Shown: one piece after another, positions 1-55,357 of the stretch | Layout: each line of letters starts with the position of its first letter | Numbering within the stretch: the stretch's first letter is position 1 | Assembly (NCBI GenBank): GCA_022729705.1 | Contig: DZAX01000014.1 | Coordinates: forward strand, 1 to 55,357 | Source: Helicobacter cetorum | Lineage (GTDB): Bacteria > Campylobacterota > Campylobacteria > Campylobacterales > UBA6016 | Reading direction: 5' to 3' | Length of the DNA: 55,357 nt | The notes under the pieces: generated by a model | Databases searched by the model: none | What the model was told of the DNA's origin: nothing | What the model saw: only the letters and a program-made list of their open reading frames with translations | Made by a program: the position numbers and the translations under genes

Positions 1-1
1 T

Positions 2-51
2 ATTGCTTGTATTTATGAAACTAGGCAACTATAACGTGGTGAAACTGGACA
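2..51 (+). repeat. Terminal repeat, left copy (IS-end-like)
   Basis: These 50 bases are the exact reverse complement of 55308-55357 at the other end of the window. The inner edge is a TGT/ACA boundary and the inner 19 bases (33-51) resemble a motif found at three internal places (18142, 38991, 44340). At 38991 the motif ends a decayed IS481-type transposase. I infer that both contig ends run into the same terminus of a multicopy insertion sequence. The rest of 52-242 holds a short direct repeat (151-180) and a small hairpin (211-229), and no gene that I can support. Confidence 0.75.
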
Positions 52-150
52 GTTATTAGTTCTTGCTTCATGGTGCAAGTTATACCGGAAAGCCTACAAA
101 TAGGGGCTTTAATAGATAACTTAATTTTGAAATTAAGGGAATTTATTTGG

Positions 151-180
151 TTTTTTGGATGGGGTTTACCTGGGGGTTAC
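151..180 (+). repeat. Direct repeat bounding the nor cluster, left copy
   Basis: The sequence TTTTTTGGATGGGGTTTAC, then C/T, a G-run and GTTAC, recurs in the same orientation at 5652-5685. The copies differ by one substitution and by the length of the G-run. They bracket the whole minus-strand norCBDQEF cluster. A shorter related string (GATGGGGGTTACC) occurs at 5841. Their role is unknown; they could be a target duplication, a recombination site or a small dispersed repeat. Confidence 0.6.
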
Positions 181-210
181 TAAGTAAGTGCCATTCGTGC
201 CTGACCCCTT

Positions 211-229
211 ATATTCTGGAGCAGAATAT
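211..229 (-). terminator. Hairpin downstream of norF
   Basis: A perfect 8-bp stem (ATATTCTG / CAGAATAT) with a 3-base loop lies just past the norF stop on the minus strand. There is no clear U-run, so it may be an RNA-stabilising 3' hairpin rather than a classical intrinsic terminator. On the minus strand it is followed by GGGGTCAGGCACGAATGG, a string resembling sequences near REP-associated transposase (RAYT) ends; that resemblance is from memory and weak. Confidence 0.35.
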
Positions 230-242
230 CAACTTTAGAATA

Positions 243-485
243 TCAGAGTAATATCGCAATTAATGATATTACAACAGTGAGCCATATGGTTGGTATAAGT
301 CTATATTTTAATTTAACTTTTTTTAAATCCATAAAGTAATCAATAACCAGCTGCCCTTTTATGAGTGTGCTTATAAGCAAAATTGCGACGAGGTAAGTCG
401 GCATAAATTTTAAAAGCCCTAACATAAAAGCAAAAATTGTCAATATCGCCAAAATGATCCATACGCCTTCTAGAATTTTTTTCAT
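243..485 (-). CDS. norF: NorF-like small membrane protein
   Basis: An 80-residue protein with three hydrophobic segments (about 7-27, 29-44, 62-80), like the cytochrome c oxidase subunit IV-type NorF family. It is last in the minus-strand cluster norC-norB-norD-norQ-norE-norF and starts 9 bases after the norE stop. NorF and NorE accompany many cNOR operons and support assembly or full activity of the reductase rather than catalysis. The sequence is too short and divergent to assign without context, so the call leans on position, size and topology. Confidence 0.7.
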   Translation of the reverse strand: MKKILEGVWIILAILTIFAFMLGLLKFMPTYLVAILLISTLIKGQLVIDYFMDLKKVKLKYRLIPTIWLTVVISLIAILL

Positions 486-494
486 TTTTTGCCT

Positions 495-1094
495 TTATTT
501 TATTATATAAACCAATGGAAAAAGTACAATCCACAACAAATCTACCATATGCCAATAGGAAGCACCCGTTTCCATCCCGCCACAATCATCCCTACTATAG
601 CCTTGCATTTTTGTTTTTTTGTATATATTAAATAAAATGATTGTTCCTAAGGCAGCATGCATAAAATGAAAAACAGTTAAAAATATATAAAACATGAAAA
701 ACTTATTGGTACTAAGCGTAATCCCCTGTCCGAATATATGAGAAAATTCTGATAATTTTATGATTAAAAAAGCAACCCCGAATACAATAGCAGACAAAAG
801 CCATTTTGATGCTGTAATACTGGATTCTTTGGAACTCTCTTTCGTCATATTTTTAATACCATGAACGGCCTTTACTACAAAATAGCTGCTTGTAATCAAA
901 ATAAGCGTATTGATAAAGCCTGTTGTTTGACTTACCATAAGCTGTGAGTCGTTAAATAGCTGAACATTCTCTCTTCTTGAAACAACATACCCTATAAACA
1001 GTAGTCCGAATGTAATTAATTCAAGATAAATAATAATCCAAATTGCAAAATCCCCAGGGGGGTACTCTTCTTTTAAAGTATTATTTTTTAACAT
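495..1094 (-). CDS. norE: NorE, cytochrome c oxidase subunit III-like protein
   Basis: About 199 residues with five or more membrane segments, typical of the subunit III-like NorE family; motifs include the early EEYPPGDFAIW segment and a late SYWHMVDLLWIVLFPL segment with conserved H and W. An upstream in-frame ATG exists at 1133, but the ATG at 1094 has a good ribosome site (AGGGG six bases ahead), so I prefer it. It overlaps the norQ stop by 14 bases, suggesting translational coupling. The likely role is accessory to the neighbouring NorCB reductase. Confidence 0.82.
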   Translation of the reverse strand: MLKNNTLKEEYPPGDFAIWIIIYLELITFGLLFIGYVVSRRENVQLFNDSQLMVSQTTGFINTLILITSSYFVVKAVHGIKNMTKESSKESSITASKWLLSAIVFGVAFLIIKLSEFSHIFGQGITLSTNKFFMFYIFLTVFHFMHAALGTIILFNIYKKTKMQGYSRDDCGGMETGASYWHMVDLLWIVLFPLVYIIK

Positions 1095-1878
1095 TTGAAC
1101 CCCTTGTAAAATGTAAAGATATAAGTTTTTCAAGCACTTTTAGGACTTCATCTTCATCGCTAAGTGATTCTACTATGGAATGCATACATGCCTGATACGG
1201 GTCAAAACCTTGAGTGATTAATTTACCCGCATAAATAAGCAGTCTTGTTGAGACTGCTTCTTGAATGTCTGTATCGCTGAGTTGTCTAATTTCTCTAGCG
1301 ATATCCACAAGTTTTTGTGCTGTATCTTCATCAATCCCACTCTCTTTTTTGATCACCTCTTTTTCAATTTCTGCTTTTGGATAATCAAAACTAAGTGAAA
1401 TAAATCGTTGTTTTGTGCTTGGCTTCATTCCTTTTAAAACATTTTGATAGCCTGGGTTGTAGGATACCACTAGCATAAAATCAGGATGGGCCTCTATAGT
1501 TTCACCGGTTCTGTCTATGGATAAAACCCTACGATAATCTGCAAGAGAGTGAAGCACAACAGTGGTATCTTTTCTGGCTTCGATAATCTCATCAAGATAA
1601 CAAATACCGCCTTTTCTCACCGCTTTAGTCAAAGGCCCGTCTTGCCAATATGTACCGTTTTCATCTATAAGATGGCGACCGATTAAATCCGCAGCACTTA
1701 GATCGTCATGGCAAACAACCGTATAAACATCCCGTCCAAGCTCTTCCCCCATAGATTCGACAAATCTGGTTTTTCCGCAACCTGTCGGCCCTTTAATCAA
1801 AATAGGTAAATTCATTTGCGCAGCAGTTTTAAAAAGCTCTACTTCGTTTGACTGGGGTAAATAGTAGTTTTTTGACAT
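1081..1878 (-). CDS. norQ: NorQ, MoxR-type AAA+ ATPase for NO reductase activation
   Basis: A 265-residue cytoplasmic AAA+ protein. Walker A is GPTGCGKT near residues 30-37 and Walker B is ICYLDEI near residues 92-98, followed by a sensor-type SYNP segment. Length and motifs match the NorQ/CbbQ subgroup of MoxR ATPases. These act with a VWA-domain partner (NorD, directly upstream) to insert the non-heme iron into NorB; this is established for cNOR systems. It follows norD by 12 bases and overlaps norE, so it is part of one transcription unit. Confidence 0.93.
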   Translation of the reverse strand: MSKNYYLPQSNEVELFKTAAQMNLPILIKGPTGCGKTRFVESMGEELGRDVYTVVCHDDLSAADLIGRHLIDENGTYWQDGPLTKAVRKGGICYLDEIIEARKDTTVVLHSLADYRRVLSIDRTGETIEAHPDFMLVVSYNPGYQNVLKGMKPSTKQRFISLSFDYPKAEIEKEVIKKESGIDEDTAQKLVDIAREIRQLSDTDIQEAVSTRLLIYAGKLITQGFDPYQACMHSIVESLSDEDEVLKVLEKLISLHFTRGSNVKK

Positions 1879-1890
1879 TTTACTCCTTTT

Positions 1891-3690
1891 TTATCTCGTT
1901 AAATTTATATATACTTCGGTTAATATTTTTGGTAATTTTTGACCATCTCTTACGACCGCATAGCCATTTTTTCCAAACAGATACCCTAAATACTCTTTTG
2001 CATCAAGATCAACAGTAATACAAAAAGGCGTAATGCCTTTTTTCTTCACCTCTTCAAGGGCTTTTTTTGTATCTTCTATGCCATATCTTCCGTCATACCT
2101 ATCTTCATCGTTTGGTTTGCCGTCACTTATAATTAACAGCAGTTTGTTGGCATTTTGCTGTTTATCTAAAATCTTTGCCGCTTCTCTTATGGCTGCACCC
2201 ATTCGGGTATAATATTCTGGTTTGATGGTATCAATTCTTCCGCGAATCAGATCATCGTATTTGTCTTTAAAGTTTTTTATAATGCTAAAATAAACTTTTT
2301 TATTTTGTAGCGATGAGAAAGTATATATGGCAAACTTGTCTTGAAGTTTCTCCAAAGCCTCACTAAATACCATAAGAGAGTCTTTTATCACATCAATTAT
2401 TCGTACCTCCTGTGTGATGCCGCCTTCTGTGGAGAGTGAAATATCTGCCAATATAAGCGTGGCTATATCCCTTGTCTTTTTTTCAAAAGTTGTATAAAAT
2501 TTTTGATGGTGCATGGATTTGTTTTGATGCCCGCGATACTCAATCCAGGTATCAATATTGATCTCATCCCCATAAGGAAGATGATCGTTTTTGAGGCGAT
2601 CAAGCTTCAAGAGATCCAATTCCTGCTGAATTTTTTGTACAGTTTTTTTTAATCGTTTTGGCAACTCTGTCGGTATTACGTTCATTGGCACCTGGGGTAA
2701 AACACGAACATAATTTACAAGGTATTGACTTTTAAGATAATCCCATTCATCTATATGGTGACCTTTTCCCAGCGGATACATAACGGTAGTGCTTGGCCGT
2801 AGCTCTAAGTCCATTTTAATTCGTGATGACAGATTTGCTTGTTTTTGCCCCACGGTTATCTCATCCAGATCTTCAGCATGATAAAGTGCATCTTCGTTAA
2901 AAGTATCATCCTCGCATCTGTCTACATTCACTTGTTCAAAAATACTCATTAAAGATTCCGGCAAAAAGGCCAAAAAACCATCCGTTTCATGTTTGTTATT
3001 GGTTTGGTTTGCCTGTTTTTTCATTTTAAGGGTATCTGTTTTGTCTTGACTCTCTTCCCTTGTCGGATCTTCTTGTTCTTCGCCATTCATTTTTTTGGTA
3101 CTGTTTATTGTCAGGGGAGACGGATAGATCCACATGGGGTTTGGGTAATCATTTATTAAATCTTTGTTCGTTTGGCTCTCTAAAGATTTGATAAATGACA
3201 ATTGTTCATATTTTTCAATCAAATATTCGCTGGCAATAGTATAAAATGCTTTAAAGCCACTATATTTATGGATGAGATAAAGCGTTGCGGTTTGATTTTC
3301 CTCTATGATATTTTTATCTGCGATATTGACTTTGGCCGTCATGGCAATAAGCCAGTAATAGAGCATCTCGTTGAGTTCTTTTGTAGGAAAATACGCAAGG
3401 GAGGCAGGCAGATAGATAGAGTCTTGATCTTGCCATGGCAGATAAAACTCTTTACCTAGGAAGGATATTTTTTGCAGCAAAGTCCTTGACGTATTGACAT
3501 ATCTTTTGTCTGTCACTTGTAAGTCTTTACCTTTTTCACCACCCATGAGGTGATGAAAAATTTTTAGTGATTTATTGATATTGGCAAAATAAACTCTTTC
3601 ATTTTCATGAAATTTGTATACTTTCTTGTTGAGATATTTATCCCAAACTTTACCAATACTCTCTTCAAATTCAAGATAATAATGAAGCAT
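1891..3690 (-). CDS. norD: NorD, VWA-domain activation protein
   Basis: A 599-residue soluble protein with a C-terminal von Willebrand A domain (about 405-595) whose metal-site motif is seen as ADISLST. The N-terminal two-thirds is the NorD-specific region, with a low-complexity charged stretch near 200-235 (Thr/Glu/Lys/Asn rich). NorD works with NorQ in maturation of the NorB di-iron centre. The gene begins 18 bases after the norB stop. Order here is C-B-D-Q, with D and Q swapped compared with the common norCBQD arrangement. Confidence 0.92.
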   Translation of the reverse strand: MLHYYLEFEESIGKVWDKYLNKKVYKFHENERVYFANINKSLKIFHHLMGGEKGKDLQVTDKRYVNTSRTLLQKISFLGKEFYLPWQDQDSIYLPASLAYFPTKELNEMLYYWLIAMTAKVNIADKNIIEENQTATLYLIHKYSGFKAFYTIASEYLIEKYEQLSFIKSLESQTNKDLINDYPNPMWIYPSPLTINSTKKMNGEEQEDPTREESQDKTDTLKMKKQANQTNNKHETDGFLAFLPESLMSIFEQVNVDRCEDDTFNEDALYHAEDLDEITVGQKQANLSSRIKMDLELRPSTTVMYPLGKGHHIDEWDYLKSQYLVNYVRVLPQVPMNVIPTELPKRLKKTVQKIQQELDLLKLDRLKNDHLPYGDEINIDTWIEYRGHQNKSMHHQKFYTTFEKKTRDIATLILADISLSTEGGITQEVRIIDVIKDSLMVFSEALEKLQDKFAIYTFSSLQNKKVYFSIIKNFKDKYDDLIRGRIDTIKPEYYTRMGAAIREAAKILDKQQNANKLLLIISDGKPNDEDRYDGRYGIEDTKKALEEVKKKGITPFCITVDLDAKEYLGYLFGKNGYAVVRDGQKLPKILTEVYINLTR

Positions 3691-3708
3691 TTTTCTCTAT
3701 TTTTGGCA

Positions 3709-5534
<1,826 letters not shown>

Positions 5535-5554
5535 GAAAAATCCTTTTTATAATT

Positions 5555-5568
5555 CTACCTGTAGGTAG
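5555..5568. promoter_or_regulatory. Inverted repeat in the norC leader
   Basis: CTACCT-GT-AGGTAG, a perfect 6-bp dyad with a 2-base spacer, lies about 21 bases upstream of the norC start codon, between it and the likely promoter. Its position fits an operator or a 5' leader hairpin. I do not recognise a regulator for it; there is no clear FNR-type box in this leader. Functional assignment is speculative. Confidence 0.35.
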
Positions 5569-5651
5569 TCTTTAGAATATTAGCAAAATATCTTTAATCT
5601 TGACTGACCTTACGCACTCTTCAACTATAATACCCCAAGAAAAACAAACAG

Positions 5652-5685
5652 TTTTTTGGATGGGGTTTACTTGGGGGGGGGTTAC
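5652..5685 (+). repeat. Direct repeat bounding the nor cluster, right copy
   Basis: The partner of 151-180, in the same orientation. It shares the 19-base core TTTTTTGGATGGGGTTTAC and the G-run plus GTTAC; the G-run is longer here. The surrounding 5535-6031 gap between the two divergent NO reductase operons is AT-rich and holds this repeat, the norC leader dyad and the FNR-type box; no gene is convincing in it. Confidence 0.6.
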
Positions 5686-5959
5686 TCTTTTTTTACGAGT
5701 AATTATTGGTTCTTTAATATGGAAATTATAGCAGTTTTTTATGTAAAGTTTTATATAAAAAAGAGATTAAAACGCCTTATTTATAGATGTTTAATACTAG
5801 TTTTTAAGGTAGAAAATATTTTGAAATTTAAAGTGGTTTAGATGGGGGTTACCTTTTTTGTTTACTAGAAACTAGGGAATAGTTTAGAAAAAAATAAATC
5901 TTATATAAAGCTTTTATATGTTGTAATACTATCCGTAGTTTGAGTCAAAATGTAAAAAA

Positions 5960-5973
5960 TTGACGTATGTCAA
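5960..5973. promoter_or_regulatory. FNR/CRP-family binding site upstream of the norCB2-nirS operon
   Basis: TTGAC-GTAT-GTCAA is a perfect inverted repeat of the FNR/Dnr/NssR class. It sits 58 bases upstream of the first start codon of the plus-strand denitrification operon (6032), a distance that suits activation around -41. In denitrifiers such sites are bound by CRP/FNR-family regulators sensing low oxygen or NO. The regulator gene is not in this window. Confidence 0.7.
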
Positions 5974-6031
5974 TGAGTTATTCTTTTACTTTTCGCTACA
6001 CTCTTTTGACCGATAAAAAATAGGAGTAAAG

Positions 6032-6358
6032 ATGGAATATTTAGACAAAGAGAGTTTTTTGAGTATCTTTGTTTCAGCCGCATCCGTAATCCTATTTGGA
6101 GCAATCTATGTCGGGATTTTTACCGTCGTAAGGATGGAAAAAATCAAGAAGTATTATTTGGCTCTCGCTTATCTGGCATGGGGTGTTCAAGCTTACAGCA
6201 TGTTAACGCTTTCAATACTAGTTAAAAGTGAGCCGTTTACCCAAAAAGTTCTTTTAGCCGCGATGGTTGGGTACTTTGTTATCCCTCACATTATCTATTA
6301 CTTGGTTCATGCTTCGCATGGGCGATACGAACATAACATAGGAGGTCATCATGAATGA
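6032..6358 (+). CDS. Small three-helix membrane protein leading the second NO reductase operon
   Basis: A 108-residue protein with three membrane segments (about 10-32, 41-62, 71-93) and a His-rich C-terminal tail (HNIGGHHE). A good ribosome site (AGGAG) precedes the ATG. It overlaps the next gene (norC2) by 8 bases, so the two are probably translated together. I do not recognise the family with certainty. Position suggests an accessory subunit or assembly factor for the second NO reductase, possibly standing in for NorE/NorF, which this operon lacks. Confidence 0.75.
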   Translation: MEYLDKESFLSIFVSAASVILFGAIYVGIFTVVRMEKIKKYYLALAYLAWGVQAYSMLTLSILVKSEPFTQKVLLAAMVGYFVIPHIIYYLVHASHGRYEHNIGGHHE

Positions 6359-7016
6359 TGAGGACGTAAAGCCGAACTCGGTTTGGACGAGCAATTCCTT
6401 TTGGGGTCGTTCAGCCGGTTGGGTAACTGGTGTGAGCGCCGTTTTGCTCATATTCTTAACTATGGACACATTGGGTCAAATAACAATGGGTTCTGCAAAA
6501 GATCTTGAAAATAAGATCACTAAAAGAGTTCCATCCGCATCTGTAGTTAACTATAAAGTTACATACGAGTACAGCTCAAAAAGAGGTCATGAGGTTCCTG
6601 TTATCGGCGAAAAAGAGAAGTTCTTCGGTCGTGACGATTATAGTGAAGCCGAAGCAAATAAGATGCTAGAAGTAGGAAAATTTACTACTCAAGCTAAAAA
6701 TTGTATGAACTGTCATACTCTTCTTGGAAACGGCGCTTATTTCGCACCAGATTTGACCAAAGCTTGGATTGATCCGGCGTGGCAAGAAGGCGGAATTATG
6801 GTAGGGATGACGGGTAAAGCTACTAAAGATGAGGCGATGGCTGAATTTTTACAGCATCCTGATAAATACCCTAGCCACTCTAGAAGAATGCCAAATCTTG
6901 GTATTACTGCGGAAGAAGCTAAAGGTACTGTCGCATTTTTGAAACATATGTCGTCAATCGATACAAATGGCTTCCCTAGAAATTTTGATAAAATTAAAGG
7001 GAGTATCCAAAAATGA
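6351..7016 (+). CDS. norC: NorC2, cytochrome c subunit of second NO reductase (extended form)
   Basis: A 221-residue protein with one membrane anchor (about 23-42) and a heme c site C118-M-N-C121-H122 followed by LLGNGAYFAPDL, the NorC signature; the Met in SRRMPN is the likely axial ligand. It carries about 60 extra residues between anchor and heme domain compared with the other NorC at 5088-5534. It overlaps norB2 by 4 bases (ATGA), a classic coupled arrangement. Function: electron entry to NorB2. Confidence 0.9.
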   Translation: MNDEDVKPNSVWTSNSFWGRSAGWVTGVSAVLLIFLTMDTLGQITMGSAKDLENKITKRVPSASVVNYKVTYEYSSKRGHEVPVIGEKEKFFGRDDYSEAEANKMLEVGKFTTQAKNCMNCHTLLGNGAYFAPDLTKAWIDPAWQEGGIMVGMTGKATKDEAMAEFLQHPDKYPSHSRRMPNLGITAEEAKGTVAFLKHMSSIDTNGFPRNFDKIKGSIQK

Positions 7017-8401
7017 TAACTTTAAAATATGACTCTCAAAAACTAGCAATTAAATATTTTGTTGTTGCGATTATTTTGTTTGGGGCGCAACTTGTTATGG
7101 GCTTGATAGCTGCTTATCAGTTTATAGATCCTGAGTTTTTATTCAATGTATTTAACTTCTCAACCGCAAGAATGGTGCATATTAATGCGCTTGTAGTTTG
7201 GATGCTTTATGCAATGATAGGCTCTGTATATTGGATGCTTCCAGATGAGACTGGTATCGAAACAGTCGGTATTAAGCTCGGAAATTTGGCTTTTTATATT
7301 CTAACTTTAGCCGTTACGGTTGTAGTTTTGGTTTATATTTTTATTCAAGTTGGAGCCGGCAACGAAACAAGTTTGTGGCTTATTAACGAAGGACGAGAGT
7401 ATCTTGAGGCGCCTAGATGGGCGGACATTGGAATAGTAGCCGTAGTGCTTGTATTTGTTTACAATGTTTATGCGACGGTGGCAAAAGGACAAAGAACAGG
7501 TATTACGACTATTTTGATGGCCGATCTTATCGCTCTTGCGGGTCTATATCTTGCCGGAATGTTCTTTACAAGCAATATCACCATGGATCAGTTTTGGTGG
7601 TGGTGGGTTATTCACCTTTGGGTTGAAGCAACTTGGGAAGTTTTCGTTGGCGTATTGATTGCATACGGTCTTATCAAAGTAATGCATGCTAATCGTAGAA
7701 TAGTAGAAATGTGGCTTTATATAGAAGTTGCAATGTTATTTGGTTCCGGCATATTGGGACTGGGGCACCACTATTTTTGGATTGGAACGCCGGAGTACTG
7801 GTGGGAAATCGGAGCGCTGTTCTCTGCACTTGAGCCTGTGCCTCTTGTAGGTATGCTTGTGCATGTTATATACGACATGGGTAAGCACGGCGGAAAAGTC
7901 AACAACGCTCCGGCGTTCAACTGGTTTATAGCTAATGCTTTCGGTAACTTCCTCGGCGCTGGTATTTGGGGCTTTATGCATACGCTTCCTCAAATAAATA
8001 TCTATACTCACGGCTCCCAGTTTACTGCGGCGCATGGACACCTTTCTTTCTACGGCGCATACGCAACTATCCTAATCGGTATGATGTATGTAGCGATTCA
8101 AAGAAAAAATAACATCGAAAATATGAAAAGCACATCAACTTCAAAATGGGCTATTTCTCTAGTTACTATCGGTGTTGTAGGTATGACTGTGGCTCTGACT
8201 ACATCTGGCTATATTCAAGCGTTTGTAGAAAGAGGTGAGTATGGCGCCACATGGGATGGTTATTTTATAGCGCAACAGGCTAACTGGTTCTTACAAGGCA
8301 TCGGTTGGAGGCTTGCTATGGGCTTTGTGACTTTTATCGGATTCTTGTTGCTTGTCAAAGATATGTTGACAATTGGCAGTCGTCAAAAAGCGTTAAGCTA
8401 A
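7013..8401 (+). CDS. norB: NorB2, nitric oxide reductase catalytic subunit (divergent second copy)
   Basis: A 462-residue heme-copper superfamily membrane protein with the complete set of NorB motifs: [32 protein letters not shown] and [18 protein letters not shown]. It is clearly diverged from NorB at 3709-5079 (for example MIGSVYWMLPDE in place of [12 protein letters not shown]), so it is a separate lineage, not a recent duplicate. The operon has no norQ/norD of its own, so either the other cluster's NorQD matures both enzymes or this type matures differently. Reaction: 2 NO to N2O. Confidence 0.92.
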   Translation: MITLKYDSQKLAIKYFVVAIILFGAQLVMGLIAAYQFIDPEFLFNVFNFSTARMVHINALVVWMLYAMIGSVYWMLPDETGIETVGIKLGNLAFYILTLAVTVVVLVYIFIQVGAGNETSLWLINEGREYLEAPRWADIGIVAVVLVFVYNVYATVAKGQRTGITTILMADLIALAGLYLAGMFFTSNITMDQFWWWWVIHLWVEATWEVFVGVLIAYGLIKVMHANRRIVEMWLYIEVAMLFGSGILGLGHHYFWIGTPEYWWEIGALFSALEPVPLVGMLVHVIYDMGKHGGKVNNAPAFNWFIANAFGNFLGAGIWGFMHTLPQINIYTHGSQFTAAHGHLSFYGAYATILIGMMYVAIQRKNNIENMKSTSTSKWAISLVTIGVVGMTVALTTSGYIQAFVERGEYGATWDGYFIAQQANWFLQGIGWRLAMGFVTFIGFLLLVKDMLTIGSRQKALS

Positions 8402-8469
8402 AGTAAGTTTTTTGCTGCAAGCGGGCTTTTGCTTGCTTGCGGTAAATCACAAGTAAAAAAGGAGAAATT

Positions 8470-8619
8470 ATGTTTTCAGAATTTACAGATGTAGTTCCTA
8501 GTTTTTTTGGTATGCTTAATCAGGGACCAATGACTCTGACTCTTATTTTACATACTATTATTGTTATCCCTATGTATTTTATATATAAAAATGAAAAATC
8601 ACGTTTGGGATTAAAATAA
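8470..8619 (+). CDS. Small single-helix membrane protein between norB2 and nirS
   Basis: A 49-residue ORF with a strong ribosome site (AAAAAGGAGAAATT before the ATG) and one hydrophobic helix (about 23-41), ending in a basic tail. It lies in the 270-base gap between norB2 and nirS, on the same strand. I do not recognise a family. The ribosome site, the membrane helix and the operon position argue for a real small protein, possibly a stabiliser of the NO reductase. Confidence 0.6.
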   Translation: MFSEFTDVVPSFFGMLNQGPMTLTLILHTIIVIPMYFIYKNEKSRLGLK

Positions 8620-8672
8620 TTTTAAGCTTTGAAATTTACCTAATACATTATTAATAATAATAAGGAGTTACG

Positions 8673-10361
8673 ATGAAGAAGATCCTAGGTACAGTGTTAG
8701 TTAGTTCCGCTATAGTAAGCGCATCTTTAATGGCGAGTAGCGACATTCAATTAAGTCAAGAAGAGATGAAAAAAGGGGCGCAAATCTACTTTGACAGATG
8801 CGCTGGTTGCCATGGTATGCTTAGAAAAGGGGCACTTGGGCCAAACCTAGAGCCTAAGAAAATGAAAGATTTCGGCACTGAAAGTTTGAAAAAAATTCTT
8901 TGGGACGGTACTCCTGGTGGTATGCCGGATTGGGGCGCCAGTGGCGAGATGAGTAAAGCCGATACAGAGCTTATGGCTAAATTTATTCAAAATTCAGTTC
9001 CAGCGGCAGCTGAGATGAGTCTAGGTGATATGAAAAAATCCCACAAAGTTCATGTGGCGGTAAAAGATAGACCAACTAAGCCAGAAACAAAGAGAAACTG
9101 GAAGAACTATATGGGTGTTGTTATGAGAGATATCGGTAAGGTAGCGATTATTGACGGCGACACAAAAGAGCTGGTTACGACTCTAAACTCTGGGTTTGCA
9201 GTGCATATACTAAGAACAAGTGCGAGCGGGCGATATATGTACACAATCGGCAGAGACGGTAAGGCAACTGTTATCGACCTTTGGATGAAAGAGCCGAAGA
9301 ATGTGGCAGAGGTCAAAACTTGCTACGATGCGAGAAGTATAGATACAAGTAAGTACAAGGGTTCCAAGGGTGACTTTATGGATAAACTAGCTGTTGTAGG
9401 TTGCTACTGGCCAAGTTCTATCGTAACGCTCGATGGTGAAACTCTTGATCCTCTGAAAATTGTTTCAACTGCAAGCTACAATGTTAGTACAGCTAAAGAT
9501 GCTAGCGGCAATATGGAAGATTCAGTATTTGTTAGAGAAGCTAGAGTTGCTGCCATTATCGCTTCACATGAAAAACCTGAGTGGGTTATTAACATTAAAG
9601 AATCAGGTCAAGTTTGGCTATATGACTACTCTGATTATAAAAATCCTACAATCAAGATGATAGAAGCAGAGAGATTCTTGCATGATGGTGGTTGGGACTC
9701 GTCAAAACAATTTATGCTAGTTGCTGCGAACGCAAGAGATAAAGTTGTTGCGATAGATGTTGCAAACGGTAAGCTTGCTGGAATTATTCCAACTGGTGCA
9801 AACAAACCGCATCCTGGAAGAGGTGCAAATATCAACCATGCTAAATATGGACCAATCTGGCTAACAGGTCATATCGGCGATAAAAAAATAGTTGCTATCG
9901 GTACGGATCCTAAAAAACATCCAAAAGAAGCATGGAAAATCGTAAAAGAGCTTAGTCTGCCTGGTGAAGGTGGTGGTAACCTATTTGTCAAAACACACCC
10001 TAAATCTAAATATATCTATGCTGATAGACCTTTGCATCCCGATAAAGGACTACAAAACTCTATCTATGTTATAGACAAAGATAAATTGGAAGTTATCAAA
10101 CAAATAGAAATACCTGAAAAATACACAAAACCTGTTACTATAAACGGCAAAGAGCTAAAACCAAGAGGTCCGGTACACTTTGAGTTTAACGACAAGGGTG
10201 ATGAAGTATGGGTTGCGGTATGGGGTGCAAAAGATATTCCTTCTGCGATTTTGGTCTATGACGACAAAACACTTAAGTTGAAAACTGCTATCGAAGGCGA
10301 CTGGGTAAGAACTCCGACAGGTCACTTCAATGTAACGAACACAATGAAAGATGTCTACTAG
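8673..10361 (+). CDS. nirS: NirS, cytochrome cd1 nitrite reductase
   Basis: A 562-residue periplasmic protein: signal peptide (about 1-22), an N-terminal cytochrome c domain with C43-A-G-C46-H47, then an eight-bladed d1-heme propeller (about 130-562). Family markers include PTKPETKRNW at the domain junction and the late GPVHFEFNDKGDEVW segment. It reduces nitrite to NO using heme d1. It has a good AGGAG ribosome site and is followed by an intrinsic terminator at 10404. The pathway for its d1 heme is encoded directly downstream. Confidence 0.97.
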   Translation: MKKILGTVLVSSAIVSASLMASSDIQLSQEEMKKGAQIYFDRCAGCHGMLRKGALGPNLEPKKMKDFGTESLKKILWDGTPGGMPDWGASGEMSKADTELMAKFIQNSVPAAAEMSLGDMKKSHKVHVAVKDRPTKPETKRNWKNYMGVVMRDIGKVAIIDGDTKELVTTLNSGFAVHILRTSASGRYMYTIGRDGKATVIDLWMKEPKNVAEVKTCYDARSIDTSKYKGSKGDFMDKLAVVGCYWPSSIVTLDGETLDPLKIVSTASYNVSTAKDASGNMEDSVFVREARVAAIIASHEKPEWVINIKESGQVWLYDYSDYKNPTIKMIEAERFLHDGGWDSSKQFMLVAANARDKVVAIDVANGKLAGIIPTGANKPHPGRGANINHAKYGPIWLTGHIGDKKIVAIGTDPKKHPKEAWKIVKELSLPGEGGGNLFVKTHPKSKYIYADRPLHPDKGLQNSIYVIDKDKLEVIKQIEIPEKYTKPVTINGKELKPRGPVHFEFNDKGDEVWVAVWGAKDIPSAILVYDDKTLKLKTAIEGDWVRTPTGHFNVTNTMKDVY

Positions 10362-10403
10362 TCGATAAAAATTTGAGGACAATCCTCAAAGCTCTTTGGA
10401 GGC

Positions 10404-10434
10404 AAAGCCCCTGTTCATTCAGGGGCTTTTTATA
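10404..10434 (+). terminator. Intrinsic terminator after nirS
   Basis: A perfect 10-bp stem (AAAGCCCCTG / CAGGGGCTTT) with a 6-base loop, followed by TTAT. It separates nirS from the d1-biosynthesis genes, implying either separate promoters or partial read-through, which would give much more NirS than biosynthetic enzymes. Confidence 0.85.
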
Positions 10435-10560
10435 ATTTTAACCCCTTAGATCCGGATTGGACGATAGGGTTGCAAAGCTGTCCGTTTAGACGACAATCTC
10501 AAGCAAAGCTTTGGAGTGTATGGTTTTTTTGGAGGGCTTAATAAATATACTGGAAAAGCT

Positions 10561-12234
10561 ATGCGTTATTTTATTTTCATAATCACACTTCTATCTCTCT
10601 CTTTTGCGTCCTCCTTTGCATCCCACAAAATAGAGAGTATGCCAAAAAGCGACGGAGAACTAGGCTACCAAAAACATTGTGCAGAGTGTCATCATAAAAA
10701 TAAAATAGGCTTTGTAGGTCCGCCGCTATTAGCCGAAAATCTGAGAAAGTACAGCGACGAGAAGCTCCTAACTATGATAAAAAACGGCTTTCCAAATACT
10801 TTAATGCCAAAGTACGAGCATTTAAGCCACGAAGAGCTTGGGGCCATTATAGATTTTATGAGAAAACCTATCTTAAAGCCGGTTTGGAATAGAGAGAATA
10901 TCGTAAATTCAAAAGTCACTTTCTCCGACAAAAGACAAAACTTAAATATTAAAAATATTAGAAATATTACGCCAGTCGTTGAAAGGGGGATAAACAGCGT
11001 TTGGATCTTAGAAGACGATAAGATATTATCAAAATTCGACGTTAAAAACGTGCACGGCGGTATTAAATATATTATGGACGCAAGTGCCGTTTTTGTCCCA
11101 AGTAGAGACGGAAAAATCACAAAAATATCCCTAAAAGACGGTAGGCTAGAGTCTGAAATAAGGGCTTGTGTATCTATGCGCAACATATCGGTCTCAAAAG
11201 ACGGCAAATCCGTTATCGCAACTTGCTTATTGCCAAAAAATATAGTCGTTCTTAGCTCCGATTCTCTTGCCGTAAAGAAAATCATAGACGTTAACGGAAC
11301 TATTAGCTCTTTGTATGATTTGTACTCCAAAGACAAAGCGATATTTACGCTAAGAGACAAGCCTCTGCTGGGAATAATGGACACGACTAATTTTTCTATA
11401 GAGTACTCGACTCTCAAAGAACCTTTTGAGGATTTTTTTATAGACCCGTTTGAAAAATTTATCATAGGAAGTGCGCGGGGAGGCAAACTGTTAAGCGTAT
11501 ACGATATGGAAAATAAAAATTACGCTTTTGAATATCCTATCGAGGGGATGCCCCATCTTTTTTCAGCGACTTACTGGTATAAAGACGGAAAATTTTATTT
11601 TGCATCCCCCCATCTAGGAAAAAACTATATCTCAATCTGGCAAATGTATGATTGGAAGCTAGTCAAAAGAGTCGACATAGGAGGGAGCGGATTTTTTGCC
11701 AAAACGCATCCATATACTCCGTATCTTTTTGCCGATAATGGAACAGACGAACTTAGCCTGATTGACAAAAAAGATTTTAAAGTAGTCAAAATAAAACCCA
11801 AAGAGGGGAAAAAGTTTAATCATACCGAGTTTAGCGGGGACGGAAAGTTTAGCTATCTTAGTATTTACGAAAAAGACGGTGAGGTAAAGGTATGGGACAC
11901 CTCTTTACTGAGAGAGATTGTGAGCTACCCCGCAAATACGCCGGTCGGGAAATATAACTTTGTAAACAAAAATAGAGTTTTTTATAAAGAGATGTTTGGT
12001 GAGGAGATTTTTAAAGAGAAATGCTGGGGGTGTCACCACCAAAGCGCCGAAGCTTTTGCTCCCTCTTTCGCAAAAATAGCCGACAATAGAGACGAGGCTT
12101 TAATCAAGGCTCATATCATAGACCCAAAAAGTACGTCCAAAATTTTAGGCTACAAAAGAAGCTCTATGCCTCCGTTTAATCTAAACGAGTATGAGCTAGA
12201 TAGTATAGCGGCTTATATAAAAAGCTTTAAATAG
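10561..12234 (+). CDS. nirN: NirN-like cytochrome cd1 protein with two heme c domains
   Basis: About 557 residues from the ATG at 10561; this start exposes a proper signal peptide (1-20) that an upstream ATG at 10516 would bury. Domains: cytochrome c (C40-A-E-C43-H44), a d1-type propeller (about 110-470), and a second cytochrome c at the C-terminus (C488-W-G-C491-H492, with SSMPP as likely Met ligand region). NirN oxidises dihydro-heme d1 in the last pathway step and normally has only the N-terminal heme c. The extra C-terminal domain looks like a fused NirC-type cytochrome, which is my inference. It sits between nirS and nirJ. Confidence 0.75.
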   Translation: MRYFIFIITLLSLSFASSFASHKIESMPKSDGELGYQKHCAECHHKNKIGFVGPPLLAENLRKYSDEKLLTMIKNGFPNTLMPKYEHLSHEELGAIIDFMRKPILKPVWNRENIVNSKVTFSDKRQNLNIKNIRNITPVVERGINSVWILEDDKILSKFDVKNVHGGIKYIMDASAVFVPSRDGKITKISLKDGRLESEIRACVSMRNISVSKDGKSVIATCLLPKNIVVLSSDSLAVKKIIDVNGTISSLYDLYSKDKAIFTLRDKPLLGIMDTTNFSIEYSTLKEPFEDFFIDPFEKFIIGSARGGKLLSVYDMENKNYAFEYPIEGMPHLFSATYWYKDGKFYFASPHLGKNYISIWQMYDWKLVKRVDIGGSGFFAKTHPYTPYLFADNGTDELSLIDKKDFKVVKIKPKEGKKFNHTEFSGDGKFSYLSIYEKDGEVKVWDTSLLREIVSYPANTPVGKYNFVNKNRVFYKEMFGEEIFKEKCWGCHHQSAEAFAPSFAKIADNRDEALIKAHIIDPKSTSKILGYKRSSMPPFNLNEYELDSIAAYIKSFK

Positions 12235-12284
12235 CCACCGCAAGCCGCCAAAGATTTGGCGCAAAACCATATAAACGGAATGTT

Positions 12285-13397
12285 ATGCTAAGGATATCAA
12301 ATCTCATCAAATCTTCTATCGAGAATACGAAAGAGAGATCTCTAGACGGCTCCATAGCCATTTGGAATATGACAAATAGGTGCAATCTCTCTTGTATGCA
12401 CTGCTATTCAAAAGCCGAGCTTAAAGGCTCAGACGCTTTAAGCCTCGAGGATATAACAAATGCACTAAACGAGCTTGCTAAGGGCGGAGTTAGGTTTCTT
12501 ATTATATCCGGAGGGGAGCCTCTTGCAAGAGACGATATATTTGATATAGCAAATATATGCAAAAAACTAGGGATCATCACCTCTTTATCCACAAATGGTC
12601 TCTATATACATACGCATAACATCGAAAAAATAGTCGCTACTTTTGATTATATCGGCATAAGTATAGATGGCAGAGAGAATGCTCACGATAATTTTCGCCA
12701 GCTAAAGGGTTCGTTTAAACTATCTTTGAGCGCACTTAAACTTCTACTTAAGCACACCGATAGAGTAGGGATTAGATTTACCATCACAAACGAGACGTTG
12801 CCCGATTTGGGTTATATTTTTGAGCTTGCCGAAGAGTTAAAAATTCCAAAAATCTATATATCCCACTTAGTATATTCCGGAAGAGGATACGATAACCTAA
12901 AAATGGACGTCTCACCAAAACAAAGGTGCGAAGCGGTCGAGTATATACTAGACAAAGCTTTCGAGTATTATGACAACTCTACCGGCATCGATATCGTAAC
13001 GGGCAATATGGAGATGGATGGCGTCGCATTGGCAAAAAGATTTTTAAGCGACAGGCGAGAGCATTATGATAATTTAATCATAAGGCTAAAACAGTGGGGC
13101 GGTAATTCCGCCGGTAAAAAACTTGTAAATATAGACTCAAACGGCAATGTAAAGCCAGATCCATTCTCCCATATAACGCTTGGAAATATTAAAGAGAGGT
13201 CATTCAACGAAATATGGAATGATGATTCCGATATACTGAATTTTTTACGCGCAAAACCTAGAGAGCTTGGCGGAAAATGCGGTAATTGCAACTATTTGGA
13301 TATGTGCAACGGCGGCTCGAGAGCTAGAGCGTGGGCGATTAGCGGCGACATACGGGCGCAAGACCCCTCTTGTTATATTGAAGAAATCCTAAAATAA
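12285..13397 (+). CDS. nirJ: NirJ, radical SAM enzyme of heme d1 biosynthesis
   Basis: A 370-residue protein with the radical SAM cluster motif C33-x3-C37-x2-C40 (NRCNLSCMHCY), a SAM-binding GGEP segment, and a C-terminal Cys-rich SPASM-like region (CGNCNYLDMCNGG) for a second Fe-S cluster. NirJ removes two propionate side chains from didecarboxysiroheme, leading to the oxo groups of heme d1. It starts 50 bases after the NirN-like gene and precedes nirF by 8 bases. Confidence 0.92.
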   Translation: MLRISNLIKSSIENTKERSLDGSIAIWNMTNRCNLSCMHCYSKAELKGSDALSLEDITNALNELAKGGVRFLIISGGEPLARDDIFDIANICKKLGIITSLSTNGLYIHTHNIEKIVATFDYIGISIDGRENAHDNFRQLKGSFKLSLSALKLLLKHTDRVGIRFTITNETLPDLGYIFELAEELKIPKIYISHLVYSGRGYDNLKMDVSPKQRCEAVEYILDKAFEYYDNSTGIDIVTGNMEMDGVALAKRFLSDRREHYDNLIIRLKQWGGNSAGKKLVNIDSNGNVKPDPFSHITLGNIKERSFNEIWNDDSDILNFLRAKPRELGGKCGNCNYLDMCNGGSRARAWAISGDIRAQDPSCYIEEILK

Positions 13398-13405
13398 GGC
13401 GATAA

Positions 13406-14500
13406 ATGAAAAAAATATTACTAATAAGCATCGTTTTGTTTAGCAGCTTATTTGCCGATGAAAAATTATTCGTCGTCGAGAGAGAAAACTCCTCAATAGC
13501 GGTAATACATAATAACGTCGTCGTCGATAGAATTGAAAATATGCGCAACACAAACCATGCTACCGTCAAATTCTTTGACAATGACGGATATATGATAACA
13601 AGAGACGGATATGTCATCAAATTTGACCCTGTCAAAAATACAAAAATATCAGAGTATAAAACAAGTAAAAGCGCAATAGGTTTTGTAGTAGAGCCGCATT
13701 TTGTAGCGGTTGCAAATTATGACAATAAAACTGTAGAGATACTGGATAGGAATCTTAAATCCCTACAGACGATAACTACAAACTCAAAAAATGTTGGAAT
13801 TAAAACATATAATAATTTTCTTATTTTTGCGTTAATGGATAAAGATGAATTGTGGGTATATGAAGATAAAAGCAAGGGAAAGGGGGCTCCGTCGTTTTCT
13901 TTGGTAAAAAAGTTTGAAAATGTGGGGGAGGTTCCGTTTGATGCAATGATTCGCGATAACCAATACATCGTAGGGTTTTTTAACTCTCCATGGGTTGGGG
14001 TGGTAGATTTAGACGCGATGAGCTACAAAAAAATCCCAATGGTTAAAGAGGATTCCAAGCCTGTTTTGAAAGTACCTCATTTTGGATTTTGGAGTATCGG
14101 CGAGCAAAATATTTTTATACCATCTGTCGGCGAAGCCAGCGTAGTGGCGTTTGACGTTGACTTTAAGTTTTTGGCGAGAATAAAAACAGAGGGGCTTCCT
14201 GTTTTTACCGCGCTCAGTCCAAATAAAAAATATCTTGCCGTAACGTTTAGCGGCGACAAGTTTCCGTTTGTCCAAATTATTGACACAAAGACTCTTGAGG
14301 TAATTAAAACCATTCATTTTGAGGGCAGTGTTTTGCATGTTCGGTGGAGCGATGAAGCGCCGGCTCTTTATGTATCTGTAAATACGGCGGATAAAGTGCA
14401 ACTAATCGATACTAATTTATGGGAAAAAAGAGCGTCAATATCAGTAAAAAAACCGTCTGGGATTTTTTTATATCATCCAGCTAGCGTAAAGGGGAAATAG
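13406..14500 (+). CDS. nirF: NirF, heme d1 biosynthesis protein
   Basis: A 364-residue protein with an N-terminal signal-like segment (MKKILLISIVLFSSLFA) followed by a d1-type beta-propeller and no CxxCH, which separates it from NirS and NirN. NirF acts in the periplasm on a late d1 precursor and binds heme d1 intermediates. The stop codon overlaps the GTG start of the next gene by one base (TAGTG). Confidence 0.9.
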   Translation: MKKILLISIVLFSSLFADEKLFVVERENSSIAVIHNNVVVDRIENMRNTNHATVKFFDNDGYMITRDGYVIKFDPVKNTKISEYKTSKSAIGFVVEPHFVAVANYDNKTVEILDRNLKSLQTITTNSKNVGIKTYNNFLIFALMDKDELWVYEDKSKGKGAPSFSLVKKFENVGEVPFDAMIRDNQYIVGFFNSPWVGVVDLDAMSYKKIPMVKEDSKPVLKVPHFGFWSIGEQNIFIPSVGEASVVAFDVDFKFLARIKTEGLPVFTALSPNKKYLAVTFSGDKFPFVQIIDTKTLEVIKTIHFEGSVLHVRWSDEAPALYVSVNTADKVQLIDTNLWEKRASISVKKPSGIFLYHPASVKGK

Positions 14501-15243
14501 TGAGTGGAAAAGTTTTTTTAACAGGCGCGGGCCCGGGAGATCCCGAGCTTCTGACGATTAAAGCGAGACGGCTTATACGAGAGGCGGATGTTATTTTGTA
14601 TGATCGCCTTGTAAATGAGACCATTTTGGGCGAAGCAAGAAAAGACGTAGTGTTGGTTTATGTTGGAAAAGAAGATGGAAGGCATATTATTCCTCAAGAA
14701 GAGATAAATGCTCTTTTGTATGAATACGCTCTTAAATATGATATTGTAGTAAGACTAAAAGGCGGCGATCCACTGGTATTTGGTAGGGGGGGCGAAGAAG
14801 CGCTTTACCTTGAAGAAAGGGGCGTAGGGTTTGAGTTTATACCCGGTATTAGCTCCGCTATTGCAGTTCCAACTTATGCTGGTATTCCCGTAACACAGAG
14901 AGGTGTTAATACATCTTTTAGGGTTTTGACAGGGCATCAAGCCGCCTGTCCAAAATGCGGCAAGGATCATGAATTTGACCCCGGCGTATTGCGAGAAAAT
15001 GAAACACTTGTGGTATTGATGGGCTTGCATGGTATTGAGCAGATTGCAAGCGCACTTATTAAAAACGGTGTAAAACCAAGTACGCCGTGTGCTGTGATTG
15101 AGAATGGTACTATGCCGTCCCAGAAATGTATTATCGGAACTTTGGAAACTATCGCAAAAGAGTCTGAAGAGATGGGATCTCCGGCAATTATTGTAATTGG
15201 CGAAACTGTTGGGTTAAGGGAGCGACTTAAATGGTTTGCGTGA
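14500..15243 (+). CDS. nirE: NirE/CobA, uroporphyrinogen-III C-methyltransferase
   Basis: A 247-residue SUMT with GAGPGDPELLT at the N-terminus, the GGDPLVFGRGGEE motif and a VPGISS-type loop (IPGISSAIAVP). It starts with GTG and follows an AAGGGGA ribosome site inside the nirF end. It makes precorrin-2 from uroporphyrinogen III using two SAM, the first committed step towards siroheme and heme d1. Location inside the nir cluster favours the NirE role; a general CobA role in siroheme or cobalamin supply is equally possible biochemically. Confidence 0.93.
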   Translation: MSGKVFLTGAGPGDPELLTIKARRLIREADVILYDRLVNETILGEARKDVVLVYVGKEDGRHIIPQEEINALLYEYALKYDIVVRLKGGDPLVFGRGGEEALYLEERGVGFEFIPGISSAIAVPTYAGIPVTQRGVNTSFRVLTGHQAACPKCGKDHEFDPGVLRENETLVVLMGLHGIEQIASALIKNGVKPSTPCAVIENGTMPSQKCIIGTLETIAKESEEMGSPAIIVIGETVGLRERLKWFA

Positions 15244-16256
15244 CAAACTCCGTCGGCAATAACGAGGATTTACTATCTATTTTACAAGATAGTTTTCCGC
15301 TTGTTCCAAGACCTTTTGAGGAGCTTGGTAAAAAAATAGGAGTTAGTGAGACGGAAACTATCGCTATGTACAGCCGCCTAAAAGATGAAAAAATAATTCG
15401 CCAAACATCAGCCATACTTGATACAAAGCAATTAGGATACGACTCTTCTTTGGTCGCCTTTGAATTAGACGAAGATGCGATAGATGCCGCCGCTTCTTTT
15501 GTAAGCACACATCCCGGAGTTAGTCATAATTATAAAAGAGAACATATATATAATTTATGGTTTACAATAGCCGTGCCGCCTGATTCCGCTTTAGGGCTTT
15601 CTTCTACGGTAGAGCTGATGGCGAGAGAAGTTGGAGCTAAAAAAATAATGATCCTTCCAACTTTAAAGATGTTTAAAATATCAGTTAAGCTTGACGTTAA
15701 TAAAACAAAAGAGACAAAAGAAAAAATTGTTAAAAAAGAGATTATCGACGTTAAATTAACGCCGCTTCACTATGCGGTAATCGCCGCCATTCAAGAAGAT
15801 TTGACGCCATGCGAGGAGCCGTTTGCTGAAATGACGCTTAGCTTGGGTATTGACTATCCGTCTTTTTTTGGAGTGTTAAACGACTTATCTAACGGCGGAT
15901 ATATGAGACGATACGCATCTATTCTAAATCATCGAAAAGCTGGTTTTGTAGCAAACGCAATGATTGTTTGGGATATTCCCGACGAGGTCGCACAAGAGGT
16001 TGGTGCAAAAGCCGCAGAGTTTTCGGCGGTTTCACATTGTTATTTACGCCCAAGGTTTGAAGGGTGGGCTTATAATCTCTTTACAATGACGCATGCTGCG
16101 TCTATCGAAGAGATTAACAATACTATATCTCAAATGAATTCAGAGCTTCAACCGAGAGACTATTTTGTTCTTACCACGCTTTATGAGTATAAAAAAGTAC
16201 GAATTAAATATTTTATGCAAGATATTTATGAATGGGAAAAAAATATTAAAATCTAA
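15231..16256 (+). CDS. nirDL: NirDL, fused siroheme decarboxylase
   Basis: A 341-residue tandem of two AsnC/Lrp-like halves (about 10-160 and 175-335). Each half shows a winged-helix start and the decarboxylase-type motif: SHNYKREHIYNLWF in the first, SHCYLRPRFEGWAYNLF in the second. The fused protein replaces separate NirD, NirL, NirG and NirH and converts siroheme to 12,18-didecarboxysiroheme. It overlaps nirE by 13 bases. Lys-rich linker near 160-175 separates the halves. Confidence 0.92.
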   Translation: MVCVTNSVGNNEDLLSILQDSFPLVPRPFEELGKKIGVSETETIAMYSRLKDEKIIRQTSAILDTKQLGYDSSLVAFELDEDAIDAAASFVSTHPGVSHNYKREHIYNLWFTIAVPPDSALGLSSTVELMAREVGAKKIMILPTLKMFKISVKLDVNKTKETKEKIVKKEIIDVKLTPLHYAVIAAIQEDLTPCEEPFAEMTLSLGIDYPSFFGVLNDLSNGGYMRRYASILNHRKAGFVANAMIVWDIPDEVAQEVGAKAAEFSAVSHCYLRPRFEGWAYNLFTMTHAASIEEINNTISQMNSELQPRDYFVLTTLYEYKKVRIKYFMQDIYEWEKNIKI

Positions 16257-16270
16257 AAACGGAGTTATTT

Positions 16271-16654
16271 GTGCAAAATTTTCTACAATCAGAATCACCG
16301 TATCTTGTAATTGCTTTGTTTATAATGAGTGTATTTTTTTTTATTGCGACCCGTCCGTTTATGTCGCCTCTTTTTATGCGTAGAGGTGCCCCGATTTTAA
16401 TTATTTTTTTATCTTTTGGAATAGGACTGCATTATATAAACGGAGAGAATAGAGCAAAAGAGGTTCGCGAAGGGTTTGAGAAAGGTTCTCTTATCTTGTG
16501 TAGTGAGCGCAGAAGTAAAGTTGGAGATAGAAATATCGAGGTTTTAAAAGGAGAACTTTGGAGGCTTGAGGGGGATTTTTTTGTCAATACAGACGGTAAT
16601 AAGTTTGGTATAAGACAGTGTCTCGTGAGCAACGAAATAATAAATAATAAATAA
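16271..16654 (+). CDS. Two-helix membrane protein of unknown function at the end of the nir cluster
   Basis: A 127-residue protein starting with GTG (GGAG ribosome site upstream). Two membrane segments (about 11-28 and 39-56) precede a soluble domain with two Cys (about 75 and 118). It begins 14 bases after nirDL on the same strand, so it is probably co-transcribed. I do not recognise the family. A role in d1-heme or cytochrome handling is only a positional guess. Confidence 0.65.
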   Translation: MQNFLQSESPYLVIALFIMSVFFFIATRPFMSPLFMRRGAPILIIFLSFGIGLHYINGENRAKEVREGFEKGSLILCSERRSKVGDRNIEVLKGELWRLEGDFFVNTDGNKFGIRQCLVSNEIINNK

Positions 16655-16672
16655 TGAAAAATAATAATAAAA

Positions 16673-16834
16673 ATGTTTAAATTTTTAGAGTTTTTTTCAA
16701 TCAAACTTAAGTTTTTTATGCTTTTGACAATACCAATGTTGGCATTGTGTATATTTTCAGCAAGAGGTCTATTGTTTACTAGGTTCATGATGGAAACTCT
16801 CGTGTATTTATCTATGTTTTTGGATAGGGCGTAA
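16673..16834 (+). pseudogene. Truncated N-terminal fragment, receptor-like
   Basis: A 53-codon ORF beginning MFKFLEFFSIKLKFFMLLTI. The amphipathic start plus long first membrane helix resembles the N-terminus of chemoreceptors or NIT-type sensors, and it ends abruptly at a TAA. No continuation is seen downstream: 16835-16946 holds only a hairpin at 16898-16922 (CAAATAGG / CCTATTTG). I read it as the stump of a deleted sensor gene, with modest confidence. Confidence 0.35.
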
Positions 16835-16946
16835 TCCGTTTGTTGGGGGTGTGATAGCCGTTTCAACTATGCAATGGTTTAAAGTTTAATTTAAACGCAA
16901 ATAGGAGTAAAGCCCCTATTTGTGGAGGAGAGATTGGAATATATGG

Positions 16947-18083
16947 CTACGACAATCTCTCTTTATAATCCTCATATCCAAAGCTTTTTACTACATCTAA
17001 CTTACCATTAGCTCTCAATACAGCTAGGCTTGGCAAATTTATCCCATTAAACGTCGTATTTTTGACAAACGTATAGTGGCACTGATCTTCAAATACTACT
17101 CTATCACCGATTGCTAGCGGCGTGTCAAAACTATAATCTCCGATAATATCGCCCGACAAACAAGTGTTGCCACCAAATCTATATGTATGCGCTTTTTCAC
17201 CAGGCTCTCCAGCACCTCTTACAGCCGCGCGATACGGCATAGCTAAAGTGTCTGGCATATGAGCCTCGGCGGATGTATCCAAAATGGCTATATCCATGCC
17301 GTTGTGAACAGTATCAAGAACTCTCGCCACAAGAGTTCCAGTCTGCCAGCCAACCGCTTCACCTGGTTCAAGATAAACCGTCAAGTGCGGATATTTTGTT
17401 TTAAACGCCCTTAGAACCTCTATAAGCCTGCTTGCGTCATAATCGGCTCGCGTGACGTGATGCCCGCCACCAAAATTTACCCATTTCATCTGAGGCAAAA
17501 ATTCACCAAACTTCTCAATAAAAGCCTCAAGCACACTCTCTAAAGCGTCTACATTTTGCTCGCAAAGAGCATGAAAGTGAAGCCCCTCTATCCCCTCAAG
17601 CTTATCCGCACAAAAATTTGCCCTCGTCACCCCAAAGCGACTAAAAGGAGCGCAAGGGTTGTAAAGCTCGACGGGCGCAGTAGAGCGCTCGGGATTTACC
17701 CTAAAGCCGCAAGAAATATCAGGATTCACGTCAAACACTTTTTCTTTAAACCTCTCCCACTGAGAAAAAGAGTTAAACACAAGATGGTTTGAGAGTCTAG
17801 CAATCTCACCTATCTCCTCCTCTTTGTACGCCGGAGAGTAGGTGTGCACCTCAAGCCCTAACTCCTCTCTTGCCAGTATCGCCTCATGTAGTCCGCTAGC
17901 ACAAGCACCTTTTAAGTATTTTGCGACAAGGTCAAACGTAGCCCACATAGCAAAGCCTTTAAGAGCCAGTAGTATTTTTACGTCCGCTTCGTCCATTACA
18001 CGCTTTAGCGTTTTTAGGTTTTTCTCCAAAAGCTCCTCTTCGCACACATAGCATGGCGTCGGTACTTTATTAATATAGCTCAT
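16947..18083 (-). CDS. nspC: Carboxynorspermidine decarboxylase
   Basis: A 378-residue fold-III PLP enzyme. The PLP lysine is K42 in LLALKGFAMW; FGGGHHVTRADYD and a late CLSGD motif (GGNTCLSGDIIGDY) complete the signature. It removes the carboxyl group from carboxynorspermidine or carboxyspermidine, the last step of the alternative spermidine route used by Campylobacterota. It stands alone here; the partner dehydrogenase is not in the window. Confidence 0.93.
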   Translation of the reverse strand: MSYINKVPTPCYVCEEELLEKNLKTLKRVMDEADVKILLALKGFAMWATFDLVAKYLKGACASGLHEAILAREELGLEVHTYSPAYKEEEIGEIARLSNHLVFNSFSQWERFKEKVFDVNPDISCGFRVNPERSTAPVELYNPCAPFSRFGVTRANFCADKLEGIEGLHFHALCEQNVDALESVLEAFIEKFGEFLPQMKWVNFGGGHHVTRADYDASRLIEVLRAFKTKYPHLTVYLEPGEAVGWQTGTLVARVLDTVHNGMDIAILDTSAEAHMPDTLAMPYRAAVRGAGEPGEKAHTYRFGGNTCLSGDIIGDYSFDTPLAIGDRVVFEDQCHYTFVKNTTFNGINLPSLAVLRANGKLDVVKSFGYEDYKERLS

Positions 18084-18141
18084 TTTCTAGCCTTGTAAAA
18101 AATTTTGCCGCAATTTTAGCGAACGGGTGTTAAGAGTATAG

Positions 18142-18167
18142 TGTCAAGTTTCACCACATTACACCAT
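18142..18167 (-). repeat. Solo IS-end-like repeat
   Basis: TGTCAAGTTTCACCACATT plus ACACCAT matches the terminus of the IS481-type remnant at 38991-39009 (reverse strand here) and extends beyond the 19-base core. It lies 59 bases upstream of the nspC start, so a past insertion or a partial element is likely. No transposase is recognisable nearby. Confidence 0.55.
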
Positions 18168-18400
18168 CCCATTCAAAGTGAAATGTCAACCCCTTTCCCA
18201 ATAAACGGATTCTATTTAAGCGCATAGCTTAGCGATTGTTTCTTTTTTACAGTATTTCTTTTTATGCTCCGTCAGACTCATATTGCAAAGCTCTCTATTA
18301 TAAAAACACTCCAAATATATGGCACACAAGCAGTGTTTTGGTTGACAATAGAGCTTAATATATCTTATTATTCTAATAAATTTAAACAAAAGAACTTTTT

Positions 18401-18823
18401 TTGCAAAACAAAACAATAATCTCTATAATAACTCTCATATTGGCACTGTTCATTGTCGGCTGCGAAAAAAAAATTTTTGTAAAGACAACGGATGACTCTA
18501 TAATGGGCGTCACTCCAAAAGAGGTCTTTGTAATCGGCGAGCAGACGCAAATAGTAAACCTGCTACGCAACCCACAAGCGGATATAGTAATAAAAATCCA
18601 AAAAATAAAATCATCCTGCACAACAGAGCGTGCGCACTCGCTAGGAAGCGACTTTGACGGCTATATACTCATCGAGGTATACAAAAACGGCTCTTTGGCG
18701 GCAAAAGCGCAAATGGATTTTAAGACGGAACCAAAAGAGAGTGATTTTGCGCTCGTTTGGCTAGAGCTTGCGAAAAAACTTGGATGGAGCGCAGATTACT
18801 CCAAACACACAAACCAAAAATAG
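18401..18823 (+). CDS. Putative lipoprotein of unknown function
   Basis: A 140-residue protein from a TTG start, with a lipoprotein signal (lipobox LFIVGC, lipidated Cys21). The mature part is a small alpha/beta domain without a motif I know. It is monocistronic and is followed by a family A repeat. The TTG start is inferred because it gives the complete signal peptide; there is no upstream ATG. Confidence 0.65.
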   Translation: MQNKTIISIITLILALFIVGCEKKIFVKTTDDSIMGVTPKEVFVIGEQTQIVNLLRNPQADIVIKIQKIKSSCTTERAHSLGSDFDGYILIEVYKNGSLAAKAQMDFKTEPKESDFALVWLELAKKLGWSADYSKHTNQK

Positions 18824-18833
18824 AATTTTCTGA

Positions 18834-18906
18834 TTAATTCTCACATTTTAGGCAAAGCCCAAAATGAGGTCTTCAGCAGACTGTCCTCGTGGTTTGCCGC
18901 TCTTAG
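18834..18906 (+). repeat. Family A intergenic repeat, copy 1
   Basis: Shares TTAATTCTCACATTTT, GCAAAGCCCAAAATGAGG and TCTTCAGCAGA with copies at 29004 and 40984. CATTTT...AAAATG forms a hairpin around a GCAAAGC loop, and the end of the unit carries a short G/C dyad (weak in this copy). It follows the lipoprotein gene. Confidence 0.75.
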
Positions 18907-19033
18907 AAATTCATTTTAATAACCAAAAAATAATCATTAAGAGCTACTATCAAGCAAGTTGGTAGCTAGCTTGCACACTCCTCCTGCGTAGCGGGTAGCT
19001 TCAGAGACATTTTTCACAAAGGATAATCTGTAT

Positions 19034-19081
19034 ATGTCAAACAATAAACTAATCCTAATCGTCGACGACGACGACGATTAG
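19034..19081 (+). pseudogene. Stump of a response-regulator gene
   Basis: A 15-codon ORF, MSNNKLILIVDDDDD, ends in TAG. ILIVDD is the usual first strand of a receiver domain, and the GAC repeats then run into a stop. The same bases form an 11-bp hairpin (19053-19081). No continuation of a receiver is visible, so this is a remnant at best. The remaining 18907-19130 gap shows nothing else. Confidence 0.3.
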
Positions 19082-19129
19082 GCTTCGTAAAACGATGGGA
19101 TGCTTTTGCTAGATAAAAATCATCAAAAC

Positions 19130-20605
19130 CTACCCTCTCTTTAAAGCCAAAGCGTCCATATAAAGCTTCTCATACTTATTAGCCGACTCGTCCCATGTAA
19201 AACGCAACTTCATACCGTTTTGTCTTAGCACTTCAAGTCCGCTTTTGTTGTCATAGTATGTGTATGTCGCCCAGCCTATTGTGTTGTATAGAGCCGATGC
19301 GGTAGAGTCTTGAAATTTAAAGCCGTTTCCGGTTTTGTGTCTTTCGTCAAAGTTTGTTATCGTATCGTCTAGTCCGCCCGTGGCTCTTACGATTGGCGGT
19401 GTGCCGTATCTTAGCGAGTACATTTGGTTTAGACCGCATGGCTCAAAGATGGACGGCATGACAAAAAAGTCGCTTCCAGCCTCTATCTTGTGTGCAAGAG
19501 AGTTGTCGTATCCTATGTGCACGGCGAATTTTTCTGGGTATTTTTCCGCCATGTAGCGAAAAAAGTCATGAGTCCAAGCGTCCCCCTCGCCGAGCATAAC
19601 AAGCTGTACATCAAGAGCCATAATCCACTCAAACGCCTCTGCGAGCAAATGAACCCCCTTTTGATCAACAAGACGACTAACTACGCCATATAGCGGAATC
19701 TTATCATCCACCGGCAGACCCATTAACTTTTGAACGTCCGCTTTGCACTCCGCTTTTCCATCCATATCGTCCGCGTCGAAGTTTTTGACCAAGTATTTAT
19801 CGGTTGAGGGATCCCACTCGCCATAATCCATGCCATTTAGAATACCTACATAAAAATCAGCCCTATCTCTCATGACCCCCTCAAGTTTGTAGCCGTACTC
19901 TGAGCTCATTGTCTCGTTGCGATAGCCCACGCTTACCGTGTTTATCATATTTGCGTGATATACGCCGCCTTTTAAAAGATTGACGCGCCCTTTTTGCTCT
20001 AGCTCCAAATGGTTAAAGTGATGCCAGCCGATACCAAGCACATCCATAAGCCCCTCGTAAAACTGCCCTTGATACTGCATATTGTGAATAGTAAGCACGC
20101 TTGCCACGTCTTTAAAAAACGGGTCGTATTTATAGATTGTATTCAAAAATACGCAAGTAGCCGCCGTATGCCAATCGTTTGCATGAATAACGTCCGGCTT
20201 AAAATCAATAGCTTTTGCCAGTTGCATAGAGGTGCGGGAGAGAAAAACAAAACGGTTGTCGTTGTCCATAAAGCCTTTGCCGGACGCATCGTTGTAGAGA
20301 GTATCCCTGCCAAAATACGCATCATAATCAACAAAATAGACCGGAACATCAGAATTTGGCAATGCACCCTCATAAACGCCGCACCAATGCTCCTGCATAA
20401 TTCCCATTGGAACGCCTAGAGGCATTGCGTTTTCAACCGGTTTTAGTTTTGTTTTGTCAACCTTGTAGTATCGTGGCATTACGACTCTTACGTCGTGACC
20501 CATTTTTTTAAGAAACTTTGGGAGTATACCCACCACATCGGCTAGTCCGCCTGTCTTAGCAAAAGGAACGCACTCGGAAGCGACTATCAGTATATTTAAA
20601 CTCAT
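19130..20605 (-). CDS. glgA: Glycogen synthase (ADP-glucose type)
   Basis: A 491-residue GT5 enzyme from the ATG at 20605, which has an AAAGGGG ribosome site; a longer reading from 20674 adds residues unlike the family. N-terminal KTGGLADV (ADP-glucose binding) and C-terminal EPCGLNQMYSLRYG are diagnostic. It extends alpha-1,4-glucan from ADP-glucose for glycogen storage. No other glg gene is adjacent. Confidence 0.95.
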   Translation of the reverse strand: MSLNILIVASECVPFAKTGGLADVVGILPKFLKKMGHDVRVVMPRYYKVDKTKLKPVENAMPLGVPMGIMQEHWCGVYEGALPNSDVPVYFVDYDAYFGRDTLYNDASGKGFMDNDNRFVFLSRTSMQLAKAIDFKPDVIHANDWHTAATCVFLNTIYKYDPFFKDVASVLTIHNMQYQGQFYEGLMDVLGIGWHHFNHLELEQKGRVNLLKGGVYHANMINTVSVGYRNETMSSEYGYKLEGVMRDRADFYVGILNGMDYGEWDPSTDKYLVKNFDADDMDGKAECKADVQKLMGLPVDDKIPLYGVVSRLVDQKGVHLLAEAFEWIMALDVQLVMLGEGDAWTHDFFRYMAEKYPEKFAVHIGYDNSLAHKIEAGSDFFVMPSIFEPCGLNQMYSLRYGTPPIVRATGGLDDTITNFDERHKTGNGFKFQDSTASALYNTIGWATYTYYDNKSGLEVLRQNGMKLRFTWDESANKYEKLYMDALALKRG

Positions 20606-20632
20606 CAAAACCCCTTTTTTACTATTTAAACA

Positions 20633-20736
20633 TCTTTCAAAAATTATTTTGAAAGAAAACGCCACAAGAAGCAAAGCTCCCTGTGGCTACGCTGCGCTGT
20701 GCCGCTAAAGCTAACCCCTTTCGGGGTATTGGCGAC
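20633..20736 (+). repeat. Family C repeat, copy 1
   Basis: About 100 bases shared with 22268-22365: CTTTCAAAA...TTTTGAAAG (hairpin), ACG(C/T)C(A/G)CAAGAAGCAAAG, then a block with CTAAAGCTAACCCC. The two copies are direct repeats that bracket the aldehyde dehydrogenase gene. Each contains several short hairpins. Confidence 0.7.
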
Positions 20737-20823
20737 TGCGTATCCGCTTTGTAGACTATCTATTGTCATGCAAAACCTCTCTTGTTATTTTACAGTAACA
20801 AGCAAAAAAATGCTCTCTATTTT

Positions 20824-22242
20824 TTAAACCATCACAACCGATTTTATCTCCGTAAACTCCTCCATTGCGTACATCGGTCCCTCTTTGCCAATGCCGCTAA
20901 GTTTTACGCCGCCGTATGGTTGGATGTCAAAACGGAGGGTCGGCATATCGTTTATCACCACGCCGCCCGCCTCAAACTCCTCTACCGCTCTTAGGGCTAG
21001 CGTATAGCTTTCCGTAAAGATGGAGTGTTGGAGTCCGTATGGCGAGTTGTTGATTTTTAGCACCGCCTCGTCAAAACCTGAGACTTTAACAAGCGAAACA
21101 ATCGGCGCAAAAAGCTCTTCACACACTACTTTCATCTCATCCGTCACATCTGTAAGTACGGTTGGTTCAAAATATCTACCCTCTCTTTTTCCGCCAACCA
21201 TAACGGTTGCGCCCTCGTTTACCGCAGAGTTGACCCAGTTTTCAGCTCTCAAAGCCGCTTCTTCGTTTACAAGAGGTCCCATGAAAACGTCACCCTCAAG
21301 CGGATTTCCAACCTTTAACTCGCCAACCTCTTTTTTGAGGGCTTCAGAAAAATCATCGTATATCTCTTCATGAACATATATTCGCTGAAGCGATATGCAC
21401 ACTTGACCAGAATTGACAAAGGCTCCCGCTGCGCATTTTCTTGCGGCGTCTCCTATGTCGGCGCTCTCGTCTATATATGTCGCCGCATTGCCGCCTAGCT
21501 CCAAAGAGAGTTTTTTGATTCCTGCGTTTTGCGTGATTATTTTGCCTACATTTACAGAACCCGTAAAGCTTATTACTCTTGGAATATCGCTGCTTACAAG
21601 CGTCTGCCCAATATTTGCGTCGCCAAATAGCAGACTAAGCGCGTTTGGCGAAGCAAATTCGCTCTCTACAAACAGCTTGGCAAGCATATACGCCGTATGC
21701 GGTGCCTCTGGAGTCGGCTTAAAAATAACGCTATTGCCCATAATAAGAGCGGGGGCTAGCTTGTGCGCCGCAAGGTTTAGCGGAAAATTAAAAGGTGTTA
21801 TCGCCACTACAACGCCGCACGGAACTCTTTTGTAAAAACTAAGTGTCTGTTTACCGCTTGGCGCCGCATCTGTAGGTATTGTTTTGCCGCCTACTCCGTA
21901 GACTAGCGACGCTGTAAGTCTCATGGTCTCAACGCACCTATTTACTTCGATACGGCTAAATTTGATTGGTTTGCCAACCTCCATGGTTATCGACATAGCA
22001 AACTTCTCTTTGTTTGCCTCTATTTTGTCCGCCACATCGTTTATCCACGCAATTCGCTCAAACAAAGGAGCGCTCTTTGCATACGAAAAAGCCTCTTTTG
22101 CGACGATAAGAGCCTCTTTTGCTCTCGCAACAGAGCACGCCGAATACTCCCCTATTTTTGCCCCGTCGATTGGGGAAAAAGAGTCTATATGTTCCGCCGT
22201 GATAATCTCCCTAGAACCCACAAAAATATTTGATTTGAACAT
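20824..22242 (-). CDS. NAD(P)-dependent aldehyde dehydrogenase
   Basis: A 472-residue ALDH superfamily enzyme. The catalytic Cys is in NSGQVCISLQ, the general-base Glu in LSLELGG, and the cofactor-binding FTGSVNVG is present. It resembles the lactaldehyde/glycolaldehyde or non-phosphorylating glyceraldehyde-3-phosphate group; the substrate cannot be fixed from sequence alone. It is monocistronic and lies between two direct family C repeats. Confidence 0.88.
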   Translation of the reverse strand: MFKSNIFVGSREIITAEHIDSFSPIDGAKIGEYSACSVARAKEALIVAKEAFSYAKSAPLFERIAWINDVADKIEANKEKFAMSITMEVGKPIKFSRIEVNRCVETMRLTASLVYGVGGKTIPTDAAPSGKQTLSFYKRVPCGVVVAITPFNFPLNLAAHKLAPALIMGNSVIFKPTPEAPHTAYMLAKLFVESEFASPNALSLLFGDANIGQTLVSSDIPRVISFTGSVNVGKIITQNAGIKKLSLELGGNAATYIDESADIGDAARKCAAGAFVNSGQVCISLQRIYVHEEIYDDFSEALKKEVGELKVGNPLEGDVFMGPLVNEEAALRAENWVNSAVNEGATVMVGGKREGRYFEPTVLTDVTDEMKVVCEELFAPIVSLVKVSGFDEAVLKINNSPYGLQHSIFTESYTLALRAVEEFEAGGVVINDMPTLRFDIQPYGGVKLSGIGKEGPMYAMEEFTEIKSVVMV

Positions 22243-22267
22243 TTTGACCTCTTGTCTTGATTAAACC

Positions 22268-22365
22268 TCTTTCAAAACTCATTTTGAAAGAGAACGTCGC
22301 AAGAAGCAAAGCTCCTTGCGACTACGTTGCACTATGCCTCTAAAGCTAACCCCGTTGGGGGTAGA
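22268..22365 (+). repeat. Family C repeat, copy 2
   Basis: The partner of 20633-20736 in the same orientation, with the same hairpin (CTTTCAAAA/TTTTGAAAG) and CTAAAGCTAACCCC block. It is followed by a further CTTC...GAAG-type hairpin (22368-22402) before the argG promoter. Confidence 0.7.
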
Positions 22366-22420
22366 AGACTTCTTGCAAAACTAATTTCGAAAGAAGTCTA
22401 TTTTGTAAAACCTTAAGTGT

Positions 22421-22426
22421 TATAAT
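22421..22426 (+). promoter_or_regulatory. Probable argG -10 element
   Basis: A perfect TATAAT lies 30 bases upstream of the argG start codon. No strong -35 box is seen, which is normal for Campylobacterota sigma70 promoters. Confidence 0.55.
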
Positions 22427-22455
22427 ACGAAATATATATTTTTAAAGGGCTTTAC

Positions 22456-23670
22456 ATGCAAAAGCAAATCAAAAAAGTAGTTTTGGCGTATTCCGGCGGA
22501 CTCGACACGAGCGTTATCCTAAAATGGCTTGAAGAGACATACGGTTGCGAAGTGGTGACGTTTACGGCGGATATTGGTCAAGGCGAAGAGCTAGAACCGG
22601 CGAGAGCCAAAGCGAAACTTCTTGGAATTAAAGATGAAAATATCTATATCGACGATTTGAGAGATGAGTTTGTAAGAGATTTTGTGTTTCCTATGTTTAG
22701 AGCAAACGCTATTTATGAGGGTGAATATCTGCTTGGCACGTCTATAGCTAGACCATTAATCGCAAAAAGACAAATGGAAATAGCAAAGGAAGTTGGCGCC
22801 GACGCGGTATGTCACGGTGCTACGGGCAAAGGAAACGATCAGGTAAGATTTGAGCTTGGGTACTTGCATTTTGACCCAAAAATCCATGTTATAGCGCCCT
22901 GGAGAGAGTGGGAGCTTGATTCAAGAGAGAGCCTGCTTGAATTTGCCGAAAAACACAACATTCCAATAGAAAACAAAGTAGGCAAAAGTCCGTATTCGAT
23001 GGACGCAAATCTACTTCATATTAGCTATGAGGGCAAAGTACTTGAAGACCCTTGGGCTGAGGCCGAGGATGATATGTGGAGATGGTCTGTAAGTCCAGAA
23101 GACGCACCGGATGAGGCGGAGTATATCGAGATAGAGTTTGAAAGAGGCGACGCCATCGGTCTCAACGGACAGAGAATGAGATCCGCAACCGTACTATTAA
23201 AACTAAACGAATACGGCAACAAGCACGGTATCGGCAGAATAGACATCGTAGAAAATAGATTTGTCGGTATGAAGTCACGCGGCTGCTATGAGACCCCGGG
23301 CGGCACAATACTTCTAAGAGCGCATAGGGCGATAGAGTCCATCACGCTTGACAGAGAAGAGGCTCACCTAAAAGACGAGATGATGCCACGATACGCAAAA
23401 CTAATCTACAACGGTTTTTGGTTTAGTCCAGAGAGAGAAGCGTTGCAAGCTCTTATCGATACTACGCAAAAAAATGTAAACGGCGTCGTAAGGCTAAAAC
23501 TTTACAAAGGTAACGTATCGGTTGCTGGCAGAAAATCAGCTAGTTCTCTATTTAACCCAGAATACTGTACTTTTGAAAAAGACGAAGTCTATAATCAAAA
23601 AGACGCAGCGGGCTTTATTAAGTTGCAAGGTCTTAGATTTATCATTGAGGGTCAAGCCAGAGGTAAATAA
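22456..23670 (+). CDS. argG: Argininosuccinate synthase
   Basis: A 404-residue ATP-pyrophosphatase-fold enzyme with the P-loop [11 protein letters not shown], the [13 protein letters not shown] block and the [17 protein letters not shown] segment, all specific to ArgG. It joins citrulline and aspartate using ATP in arginine biosynthesis. It is full length and monocistronic. Confidence 0.98.
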
Positions 23671-23702
23671 AGAGCATATCCCTCCCCTTTATTCCCTTAC
23701 TC

Positions 23703-23769
23703 TCCCGCATAAGCGGGTTGTAGGGACATTTATGTCCATGCCACCAAGACGGGCTTTGCTCGTCTGGCG
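23703..23769 (+). repeat. Family B repeat, copy 1
   Basis: CCCGC..GCGGG hairpin, then AGGGACATTTATGTCC (near-palindrome), then GACGGGCTTTGCTCGTC hairpin. The same modules recur at 29112, 29571, 55189 and 55256. It sits between the convergent argG and EAL/HDOD genes, where it may also act as a terminator. Confidence 0.75.
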
Positions 23770-23785
23770 TATAACATTGATGTGG

Positions 23786-25018
23786 CTAACTATTTCTACT
23801 CGCATCCACCGAGGCGTAGCACTCTCTGAGCATATCTACTAGCTCAGACATATTCATTCCTATTTTTTTGATTATTCTCTCTATTTGCGCCAAATCCCCT
23901 TTTTCCATGACAGACGCCACATAAATTAGATTTCCAAGTATATTTTGTTTTGTTGTTATCGCTTCATATATCTCGTTATCTACGGCAATCTCTTCTTTTA
24001 TTTTTTCAAGAGGAATTTGCATTATCGCATCAAAAAACGATAATAGTCCCGTTAGATACGCTTTATCTGATATATTTTTGTCTTTGCTTATTTTTCTTGC
24101 AAAACTGGACATTATATTTGCCCTAAGTACGGCGGACTCCATCAGGGGATCAGCAAATCTATTTTCATCGGTTCCGGCGTACAAAAAGAGCGTCAGCCAA
24201 TGCGACAAAGGTAGGCGCCCAAGCAAAGAGACCGCTTGCCCGATTGAGCTTACTTCACATCTTATGCCGGTAACGGCTGAGTTTATATATCTAAGCAGAT
24301 TGATAGCCAAATCCGCAGATTTACCTATCTCCATAGCTATATCATCAAGAGAGTCGTTTCTATGAATCATTTTGAGGATTTTTACCACATTTGACGTTGA
24401 AGCTTCCAACTTTTTACCCTGCACTATGGTCGGCTTTTCAAAAAAGTTACCCTGATAGTAGTGAAAGCCGATACTCTTGCACGCCTCAAACTCTTCCATG
24501 GTTCCCACGTTTTCTATAAGAAGCTCGATATTTAGCCCTACAAATTGGCTTATTTTTGCCTGCAACTCTTCCATATCCGCATTTGCAAGCAAATCTACTT
24601 TGATAATATCCACATACGGCAGTATCGACTCAAAATCGTTTAATCTTCTTCCGTCAAGATTTACGTCGTCAATCGCAAACGAGTAACCATCCGCCTTAAG
24701 AGCGGCTATTCTCTCGCATAGATAATCATCGACTATGACCGTCTCAAGTATCTCTATTACAAATCTATCTTTAGGAATGGTGTCTATCACCTCTCCTATC
24801 AAAAAATCCTTATCTACCGTGATAAACGCCTTTTTGGAATTTATTAGTTTATTAAGCCCTATATAGTTTACCGCATTTAAAAGGACGTTGGCGGTCGCTT
24901 TCATACTATCTTTTGCGCCGTCTTTGCCATTATCGCTTGAGCGAAACAGCAATTCGTACGCAAATATTTTTCCTTCTTCATCCAAAATAGGTTGTCTACC
25001 GACAAAAGAACTTTGCAT
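23786..25018 (-). CDS. EAL-HDOD (YuxH-type) signalling protein
   Basis: A 410-residue cytoplasmic protein: an N-terminal EAL-like domain (about 1-195, starting FVGRQPILD, with YELLFRS in place of a canonical EAL) and a C-terminal HDOD domain (about 200-400). This YuxH-type architecture usually lacks phosphodiesterase activity and serves as a c-di-GMP-linked scaffold or regulator. It is the last gene of an operon with mscS-like and Dabb genes, 12 bases after the latter. Confidence 0.87.
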   Translation of the reverse strand: MQSSFVGRQPILDEEGKIFAYELLFRSSDNGKDGAKDSMKATANVLLNAVNYIGLNKLINSKKAFITVDKDFLIGEVIDTIPKDRFVIEILETVIVDDYLCERIAALKADGYSFAIDDVNLDGRRLNDFESILPYVDIIKVDLLANADMEELQAKISQFVGLNIELLIENVGTMEEFEACKSIGFHYYQGNFFEKPTIVQGKKLEASTSNVVKILKMIHRNDSLDDIAMEIGKSADLAINLLRYINSAVTGIRCEVSSIGQAVSLLGRLPLSHWLTLFLYAGTDENRFADPLMESAVLRANIMSSFARKISKDKNISDKAYLTGLLSFFDAIMQIPLEKIKEEIAVDNEIYEAITTKQNILGNLIYVASVMEKGDLAQIERIIKKIGMNMSELVDMLRECYASVDASRNS

Positions 25019-25030
25019 TATATTTTTTCC

Positions 25031-25318
25031 TTATAACTCATAATCTACGGCTTTTGACTCAAAACCGTTTGCTTTTACCCAATCCACTATCGGCAAATGC
25101 TCAGAATGGTTTGCGTACTCCTCCAAATGCTCTCGTGATGGCAACGTGACGATAAGAGATAGGTCATAAGAGCGCGCGGAGTGTAAAAAATCTATACCGA
25201 CTTCCAAATCAAGTAAAAAATCTATCTTATCTTCCAAATCAAGCAACACCTCTTGCAGTTTTTTTACTTTTGACGCATCAGAATGTTTAAAAAATACTAT
25301 ATGTCTTATCACCTTCAC
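25031..25318 (-). CDS. Dabb (stress-responsive alpha/beta barrel) domain protein
   Basis: A 95-residue protein beginning MKVIRHIVFFKH, with the LEVGIDF and YDLSLIVTL strands of the dimeric alpha/beta barrel (Dabb) family. Family members are small dimers of mostly unknown activity. It overlaps the upstream mscS-like gene by 4 bases and precedes the EAL-HDOD gene by 12 bases. Confidence 0.88.
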   Translation of the reverse strand: MKVIRHIVFFKHSDASKVKKLQEVLLDLEDKIDFLLDLEVGIDFLHSARSYDLSLIVTLPSREHLEEYANHSEHLPIVDWVKANGFESKAVDYEL

Positions 25319-27141
25319 TCTCCCTTATTTTTGATTATTTCAAGCTTTGGATATGGTATCTCTATATCGTTTTTAATAAGCTCATCCAAAAATTCTCTTA
25401 AAAAATCTCCAACCTCCGGTGCTCGCTTTTTTATGTCAACCATAACTCTATATTCAATATTTAAACCATAATCACCGTACCCCTCCACCAGTAGCGCTGT
25501 ATCCTCAATGAAGTTATCGCCCATTAACGTTTTTGTTTTAGCGTCTAAGAGCTTTTTTAGGTAATTTATATCAGTTTTGTATCCAACCGTAAACTTAACA
25601 TGCCGTCTTAATACGCTACTCTCTCTTGTCATATTCTCTATTTGACCAGAAAAGACCAAAGAGTTTGGAATCAAAAGATCAATATTATCAAAAGTTCTTA
25701 TATTGGTTGTGCGCAAATTTACAGACGTTACTTTGCCGACCTTGCCGTCTGATAGGCTGAGTATATCCCCTATTTTTATAGAGTTTTCAAACAGCAGTAT
25801 AACCCCTGAGATAAAATTTGACACTACGCCTTGCAAGCCAAAACCTATACCAACGGACAATGCGGACACAATAATAGCAAAATTTGTAAGGCTAAGCCCA
25901 AAACTACCCAAAATCACAAAGAACATCAACATATAGGCGGCGATATTTGCCGCTTTTGAGACCAAAAAATGAATGTGAGCGGAATGCCCGCCGTCATTAT
26001 ACGCTCTTTCAAAATATGCCGGAATTACTTTTTTAGTTGCCCAGACTTTTATAAAATATATCAATAGTAGTGAAAACATAGCCAAAATAATAGTTTTTAA
26101 ATTTATATCTATATTGTTTGAGACAAAAATAGTTGTTTTAAGTGCGTTTTCAAAAAATAGATACGCTCTTTCAAAATATCCCGTAGTTCGCGCCGGCAGA
26201 GAGTCGTCAAACGCCTCAAATACCCTTTCAAACACCTTTGAATCAAGCTCTGTATCACTTTTTAAGGCTCCAAAAGCCGCCGCATCCTTTTTATACTCAT
26301 CAAAAAGAGAGTTGTTTGAGGGCGCTACTGTTGCGGCTTCAAAATATAGCGGCTCATAGTTTTTAGACAAAAGGGCTTTTAGCTTTTGTTTGTCCTCTGA
26401 GGCGTTTTGTGAGGATTTAATCTTTTTGAGCAGTTTTATTTTTTCAAAAAAATCAGCTTTCATATCATAGCTTTTTAGCTGAAGCGATATTAACGAACTT
26501 TTTAAAGCGCTCCACTCTTGCCTTTCTTTGCTGGAGGCTAGTTTGCTATTGCGGTTTAACTCATTGATTTTTGACTGTATCTCAGCCATTTTTGACTTTA
26601 AATCTATATCGCTATTATCAAAACGCAACTTTTTTTTGACAATAGCATTTATCAGCACCTCTTTGCTTTTTGCAAGAGACTCTTTTTCTATTTCAAACTC
26701 CAAAAGCTTTCTATCAAGCTTGCGATACTCAAAAATTATAGGAATAATGTCCGTGTCATAGTAGTTTTTGCCTTGCAAACTAAAGAGAAGCGATATTATA
26801 GAAGCTTGTTTTTGCTTTAGTTTCGCCGCCAAATTATCTATATTTTCCGCTTTCTCCTTTAGGTATAGTTTTGAATAGATATATCTTAAGTTTTTAAAAG
26901 CTTGCTCATAACTAACAACTTCCGTTAGCTTCATCTCTGCTTCGCCAAAGAGGTTTATCGGCTTTACTATCTCTTTATACTCCGCAATTATCTGTACATT
27001 ATCAAAGCTTTTTAGGTAACCAAAGAACTTTGTCTCATCAATAATTCTTAACTTATCTTTTTCAATTCTCAAAAAATCAGAGCCGACAATCTGCCCAAAA
27101 AGAGTAACGCAAAAAATAAAAAGTAAAGCTATTTTTTTCAA
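25315..27141 (-). CDS. Large MscS-family mechanosensitive channel
   Basis: A 608-residue protein: signal peptide (about 1-21), a long helical periplasmic region (about 80-320, Lys/Leu/Ser rich), several membrane helices (about 330-450), then the MscS core with GIGFGLQGVVSNFISG lining the pore, and a cytoplasmic beta/alpha domain. It resembles MscK/YbdG-type large channels. Expected role: ion release on hypo-osmotic shock. It is first in an operon with Dabb and EAL-HDOD genes. Confidence 0.9.
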   Translation of the reverse strand: MKKIALLFIFCVTLFGQIVGSDFLRIEKDKLRIIDETKFFGYLKSFDNVQIIAEYKEIVKPINLFGEAEMKLTEVVSYEQAFKNLRYIYSKLYLKEKAENIDNLAAKLKQKQASIISLLFSLQGKNYYDTDIIPIIFEYRKLDRKLLEFEIEKESLAKSKEVLINAIVKKKLRFDNSDIDLKSKMAEIQSKINELNRNSKLASSKERQEWSALKSSLISLQLKSYDMKADFFEKIKLLKKIKSSQNASEDKQKLKALLSKNYEPLYFEAATVAPSNNSLFDEYKKDAAAFGALKSDTELDSKVFERVFEAFDDSLPARTTGYFERAYLFFENALKTTIFVSNNIDINLKTIILAMFSLLLIYFIKVWATKKVIPAYFERAYNDGGHSAHIHFLVSKAANIAAYMLMFFVILGSFGLSLTNFAIIVSALSVGIGFGLQGVVSNFISGVILLFENSIKIGDILSLSDGKVGKVTSVNLRTTNIRTFDNIDLLIPNSLVFSGQIENMTRESSVLRRHVKFTVGYKTDINYLKKLLDAKTKTLMGDNFIEDTALLVEGYGDYGLNIEYRVMVDIKKRAPEVGDFLREFLDELIKNDIEIPYPKLEIIKNKGE

Positions 27142-27374
27142 TATTTATCCGATTCTATCTATGCAGAGTATATACTCTACGTTTTTCAAATCTCTCCTAA
27201 CCGATTTGTAATCTGTTGCGCAAAAAATGTCGGACATTAAGACAATCTCTTTATGTTAAAAAATTTATACGCAATTGTAGTCTAAAAATTAGTATTACCG
27301 CCTTAAAGAGATTGTTCAAAAATTTAGTAAAAAAATGTTAAATTGGAAATTAATAATACGCAAAAGGTAAAATA

Positions 27375-28604
27375 TTGCACCCTCAAAACGAAACTTTAAA
27401 AGCTCTTTTCTCGATGCCCGTCATAGTAGCCGCGCTTGGTTATTTTGTGGACATATACGACCTGATACTATTTGGAATAGTTAGGGTAAGCAGTCTTAGA
27501 GAGCTTGGTCTCTCAGACTCCGAAATCACAACCGTCGGCGCCAATATACTCAATATGCAGATGGCTGGTATGCTCGTCGGCGGTGTGTTATGGGGAGTTT
27601 TGGGCGACAAAAAAGGTAGAATGTCCGTGCTTCTTGGCTCTATCATTCTTTACTCCACAGCAAACCTTCTAAATGGTTTTGTCCAAGACGTAAACAGCTA
27701 TATGGCTCTTAGATTTATAGCCGGCATCGGGCTTGCGGGTGAGCTTGGTGCGGGCGTGACGCTTGTATCTGAGCTACTTCCTAAGAGGATAAGGGGATAC
27801 GGCACGATGGTTATCGCCACAGTCGGCGTCACGGGGGCGATAGCGGCAAACATCATAGCGCAAAACTTTGATTGGCGCGCGGCGTATATAATCGGCGGCG
27901 CCATGGGGTTTGCGCTTCTTTTAATGAGAGTCGGGCTTATAGAGTCGCAGATGTTTAAGACGCTCCAGTATAGCGGCGTAAAAAGAGGGGCTTTTTTTGA
28001 CCTCTTCAAAAGAAAAGAGCTTTTCGTAAAATATATCAAATCAATCATGATAGGCTTGCCGCTTTGGTTTTGCGTGGGTATTCTTGTGCTGTTCTCGCCT
28101 GAATTTGCAAAAGAGCTTGGTATAAAAGAGGCCGTAAACGCCGGACACGCCGTGATGCTTTGCTATATCGGACTCACATTGGGCGATTTTTTGAGCGGCT
28201 TTATGAGCCAAAAGGCGCAAAGCAGGCGTAAGATTATCTTTGTTTTTATGGGAGCGGCGTTTGTGCTATCGCTTATCTATTTGAATTTACAAAACGCCTC
28301 ATCGGAGCTTTTTTATGCGCTTTGTTTTGGGATAGGCGTCGCTTGCGGCTATTGGGCTTTGTTTATCACAGTGGCGGCGGAGCAGTTTGGTACAAATATC
28401 CGCTCTACCGTAGCCTCTACAGTTCCAAACTTTGTAAGAGGCATGGTTGTGCCGATGAGTCTAGCGTTTTTAGCCCTAAAGCCGTTTGGCGGGGTGGTGT
28501 TTGCAGCGGCTATAATCGGCGGAGTCGTATTTGTGATAGGCTTTGCGGCTCTTTATTGGCTTGAGGAGACTTTTCACAAAGAGCTTGACTATGTGGAAAT
28601 ATAG
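27375..28604 (+). CDS. MFS transporter (metabolite:H+ symporter type)
   Basis: A 409-residue, 12-helix major facilitator. The loop 2-3 motif is GVLWGVLGDKKGRM, and the first helix has the YFVDIYDLILFGIVR segment of the sugar/organic acid:proton symporter group. It starts with TTG 8 bases after AAAGG; a later start would cut helix 1. Its stop directly abuts the crcB start codon, so the two are one operon. Substrate unknown. Confidence 0.85.
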   Translation: MHPQNETLKALFSMPVIVAALGYFVDIYDLILFGIVRVSSLRELGLSDSEITTVGANILNMQMAGMLVGGVLWGVLGDKKGRMSVLLGSIILYSTANLLNGFVQDVNSYMALRFIAGIGLAGELGAGVTLVSELLPKRIRGYGTMVIATVGVTGAIAANIIAQNFDWRAAYIIGGAMGFALLLMRVGLIESQMFKTLQYSGVKRGAFFDLFKRKELFVKYIKSIMIGLPLWFCVGILVLFSPEFAKELGIKEAVNAGHAVMLCYIGLTLGDFLSGFMSQKAQSRRKIIFVFMGAAFVLSLIYLNLQNASSELFYALCFGIGVACGYWALFITVAAEQFGTNIRSTVASTVPNFVRGMVVPMSLAFLALKPFGGVVFAAAIIGGVVFVIGFAALYWLEETFHKELDYVEI

Positions 28605-28994
28605 ATGTTAAAAGAGATTGTCGCCATAGGTATCGGCGGCGCTATAGGCTCGATAGCTAGATATGGCGTCGTTATGCTAAGCACAAAAGTTTTGGGTCAA
28701 AACTATACGCATTACGGCACGCTTGCGGTTAACTGTATCGGTTCGTTTTTTATTACGCTCTTTATGGTTTTATATATTGAGAAGTTTGATTTTGACCCGA
28801 TTGTAAGACTTATCGTCGTTGTCGGCTTTTTGGGCGGCTTTACCACGTTTTCTTCGTTTAGCTACGAAACGGTCGCAATGCTTCACGGAAAGCAGTTTCA
28901 AAACGCACTAATGTACATATTAGCCACAAACGGACTAGGTCTATTTTTTGCAATACTAGGAGCTTTCACGGCAAAAACTTTTATTAATAATTAA
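28605..28994 (+). CDS. crcB: CrcB/Fluc fluoride channel
   Basis: A 129-residue, four-helix protein with GGAIGSIARYG, an early TLAVNCIGSF segment and GGFTTFSSFSYE, the full Fluc signature including the Phe box and Na+-site region. It exports fluoride as a dual-topology dimer. It is translated immediately after the MFS gene with no gap. I see no fluoride riboswitch upstream. Confidence 0.95.
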   Translation: MLKEIVAIGIGGAIGSIARYGVVMLSTKVLGQNYTHYGTLAVNCIGSFFITLFMVLYIEKFDFDPIVRLIVVVGFLGGFTTFSSFSYETVAMLHGKQFQNALMYILATNGLGLFFAILGAFTAKTFINN

Positions 28995-29003
28995 CCACCC
29001 TCA

Positions 29004-29075
29004 TTAATTCTCACATTTTGAGCAAAGCCCAAAATGAGGTCTTCAGCAGACGGCTCTCGCGGCTAGCCGCTCTTA
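29004..29075 (+). repeat. Family A intergenic repeat, copy 2
   Basis: Same module order as 18834-18906 and 40984-41055: TTAATTCTCACATTTT, GCAAAGCCCAAAATGAGG, TCTTCAGCAGA, then GCGGCTAGCCGC, a perfect palindrome in this copy. It follows crcB. Confidence 0.75.
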
Positions 29076-29111
29076 AAATTTCATATTTGTTTAGAGTCAT
29101 CTTACAAACTC

Positions 29112-29192
29112 TCCCGCAAATGTGGGTAGCTTTAGGGGGTGCAGGGACATTTATGTCCTTGCCGTCAATACGGGCTTTGCTCGTGTTGACGC
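29112..29192 (+). repeat. Family B repeat, copy 2 (left of rnpB)
   Basis: CCCGCAAATGTGGG, a GCTTTAGGGGGTGCAGG spacer, GGACATTTATGTCC and ACGGGCTTTGCTCGT modules in plus orientation. An inverted copy lies at 29571-29652, so rnpB is framed by an inverted pair about 380 bases apart. Confidence 0.75.
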
Positions 29193-29208
29193 GTAACATC
29201 AATAATGT

Positions 29209-29534
29209 GGCGCAACTGTAAGCCGAGTTCTGTAATAGGTAGTTATTTATCTAAACCGCAAGTCGCCAAGCGGTGTCAAGCGAAGAGCGTCGTTGCGAGA
29301 CTTTTACCATGCTCTTCTTGCTACGGATTGGGTTTACATCGCATTGCAGTCGCCTGCAACACGGGTGGGCTCTTACCCCGCCGTTTCACCTTTACCGACC
29401 AAAAGTCGGAAGTTTGCTTTCTGTTGCACTATTCCCTCGCCTTAACAGCGGCCGTCCGTTAGACGAAATCCTTATCTCACTGTAGCCCGGACTTTCCTCT
29501 TTTGGGGTAACCAAAAGCAACCACCCGTTGCGCC
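29209..29534 (-). ncRNA. rnpB: RNase P RNA
   Basis: The minus strand carries GAGGAAAGTCCGGGC near the 5' end, GGTAAAGGTGAAACGGCGG in the middle and CAGAACTCGGCTTA near the 3' end, the hallmark conserved regions of bacterial type A RNase P RNA. The ends are set by the P1 helix: GGCGCAAC (5') pairs with GTTGCGCC (3'). Length about 326 nt. It is the catalytic subunit that matures tRNA 5' ends. Confidence 0.95.
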
Positions 29535-29570
29535 GAGCGGATTTTAGCGAAATGTTACTTGATGGTATGC

Positions 29571-29652
29571 ACCAATACGGGCGAAGCCCGTATTGGTGGC
29601 AAAGGACATAAATGTCCCTTGCGACCCCCTGAAGCTACCCGCTTAGCGGGAG
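29571..29652 (-). repeat. Family B repeat, copy 3 (right of rnpB, inverted)
   Basis: The reverse complement of the 29112-29192 unit, with an extended hairpin CCAATACGGGCGAAGCCCGTATTGG at its outer edge and GGACATAAATGTCC inside. The remaining gap to 29718 shows nothing else. Confidence 0.75.
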
Positions 29653-29718
29653 AATAGATGGGTGTGTTCTACGCCGCACATGATTGAGGGCTTACCGAGG
29701 TAGTATCCTTGCACATTT

Positions 29719-31638
29719 TCAACGCCTAATATCAGAAGTTGGTTCGGCTATATAATACCCTTGCGAGTATCCTATCTTAAGAGAGGCAACCATATCTTGG
29801 ATCTCCTTTGAATGCACAAACTCAGCGACCGTTTCGGCTCCAAGTTCGCCCGCAAAGCCAACTATAGCCCTTGCGATTATCTGTGCGTTTACGTCTTTAT
29901 CTATATTTTTTATTAAACTGCCGTCTATTTTTATGAAGTTTGGTTTTAGCTTTAGTATGTGCTCAAAATTTGAGTATCCGGCTCCAAAATCATCTATGGA
30001 AATTTTACACCCAAACTCTTTTACTTTTTCAATAAAAGAGTAAACATCCTCATAGCTCTCTATCCTCTCGGACTCCAGTATCTCAAAGATAACCCTATCG
30101 CCTATCTTGTATCTAGCCAGCTTATTTAGTATATAGTCCACTATGGTGGGATTTGTTATATCGTCGGCTGATATATTAATACTAAATGAAGCGGTCTCTT
30201 TTGCAAACTTCTCAAAAGATTTTTGGATTACCGTTTTTGTTATCTTGTAATATAGCCTGCTTTTTTTTGATATACCTAGAAAATAAAAAGGACTTACAAT
30301 CCTATCTTCATCATCTATGAGTCTCACAAGGCACTCATATTTCTCTATTTTTCCGGTTTTGTTGTTTAGTATCGGCTGATAAAATGGAGTTATGCGATCT
30401 TTTGCAAAAGCTGTTTTTAATTTGTTAATCCAAAGAATATTTTGTTTATATTTATGCTCCACCTGCATCGATTTATCATAAAATAGATACGGCTTTTTAT
30501 CTAGTTTTGCCTCTTTGAGCGCTATATTCGCTTCACTCATTAGATATTTAGTATCCTCAAGGTCATTATCCTGTTCGGTATATGATATTCCAACGGTCGC
30601 ATTAAGTGCTATCTCGCTCCCGTCTATAAAAAGATGAGCAAAAGAGATATGTTGTAATAAAACCTTAGCTACATACTCCAATTTATCAATTGCGATTTTC
30701 TCTTTAAAAAGTATACCAAACTCATCGGCATGAAGTTTAAACAATTTTGCGCCTGGAGCCATATCAGAAACCCCGTCGCGCAGTAGTCTATGAAGATTGT
30801 TCGCTATTTGTATAAGAGCCTTATCTCCTGTTTTATGTCCATATAGGTCGTTTAACTCACGAAATGCGTCGATGTTTAAAAGCATTAGCGCATACGGCTT
30901 ATCTTCATTTATCTCTTTTATCATCGCAAATCTATTGTCAAAATCAGTAAGCGGATCTTTTAAAAACTGTCTCATAAACTCTCTTTTACTCCTACCAACA
31001 CTTCTAATGAAAAAATATACTCCCGGCACCGCCAAAAGTAGATAAAAAAATGAGGTCTCGACAGCAAACAAGAGACTCTTATATATCAAATCCGAAAGTT
31101 CCGATTGCGCCACATCCGCTGCGACAACATATCTTGTCCCTTTTTTTGTCTGCCTTGGAATAAACACAGAGCGAAAACTGCCCCATTTGTCTGTATAATC
31201 AACAAACAGCTCATTTTTAGAGCCGCTTTTTATATGCCCTAAAAGCTCTTTTGGCACTGTGTCATACTCATCCATAGAATTTGTAGCTATATCCGTAGAA
31301 AGTTCGCTTGAACTTGTAAAGTATATTTTTCCATCTTTTTCTATAAGCGTATATATATATTTTACTTTCTGATGAGCCGCAAACTCACTAAGAAGCGGCT
31401 TAGTTCTTTCATAGCCTTGTTGTGCGGCGCTCATATCTTCAAAAAACTGATCATGGTACTCATCGCCAAGCAATACCGTCGCGCTTTTTGAAGCGGCGAT
31501 AATTCTTGCGTTAATACTCTCTTCAGCTTGCTTTTTTTCATTAATATATATAAAGTATCCGTAAAAACACGCACAAGTGATATATACCGCACAAAAGTAG
31601 AAAAAAGTTTTTAGTCCGGATGATATTCTTATCGGCAT
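29719..31638 (-). CDS. Membrane GGDEF-EAL sensor protein with degenerate GGDEF
   Basis: About 639 residues from the second ATG (31638), chosen because GAGG lies 12 bases ahead; an ATG five codons upstream is possible. Membrane helices at about 10-31 and 188-212 enclose a periplasmic sensor domain. The cytoplasmic GGDEF domain has HADEF (303-307) in place of GGDEF, so cyclase activity is doubtful. The EAL domain has E435-C-L, IDDFGAGYSNF and KIDGSLI, compatible with c-di-GMP hydrolysis. Likely a sensory phosphodiesterase. Paralogous in layout to 45532-47523. Confidence 0.88.
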   Translation of the reverse strand: MPIRISSGLKTFFYFCAVYITCACFYGYFIYINEKKQAEESINARIIAASKSATVLLGDEYHDQFFEDMSAAQQGYERTKPLLSEFAAHQKVKYIYTLIEKDGKIYFTSSSELSTDIATNSMDEYDTVPKELLGHIKSGSKNELFVDYTDKWGSFRSVFIPRQTKKGTRYVVAADVAQSELSDLIYKSLLFAVETSFFYLLLAVPGVYFFIRSVGRSKREFMRQFLKDPLTDFDNRFAMIKEINEDKPYALMLLNIDAFRELNDLYGHKTGDKALIQIANNLHRLLRDGVSDMAPGAKLFKLHADEFGILFKEKIAIDKLEYVAKVLLQHISFAHLFIDGSEIALNATVGISYTEQDNDLEDTKYLMSEANIALKEAKLDKKPYLFYDKSMQVEHKYKQNILWINKLKTAFAKDRITPFYQPILNNKTGKIEKYECLVRLIDDEDRIVSPFYFLGISKKSRLYYKITKTVIQKSFEKFAKETASFSINISADDITNPTIVDYILNKLARYKIGDRVIFEILESERIESYEDVYSFIEKVKEFGCKISIDDFGAGYSNFEHILKLKPNFIKIDGSLIKNIDKDVNAQIIARAIVGFAGELGAETVAEFVHSKEIQDMVASLKIGYSQGYYIAEPTSDIRR

Positions 31639-31762
31639 TATTAACAACCTCAAAATGAAAAAATATTTCTACTTTATCATATAAAAATACGCTTACGCAT
31701 TGGTTACGTTAAAAGCTCCGTCTATGCCTTACTTTATAAGTTTTGTTATAAGAAAAGTGTTG

Positions 31763-31768
31763 TATAAT
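31763..31768 (+). promoter_or_regulatory. Probable tRNA-Leu -10 element
   Basis: TATAAT, 41 bases before the mature tRNA 5' end, in an otherwise gene-free leader. Confidence 0.5.
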
Positions 31769-31809
31769 TACCGCCCACAATTGAGGTCGCCTCAATTTAT
31801 GCGAAAAAT

Positions 31810-31895
31810 GCGGTCGTGGTGGAATTGGTAGACACGCCATCTTGAGGGGGTGGTGCCCACAGGGTGTGAGGGTTCGAGTCCCTCCGACCGCACCA
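31810..31895 (+). tRNA. tRNA-Leu (anticodon GAG)
   Basis: An 86-base class II tRNA with encoded CCA. The acceptor stem GCGGTCG pairs with CGACCGC; the anticodon loop is TTGAGGG between CCATC and GGTGG; the T-arm is GGGTTCGAGTCCC. The long variable arm (TGCCCACAGGGTGT) confirms a leucine type. It lies just outside the tgt-bounded island; 31896-32062 holds no supported gene. Confidence 0.95.
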
Positions 31896-32062
31896 TTTAC
31901 ATGTTTTTAACCCTCCTACGCCGTCCTCCAAAATCTTTAACCCTTTGTAGTAAAGCATTACCTTAAAAATGCCAAAACTAGTCGTGCCGCTAATGTATCT
32001 AAAGGCGTCAGACAGTGCCGAACTAAATCATAACAACAGAAAATACTCGTGCTAAAAAGAGT

Positions 32063-32690
32063 TTCCCCCGCTTCTTTTCGCATAAAATTCACGCTTAAAA
32101 TCTTGAAATTCATCTTTTAGTATCGCCGCTCTTATCTGTTTCATGAGGTTTAGATAGTAGTGCAAGTTGTGAATTGTGGCGAGCCTATAAAAAGTCAGCT
32201 CTTTTGTGCGAAACAGGTGGCACATATAAGCTCTCGTATATCTACGACACACAGGGCAGTCCCACTCTTCGTCTATAGGCTTTTGGTCTAGTATATATCT
32301 AGCCGCTTTGATATTTACTTTGCCAAAACTTGTAAAAAGAGTACCATTTCTAGCGTTTCTAGTCGGCATCACGCAATCAAACATATCCACGCCTCTTTCG
32401 ATATTCTCAACCAAATCCTCAGGCGTTCCGACTCCCATAAGATAACGCGGCTTTTCATGCGGCAAAAAAGGCGTAGTCCACTCAACCGTGTCATACATAG
32501 CCGCACTCTCCTCGCCCACAGATAATCCACCTATCGCAAAGCCGTCAAAGCTTTTGCCCTCTGACTCCAAAGATACAAGCCCCTCGGCTGAGAGCTTACG
32601 AAACGCTTTATCTACGCCGCCCTGCACTATCGCAAAAAGGTTGTTTGTCGCGGCTTTGCCGTTTGCTTGCTACGCCTCATGATGCACGAG
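32063..32690 (-). pseudogene. tgt: 5'-truncated second copy of tgt
   Basis: This 628-base segment aligns without gaps to 37513-38140 of the intact tgt at an offset of exactly 5450. Bases 32071-32636 are identical in both; five mismatches cluster in 32637-32690, where homology ends. It encodes only the C-terminal half, including the zinc-binding CPVC region, and has a TAG in place of the first Gln of the QQANGK segment. The longest internal ORF (32052-32627, 191 residues) lacks the active-site aspartates' N-terminal half and is surely inactive as a transglycosylase. Confidence 0.93.
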
Positions 32691-32712
32691 TTTGATAAAA
32701 CCCTCAAAGCTT

Positions 32713-35442
32713 TTAAACGCCATTTCGGCTATTTTGTCCATAAGAGCTCTCCTTAAATATTTTTATCCCAAACGTCCGAATATCGTCCAGCCAGTCTTCC
32801 GCCTCTTTGCGACTGCAACCGTAGACGTTTATAGCCGTGCGAAGTAGGTTTTCGTATTCGTTTTGGATAGAGGTGGCGAAGATGGCGGGGTCGTCGCTGT
32901 TTATCGTCACTAGCGCACTTGCGGTTCGGATACCGTATTTGTTGAAGCGCTCCCCTTTTTGCAAAAACTTCTCTTTTGGCGGACAAAATCTAAAAATAGG
33001 GTGACGCTCGTAGCTAGACATATCGGAGATAAAGACGTTTGAAGACGGATTTGTCTCAAATATAATCCCTTTTTTGGCGTATTTGTCTATCAGATGGTCT
33101 TGCAATATCTCGTATATCTCTATTGCGGCGTCGTCAAAGTAGTTTTTGTCAAGCTCCACAACCTGTTTTGAGCCGTCTCTATACGCTTTACAGCGATGGT
33201 AAGCCTCGTATATCTCTAAAGCTTTTTTGTTTTTCATCTCGCCAAGCACGGCTTTATCATACTCCCAAAAAAGAGTCGCGCCGCTTTTTTGTTTGCCGTG
33301 AGTTAGCGGGCAGTTCTTGCGATACTCCCACGCCTCGTACATATCGCCCATAGTCGCACCGCCAACACCGGAGTAGAGCTCTCGAAACAGCTTTTCCGCC
33401 TCCTCTTGAAGCCTTAGGATATATCTCGTCAGATATGAGTTTTCGGCTTTTATCTCTTTGAGCACGCCGCATAGCCAGACCACATTGTCAAAGTGTTCGC
33501 TTTTGTATATCAAGATAGTCTGCCTAGCCTCCAGCCACTCTTTGGCGGATACGCCAAGACTTAGCGCATGCCCTATCCTATCGCAATTTCCCATACCAAA
33601 ATACTCTACGCACTCGCTCACATACCGCATACCCGTGACGATGCTATTAAAATCCTCTCCGGCGTGAGCCGTCGCGATAAGCCTCGGGTGATGAGAGGCT
33701 ACGCCGAGGTTTGCTATGGCGTGCGTCATTTTTTTTGGTTGTTTTCGCAAAAAGCGAAAGAAAGGGGCAAAAACCTCCGGCGGCGTGTGCGTCTCCTTGC
33801 CCACCGCGTCTATAGCGGACACATACGCCGATATATCGACCCTTTGCCCCATAAGCTCCCGCTTGTTTTCAAACGCCTTTTTTGGGGTATAGCGAAGAGC
33901 TATATCGTATTCGCTTACGTTTTTGTGTATCCCACTTCTCAAAAAAGCGTCTAGCGCTAAAGCCTCTTTTTTTAGCTTCTTTCGCTTTTTATAAAACGAC
34001 GGCTCGCTTAACTCGTTTAGCGACTTTCTTTTGTCTTCCCGCCGTTTGTTGACGCATAGACCAATAGAGAATCCAAAAACGCCCTTTTTTGGATTCTCTT
34101 CAAACAGATGATAAAAATTTTGCACATTCTCCGCTATCTCGGAGGCGCTTTGCGATACGCCTGTTTTTGCGTGCAGATAGTTTGTTCCGCTATCTTTTAT
34201 GCCCTTGATAGAGTTTTCCCAATCTTGCTCGTCTACCCTGCGGATTTTTGCCTCGCTAAACTCGCTAAAATGCGCCAACCCAAGATTTTGCGACATCATC
34301 ATATAAGAGCGGAGGATATTTGAAACGTGCAAATACAGCCGGATAAACATCTTGATGCGACTATCTTTTGTCTGCAAAAACAGATAAAAACATAGTATAG
34401 ACTCCGCTAGATGCGCCTTGTCAAACTCTTTTTTCTCATAGTATCTTAGCGTCATAGACAGCAGCGACGCTTGCGTCGTCGAAAAAGTCAGATTTGTAAT
34501 CCGTCTCATATCGCTTAGTTTTTGCATGGAGTATCTAAAAGGGGTGTATACGTTGCGATTTATGGAGACTATCTTGCGTAGTTTTTTGCTAGGGCAATCT
34601 TCACATATCTTGCGCAGTTTTTCATCAATACAGTCTTTACGCATCTTTCGTAATTTTTCCTCAGAGCAGTCGCAATACTTCTTTTGTAGTTTATTATTGA
34701 TGCATTCGCAACACTTCTTTCTTAGTTTTTCATCGGCGCATTCATCGCCCGCATCCATAGATGCGCCATAGACGACGTCCACGCAAAGCTTTAGTATATC
34801 CGTTACTTGTCCTAGCGAATAAGAGCCGTTGTTTATGTAGCTAAATTCGTTGATTCGCGGCTGATCTCTTAGATACTCCGTCGTATATTGTTTTTCGTTT
34901 GTCGGAAGATTTGCGATATTTGCGAGGTTGAACGGCGAGTATCCGGCGCCTTTGATGTGCAGGTGGTTGTCGGCGTACTCTTTTGTATTGTCCACCTTTA
35001 GCCCTAGCGGTTTTGAGCGCAGGACAAAAGCCTCTATGTCCGCAAGCTCTATATCGCCCTCATATAGCGTCTTTGCCAGCTTGCAACCGATGATGTGAGA
35101 GGGGGAGAGCTTGGTCAAAAACTTCATATATTCGTTTAGCGTCTCGGTCTTTGGATATATGGCGGAGCCGTCTATGACGAGATACTTATCAAATAGCTCA
35201 TCGACAAACGAAAAATCATACCGCAAATCCCCCGCCCCGCAATCCGCAAACTCCTTGCGCTCCATAGCCATCTCTATCTCGTCTAGCCTGTAACTATTTG
35301 GATAAAAATCCCTTACGGAGTCTTTGAGTGCCTCCCCGCCCGCTTTTTCGCCCCAAGCTATATGCCTTACGAGCGCGTCCATCATCTTGTCGCTTCTTAG
35401 TAGCGATATGTGAGGGATGGCGCTTATTGTGTTTTTTAGCAT
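32713..35442 (-). CDS. RdrB-like adenosine deaminase superfamily protein (RADAR-type)
   Basis: A 909-residue protein with scattered adenosine-deaminase motifs: H160-L-H162 (metal), HAGE 593-596 (catalytic Glu), RIGH 622-625, NPSSN 798-802 and S849-DDP (metal Asp). About 430 residues separate the first two motifs, whereas ordinary adenosine deaminases (about 350 residues) have under 200. This size, insertion and adjacency to a P-loop ATPase match RdrB of the RADAR anti-phage system, which deaminates adenosine/ATP. Five 12-residue Cys repeats occupy 234-291. The start is one base after the ATPase stop (TAA-A-ATG). The assignment is by architecture and motifs, not alignment. Confidence 0.7.
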   Translation of the reverse strand: MLKNTISAIPHISLLRSDKMMDALVRHIAWGEKAGGEALKDSVRDFYPNSYRLDEIEMAMERKEFADCGAGDLRYDFSFVDELFDKYLVIDGSAIYPKTETLNEYMKFLTKLSPSHIIGCKLAKTLYEGDIELADIEAFVLRSKPLGLKVDNTKEYADNHLHIKGAGYSPFNLANIANLPTNEKQYTTEYLRDQPRINEFSYINNGSYSLGQVTDILKLCVDVVYGASMDAGDECADEKLRKKCCECINNKLQKKYCDCSEEKLRKMRKDCIDEKLRKICEDCPSKKLRKIVSINRNVYTPFRYSMQKLSDMRRITNLTFSTTQASLLSMTLRYYEKKEFDKAHLAESILCFYLFLQTKDSRIKMFIRLYLHVSNILRSYMMMSQNLGLAHFSEFSEAKIRRVDEQDWENSIKGIKDSGTNYLHAKTGVSQSASEIAENVQNFYHLFEENPKKGVFGFSIGLCVNKRREDKRKSLNELSEPSFYKKRKKLKKEALALDAFLRSGIHKNVSEYDIALRYTPKKAFENKRELMGQRVDISAYVSAIDAVGKETHTPPEVFAPFFRFLRKQPKKMTHAIANLGVASHHPRLIATAHAGEDFNSIVTGMRYVSECVEYFGMGNCDRIGHALSLGVSAKEWLEARQTILIYKSEHFDNVVWLCGVLKEIKAENSYLTRYILRLQEEAEKLFRELYSGVGGATMGDMYEAWEYRKNCPLTHGKQKSGATLFWEYDKAVLGEMKNKKALEIYEAYHRCKAYRDGSKQVVELDKNYFDDAAIEIYEILQDHLIDKYAKKGIIFETNPSSNVFISDMSSYERHPIFRFCPPKEKFLQKGERFNKYGIRTASALVTINSDDPAIFATSIQNEYENLLRTAINVYGCSRKEAEDWLDDIRTFGIKIFKESSYGQNSRNGV
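34564..34743 (-). repeat. Five 36-bp coding repeats (12-residue Cys/Leu/Lys units) in the RdrB-like gene
   Basis: Residues 234-293 read as five units of [DE]-C-x3-K-L-x-K-x3, with Cys at 235, 247, 259, 271 and 283, an exact period of 12. Further Cys lie at 244, 245, 257 and 280. At DNA level the units have diverged but are recognisable. They fall inside the large insertion of the deaminase fold. A metal-binding or oligomerisation role is a guess. Confidence 0.85.
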
Positions 35443-35443
35443 T

Positions 35444-37256
35444 TTATAGGTTATTGAAGTGTTGTTTGAAAACTTCTAACGCTTTTTTGACAAGCTCTTT
35501 TTTTCCCTTTTTAAGAGTTTCTGCCCAACCGTCAAACACATTGAAGTCATCCCACATAACTCTTACATCCCCAAAATCCTTCTTCCACCGTCCAAACTCC
35601 TCTTTAAAACTAGCTTCGTCTTTGAGGTTTTGCAATATCTCAAGCATTCTGAACAACTTTAGAGGTATTTTATCTTCAATGTTTTTATTGAACCCATCTA
35701 CTGTTTCCAAAGACATATTGTTCTTATACGTCAGTTCTACTCTTAATAAATTAAGGTATGCCCTATAAAATTTTGGACTTATCTCTATAGCTTCTCGATA
35801 AGCCTCTATCGCTTTGTCGTACTCTTTTTTAATGGCATATATATTTCCCAGGCTATAGTACGCCCAATCATGTTTCGAATTTATCTTTACAGTTTTTTGA
35901 TAAGCCTCTATCGCTTTGTCGTACTCTTTTCTAGCGAAATATATAACTCCTATATTATTGTATGCTGAATCTTGATTTGGTTCTATCTCTATAGCTTTTT
36001 GATAAAGACCCTATAGCTTCGTCGTAGCGTCCCTCTGCGCCTAGCTGTAGACCCTTTTCATAGTAGAATTCGACAAGGTAAAATCCTAAAGAGTATATTC
36101 TGTCTAGTTTAGACAATAGATCGAGTAGAGTTTTTATGGTCTCCGGGTTTGGTTGAGCATGATATTTGCCCACTTCCTTTATGGTCTCTTTGGCAAAAGA
36201 GAGGAATTTTCTTAGGTTAAACTCTGTAAACATTTTCTTAAAAAACCTATCATGAATGACTTTGCTAAGCGTTTCTCTGTAGTCGCCCAGCGACATAGAG
36301 AAATCCCTTGTCTCGAGCGTTATTTCCATACTACTTAGCTCTTTAAAGCTCTTTAGCTTCGCCCTCGCTTTATACTCAAATAGCTTACCGAGATAATCAT
36401 CCGCCAGCTTTACCACAAACTCTTTTTTCCCATCTCTGCATATCCTCTCCGCCCCCTCTTCCATATATCCGTCTAGCTCTTTTTGCTTTAGCGATAGATT
36501 GTCGGCAAACTCCTTGTGGATTATCCTCTCATACAGGCATATATCGCCCGTGACTACCGATATGACGTATGGGGAGGCTAGGTATTTTCTCACGGTCTCT
36601 AGTACCTCGTACCCTTTTTCAAACGCCATATCCACGTCGTCTATCAGCAGTACCAGCTGTTTATTGCCAAAGGTCTTTGAGACGAGTCCGAAAAACTCGT
36701 GGATATATTGCTCCAGCCGCAATCCCGACTGGTCGCTTGAGATTATCTGAAAGGCGTTTTTGCGTTCGCCGTCGAAGCCGTCTATAGCCTCCGCCACTTG
36801 AGCTAGTTTTTCATAAAACTTTCTATTATCCTCATCGCTTAGCTTCTCGTCGCACTTTCTTTTCTCTAGCTCGTTTAGTATCTTTGCTAGGATTACGGTT
36901 AGGAAGTTTTCGTTTTTGTGAAGGAGCGTAGGGTCTATCGGGGCGAAAAAGTAGAAGTTATCGGCAAAGGGGCACTTATTTAGCTCCTCTTTTACGTTGC
37001 ATTTGAGGTATTTTGAGATATTGAGCAAAAAATAGGTTTTTCCCGAGCCTCTGCCGCCGACTATTAGCGCCGTGTTTCTAGTTCTGCATTCGCTTATATC
37101 TTGCGGCACCTCTGGTATCTTGCCGTTATACTCTTTGAAAAGCTCTTTTATCTTCTCGTAAGCCTCCTCTTGAAGCCTCCATCTTAGCTCGTCCGTCTCT
37201 TTTGTGTTTGTGTCTATGTTGTCAAGGTTTATTATGATGCTTTCTTTGTCGGACAT
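35444..37256 (-). CDS. RdrA-like P-loop ATPase with C-terminal TPRs (one frameshift)
   Basis: As written the frame runs 433 codons (37256-35955) and ends by frameshift; removing one base from the CCC run at 36009-36011 joins it to an open frame ending at 35444, giving 603 residues. Walker A is GGRGSGKT (67-74), Walker B is LVLLIDDVD (201-209), followed by a sensor-like VVTGD. After the ATPase part come three TPR units (about 410-510; YDEAI, YDKAIEAY, YDKAIEAY) that straddle the shift, then a helical tail. It is the first gene of a pair with the deaminase-like gene. KAP/AAA+ ATPase plus deaminase is the RADAR layout; known RdrA proteins are longer as I recall, so this may be a short variant. 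Confidence 0.68.
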
Positions 37257-37415
37257 ACCATCTCCTCTATATTTGCTTGATATATATTACTCATTTTTTA
37301 CAAAAAATATTATAGACGGCGCCGACGCATGAAAGGCGTCTAAAAAATATTTCGCTCTAATTTTGATAGTTACAGCAACGGAGTGCAATACGGCAAATAT
37401 ATAAGAGGTTTTGGT

Positions 37416-37505
37416 ATGAAAACAAGCATAAGTATGCGACTAGACGGCGATATAATTGCGTAGACAAACTAAAAAAGATTTACTTTCTTAAAATATACAA
37501 TTTTT
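37416..37505 (+). pseudogene. Remnant of a ribbon-helix-helix antitoxin gene
   Basis: MKTSISMRLDGDIIA followed by a stop; in another frame just downstream DKLKKI continues as expected for RelB/CopG-type antitoxins (MKTSISMRLDxDIIAxxDKL). The reading then decays to a stop at 37505. It lies in the gap between the ATPase and the intact tgt, on the opposite strand. No toxin gene is visible. Confidence 0.45.
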
Positions 37506-37507
37506 AG

Positions 37508-38650
37508 TTAGCTTTCCCCACTTCTTTTCGCATAAAATTCACGCTTAAAATCTTGAAATTCATCTTTTAGTATCGCCGCTCTTATCTGTTTCATGAGGTT
37601 TAGATAGTAGTGCAAGTTGTGAATTGTGGCGAGCCTATAAAAAGTCAGCTCTTTTGTGCGAAACAGGTGGCACATATAAGCTCTCGTATATCTACGACAC
37701 ACAGGGCAGTCCCACTCTTCGTCTATAGGCTTTTGGTCTAGTATATATCTAGCCGCTTTGATATTTACTTTGCCAAAACTTGTAAAAAGAGTACCATTTC
37801 TAGCGTTTCTAGTCGGCATCACGCAATCAAACATATCCACGCCTCTTTCGATATTCTCAACCAAATCCTCAGGCGTTCCGACTCCCATAAGATAACGCGG
37901 CTTTTCATGCGGCAAAAAAGGCGTAGTCCACTCAACCGTGTCATACATAGCCGCACTCTCCTCGCCCACAGATAATCCACCTATCGCAAAGCCGTCAAAG
38001 CTTTTGCCCTCTGACTCCAAAGATACAAGCCCCTCGGCTGAGAGCTTACGAAACGCTTTATCTACGCCGCCCTGCACTATCGCAAAGAGATTGTTTGTCG
38101 CGGCTTTGCCGTTTGCTTGCTGCGCCTTATGATACACGAGGCTTCTTTTTGCCCATTCGGTTGTGCGCTCTACTGATTTTTTGATTCGCTCTTGCTCTGC
38201 CGGAAGAGCGATGAGGTCGTCTAGCACCATCATAATGTCGCTGTTTAGCTCGTATTGTATATCAAGCACTTTTTCAGCTGTGAAGTAGTGGCTGCTTCCG
38301 TCTATATGGCTTTTAAATTTTATACCGTCATCAGAGGCTTTTGATATATCGGAGAGGCTAAACGCCTGAAAACCGCCGCTATCGGTCAAAAATGCACCTT
38401 GGTAGGTCGTAAAGCCGTGAAGTCCGCCCATCTTATCCACGACGGGGCTTCCGGGGCGCAAATATGTGTGGTAGGTGTTTGCGAGTATGATTTTTGCGCC
38501 AAGCTCCTCTATGTCCGCCATATCGAGAGCTTTGACGCTTGCCACTGTGCCGACAGGCATAAATACGGGGGTTTGTATCTCGCCTCTTGTCGTTTTGATA
38601 GAGCAGGCTCTAGCCCGCCCGTCTACTTTTTCTACTGTAAATTCAAACAT
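37508..38650 (-). CDS. tgt: tRNA-guanine transglycosylase (intact copy)
   Basis: A 380-residue TIM-barrel enzyme with [12 protein letters not shown] (active-site Asp), [14 protein letters not shown] (nucleophile region) and the zinc site [16 protein letters not shown] plus HNLHYY. It exchanges guanine 34 for preQ1 in tRNAs with GUN anticodons. Its 3' 628 bases recur at 32063-32690, bounding the RADAR-like operon. The C-terminus here (SGES) differs from the truncated copy (SGGNSF), so divergence starts a few bases before the stop. Confidence 0.97.
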
Positions 38651-38744
38651 TAACTGATTTTTTCCGTTTCTATCGCAACCAAATATGGCGTTTTTGACGC
38701 AATTTTACTACAAAAGCGCCAAAAGCTCTTTTTTTACACGGCAA

Positions 38745-39009
38745 AATTTTTGGAGACAACGGGCTTGAATTTGCCGATAAATTCGCAAGAGGTAAAAAAT
38801 GCTGACGAGCGGTAATCATAAGTTTGATGTAGAGTGCAGTAAAGACAATATAGAGCATAGACTTACAGCTCCTGCTACACCTAAAACCAAATATAGAGGA
38901 GTTAAATAAGTTTTTGATACATTGCAATACAAAAAAATTTTAAGATTTCACCTGATGAGTTTTATGTTACTCTTTTAAATAGAATGGTGCAATGTGGTGA
39001 AACTTGACA
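38745..39009 (+). mobile_element. Decayed 3' end of an IS481-type transposase
   Basis: Three separated reading segments resemble the end of an IS481/rve transposase: GDNGLEFADKFARGKK (DDE Asp region), then FDVECSKDNIEHRLTAPATP (strand before the catalytic Glu), then KISPDEFYVTLLNRMVQCGET ending in a TGA inside GGTGAAACTTGACA. Frame breaks and missing parts show it is dead. The closing 19 bases (38991-39009) are the presumed terminal inverted repeat. No 5' part is seen before tgt. Confidence 0.65.
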
Positions 39010-39033
39010 ACCAAAAAATTTTAAAGGCTTCTA

Positions 39034-40167
39034 ATGGATTTGTTACAAGAGAGAGTTCGCACGTCAAGACTTTTGGGTTGTGACGACTCTTTGGTTCTTC
39101 ACGGCGGAGGAAACACCTCGGTCAAAATAGATAATATACTTTGGGTCAAGGGTAGCGGCTGGGATCTTGGCTCTATCGAAGCGGGCGGTTTTGCTCCCGT
39201 AAAAATGGAAGTTTTGCTTGATATAGCCTCAAAAGAGATGATAAGCGACTCTGAACTTGTAAGGCTCCAAAAAGAGGGCATGATAGATAAGACCGCTCCA
39301 GCTCCGTCTATAGAAGCGGTGGTTCACGCCATTATCCCGTATAGATTTGTAGACCACACTCATGCGGACGCGGTGGTGACTATCTCTAATACGCCAAACG
39401 GCAAAGAGCTTATCAAAGAGATTTACGGCGAAAAGGTCGTAGTTGTGGATTATGTAATGCCTGGGTTTATACTCTCAAAGGCGATGCAAAAAGAGCTTAA
39501 CGGCAAAAATTGGGGTGAGATAGAGGGGATAATCCTGCTAAATCATGGTATTTTCAGCTTTGACGAAGATGCGGAGGCGAGCTACCAAAAGATGCTATCG
39601 CTTGTCAAAAAAGCGTCCGATTATTTGGACAAAAACGCCGATATAGCGAGTAGCGTCGAAAAAAGTGACATAAGCGAAGAGACAAAAGAGGCGCTAAAGA
39701 CGAGCATATCAGTGCTCAGGGGTTGTGATGTGATTATTGCGACGATAGATACAACATCAGCCAAAAAACTCGCACACCTAGAGACGCTAGAAGAGACTCT
39801 ATCCAGCGGCCTCCTTACCCCCGAACACGTCATAAGGACAAAACCAAAAGCGGCGATTATAGAAGAGGATAAAGAAGAAGAGAGCGTCAAGAGATACGCC
39901 GATTGGTACAAAAGCTACTTTACAAAGTACAACGACGGCTCAAAAACTATGCTAGACCCTGCGCCAAGATGGGGCGTAGTAAAAGGTAAAGGGGTATTTG
40001 TGTGCGCCAAAGATGAAAAAGAAGCCAAAATCTTATCAGACATCGTCAGTCATACTATAGACGCAATGCTAAAAGCCTTAATGCTCGGAGGCTGGAAGAG
40101 CCTAAGTGAAGCTGATATATTCGCGATGGAGTATTGGGAGCTTGAACAAGCAAAGCTAAAAAAGTAA
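39034..40167 (+). CDS. Class II aldolase/adducin family protein
   Basis: A 377-residue protein with HGGGNTSVK, the metal-binding VDHTHADAVV and LLNHGIFSF motifs. It matches the aldolase half of RhaD-like bifunctional aldolase/short-chain dehydrogenases but stops where the dehydrogenase half would begin, so it is a stand-alone form. Probable substrate: a ketose or aldose phosphate. Neighbouring cupin and sugar-kinase genes suggest a small sugar-related locus. Confidence 0.83.
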   Translation: MDLLQERVRTSRLLGCDDSLVLHGGGNTSVKIDNILWVKGSGWDLGSIEAGGFAPVKMEVLLDIASKEMISDSELVRLQKEGMIDKTAPAPSIEAVVHAIIPYRFVDHTHADAVVTISNTPNGKELIKEIYGEKVVVVDYVMPGFILSKAMQKELNGKNWGEIEGIILLNHGIFSFDEDAEASYQKMLSLVKKASDYLDKNADIASSVEKSDISEETKEALKTSISVLRGCDVIIATIDTTSAKKLAHLETLEETLSSGLLTPEHVIRTKPKAAIIEEDKEEESVKRYADWYKSYFTKYNDGSKTMLDPAPRWGVVKGKGVFVCAKDEKEAKILSDIVSHTIDAMLKALMLGGWKSLSEADIFAMEYWELEQAKLKK

Positions 40168-40187
40168 GAAAAGGAGGGGCGTATTCG

Positions 40188-40577
40188 ATGAAAAAAATTA
40201 TTCTATTTTTTTTTATTGCGCCTTGTTTTGTTGTTGCGATAGATGAGGCTCGCACAAGCACTAGATACATCAAAAACAACGGAGAGTTTGGCTCCAAAGT
40301 CAATGGTACTATATTTAACAGCAACTCTTCATATACGACTACGATTAATATGATTGGCGGGGTGGGACTTCATAGCAGGGGCGAATACAGTCAAAAATTT
40401 GGCAATATGACTATTCATAGCGACCAATATGCGTACTCCATGAGAATCGGGAATACGTTTTATCACAGTAATGGCACATACGACATAAAAAATGCATCGT
40501 TTATAAAAAATAGCCTTGGCACATACGACGCATCTGTGTATAATGTAGATGGTAGTTATACGATACTTAGGAAATAA
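40188..40577 (+). CDS. Small secreted protein of unknown function
   Basis: A 129-residue protein with a signal peptide (about 1-17) and a Ser/Thr/Asn/Tyr-rich mature part built of short beta-like repeats (NGTIFNSNSSY, SNGTYDIKNASF, DGSYTILRK). The AGGAGGGG ribosome site 9 bases ahead is strong. No family recognised. It follows the aldolase by 20 bases and ends in a bidirectional terminator. Confidence 0.65.
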   Translation: MKKIILFFFIAPCFVVAIDEARTSTRYIKNNGEFGSKVNGTIFNSNSSYTTTINMIGGVGLHSRGEYSQKFGNMTIHSDQYAYSMRIGNTFYHSNGTYDIKNASFIKNSLGTYDASVYNVDGSYTILRK

Positions 40578-40606
40578 GAGGGCGAGCAAAACCCGCTCTC
40601 TTATTT
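40572..40606. terminator. Bidirectional intrinsic terminator
   Basis: A 13-bp stem with one wobble (AAATAAGAGGGCG / CGCTCTCTTATTT) and a 9-base loop lies between two convergent genes, with A-rich left and T-rich right flanks, so it can serve both. Confidence 0.8.
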
Positions 40607-40966
40607 ATACTCTTGCCCCGGCTTCCAATCAATATACACGCTGTCTTTTTCGACTGAATGTATCGATTTCACAAAGACGGATTTGAAGTTTTTATCACTC
40701 ACATTGCGAAAGTAGTGCGACTCGCCCGGTGCGCACTGCAAGTAGTCGCCCGCCTTGAGCACGATAAGCTCGCCTAGCACCCACACTTCGCACTCACCCT
40801 CAAGCGCAAAAAAAGACTCCTCTTGCCTCTCATGCGCATGACACGGATGCTCTTCGCCCGGGGTGATTACCACAACGCCAAAATCTATATTTGGTCCTTT
40901 GGCTAAATATTTTGGTCCGTGGTCGCCAAATCTATATTCGTGTTCATTTTCGTTTGTTTTTAGCAA
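40601..40966 (-). CDS. Cupin-domain protein
   Basis: A 121-residue single-domain cupin with motif 1 HPCHAHERQEESFFALEGE (metal ligands His, His, Glu) and motif 2 near residues 78-90 (PGESHYFRN). Family members are small sugar-binding or metabolite-modifying proteins. It precedes lsrK's 3' end in reverse order: the kinase ends 110 bases upstream on the same strand, with a family A repeat in between. Confidence 0.85.
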   Translation of the reverse strand: MLKTNENEHEYRFGDHGPKYLAKGPNIDFGVVVITPGEEHPCHAHERQEESFFALEGECEVWVLGELIVLKAGDYLQCAPGESHYFRNVSDKNFKSVFVKSIHSVEKDSVYIDWKPGQEYK

Positions 40967-40983
40967 TTTATATATCCTTTTGA

Positions 40984-41055
40984 TTAATTCTCACATTTTG
41001 CGCAAAGCCCAAAATGAGGTCTTCGGCAGACAGCTCTCGCAGCTTGCCGCTCTTA
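40984..41055 (+). repeat. Family A intergenic repeat, copy 3
   Basis: TTAATTCTCACATTTT, GCAAAGCCCAAAATGAGG, TCTTCGGCAGA and a GC-rich dyad, as in copies 1 and 2. Located in the gap between the lsrK stop and the cupin start. Confidence 0.75.
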
Positions 41056-41075
41056 TAAAAATAGTTTTGCTATTT

Positions 41076-42635
41076 TTATAATCCCGGAGCTTTCCACATC
41101 GGCGTTGTGACGCCCGCATCAAGTAGCCCTAACATACTCTCATAAGCTGTTGCCCAGTTGTGTTTTAGCTCGTCGTATATCGGCTTATTTGAGGCGTTTG
41201 GCAAAAACTCTTTATCCCATTTGACTAGATTTTTTGCGCACTCTTCAATAGAGCCGTATATCCCCACGCCAACACCGGCGGCAAAGGCGGCTCCAAGGCT
41301 TGTCGCTTCTTTTACGACGGGTGTTTTGACGACGAGCCCCGTGACGTCTGAGAGTATCTGAGGCCACAAAAACCCTTTTGACGCTCCGCCTGCAAAGACG
41401 ATGTGAGATGGGTTTGCGCCGCTAAACTTTGCGACCGCTTCCAGATTGACGGCGCTCACGATAGCCGCATTCTCTTCAAGGGAGCGAAACAGAGCCGCTA
41501 CGCCCATCTTTTCGTGATCAAACGGTAGATTGAGAAACGACGGGGCGGCGTGTCTCCACTTGCCGTATTTCATCGCATCCGAAAATATCGGTATTATCCC
41601 GTAGCTTCCGACGGGAATATGCGAGGCTAGCCCCTCCAGATACTCGTACGCATCCACTCCAAGCCTCGCCGCTTCATCTTTTTGTGCTTTGGCGAGCGTA
41701 TCGCGAAACCATCTCATCACAAGCCCCGCAAAAAACGTAATACCCTCCGCTTGCGACAATCCCTCAACCACATGCGGATTTATACGAAGATTCATAGACG
41801 GGTCAACCACTCCGCTTTTGATATTTATCACCTGTTGCCAAAACGTGCCGCCAAGCACGGCGCACTCGTTTTCGCGCACCACGCCAAGTCCCGCCGAACC
41901 CATCTGCACATCGCCGCCGCCCATTGCCACAGGCGTTTTGGCGGATAAGCCGCACTCCGCCGCCGCTTTTTGCGTCACCTCTCCGATTATCTTGCCAGAT
42001 TCAAATATAGGCGGAAAAATATCGCTTTTTAACCCTACTTTTGACGCCATATCGGTAGCCCAATTTCTCGTTTTTAGGTCAAACACTCCCGTCGTGCCGC
42101 CGTTTGACGGGTCTGCGGCAAAAACGCCGCTAAGTCGATACAAAACCCATGAGTCTATCATCGTGAGATACGCTACTTTGTCGTACACATCGGGACGGTT
42201 GTTTTTGAGCCACATCAATCTTGGCAAAGCCCCAAGCGCAAAAGTCTGCCCACTTTTTGCGTAAAACTCCTCTTCAACACCCGCAAACTCTTTTTTCATA
42301 TTAGCGACTTCAACGCCCGCCCTTGAGTCTACATTTGCCACCGCCCAAATCTCCGCACCGAATTTGTCATGCAATACAATCCCCTCGCGCATACTCGTAG
42401 CCGTGACGACCGATATATCATCCGCCTTTACACAAGACGTCTCTATCGCTTTTTTGACGCACCTGCATATCAGTGCCCAACCGCTTTGCGTATCAAAATT
42501 CATCGCCCCAGCCACACCCTCTTCAGCGGCGTGCGTCCACTCCTCTTGCCCAACACCCAGCTGCGCCCCACCCTCGTCAAAGACGACAGCCCTAGCGCTC
42601 CCAGTTCCAGCATCGATAGCCAGCAAATAACCCAT
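41076..42635 (-). CDS. lsrK: LsrK-type autoinducer-2 kinase (FGGY family)
   Basis: A 519-residue FGGY kinase beginning MGYLLAIDAGTGSARAVVFD and ending MWKAPGL. It shares with enterobacterial LsrK the SMREGIVL, ANVDSRA, GGGDVQMG, GGTFWQQV and PIFSDAM segments, as I recall that sequence, so it is closer to LsrK than to xylulose or glycerol kinases. LsrK phosphorylates the open form of AI-2 in the cytoplasm. No other lsr gene (transporter, LsrR, LsrF, LsrG) is in the window, so the in vivo substrate may differ. Confidence 0.85.
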   Translation of the reverse strand: MGYLLAIDAGTGSARAVVFDEGGAQLGVGQEEWTHAAEEGVAGAMNFDTQSGWALICRCVKKAIETSCVKADDISVVTATSMREGIVLHDKFGAEIWAVANVDSRAGVEVANMKKEFAGVEEEFYAKSGQTFALGALPRLMWLKNNRPDVYDKVAYLTMIDSWVLYRLSGVFAADPSNGGTTGVFDLKTRNWATDMASKVGLKSDIFPPIFESGKIIGEVTQKAAAECGLSAKTPVAMGGGDVQMGSAGLGVVRENECAVLGGTFWQQVINIKSGVVDPSMNLRINPHVVEGLSQAEGITFFAGLVMRWFRDTLAKAQKDEAARLGVDAYEYLEGLASHIPVGSYGIIPIFSDAMKYGKWRHAAPSFLNLPFDHEKMGVAALFRSLEENAAIVSAVNLEAVAKFSGANPSHIVFAGGASKGFLWPQILSDVTGLVVKTPVVKEATSLGAAFAAGVGVGIYGSIEECAKNLVKWDKEFLPNASNKPIYDELKHNWATAYESMLGLLDAGVTTPMWKAPGL

Positions 42636-42723
42636 ATATGTGCTCCAAAATATTTTTTATTAAATCCAAATAGTGATTTTTAGTAAACCTCCGCTAAAAA
42701 ACCAAAACCGCACTAGCTTTGGT

Positions 42724-44265
42724 TTAATCAGCCGCCCTCTCCCACTCCACCGCACTAACCCCTCTGCTTACCGAATCAAACTCCACACCCACAAGCCAAA
42801 TCTCTTTACCCTCGTTTTGGTATTTTTTGGCGTACTCTTTGTCTTTTATCTGCTTTAGAGCCTTACCCTCTCCGTCTACTTTAAACTCTAAGATATAAAT
42901 AAAGTTTTGAAGTTTTAGGGTTAAGTCTATTCTGCCGCTACTTGTTGTGTCTTCCGCTGTCATATCTATACCAAGAGAAGCAAGGTAAGCATAAAGTACA
43001 GAAGCGTAGTAGCCCTCATATTTTTCTATCTTGTTTTTTGTGTAGTTGTTGTAGGGAATAGAGGCGAATAGGGAGATTATAGTAGTTTTGAAGGTTTCTA
43101 GGTCGGCGACTAGGAGGGCTTTTAGTAGTTTTGGTTTTGTCCTTACACTCTCTTGCCCATCGCCTGTCATCGCTTTAAAAAAGCTGTTGTTTAGGCTTGA
43201 TTTTACTTCTAGATTTGGGATTTTGAGGTGGTAGCTTATGAAATTTCCAACTCTCTCTTGTTTGTCTATTGTGAGATAGCCTGATTGAAAAAGTAATGAC
43301 TCTATTTTTATATTCTCTATCTCAAAGCTCTCCATTAGCTCGTTATCCGCAACCAAACTCTCAATGGACGGCAGATAATAACCGCTCTCCTCAACAAGCT
43401 TAATCAAAAAAGTAGGAGTCCCCGTCTCAAACCAATAAGCTCTAAACTCCTTATCGGGAGAGTCTAAAAACAGTAGAATATCAAAAGGATTATATACACT
43501 TATCCCAAGCCAAGAGTAACCGTTGTACCATCTTTTTACCTCTTCTATGTCTACGTCCTCCAAATACTCTTCAAAGCTCTCTTCTACATCTTTTTGAGTG
43601 TATCCGCATATTGTAGAGTAGCGTTTGTCTAGGCTTATGTCTTTTAGGTTGTTTAGTCCTGAGAAGATAGAGGTTTTGGCAAATTTACTAACTCCTGTTA
43701 GAAAAGCAAACTTTAGGTCTTCATCCGCTCCTTTTATGATTGTATAAAATCCTTTTAGGATTTCTCTGAACTCTTTGGCTAATGGGAGGTTTTCTATGTT
43801 GTCTAATATTGGTTTGTCGTATTCGTCTACTAAGACTACTACTTGTGAGTTTGTTTTTTCTTTTAGGGCGGTTATTAGTTCTTTGAAGGCTTCGTAGTAC
43901 TCTTCTCTTTCAAGTTCTATAGCGTAAGACTTAGCAACGTCTTTTAGTCTATGCAAGATAAAAGATTTTAGTTTTTCAGGGGTTTCGGCTTTTTGATTTC
44001 CAAAGTCTATTTTTATTACAGGGTAGCTTTTGCTCCAGTCGTATTTGTCGTAGATATAAAGCCCCTTGAAGAGTTCTTGTTTGCCCTCAAAGATTGATGA
44101 TAGGGTGTCAAGAAATAGGGATTTGCCGAAGCGTCTTGGGCGGGAGAGGAAGTAATACTTGCTGTTTTCTATTAACTCTAAAGCCTCTTTTGTTTTGTCT
44201 ATGTAGATGTAGTTGTCTTCTCTTATGTTTGATAGGGATTGTATGCCTATTGGGAGTTTTTTCAT
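42724..44265 (-). CDS. AAA-ATPase-like / PD-(D/E)XK nuclease family protein
   Basis: A 513-residue protein: N-terminal AAA-like domain with SRPRRFGKSLFLDTL (Walker A) and VVLVDEYDKPILD (Walker B-like), a middle helical region, and a C-terminal nuclease-fold segment (GRIDLTLKLQNFIYILEFKVDG with D and ExK). This is the AAA-ATPase_like plus DUF1703 family, often multicopy and mobile in bacteria; its function is unproven. It is monocistronic and follows an IS-end-like repeat near ispG. Confidence 0.88.
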   Translation of the reverse strand: MKKLPIGIQSLSNIREDNYIYIDKTKEALELIENSKYYFLSRPRRFGKSLFLDTLSSIFEGKQELFKGLYIYDKYDWSKSYPVIKIDFGNQKAETPEKLKSFILHRLKDVAKSYAIELEREEYYEAFKELITALKEKTNSQVVVLVDEYDKPILDNIENLPLAKEFREILKGFYTIIKGADEDLKFAFLTGVSKFAKTSIFSGLNNLKDISLDKRYSTICGYTQKDVEESFEEYLEDVDIEEVKRWYNGYSWLGISVYNPFDILLFLDSPDKEFRAYWFETGTPTFLIKLVEESGYYLPSIESLVADNELMESFEIENIKIESLLFQSGYLTIDKQERVGNFISYHLKIPNLEVKSSLNNSFFKAMTGDGQESVRTKPKLLKALLVADLETFKTTIISLFASIPYNNYTKNKIEKYEGYYASVLYAYLASLGIDMTAEDTTSSGRIDLTLKLQNFIYILEFKVDGEGKALKQIKDKEYAKKYQNEGKEIWLVGVEFDSVSRGVSAVEWERAAD

Positions 44266-44339
44266 GGGTTTTGCTCTTGTTGGGGGTTTTGGGGATTATA
44301 GCATTATTATCTCTACATAATTCGACTCTTTTAGAGAGG

Positions 44340-44358
44340 TGTCAAGTTTTACCACATT
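44340..44358 (-). repeat. IS-end-like repeat overlapping the ispG stop codon
   Basis: TGTCAAGTTTTACCACATT differs by one base from the motif at 18142 and 38991. The ispG stop codon (44357-44359) lies in it, so the gene's last codons border an old insertion or excision. Confidence 0.5.
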
Positions 44359-45430
44359 ACTCCGCTCGTCTTTCAAACTCTAAAGCCGCTTTTTCAACCT
44401 CTTCTATAAATCTTTTCTTTAGTTCGCTCTCTTTTAGCTTTGCCGTTATTTCACCTTTTACGATAATAAGCCCCTCGCCTTTGCCGTAAGCTATCGCCAC
44501 GTCAGCGTGCTTTGCTTCTCCTAATGCGTTTACGGCGCAACCCATTACGGAGATATTGAGCGGGGCTTTGATGTGAGCTGTACGCTCCTCTATCTCTTTT
44601 ACGGCACCCACAAGGTCGGCTTCCAGTCTTGCGCATGTGGGGCAAGAGATAATATTTACGCCCTCTTTTACTATTCCTAAGCTTTTTAGTATCGTCTTGC
44701 CTACTTTTATCTCTTCTTCTAGTTCGCCCGTGATAGAGACTCTCATCGTATCGCCTATTCCGTCCATCAGCAAAGAGCCAAGAGCAATGGAAGATTTGAT
44801 TGTGGAGCCAAAAAGAGTGCCCGCCTCCGTCACGCCTATATGAAACGGATACTCCACAAGGGGGCGAAGCTCTTTGTACGCCTCTACGGTGCGAAGTACG
44901 TCGCTTGCTTTCATAGAGAGCTTAATATTGGTAAAATCGGCGTCCTCAAGAGCTTTGATATTATAAAGAGCCGACTCAACCATCGCTTTTGGCGTCTGCC
45001 CATACTTCTCTTCAAACATCTTTTCGAGGCTTCCGGCGTTTACGCCTATGCGTATCGGAAGGTTTCGCTCTTTACACGCCTTGACAACCTCCAAAACTCT
45101 TGACTTATCGCCGATATTTCCGGGGTTTATGCGTATACAATCGACAAATTCAGCGGATATAAGCGCCAAACGATAGTTAAAGTGTATATCCGCCACTAGC
45201 GGAATAGCTATGCGTTTTTTTATCTCTTTTAGAGCTTTTGCGCTCTCTTCGTCAGGCACAGAGACTCGCACAATATCGCATCCGGCGAAATGCAAACGGT
45301 TTATCTGCTCCACGGTCGCCTCTACGTCGCAGGTTTTTGAATACGTCATAGATTGCACAGATATTGGCGCATCGCCGCCTACGGCAACACCCCCTACAAA
45401 TATTTTTTTTGTCTTATATCGTTTTATCAT
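44357..45430 (-). CDS. ispG: IspG, (E)-4-hydroxy-3-methylbut-2-enyl-diphosphate synthase
   Basis: A 357-residue enzyme with [15 protein letters not shown] at the start, IRINPGNIG, and the Fe-S cysteines in ISCPTCAR and [11 protein letters not shown]. It converts the cyclic diphosphate MEcPP to HMBPP in the MEP isoprenoid pathway. Length and motifs are typical of the bacterial short form. Its stop codon lies in an IS-end-like repeat. Confidence 0.96.
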
Positions 45431-45531
45431 ATCGTCTCTCCATTAATACATTAAGCTTTTGTAGTTTTGTTTAAAACCTTATTAGCTAAGATTAGCGCAA
45501 AACGCCAATAAAAAACACTAAGAGGCTCCTT

Positions 45532-47523
45532 TTGAATATGCGCAGGTATAATTTTTTTAGCTACAAGCACTTAACGCTTGCAATTATCGCTGTCTCACTG
45601 CTTATAAGCGTGCTAGTCGGATATTTTGCCTCCTTTTTACTAAAAGAAGCCGCTATCGCAGAGACGGCGAAAGTTGACGCAAAAAAATCAAGCTTGCTAG
45701 TATTTGAATCACTCTATTCGGTCATGGAAAAAGGCGCTACAAAAAGCGACTTAAATAAAATAGTCAAGCGTCTAAACGGAGCCGAACATGATATGAACCT
45801 CTCAGTCTATAGAAGCGAAAAAGTAGCGCAATTATTTGGAGATATTGCCGCCGACAAAAAATTAAGAGAGAGTGATGAGAATATTAAACGCGCTATAAAA
45901 GGCGAAGAGATACTCACGATAGACAAAGACAATATCAGATACCTATACCCCGTAAAAACAAAGCCGGAATGCCTTAGTTGCCACACAAACGTAGGCGTAA
46001 ACGAAGTGAACGGCGTCATAGACATCAGCTATCCAATAACAAATCTAAAGCTAAGTCTTAGCGGAGCGCTTAACTACTTTTTTATACTGCTTGTTTTCTT
46101 TTTTGCAATAACATATCTATTTTTTTATTTAGGACTTAATAAATTCTTGATAGAGCCTCTTGCAAAGTTTATCTTGGATGTCAAAAAAGCCGCAAAATAT
46201 AGAGAAACGGATAAAAAACTACACATCTCTTCAAGAATATATGAGCTCAAAAACCTTGAAAAATCTTTTAATAAGATGCTTACGTCTATGTCAAACTCTC
46301 GCAGAAAAGAGCTTGAACAGATATATAAAGATCATATTACCGGACTACCAAATAGATTAAAGCTGCATGAAGAGCTAAGAGAGTTTTCTATGCCGTTTTT
46401 GACGATATTTAATATAGACGCTTTTAAGGAGGTAAATGATTTTTACGGCGTCAAAGTTGGTGATTTTATTCTAAAAAAAGTTGGAGACGCTATATCGACG
46501 CACGCTAAGCTTGGAGAAAAAATATATAGATTTGCTGGGGATGAGTACGCTGTTTTGCTGGAAGCGCATAAAGTTCCGGTAGATGAAAAAGCGTACATAA
46601 CCGAGTTTTTAAACGCCGTAAAAAGCGAAGTAGTCAGATATGGCGAACACGAGATAAGCGTACACCTAACGGCGGGGGTTGCCATAGGCGGCGCAAGCAT
46701 ACTAGAAAATGCGGATATGGCGTTAAAAGAGGCAAAAAAGAGCGGTAAGCATATCGTATTTTTTGACCCGTCGATGCAACTATCAAAACAGTATGAACAC
46801 AATATTATATGGACAAAAAAACTAAAAGAAGCGATAACAAACAGTATGTTGCAACCATACTATCAGCCAATTATGGAGATAAAAAGCGGAAAAATTGCAA
46901 AATACGAAGCTCTTGCTAGGCTCATAGACGAAACGGGTGCTCCAATCGCCCCACACTCTTTTTTATCTGTCGCAAAAAAGTCAAAACTATATCCACACCT
47001 CACAAGGGCGATAGTGGAATACGCTTTTATCGCTTTTGAGGATACTGAATTTGAATTTGCAATCAACATCTCCGTAGAGGATATAGAAGATGAGGTAACT
47101 AGAGATTTTATATATGAAAAGCTCAGCGAATATCCAAACCCGACAAATGCGATATTTGAAATCACGGAATCTGAGGGGATAGAAAATTTCACAGAAGTGC
47201 TAGAGTTTATACGGTGCGTAAAAACCATAGGAGCTAAAATAGCGATAGATGATTTTGGCAGCGGATACTCGAATTTTGCCTATCTGCTAAAACTGCAAGT
47301 GGATTACATCAAAATAGACGCTTCAATAATCAAAAATATAACTATTGATAGAAACTCTTATATAATCACAAAAACGATAGTTGACTTTTGCAGTCAAATG
47401 GGGATTAAGACCGTAGCCGAATTTGTATGCGATAAAGAGATATTGGACGCCGTCGCGGAACTTGGCGTAGACTACGCTCAAGGTTATTACATCGGCGAAC
47501 CACTAAAGGAGATAAAAAAATGA
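45532..47523 (+). CDS. Heme-c-binding periplasmic sensor with GGDEF and EAL domains
   Basis: A 663-residue membrane protein: helix 1 (about 15-37), a periplasmic domain of the DUF3365/Tll0287 type with a heme c site C147-L-S-C150-H151, helix 2 (about 180-200), a HAMP-like linker, GGDEF domain with AGDEY (335-339), and EAL domain with E459-A-L, IDDFGSGYSNF and KIDASII. Covalent heme in the sensor suggests redox or gas (O2, NO) sensing. The cyclase motif is slightly altered, the EAL motifs are intact. Start is TTG at 45532 or ATG at 45538. Its stop overlaps the next start (ATGA). Confidence 0.88.
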   Translation: MNMRRYNFFSYKHLTLAIIAVSLLISVLVGYFASFLLKEAAIAETAKVDAKKSSLLVFESLYSVMEKGATKSDLNKIVKRLNGAEHDMNLSVYRSEKVAQLFGDIAADKKLRESDENIKRAIKGEEILTIDKDNIRYLYPVKTKPECLSCHTNVGVNEVNGVIDISYPITNLKLSLSGALNYFFILLVFFFAITYLFFYLGLNKFLIEPLAKFILDVKKAAKYRETDKKLHISSRIYELKNLEKSFNKMLTSMSNSRRKELEQIYKDHITGLPNRLKLHEELREFSMPFLTIFNIDAFKEVNDFYGVKVGDFILKKVGDAISTHAKLGEKIYRFAGDEYAVLLEAHKVPVDEKAYITEFLNAVKSEVVRYGEHEISVHLTAGVAIGGASILENADMALKEAKKSGKHIVFFDPSMQLSKQYEHNIIWTKKLKEAITNSMLQPYYQPIMEIKSGKIAKYEALARLIDETGAPIAPHSFLSVAKKSKLYPHLTRAIVEYAFIAFEDTEFEFAINISVEDIEDEVTRDFIYEKLSEYPNPTNAIFEITESEGIENFTEVLEFIRCVKTIGAKIAIDDFGSGYSNFAYLLKLQVDYIKIDASIIKNITIDRNSYIITKTIVDFCSQMGIKTVAEFVCDKEILDAVAELGVDYAQGYYIGEPLKEIKK

Positions 47524-47924
47524 AAAAAATAAAGAGTCTATTGTTGGCGACAATGCTATTGTCATCAGTTGGTTACGGATGTGAGATAAAATGGCAAAAC
47601 TCGCTTGAAGAGGCAAAAAAGAGCGCCGCAAAGAGTAAAAAACCAATAATGGTCTTCGCCTCCTCAACTACATGCCCATACTGCACAACCATGAGCGAAA
47701 CCACATTTGTAGATAAGGAAGTTTGCGAACTCGTAAACGCAAAATTTATCCCGCTTATCGCAATTGCAGGCGGTGATGAGATGCCTAGAAATATGAGCGT
47801 AAGAGGCGTGCCGGCTATTTTATTTGTAAACGCCGCTGAAAAAGAGGTGGCTCCAAAAATAAGCGGTCTTAGAAATAAAAACGACTTTTTAAGCGATCTA
47901 AAACAGAGAAATTTCCAAAGGTAA
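47520..47924 (+). CDS. Periplasmic thioredoxin-fold protein
   Basis: A 134-residue protein with a signal peptide (about 1-20) and a thioredoxin-fold active site TTCPYCTTM (C-P-Y-C), followed by the cis-Pro region RGVPAILFV. It resembles SoxW/thioredoxin-like disulfide reductases. It overlaps the heme-c GGDEF/EAL gene by 4 bases, so it may keep that sensor's heme-ligating cysteines reduced during cytochrome c maturation; that link is inference. Confidence 0.85.
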   Translation: MKKIKSLLLATMLLSSVGYGCEIKWQNSLEEAKKSAAKSKKPIMVFASSTTCPYCTTMSETTFVDKEVCELVNAKFIPLIAIAGGDEMPRNMSVRGVPAILFVNAAEKEVAPKISGLRNKNDFLSDLKQRNFQR

Positions 47925-47927
47925 GAA

Positions 47928-49268
47928 GTGAAAAAGATTGTCGCATCCCTTAGTTTTATTGTAGCCCTTCGTTTTTTTGGGCTTTTTATCGTTATGCCGC
48001 TTTTATCGGTATATGCGGCTTCCATGAGCGGTTCAAATCTATTTTTGATAGGTCTTGTGGTCGGCGGATACGCTTTTAGCCAGCTTATCTTTCAAATTCC
48101 GTTTGGACTGCTTAGCGACAAAATAGGCAGAAAGACGCTAACTGCCCTCGGGCTTGGAATATTTGCTTTTGGTTCGCTAATCTGCGCATTTTCAAGCGAT
48201 ATTTATATGCTCATTTTTGGAAGATTTTTGCAAGGGGCGGGAGCTATTAGCTCGGTTGTCACCGCTATGATTGCCGACTTTACAACAGAAGAGAAACGCT
48301 CAAAAGCTATGGCTATGATGGGTGGCTCTATCGCTATGAGCTTTGCCGCTGCGATACTCATAGGTCCTTTTATCGGTGGGCATTACGGCGTTAATACGCT
48401 GTTTTTGATTACGGCGCTTTTGGCTATTCTAGCGCTTTTGTATCTGCTGTTTTTTATTCCCGAACCGCCTCGTATTCACCACGCTTTTGACGGAGAGACG
48501 CCAAAGTTTAGAGAACTGTTTACCGACTCCAATCTTGTCAAAATGTATGTCAATATGTTTTTCCACGGCTTTTTGCTTACTATCGCTTTTATGATTATCC
48601 CGCTTGAACTAACAACCAAATTTGGCTGGGCAAAAGACGAGCTATGGCAAGTTTATATTCCCGCCCTTGCGTTTGGCTTTGTCTTTATGACGGCGGCGGC
48701 GATACTGGGTGAAAAATACAACAAAATAAAACAGATATTTGTAGCCTCCATCTTTATCAATACGCTAGCTTTTTTCCTATTTGGTCTCGCCGCCTCTTCG
48801 TACGTTTTTGTGGTTGCTTCCATACTCTTTTTTATCGGCTTTAATATGCTTGAACCGCTACTGCAAAGCACGGTTAGCAAATACGCAAAAGCTAGTCAAC
48901 GAGGCTCCGCTTTGGGAGTTTTTACGACATTTCAATATCTTGGCGTGTTCTTGGGAGGGGCTATCGGCGGGGCAATTTTGCACTATATGGATTTAAAATC
49001 GCTCTCTTTGGTGTTGACATTTGTGTCATTTTTGTGGCTTTTGTATATGCTAAAGATGCAAAACCCTATTAAAGCTTCGTTTTTATACCTAGACATGCCG
49101 ATGCTTGATGAGAAGATGATAGTCGGACTAAAAGAGGTAGAGGGCATAGTGGATACTTACATCAACAAAACAGAAAACGTCCTTGTTATAAAATTCAAAA
49201 AAGAGTCATTAACAGACGAATACCTAAAAGGTTTTCTAAAATACAAAGAACCCCCAGAAGAAGAGTAG
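47928..49268 (+). CDS. MFS transporter with C-terminal cytoplasmic extension
   Basis: A 446-residue, 12-helix major facilitator with the GLLSDKIGRKTL motif between helices 2 and 3, and GRFLQGAGAISS in helix 4, pointing to the drug:H+ antiporter 1 group. A soluble tail of about 60 residues (about 385-446) is added. It starts with GTG 3 bases after the thioredoxin-like gene. Substrate unknown. Confidence 0.86.
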   Translation: MKKIVASLSFIVALRFFGLFIVMPLLSVYAASMSGSNLFLIGLVVGGYAFSQLIFQIPFGLLSDKIGRKTLTALGLGIFAFGSLICAFSSDIYMLIFGRFLQGAGAISSVVTAMIADFTTEEKRSKAMAMMGGSIAMSFAAAILIGPFIGGHYGVNTLFLITALLAILALLYLLFFIPEPPRIHHAFDGETPKFRELFTDSNLVKMYVNMFFHGFLLTIAFMIIPLELTTKFGWAKDELWQVYIPALAFGFVFMTAAAILGEKYNKIKQIFVASIFINTLAFFLFGLAASSYVFVVASILFFIGFNMLEPLLQSTVSKYAKASQRGSALGVFTTFQYLGVFLGGAIGGAILHYMDLKSLSLVLTFVSFLWLLYMLKMQNPIKASFLYLDMPMLDEKMIVGLKEVEGIVDTYINKTENVLVIKFKKESLTDEYLKGFLKYKEPPEEE

Positions 49269-49271
49269 AGA

Positions 49272-50420
49272 GTGGAAGATTTTGTTTTTCACAATCCGAC
49301 AAAGATACTCTTTGGAGAAGAGGCGGAGCTAAAAATAGTAGCCGAAATAGTAGCCGCCGGATACAAAAAAGTGATGATAGTCTACGGCATGGGGCATATT
49401 AAAGAGAGCGGCTTATTTGACAGGGTCGTAAGGCGAATAATCAAAAACGAGCTAAACTTTACCGAATTTGGCGGCATAAAACCAAACCCTATTCTCTCGC
49501 ACACAAAAGACGGGATAGAGTGGGCTAGAAAAAACAACGTAGACTGCCTCTTAGCGATAGGCGGCGGTAGCGTAATAGACGAAGCCAAAGCGATTGCGGC
49601 GGGCTCTTTTTATGACGGCGACGTATGGGATTTTTTTGAAAAGCGCACACAGCCTACGTCCGCTTTGTCTATTTTTTGCGTTTTGACGCTTGGAGCAACC
49701 GGTAGCGAAATGAATGATGGATGCGTGATTACAAACGAAGAGGAGCAAAAAAAATACACTTTTAGCTCCCCTCTTCTCTTCCCAAAAATATCAGCCCTAA
49801 ATCCGGCTCTAAATCTCAGCGCCTCAAAAAAACTCTCCGCAATGGCGGCGGTTGACGCTATGTCGCACATTATGGAAGTCTACTTTACCAAAAAAAATGA
49901 GTCGCCGCTAAACGATAGATTGTCGTTTGCGCTGTTAAAAAGTATCGTAAAAGATACGGAAGCCATCTTGAAAGACCCTAGCGACTACGAAGCTAGAGCT
50001 TCTTTTATGTGGTCCGCCTCTCTTGCGCTAAACGGTCTTTTGCCGTGCGAAACCAAAGAGTACTCTTTTCCAAAACATCTTCTCGAACACTCTCTTAGCG
50101 CCATGTACGACCTGCCGCACGGGGAGGGGCTAGCAATTGTAATGCCCGCATGGCTCTCTTGGTTTAGACAAAAAGAGCCAAAAAGAGTAGATAAGTTTTG
50201 CAAAAAGCTTTTCTCAAAGACGGGGGCTGAGGGCGTGGCGGCGTTTGAAGCGTGGCTAAAGAGTATGAGGCTTGCTACAAGACTAGAGGACGTCCAAATA
50301 GACGATGAAGAGATACCAAAAATCGTTTCAAATACCCTCGTCTCGGCGGAGAGGTCAAAATCATATAAAGAGTATGACAAAAAAAGCGTTGAGGAGATAT
50401 TCAAAAGGGCTTTAAGATAA
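49272..50420 (+). CDS. Iron-containing alcohol dehydrogenase (YqhD/BDH type)
   Basis: A 382-residue group III alcohol dehydrogenase: GGGSVIDEAKAIA (NAD(P) binding), the metal ligands in AVDAMSHIMEVYF and LPHGEGLAIVMP. It most resembles the NADPH-dependent butanol dehydrogenase/YqhD group that reduces aldehydes. It starts with GTG 3 bases after the MFS gene. An IS607-type element was inserted within 15 bases of its stop codon. Confidence 0.9.
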   Translation: MEDFVFHNPTKILFGEEAELKIVAEIVAAGYKKVMIVYGMGHIKESGLFDRVVRRIIKNELNFTEFGGIKPNPILSHTKDGIEWARKNNVDCLLAIGGGSVIDEAKAIAAGSFYDGDVWDFFEKRTQPTSALSIFCVLTLGATGSEMNDGCVITNEEEQKKYTFSSPLLFPKISALNPALNLSASKKLSAMAAVDAMSHIMEVYFTKKNESPLNDRLSFALLKSIVKDTEAILKDPSDYEARASFMWSASLALNGLLPCETKEYSFPKHLLEHSLSAMYDLPHGEGLAIVMPAWLSWFRQKEPKRVDKFCKKLFSKTGAEGVAAFEAWLKSMRLATRLEDVQIDDEEIPKIVSNTLVSAERSKSYKEYDKKSVEEIFKRALR

Positions 50421-50435
50421 ACCGTTCCATAAAAC

Positions 50436-51326
50436 CTACCCAACCTTACTCACAATTAAGTTTGGTTGGTGTTTATTTGCTGACTCAACGATGCTGGATT
50501 TTAAGCCTTGTGAGCTTAAAAGAGCCGTCATCTCCACAGCCGTAAATTCCCGCAGAACTTGCGGTATTTGATTGAGTTTTTCTAAATTGATACTTGCGTT
50601 TAGATCACGATCCATTGCGTGGCTACATGCCTCACAATGATAGGTTCTATCACTCAACTTCAAATCACTTTTAATATTGCCACAACACGAACAAGTCTTC
50701 GAGCTGGGAAACCATCGATTAGCAAAGGTGAGTTTATTCCCTTTGAATTTTGATTTATATTCAAGCTGTCGCCGAAGCTCATAAAGCCCAAGATCGCTAA
50801 TCGTTCGCGCGAGTTTGCCATTCGCCATCATCCCTTTGACATTTAAATCTTCGATAGTGATAAACTCAAAGCGATCGGTTAAAAACGTAGTTACTTTGTG
50901 AAGCGTATCTTTTCGTTTGTTTGAAATATCGGCATGGATCTTTGCTACTTTTACCGCTTGTTTTTTGAAATTATTCGATTGAGGCGTTGTGTCGCTACGG
51001 AGTCTGCTATGCTGTTTTTTAGACAGTTGGCGGCTAAGACGTCTTAATCGTCTAATCTTCATTATAAGAGGCTTTGGAGCCTCAATTTGGATACCATTTG
51101 AAAGCGTCACTAATGCCTTGCTTCCAACGTCAACTCCCACACTTGATTGGCTTTTACAAGGGAGGAAGCTGATAAGTGGTTCTATCGCGAAAGATATAAA
51201 CCAATATTGAACCTCCCATTGGGCAATTCCCCAATTCCACGCAAGGCGTGAAATACCGCATGCTTTTTTGAAATATGTAGCTTGCTTATTGGTTGGGTTA
51301 AGTCTGATTTTATGGGCGAGCTGCAT
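50436..51326 (-). CDS. tnpB: TnpB (IS607 type) with internal deletion
   Basis: A 296-residue TnpB; intact relatives are about 380-420 residues. The RuvC triad is visible (D66 in VGVDVG, E159 in ITIEDLN, D239 in MDRDLNAS) and the zinc finger is complete (C212, C215, C231, C234). The loss is N-terminal: after NWGIAQWEVQ (about residue 40) the sequence jumps to YWFISFAIEP, omitting about 100 residues of the nucleic-acid-binding region. The frame is kept. Guided nuclease activity is doubtful. Confidence 0.9.
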   Translation of the reverse strand: MQLAHKIRLNPTNKQATYFKKACGISRLAWNWGIAQWEVQYWFISFAIEPLISFLPCKSQSSVGVDVGSKALVTLSNGIQIEAPKPLIMKIRRLRRLSRQLSKKQHSRLRSDTTPQSNNFKKQAVKVAKIHADISNKRKDTLHKVTTFLTDRFEFITIEDLNVKGMMANGKLARTISDLGLYELRRQLEYKSKFKGNKLTFANRWFPSSKTCSCCGNIKSDLKLSDRTYHCEACSHAMDRDLNASINLEKLNQIPQVLREFTAVEMTALLSSQGLKSSIVESANKHQPNLIVSKVG

Positions 51327-51945
51327 CTTCTACTGCCTTTTGCATGTTTTCAATCAATTTTTTGTTCTTCTTGCTTTGGCTTCCATAAAGCCGTGCCGAA
51401 AACACGGTAATAATTTCAAGGACATCTTTTGCTAGATCCTCTTCAAATGTTGAATCCTTGCCTTTGTTTATAATCACAACCTCAACCTCTTTAGCTTCAC
51501 AAATGGCAAAGATAAGTTCTGTCCCAAAACGAAGCAAGCGGTCTTTGTGAGTTATTACAAGCCGACCAACTTCATTATCAAGAATCTCTTCAAGAAGTTT
51601 TTTGAGCCCCTTTTTGTGATAATTCATCCCAGAGCCGAGATCGGAAATTATCTCAAATTTCCAGCCATTGGATGCACAAAACATCTCAAGAAGCTGTTTT
51701 TGTCGTTCAAGGTCAGATTTCTGGTCATGAGATGAAACACGTGCATAAGCAATTGTTTTTCGATCATAATCGATTCCACTACCCATACCAGGGCGAAGAG
51801 AGGATAGCTTGTATCGTCGTTGGTTTCCAGCAGTACGTTCATCAGGGATGAGCTTGCCTTCTTTTTCCCAGCGACGCATTGTTGATTCTGCTACCCCTAG
51901 AAGTTTGGCGGCATCTCCGATATTAAGTAGCGTTTCGTTTTTCAT
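51310..51945 (-). CDS. tnpA: TnpA, IS607-family serine recombinase
   Basis: A 211-residue protein: N-terminal MerR-like helix-turn-helix (about 1-45, GDAAKLLGVAESTMRRWE), then a serine-recombinase domain with YARVSSHDQ holding the catalytic Ser and a C-terminal DRLLRFG segment. Complete in length for the family. It overlaps tnpB by 17 bases. Confidence 0.93.
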   Translation of the reverse strand: MKNETLLNIGDAAKLLGVAESTMRRWEKEGKLIPDERTAGNQRRYKLSSLRPGMGSGIDYDRKTIAYARVSSHDQKSDLERQKQLLEMFCASNGWKFEIISDLGSGMNYHKKGLKKLLEEILDNEVGRLVITHKDRLLRFGTELIFAICEAKEVEVVIINKGKDSTFEEDLAKDVLEIITVFSARLYGSQSKKNKKLIENMQKAVEDAARP

Positions 51946-51981
51946 AGAATCATTATATCAAAAATACATACTCAATACAAG

Positions 51982-51999
51982 CATATATAGCTATATATG
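51982..51999. repeat. 18-bp perfect palindrome upstream of tnpA
   Basis: CATATATAGCTATATATG lies about 35 bases before the tnpA start codon. It may be the TnpA binding site or promoter operator at the element's left end. Confidence 0.45.
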
Positions 52000-52046
52000 A
52001 ATATGTTTTATGGAGCTGTTATTTAGCCCTTTTGTGTGGCGAGGCA

Positions 52047-52493
52047 TTATTTTTCTCGCATTCTTTCCATAATGTCAGACTTATTTTTGCTACCCATAGA
52101 AGAGCCAAAATAGTAGCTAATTATCTGCGTCGAAATGGCGCTTAAAACTCCTAAAATATAAACGATGATATTCTCTTTTTTTGGGTCGGTATCCAAATAC
52201 ATGACCTGATAAAACATCAAAAATGTCAGCACAAGACACCCTATCGCAAGAAGTGGCGAAATATTTTTGGATAACCAAGAGGCGTCCGGCGACTCATTGA
52301 TACGAGTCTCACGCTCCCTTGCACTCCCCCTATCCGCAACCTCTGCTTGAAACTCCTCTAGCTTTAACCTGCTTTTTGAAATCTCAAGCTCTTCGCGCTC
52401 TTTGTCCGTCGTGATAAACTTATCCGCCACCTCTCCGACGCTCTCTATTATCTGCCCGGCACTCCCGCCCACCAAATCGCTAAGCCAACTCAT
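52047..52493 (-). CDS. Phage-type holin (3TM GTA-holin family)
   Basis: A 148-residue protein with a charged N-terminal half (GSARERETRINES) and two or three membrane segments (about 78-98, 107-128), like the 3TM holin family of phages and gene transfer agents. Holins form the pores that release endolysin. It starts at 52493 and overlaps the endolysin-like gene by 4 bases. No capsid or tail gene is nearby. Confidence 0.75.
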   Translation of the reverse strand: MSWLSDLVGGSAGQIIESVGEVADKFITTDKEREELEISKSRLKLEEFQAEVADRGSARERETRINESPDASWLSKNISPLLAIGCLVLTFLMFYQVMYLDTDPKKENIIVYILGVLSAISTQIISYYFGSSMGSKNKSDIMERMREK

Positions 52494-52960
52494 GAGAATA
52501 TCCTATTCAGCCACCCAAGCAAAAACACTTTTTGGCTTCTTTCATTGTTGCATATCCGCCTATATCTATCAACCGCCATGAGTTTTAGAGCTAGCGCAAA
52601 CACTGTGTCGTCCATCATATTTATCGCTATGATACTTTTTGCTCCGATTATACCGTCATCTTTTACGTCTGCGACTCTTTGCGCCATCTTTGCCAGAGTC
52701 ACGACGCCAAAGTTTACACCCGCTTCAAACATAATCTCCGCTTTGATTTGACTCTCTACGCCGTCTAGTCCAAGTTTATTCCAGTAGTCTATGCGGTAAA
52801 TGTCGGCGGCTTGCTCTTTGGTGAGAGACGCTATATCTAGGTGAGGGTATCCGGCTTTCGTGATACCGTATTTTGTTAAGCCGCCCCTGTCCTCTTTGTC
52901 ATCGCTTAGTCCGCCCTCTTTTTTGAGGAGTTTTGGGAGCGCTAGGTTAAAATCAGCCAT
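52490..52960 (-). CDS. GH108-type lysozyme (endolysin)
   Basis: A 156-residue protein: the N-terminal catalytic motif LKKEGGLSDD (Glu15 predicted acid), GGLTKYGIT, a middle helical region and a C-terminal PG-binding-3-like region (KDDGIIGAKSIIAINMMD). It cleaves peptidoglycan. With the overlapping holin gene it forms a two-gene lysis module without other phage genes in the window. Confidence 0.85.
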   Translation of the reverse strand: MADFNLALPKLLKKEGGLSDDKEDRGGLTKYGITKAGYPHLDIASLTKEQAADIYRIDYWNKLGLDGVESQIKAEIMFEAGVNFGVVTLAKMAQRVADVKDDGIIGAKSIIAINMMDDTVFALALKLMAVDRYRRICNNERSQKVFLLGWLNRIFS

Positions 52961-52987
52961 AAATACCCCTAATCGTTTACGCAGAGT

Positions 52988-54272
52988 CTACACTATATTG
53001 CGTCCGCTATACGAGCACAAAGAGCTCTCCGATTTTGCCTCTATTACCATCGAAAGCGTCTCATCCATCAGAGCAAACAGTTCGGAAGATTCGCTTTCCA
53101 TCTTCTCAAATCTATCAAAAATCTTCTCTTTATTTGCTAAAACTTGATCATCGTTTGTTATTAAATTCAAAATTTCATGTGCGTAGTCATGCAGATTTTT
53201 GTGGTGTTCATCAATAAGAGAGAAACATTTCATATCTCCAAAATCTTGTTGTCCTTTTGTTTGGTACCAAGAGACAAATCTACAATTTTTGTGCGTGCTA
53301 AATTCAGCTTTTGACCTGCCCCTCATAACCTCTTGATATGCGCTATGCTTAAAGACGATATGGTCTACTTTTGCCAAAATCATAAAAGATTGGCTAAGTA
53401 TGGCTCTCGCCATTTTAGATACTTTTTTTGCGCTTTCGTTAAAGCCGTAAATTGTATTTTTAAAATCTTCTACAGAGCGTCCCGATTCCACTGCAAGCTT
53501 CGTCATCTCTTCTGAATTTGCCTCTATCTGCCCCGCTTCTTGCTGAAGCGTCTGTATGGATATGGTAATCTCCCCCGTCGCTTTTTGCGTTCTCTCCGCT
53601 AGTTTTCGCACCTCATCCGCCACAACGGCAAATCCTCTACCGTGCTCCCCAGCTCTAGCCGCTTCTATCGCCATCTCTGCTTTCTATGCTAATCTCGTCT
53701 AGTTTTTCCTGCGAACACCCTAAATCTTTTTGAATTAAAGAGAGTCCGGCATATGTTTTCGAGCTTTGTTTTGCAAGCTCTATATTTAGCATTCCTCTTG
53801 TAACACCTTTTCCTCCGCTCTCCAAACCCTTTATCGCATTGTTGATAAGCTCCAAATTGTACGCAAACTGTCCAGGCAACCCTCTTGTTTGCGCCTTTCT
53901 AAAAAAAGCTCCCTTTGAAGCGTAGCTCACAGATGTGTTTACTTCTCTCATAAACACTTCCATCTTATCAAGCATATTATTTACCGCCCAACAAGCTTCT
54001 CTTAGCTCGCCGCCGTCCGTAATCTGTGTAATTCTTGTTTCAAATACGCCGTTATTTACATCTTTAACCGCATTTTTAAATTTTCCGACACACGCTTTGA
54101 CTGAGCTGATATATGTATTTAAGGCAAGCAACAAAAAAATATTTACGATAAAGCCAAGATAGAGCCAGTGAAAACCGATAAGCAAAATACAGGTACCCAC
54201 TCCGCCTATCAACAAAATTGCGGATACGGCGGCTAGATATTGAGCCTTAGAAAGAGAGGATAAACTGCTCAT
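52988..54272 (-). pseudogene. Chemoreceptor (CetA-like MCP with CZB domain), disrupted
   Basis: Two partial frames. The N-terminal part (54272-53655 with AAAGGAG ribosome site) has two adjacent membrane segments and a HAMP-like region. The C-terminal part (53674-52988) starts in the signalling hairpin ([14 protein letters not shown]) and ends in a CZB zinc-binding domain ([26 protein letters not shown]). Between them the DQTNLLALNA segment is deleted and the frame shifts near 53665. The protein cannot be full length. The membrane-HAMP layout with a separate PAS partner upstream fits the CetA energy-taxis receptor of Campylobacter. Confidence 0.82.
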
Positions 54273-54732
54273 AGCTAACTCCTTTTGACTCAAGTATCTC
54301 TTTAATGCGCCTACCTGCGGCGTCTACGCCGCTTTTGGTTTCAATGTCAAGTAGTTCTTTATATAATTTCTCAAAAAATGCAACGCTATCTCTTTTTGGT
54401 TTTCGTCTAGCGGAGTGAAATCCGATAATTTTGCCGGAGTTATCCACCGATGGAGTAACTTGAGCTTCCACCCAATAGTAATCGCCGTCTTTTGCTTTGT
54501 TTTTTACAAACGCAATAATCTCTTTGCCATTTTTTATCGTCTCCCAAAGAAGCTTAAAGATAATCTTTGGCATGTCCGGATGCCTTAGAATATCGTGCGG
54601 AGAGCCTAAAAGCTCTTTTTCGCTATAGCCTGTTATTTTGATAAATAGTTCGTTGCCGTAAATTATTCTGCCCTGCAAATCCGTCTTTGACACAATAAAT
54701 TCACCCTCTTCAAACATAACCTCTTTGCTCAT
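54247..54732 (-). CDS. CetB-like PAS-domain protein
   Basis: A 161-residue PAS protein (residues about 10-115: GRIIYGNELFIKITGYSEKELLGSPHDILRHPDMP), the Aer-type FAD-binding PAS family. In Campylobacter a similar PAS protein (CetB) senses redox state and passes it to the CetA chemoreceptor. Here it overlaps the start of the receptor gene by 26 bases. Since the receptor is broken, this protein may be orphaned. Confidence 0.82.
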   Translation of the reverse strand: MSKEVMFEEGEFIVSKTDLQGRIIYGNELFIKITGYSEKELLGSPHDILRHPDMPKIIFKLLWETIKNGKEIIAFVKNKAKDGDYYWVEAQVTPSVDNSGKIIGFHSARRKPKRDSVAFFEKLYKELLDIETKSGVDAAGRRIKEILESKGVSYEQFILSF

Positions 54733-54881
54733 CAGCGTCCTTATTATATTTGTTGTTCTATAGTTTTTAGTATGTTTTAAAATTGTAAAACATTATATCA
54801 AAGCAAACTTTAGACATAAATTTAAAACAGTTTTTACCATCAATAAAGTACAATGAAAAATATTTTTAAATGAGGTGATTA

Positions 54882-55187
54882 ATGAAAGCTTATTTTTGTA
54901 GCGAAGAGAGATTTTTAAGGGTTATTATCTGTTTTGATACGGCGGCGCAAAAAAAGGAGCTATGCGACACAATGGATGTGCTTGTGGCAAAATATGAGAT
55001 AAGTCCGACCGTACTTATCAAAAGAAGCGCTACCGGAGGGGGCGAGGTAAGCGTAGAGTTTGAAGACGATTACAACGAGGAGGCAAAACCTTTAATAGAA
55101 GAGTATGCACAACTTGTCGGCTTAGAATTTGTAGATAATTGCCATGTTGAAGCGTGTGAATACAATCATGTCGGACATTTAAGTTAA
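54882..55187 (+). CDS. Conserved-looking protein of unknown function
   Basis: A 101-residue, soluble, acidic protein with Cys at 6, 18, 28, 87 and 92. It starts with ATG after GAGGTGATTA (good ribosome site) and is monocistronic. I do not recognise a family. It is followed by two tandem family B modules and the terminal repeat. Confidence 0.6.
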   Translation: MKAYFCSEERFLRVIICFDTAAQKKELCDTMDVLVAKYEISPTVLIKRSATGGGEVSVEFEDDYNEEAKPLIEEYAQLVGLEFVDNCHVEACEYNHVGHLS

Positions 55188-55188
55188 G

Positions 55189-55240
55189 TGCCGACACGAG
55201 CAAAGCCCGTCTTGGCGGCAGGGACATAAATGTCCCTACA
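55189..55240 (-). repeat. Family B repeat, copy 4 (tandem with copy 5)
   Basis: GCCGACACGAGCAAAGCCCG, TCTTGGCGGC and GGGACATAAATGTCCC form two hairpins. The same 50-base unit recurs 67 bases downstream at 55256-55305. Only these modules of the longer B unit are present. Confidence 0.75.
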
Positions 55241-55255
55241 ATATCAAATATTAAA

Positions 55256-55305
55256 CGCCAATACGAGCAAAGCCCGTCTTGGCGGCAGGGACATAAATGT
55301 CCCTA
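55256..55305 (-). repeat. Family B repeat, copy 5
   Basis: Second tandem unit of 55189-55240, immediately inside the terminal IS-end-like repeat. Confidence 0.75.
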
Positions 55306-55307
55306 CA

Positions 55308-55357
55308 TGTCCAGTTTCACCACGTTATAGTTGCCTAGTTTCATAAATACAAGCAAT
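55308..55357 (-). repeat. Terminal repeat, right copy (IS-end-like)
   Basis: Perfect 50-base inverted copy of 2-51, beginning at the same TGT boundary (TGTCCAGTTTCACC). See the left copy for the reading as a shared IS terminus that breaks the assembly. Confidence 0.75.

What the first reader, a model, noticed from the sequence alone, without database searches (positions are those of the whole stretch)
32713..37256. RADAR-like anti-phage operon in a Campylobacterota genome
A P-loop ATPase and a 909-residue adenosine-deaminase-fold protein form a tight two-gene operon (one base between stop and start). The deaminase keeps HxH, HAGE, RIGH and SDDP but has about 430 residues between HxH and HAGE, as in RdrB. 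The ATPase ends in TPR repeats and is shorter than the RdrA proteins I recall, so this may be a compact or divergent RADAR branch.
Basis: partly seen in the sequence, partly recalled or inferred. Interest (0 to 1): 0.82.

Follow-up and report, generated by a model that had tools for sequence, protein, structure and literature searches.

The report
Frame-broken RADAR defence operon beside tgt
This bacterium carries a distant version of RADAR, a known two-protein anti-phage system, in which the sensor end of one protein is a repeat-type (TPR) arm; here that gene is frame-broken, a third gene is cut short, and the whole block sits between two copies of part of a housekeeping gene.

Summary
The operon is real and is RADAR by descent. 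The deaminase (32713-35442, minus) matches RdrB (PADLOC 3e-80) with every zinc and catalytic residue kept; the ATPase matches RdrA (PADLOC 1e-36; NCBIfam 2e-60). (1) rdrA is not one open frame: it stops at 35955 after 433 aa, and the TPR part continues one frame over to 35444; the 'one-base gap' belongs to that off-frame piece. (2) A third ORF overlapping the end of rdrB is cut after about 19 codons; relatives have a complete small membrane-protein gene there or upstream. (3) The block is flanked by a 625-bp direct repeat of the 3' part of tgt (619/625 identical, differences only near the edges): insertion with a long target duplication. The TPR-type compact RdrA is a genuine variant: an intact 641-aa relative occurs in Nitratifractor, and window, Nitratifractor and Sulfurimonas RdrB form one clade (100/100), whereas 20 other RdrA proteins read here are 756-1027 aa and none of the 17 scanned has TPRs. 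Best reading: a horizontally acquired, recently damaged RADAR of a TPR-RdrA branch, probably impaired in this strain. New variant of a known kind.

The parts
35955..37256 (-). rdrA, 5' part: 433-aa ORF with the AAA+ ATPase core (Walker A, Walker B, sensor 1) and the start of the TPR region; premature stop
35444..36010 (-). rdrA, 3' part in another frame: 188 stop-free codons with TPR repeats, stop one base before the rdrB ATG; no ATG/GTG/TTG start before 35716
35780..36026 (-). 102-bp (34-codon) tandem array = TPR units; the frame break lies at its upstream edge (about 36000-36010)
32713..35442 (-). rdrB: 909-aa adenosine-deaminase-fold protein, intact, catalytic residues kept
34608..34743 (-). 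36-bp tandem repeat inside rdrB, encoding a Cys-rich insertion of (D)EKLRKxCxxC units at about residues 233-290, absent from relatives
32670..32741 (-). truncated third ORF (MDKIAEMAFKSFEGFIKLV then repeat-derived HHEA and stop), overlapping the rdrB end; candidate remnant of the small membrane-protein gene ('rdrC'-like)
32066..32690 (-). downstream copy of the 625-bp direct repeat = 3' part of tgt without its start
37516..38140 (-). upstream copy of the direct repeat, inside the intact tgt gene
37508..38650 (-). tgt (tRNA-guanine transglycosylase), intact 380-aa copy upstream of the RADAR block
37257..37507 (-). leader between tgt and rdrA; AGGAG ribosome-binding site before the rdrA ATG; no RNA structure beyond chance

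Best explanation
This is a RADAR locus (rdrA-rdrB, with a remnant of a third membrane-protein gene) of a branch in which RdrA has the usual AAA+ motor but a short C-terminal TPR arm instead of the long helical lobe. It was acquired next to tgt by a recombination event that duplicated 625 bp of tgt, and it has since been damaged. Inferred intact mechanism, from the E. coli system (PMC9994260): an RdrA ATPase ring docks on an RdrB deaminase shell, phage infection is sensed through the variable C-terminal part (here the TPR arm), and RdrB converts ATP/dATP to ITP/dITP, which blocks phage replication. In this genome the rdrA frame breaks at the first TPR unit. The cell would make an ATPase domain without its sensor arm, and rdrB, which has no visible ribosome-binding site of its own and starts one base after the off-frame stop, loses translational coupling. 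The system is therefore most likely weak or inactive here. Recombination between the repeats would remove the block and leave one intact tgt. Shown: homology, motifs, frame break, truncation, repeat, clade. Inferred: activity, sensing role of the TPR arm, loss of coupling, route of acquisition.
For: Profiles: RdrB 2.6e-80 and RdrA 1.2e-36 in PADLOC; NCBIfam RdrB 420.6 bits, RdrA 205.3 bits. Solved-structure sequences: RdrB 8fnw 1.9e-19, RdrA 8hr7 7.2e-17. Foldseek of the modelled proteins finds only RdrB chains (2.7e-14) and RdrA chains (5e-12) with E below 0.001. Catalytic residues are kept across 15 RdrB. An intact compact relative in Nitratifractor (RdrA 641 aa with TPRs, RdrB 40% identical) aligns with the read-through window RdrA over its whole length (30.5%, 8e-77). 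RdrB clade window + Nitratifractor + Sulfurimonas 100/100. Frame break. Third gene: Sulfurimonas L022 has a complete membrane-protein gene overlapping its rdrB end, and homologues lie by other RADAR loci. Direct repeat: 625 bp, 619 identical, 566-bp perfect core. The two genus mates have tgt but neither the insert nor RdrB.
Against: NCBI's curated naming cut-offs are not reached (420.6 of 800; 205.3 of 600), although no sampled Campylobacterota RdrB reaches its cut-off either (0 of 397). Both structure models are of modest confidence (pTM 0.47 and 0.40). The frame break cannot be checked against reads or another strain. The truncated third ORF is only 19 residues long before the repeat, and its resemblance to the membrane proteins is weak (p 0.02-0.04 against three of seven, 0.11-0.8 against the other four). 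The genus mates have different genes around tgt, so the empty site is not strictly orthologous.
Confidence: 0.72

Rival explanations
1. The system is intact and functional: the rdrA frame break is a sequencing or assembly error in a 75-contig draft, and the truncated third ORF is dispensable.
For: Everything downstream of the break is unspoiled: 188 stop-free codons with strong TPR scores (TPR_1 8e-26 in the read-through protein) and a complete rdrB with all active-site residues. Standalone rdrAB systems without a third gene exist (PMC7699616).
Against: The break is not in a long homopolymer, where sequencing errors concentrate. The third gene is also cut, and another RADAR locus in the phylum shows damage too (in-frame TAA in rdrB of G408/L027).
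Confidence: 0.22
2. rdrA is expressed whole by programmed frameshifting, or as two separate proteins (AAA+ core and TPR piece).
For: The two frames overlap at the break and the TPR piece stays open.
Against: The overlap holds no recognisable +1 slippery site by eye, the TPR piece has no ATG/GTG/TTG start until 35716, well inside it, and the closest relative encodes RdrA in one frame.
Confidence: 0.04
3. A sub-question within the best explanation: the repeat arose by transfer from a donor that already carried the tgt duplication (double crossover inside the two tgt copies), rather than by one-sided illegitimate insertion in this lineage.
For: Differences between the copies lie only at the edges: five in the first 54 bp next to the truncated ORF, one 5 bp from the other end, with 566 bp identical between them (chance of 5 of 6 in the first 56: 3e-5, post hoc). 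That is what a recipient-derived core with donor-derived edges would look like.
Against: Gene conversion between two old copies, which fades next to non-homologous sequence, gives the same pattern. No donor was found.
Confidence: 0.45
4. The pair is an unrelated metabolic amidohydrolase plus a KAP-type P-loop ATPase.
For: Pfam gives only A_deaminase for the deaminase, and KAP_NTPase heads the list for the ATPase.
Against: Specific RdrA/RdrB hits, tandem order, the large HxH-HAGE insertion and RdrB-only fold matches.
Confidence: 0.01

Closest known systems
RADAR (RdrA-RdrB) of E. coli / Citrobacter rodentium / Streptococcus suis
   Same: Gene order rdrA-rdrB; AAA+ motifs; deaminase zinc histidines, catalytic glutamate and large insertion; C-terminal deaminase segment aligns with 8fnw, ATPase domain with 8hr7
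   Different: RdrA 602 residues when read through against 947 in the solved chains; TPR arm instead of the helical lobe; rdrA frame broken; NCBIfam naming cut-offs not met
Nitratifractor sp. RADAR locus (L015/L028, WFNP01000028.1)
   Same: RdrB 40% identical; compact RdrA (641 aa) with TPRs; membrane-protein gene nearby
   Different: RdrA in one frame; no tgt repeat; a P-loop/FGE-domain gene lies between the membrane gene and rdrA
Sulfurimonas sp. locus (L022, JALSKR010000014.1)
   Same: RdrB 40% identical, same clade; third gene overlaps the rdrB end as in the window
   Different: Third gene complete (205 aa); rdrA lies off the contig and was not found in that genome
Csx27- and SLATT-associated RADAR subtypes (rdrABC, rdrABCD; PMC7699616)
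   Same: A small membrane protein accompanies rdrA-rdrB
   Different: The Campylobacterota membrane family shows no match to a SLATT protein nor a significant match in Pfam, NCBIfam or PADLOC; Csx27 was not available for comparison
Insertion with long target duplication, described for restriction-modification genes of Helicobacter pylori (Nobusato 2000, cited in PMC4978471)
   Same: A defence gene block flanked by a long direct repeat of a host gene, no integrase or transposase identified beside it
   Different: RADAR instead of restriction-modification; edge-only divergence of the repeat

Membership tests
RADAR | RdrA AAA+ ATPase core: Walker A, Walker B, sensor 1 | tested here: met
   GGRGSGKT 67, LLIDDVDM 203, VTGD 235, aligned with 14 relatives; PADLOC RdrA 1.2e-36
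RADAR | RdrB deaminase: two histidines of HxH, histidines of HAGE and RxGH, catalytic glutamate, DD motif, large insertion | tested here: met
   H160, H162, H593, E596, H625, D850-D851; 433 residues between HxH and HAGE; PADLOC RdrB 2.6e-80
RADAR | rdrA and rdrB in tandem | tested here: met
   Same strand and order; also in the relatives with both genes on the contig
RADAR | intact rdrA reading frame | tested here: not met
   Stop at 35955; TPR part in another frame. This concerns the allele in this strain, not descent, so it is filed as a damaged RADAR locus by descent and not as a working RADAR system
RADAR | long C-terminal helical lobe of RdrA | tested here: not met
   TPR arm instead, total 602 aa read through; two members of this kind known here. 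The lobe is reported as highly variable in sequence (PMC9994260), so it may not be defining
NCBIfam RdrA / RdrB equivalogs | score above the curated cut-off | tested here: not met
   205.3 of 600 and 420.6 of 800 bits; 0 of 397 Campylobacterota reach the RdrB cut-off
RADAR | RdrA ring on RdrB shell; ATP-to-ITP deamination; phage protection | not testable with these tools
   Needs protein and phage experiments
Csx27- or SLATT-associated RADAR subtype | Csx27 or SLATT membrane-protein gene in the operon | tested here: inconclusive
   Truncated ORF after rdrB resembles the start of a membrane family of relatives; that family does not match SLATT; Csx27 not available
Insertion with long target duplication | insert flanked by a long direct repeat made from the target | tested here: met
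   625 bp of tgt on both sides, 619 identical; single tgt without insert in two genus mates
Insertion with long target duplication | orthologous empty site in a close strain | tested here: inconclusive
   Genus mates lack the insert but have other genes around tgt

The most novel reading that the evidence does not exclude
RADAR has a branch in which the RdrA phage-sensing lobe was exchanged for a TPR arm, so the ATPase-deaminase machine is modular with a replaceable sensor; it moves between Campylobacterota as an excisable cassette made by long target duplication, usually with a small membrane protein as third component.
Probability: 0.35. Interest if true: 0.6.

Novelty: new variant of a known kind. 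Interest (0 to 1): 0.42.

Why it matters
What RADAR senses is unknown, and the RdrA C-terminal lobe has been proposed as the sensor although it resembles nothing known (PMC9994260). A natural branch in which that lobe is a short TPR arm, a recognisable protein-binding module, offers a direct way to test that idea by domain swaps and pull-downs. The tgt duplication shows a defence system other than restriction-modification carried by a long-target-duplication cassette, which can also leave cleanly.

Tried and rejected
Single-protein scans of genome contigs and viral contigs with the window RdrB found no relatives, nor did an alignment scan of viral contigs or tblastn on phages, so there is no sign of phage carriage. 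The Sulfurimonas genome gave no RdrA. A class-level search returned the same hits as the phylum search. No PADLOC system was found in the ten neighbouring genes tested, so there is no obvious defence island. The rdrA leader fold is not better than shuffles. SLATT identity of the membrane protein was tested and rejected. Promoter scan not used: matches are unspecific. A four-letter-codon read-through by the translate tool failed because the word occurs twice; the read-through was built with X at the junction instead. GC and codon usage of the insert do not stand out clearly.
Full report
Check of the observation. The window has a 909-aa minus-strand ORF at 32713-35442 and a 433-aa ORF at 35955-37256. 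The first is a RADAR deaminase: PADLOC RdrB 2.6e-80, NCBIfam RdrB 420.6 bits, best solved relatives 8fnw/8fnv. The second is a RADAR ATPase: PADLOC RdrA 1.2e-36, NCBIfam RdrA 205.3 bits, best solved relatives 8hr7/8fnt. Catalytic motifs are complete in both. The distance from HxH to HAGE is 433 residues, against 345-417 in the relatives measured; the surplus is largely a Cys-rich insertion made of a 36-bp tandem repeat at 34608-34743.

The ATPase is not one frame. From 37256 the frame closes at 35955. The TPR part is read in another frame, stop-free for 188 codons, and ends at 35444, one base before the rdrB ATG. The break lies at the upstream edge of a 102-bp (34-codon) tandem array, that is, in the first TPR unit. 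With an X at the junction the protein is 602 aa, with TPR_1 at 8e-26. There is no long homopolymer at the break, and the TPR piece has no usual start codon before 35716. The rdrB start has no visible ribosome-binding site, whereas rdrA has AGGAG, so rdrB probably depended on translation through the end of rdrA; this step is inferred.

Is the compact TPR form real? Yes. Surveys of the phylum and order (8 of 397 genomes; 14 of 399) and a genome-contig scan gave further RADAR loci. The closest with both genes is in Nitratifractor (L015/L028): RdrA 641 aa in one frame with TPRs, aligning with the window read-through over its whole length (30.5%, 8e-77), and RdrB 40% identical. The 20 other RdrA proteins read here, from Campylobacterota, a Magnetococcales bacterium and seven plasmids, are 756-1027 aa, and no Pfam TPR was reported for the 17 that were scanned. 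In a maximum-likelihood tree, window, Nitratifractor and Sulfurimonas RdrB form a clade with 100/100 support; the Sulfurimonas RdrA lies off its short contig and could not be read. The branch is thus supported by two RdrA proteins, a small sample. Structure models were of modest confidence (pTM 0.47 and 0.40), yet the only Foldseek matches below 0.001 were RdrB chains for the deaminase and RdrA chains for the Nitratifractor ATPase.

Third gene. An ORF starts inside the rdrB end and reads MDKIAEMAFKSFEGFIKLV before it runs into the tgt repeat and a stop. In Sulfurimonas L022 and in L059 a complete small membrane-protein gene overlaps the rdrB end; homologues lie upstream of rdrA in L013/L024, L025, L027/L058 and L015, and beside L016. 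Position and a weak resemblance (p 0.02-0.04 for three of seven) make the window ORF a likely remnant. The family has no significant match in Pfam, NCBIfam or PADLOC and does not match the SLATT protein that follows rdrB in Aureibacter. Reviews report Csx27- and SLATT-associated RADAR (PMC7699616, PMC11676413); whether this family is Csx27 could not be tested.

Flanks. The block lies between an intact tgt (37508-38650) and a second copy of the 3' part of tgt. The repeat is 625 bp, 619 identical: 32066-32690 and 37516-38140. It begins at the hexamer CTCGTG, shared by the truncated ORF and tgt. Five of six differences lie within the first 54 bp beside the truncated ORF, one lies 5 bp from the other end, and 566 bp between are identical. 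The two genus mates have one tgt each, no insert and no RdrB, though with different neighbouring genes. No integrase or transposase was identified among the neighbours tested. This fits insertion with long target duplication, known for restriction-modification genes in Helicobacter (Nobusato 2000, cited in PMC4978471), possibly through homology-facilitated illegitimate recombination (PMC3240628) or transfer from a donor already carrying the duplication. Recombination between the repeats would excise the block and leave tgt intact.

How it most likely works. E. coli RADAR joins a heptameric RdrA ring to a dodecameric RdrB shell and makes ITP/dITP during infection; the RdrA C-terminal lobe has been suggested as the sensor (PMC9994260). 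By homology the intact ancestor of the window system did the same with a TPR arm as the sensing part. In this strain the ATPase would lack that arm and RdrB would be poorly made, so the system is probably impaired; an assembly error remains possible (about 0.2).

Verdict. RADAR by descent, of a TPR-RdrA variant branch, in a damaged copy carried by a tgt duplication. New variant of a known kind. The variation of RdrA outside its ATPase domain and the rarity of RADAR (under 1% of genomes) were known (PMC9994260); no paper in the library combined RdrA, TPR and antiphage.

Noticed in passing
window 28985-29110, 40983-41058, 18830-18917: An interspersed repeat of about 85-126 bp with at least 49 matches in the genome, some in tandem at about 96-bp spacing (e.g. 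G000:C35:32731-33198), and 13 and 3 matches in the two genus mates; it folds better than shuffles as single-stranded DNA (z -2.7). REP-like, unexplained.
   Followed up: partly
L015:1891-4011 (Nitratifractor): A 706-aa protein with an apparent P-loop N-terminal part and an FGE-sulfatase (formylglycine-generating enzyme) domain sits between the membrane-protein gene and rdrA; possibly another defence gene.
   Followed up: no
L027:6001-8703 / L058:6827-9529: Another Campylobacterota RADAR with rdrB split into 416 + 467 aa by an in-frame TAA, so RADAR decay is not unique to the window.
   Followed up: partly
L012/L023 and L025: Arcobacter caeni and an Aliarcobacter MAG carry RADAR at the same chromosomal site, without and with the membrane-protein gene, suggesting gain or loss of the third gene in place.
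   Followed up: no
L078:7043-8644 (Rhizobium leguminosarum pRLN3): An adenylosuccinate synthetase gene lies about 0.9 kb downstream of rdrB, a purine enzyme beside an ATP deaminase.
   Followed up: no
window 34066-34099: A near-perfect palindrome inside rdrB (34 bp, 88%), no other copy seen in the genome.
   Followed up: no
window 42724-44265: Predicted AAA-ATPase with a C-terminal PD-(D/E)XK nuclease domain (PF09820 + PF08011), about 5 kb beyond the RADAR block.
   Followed up: no
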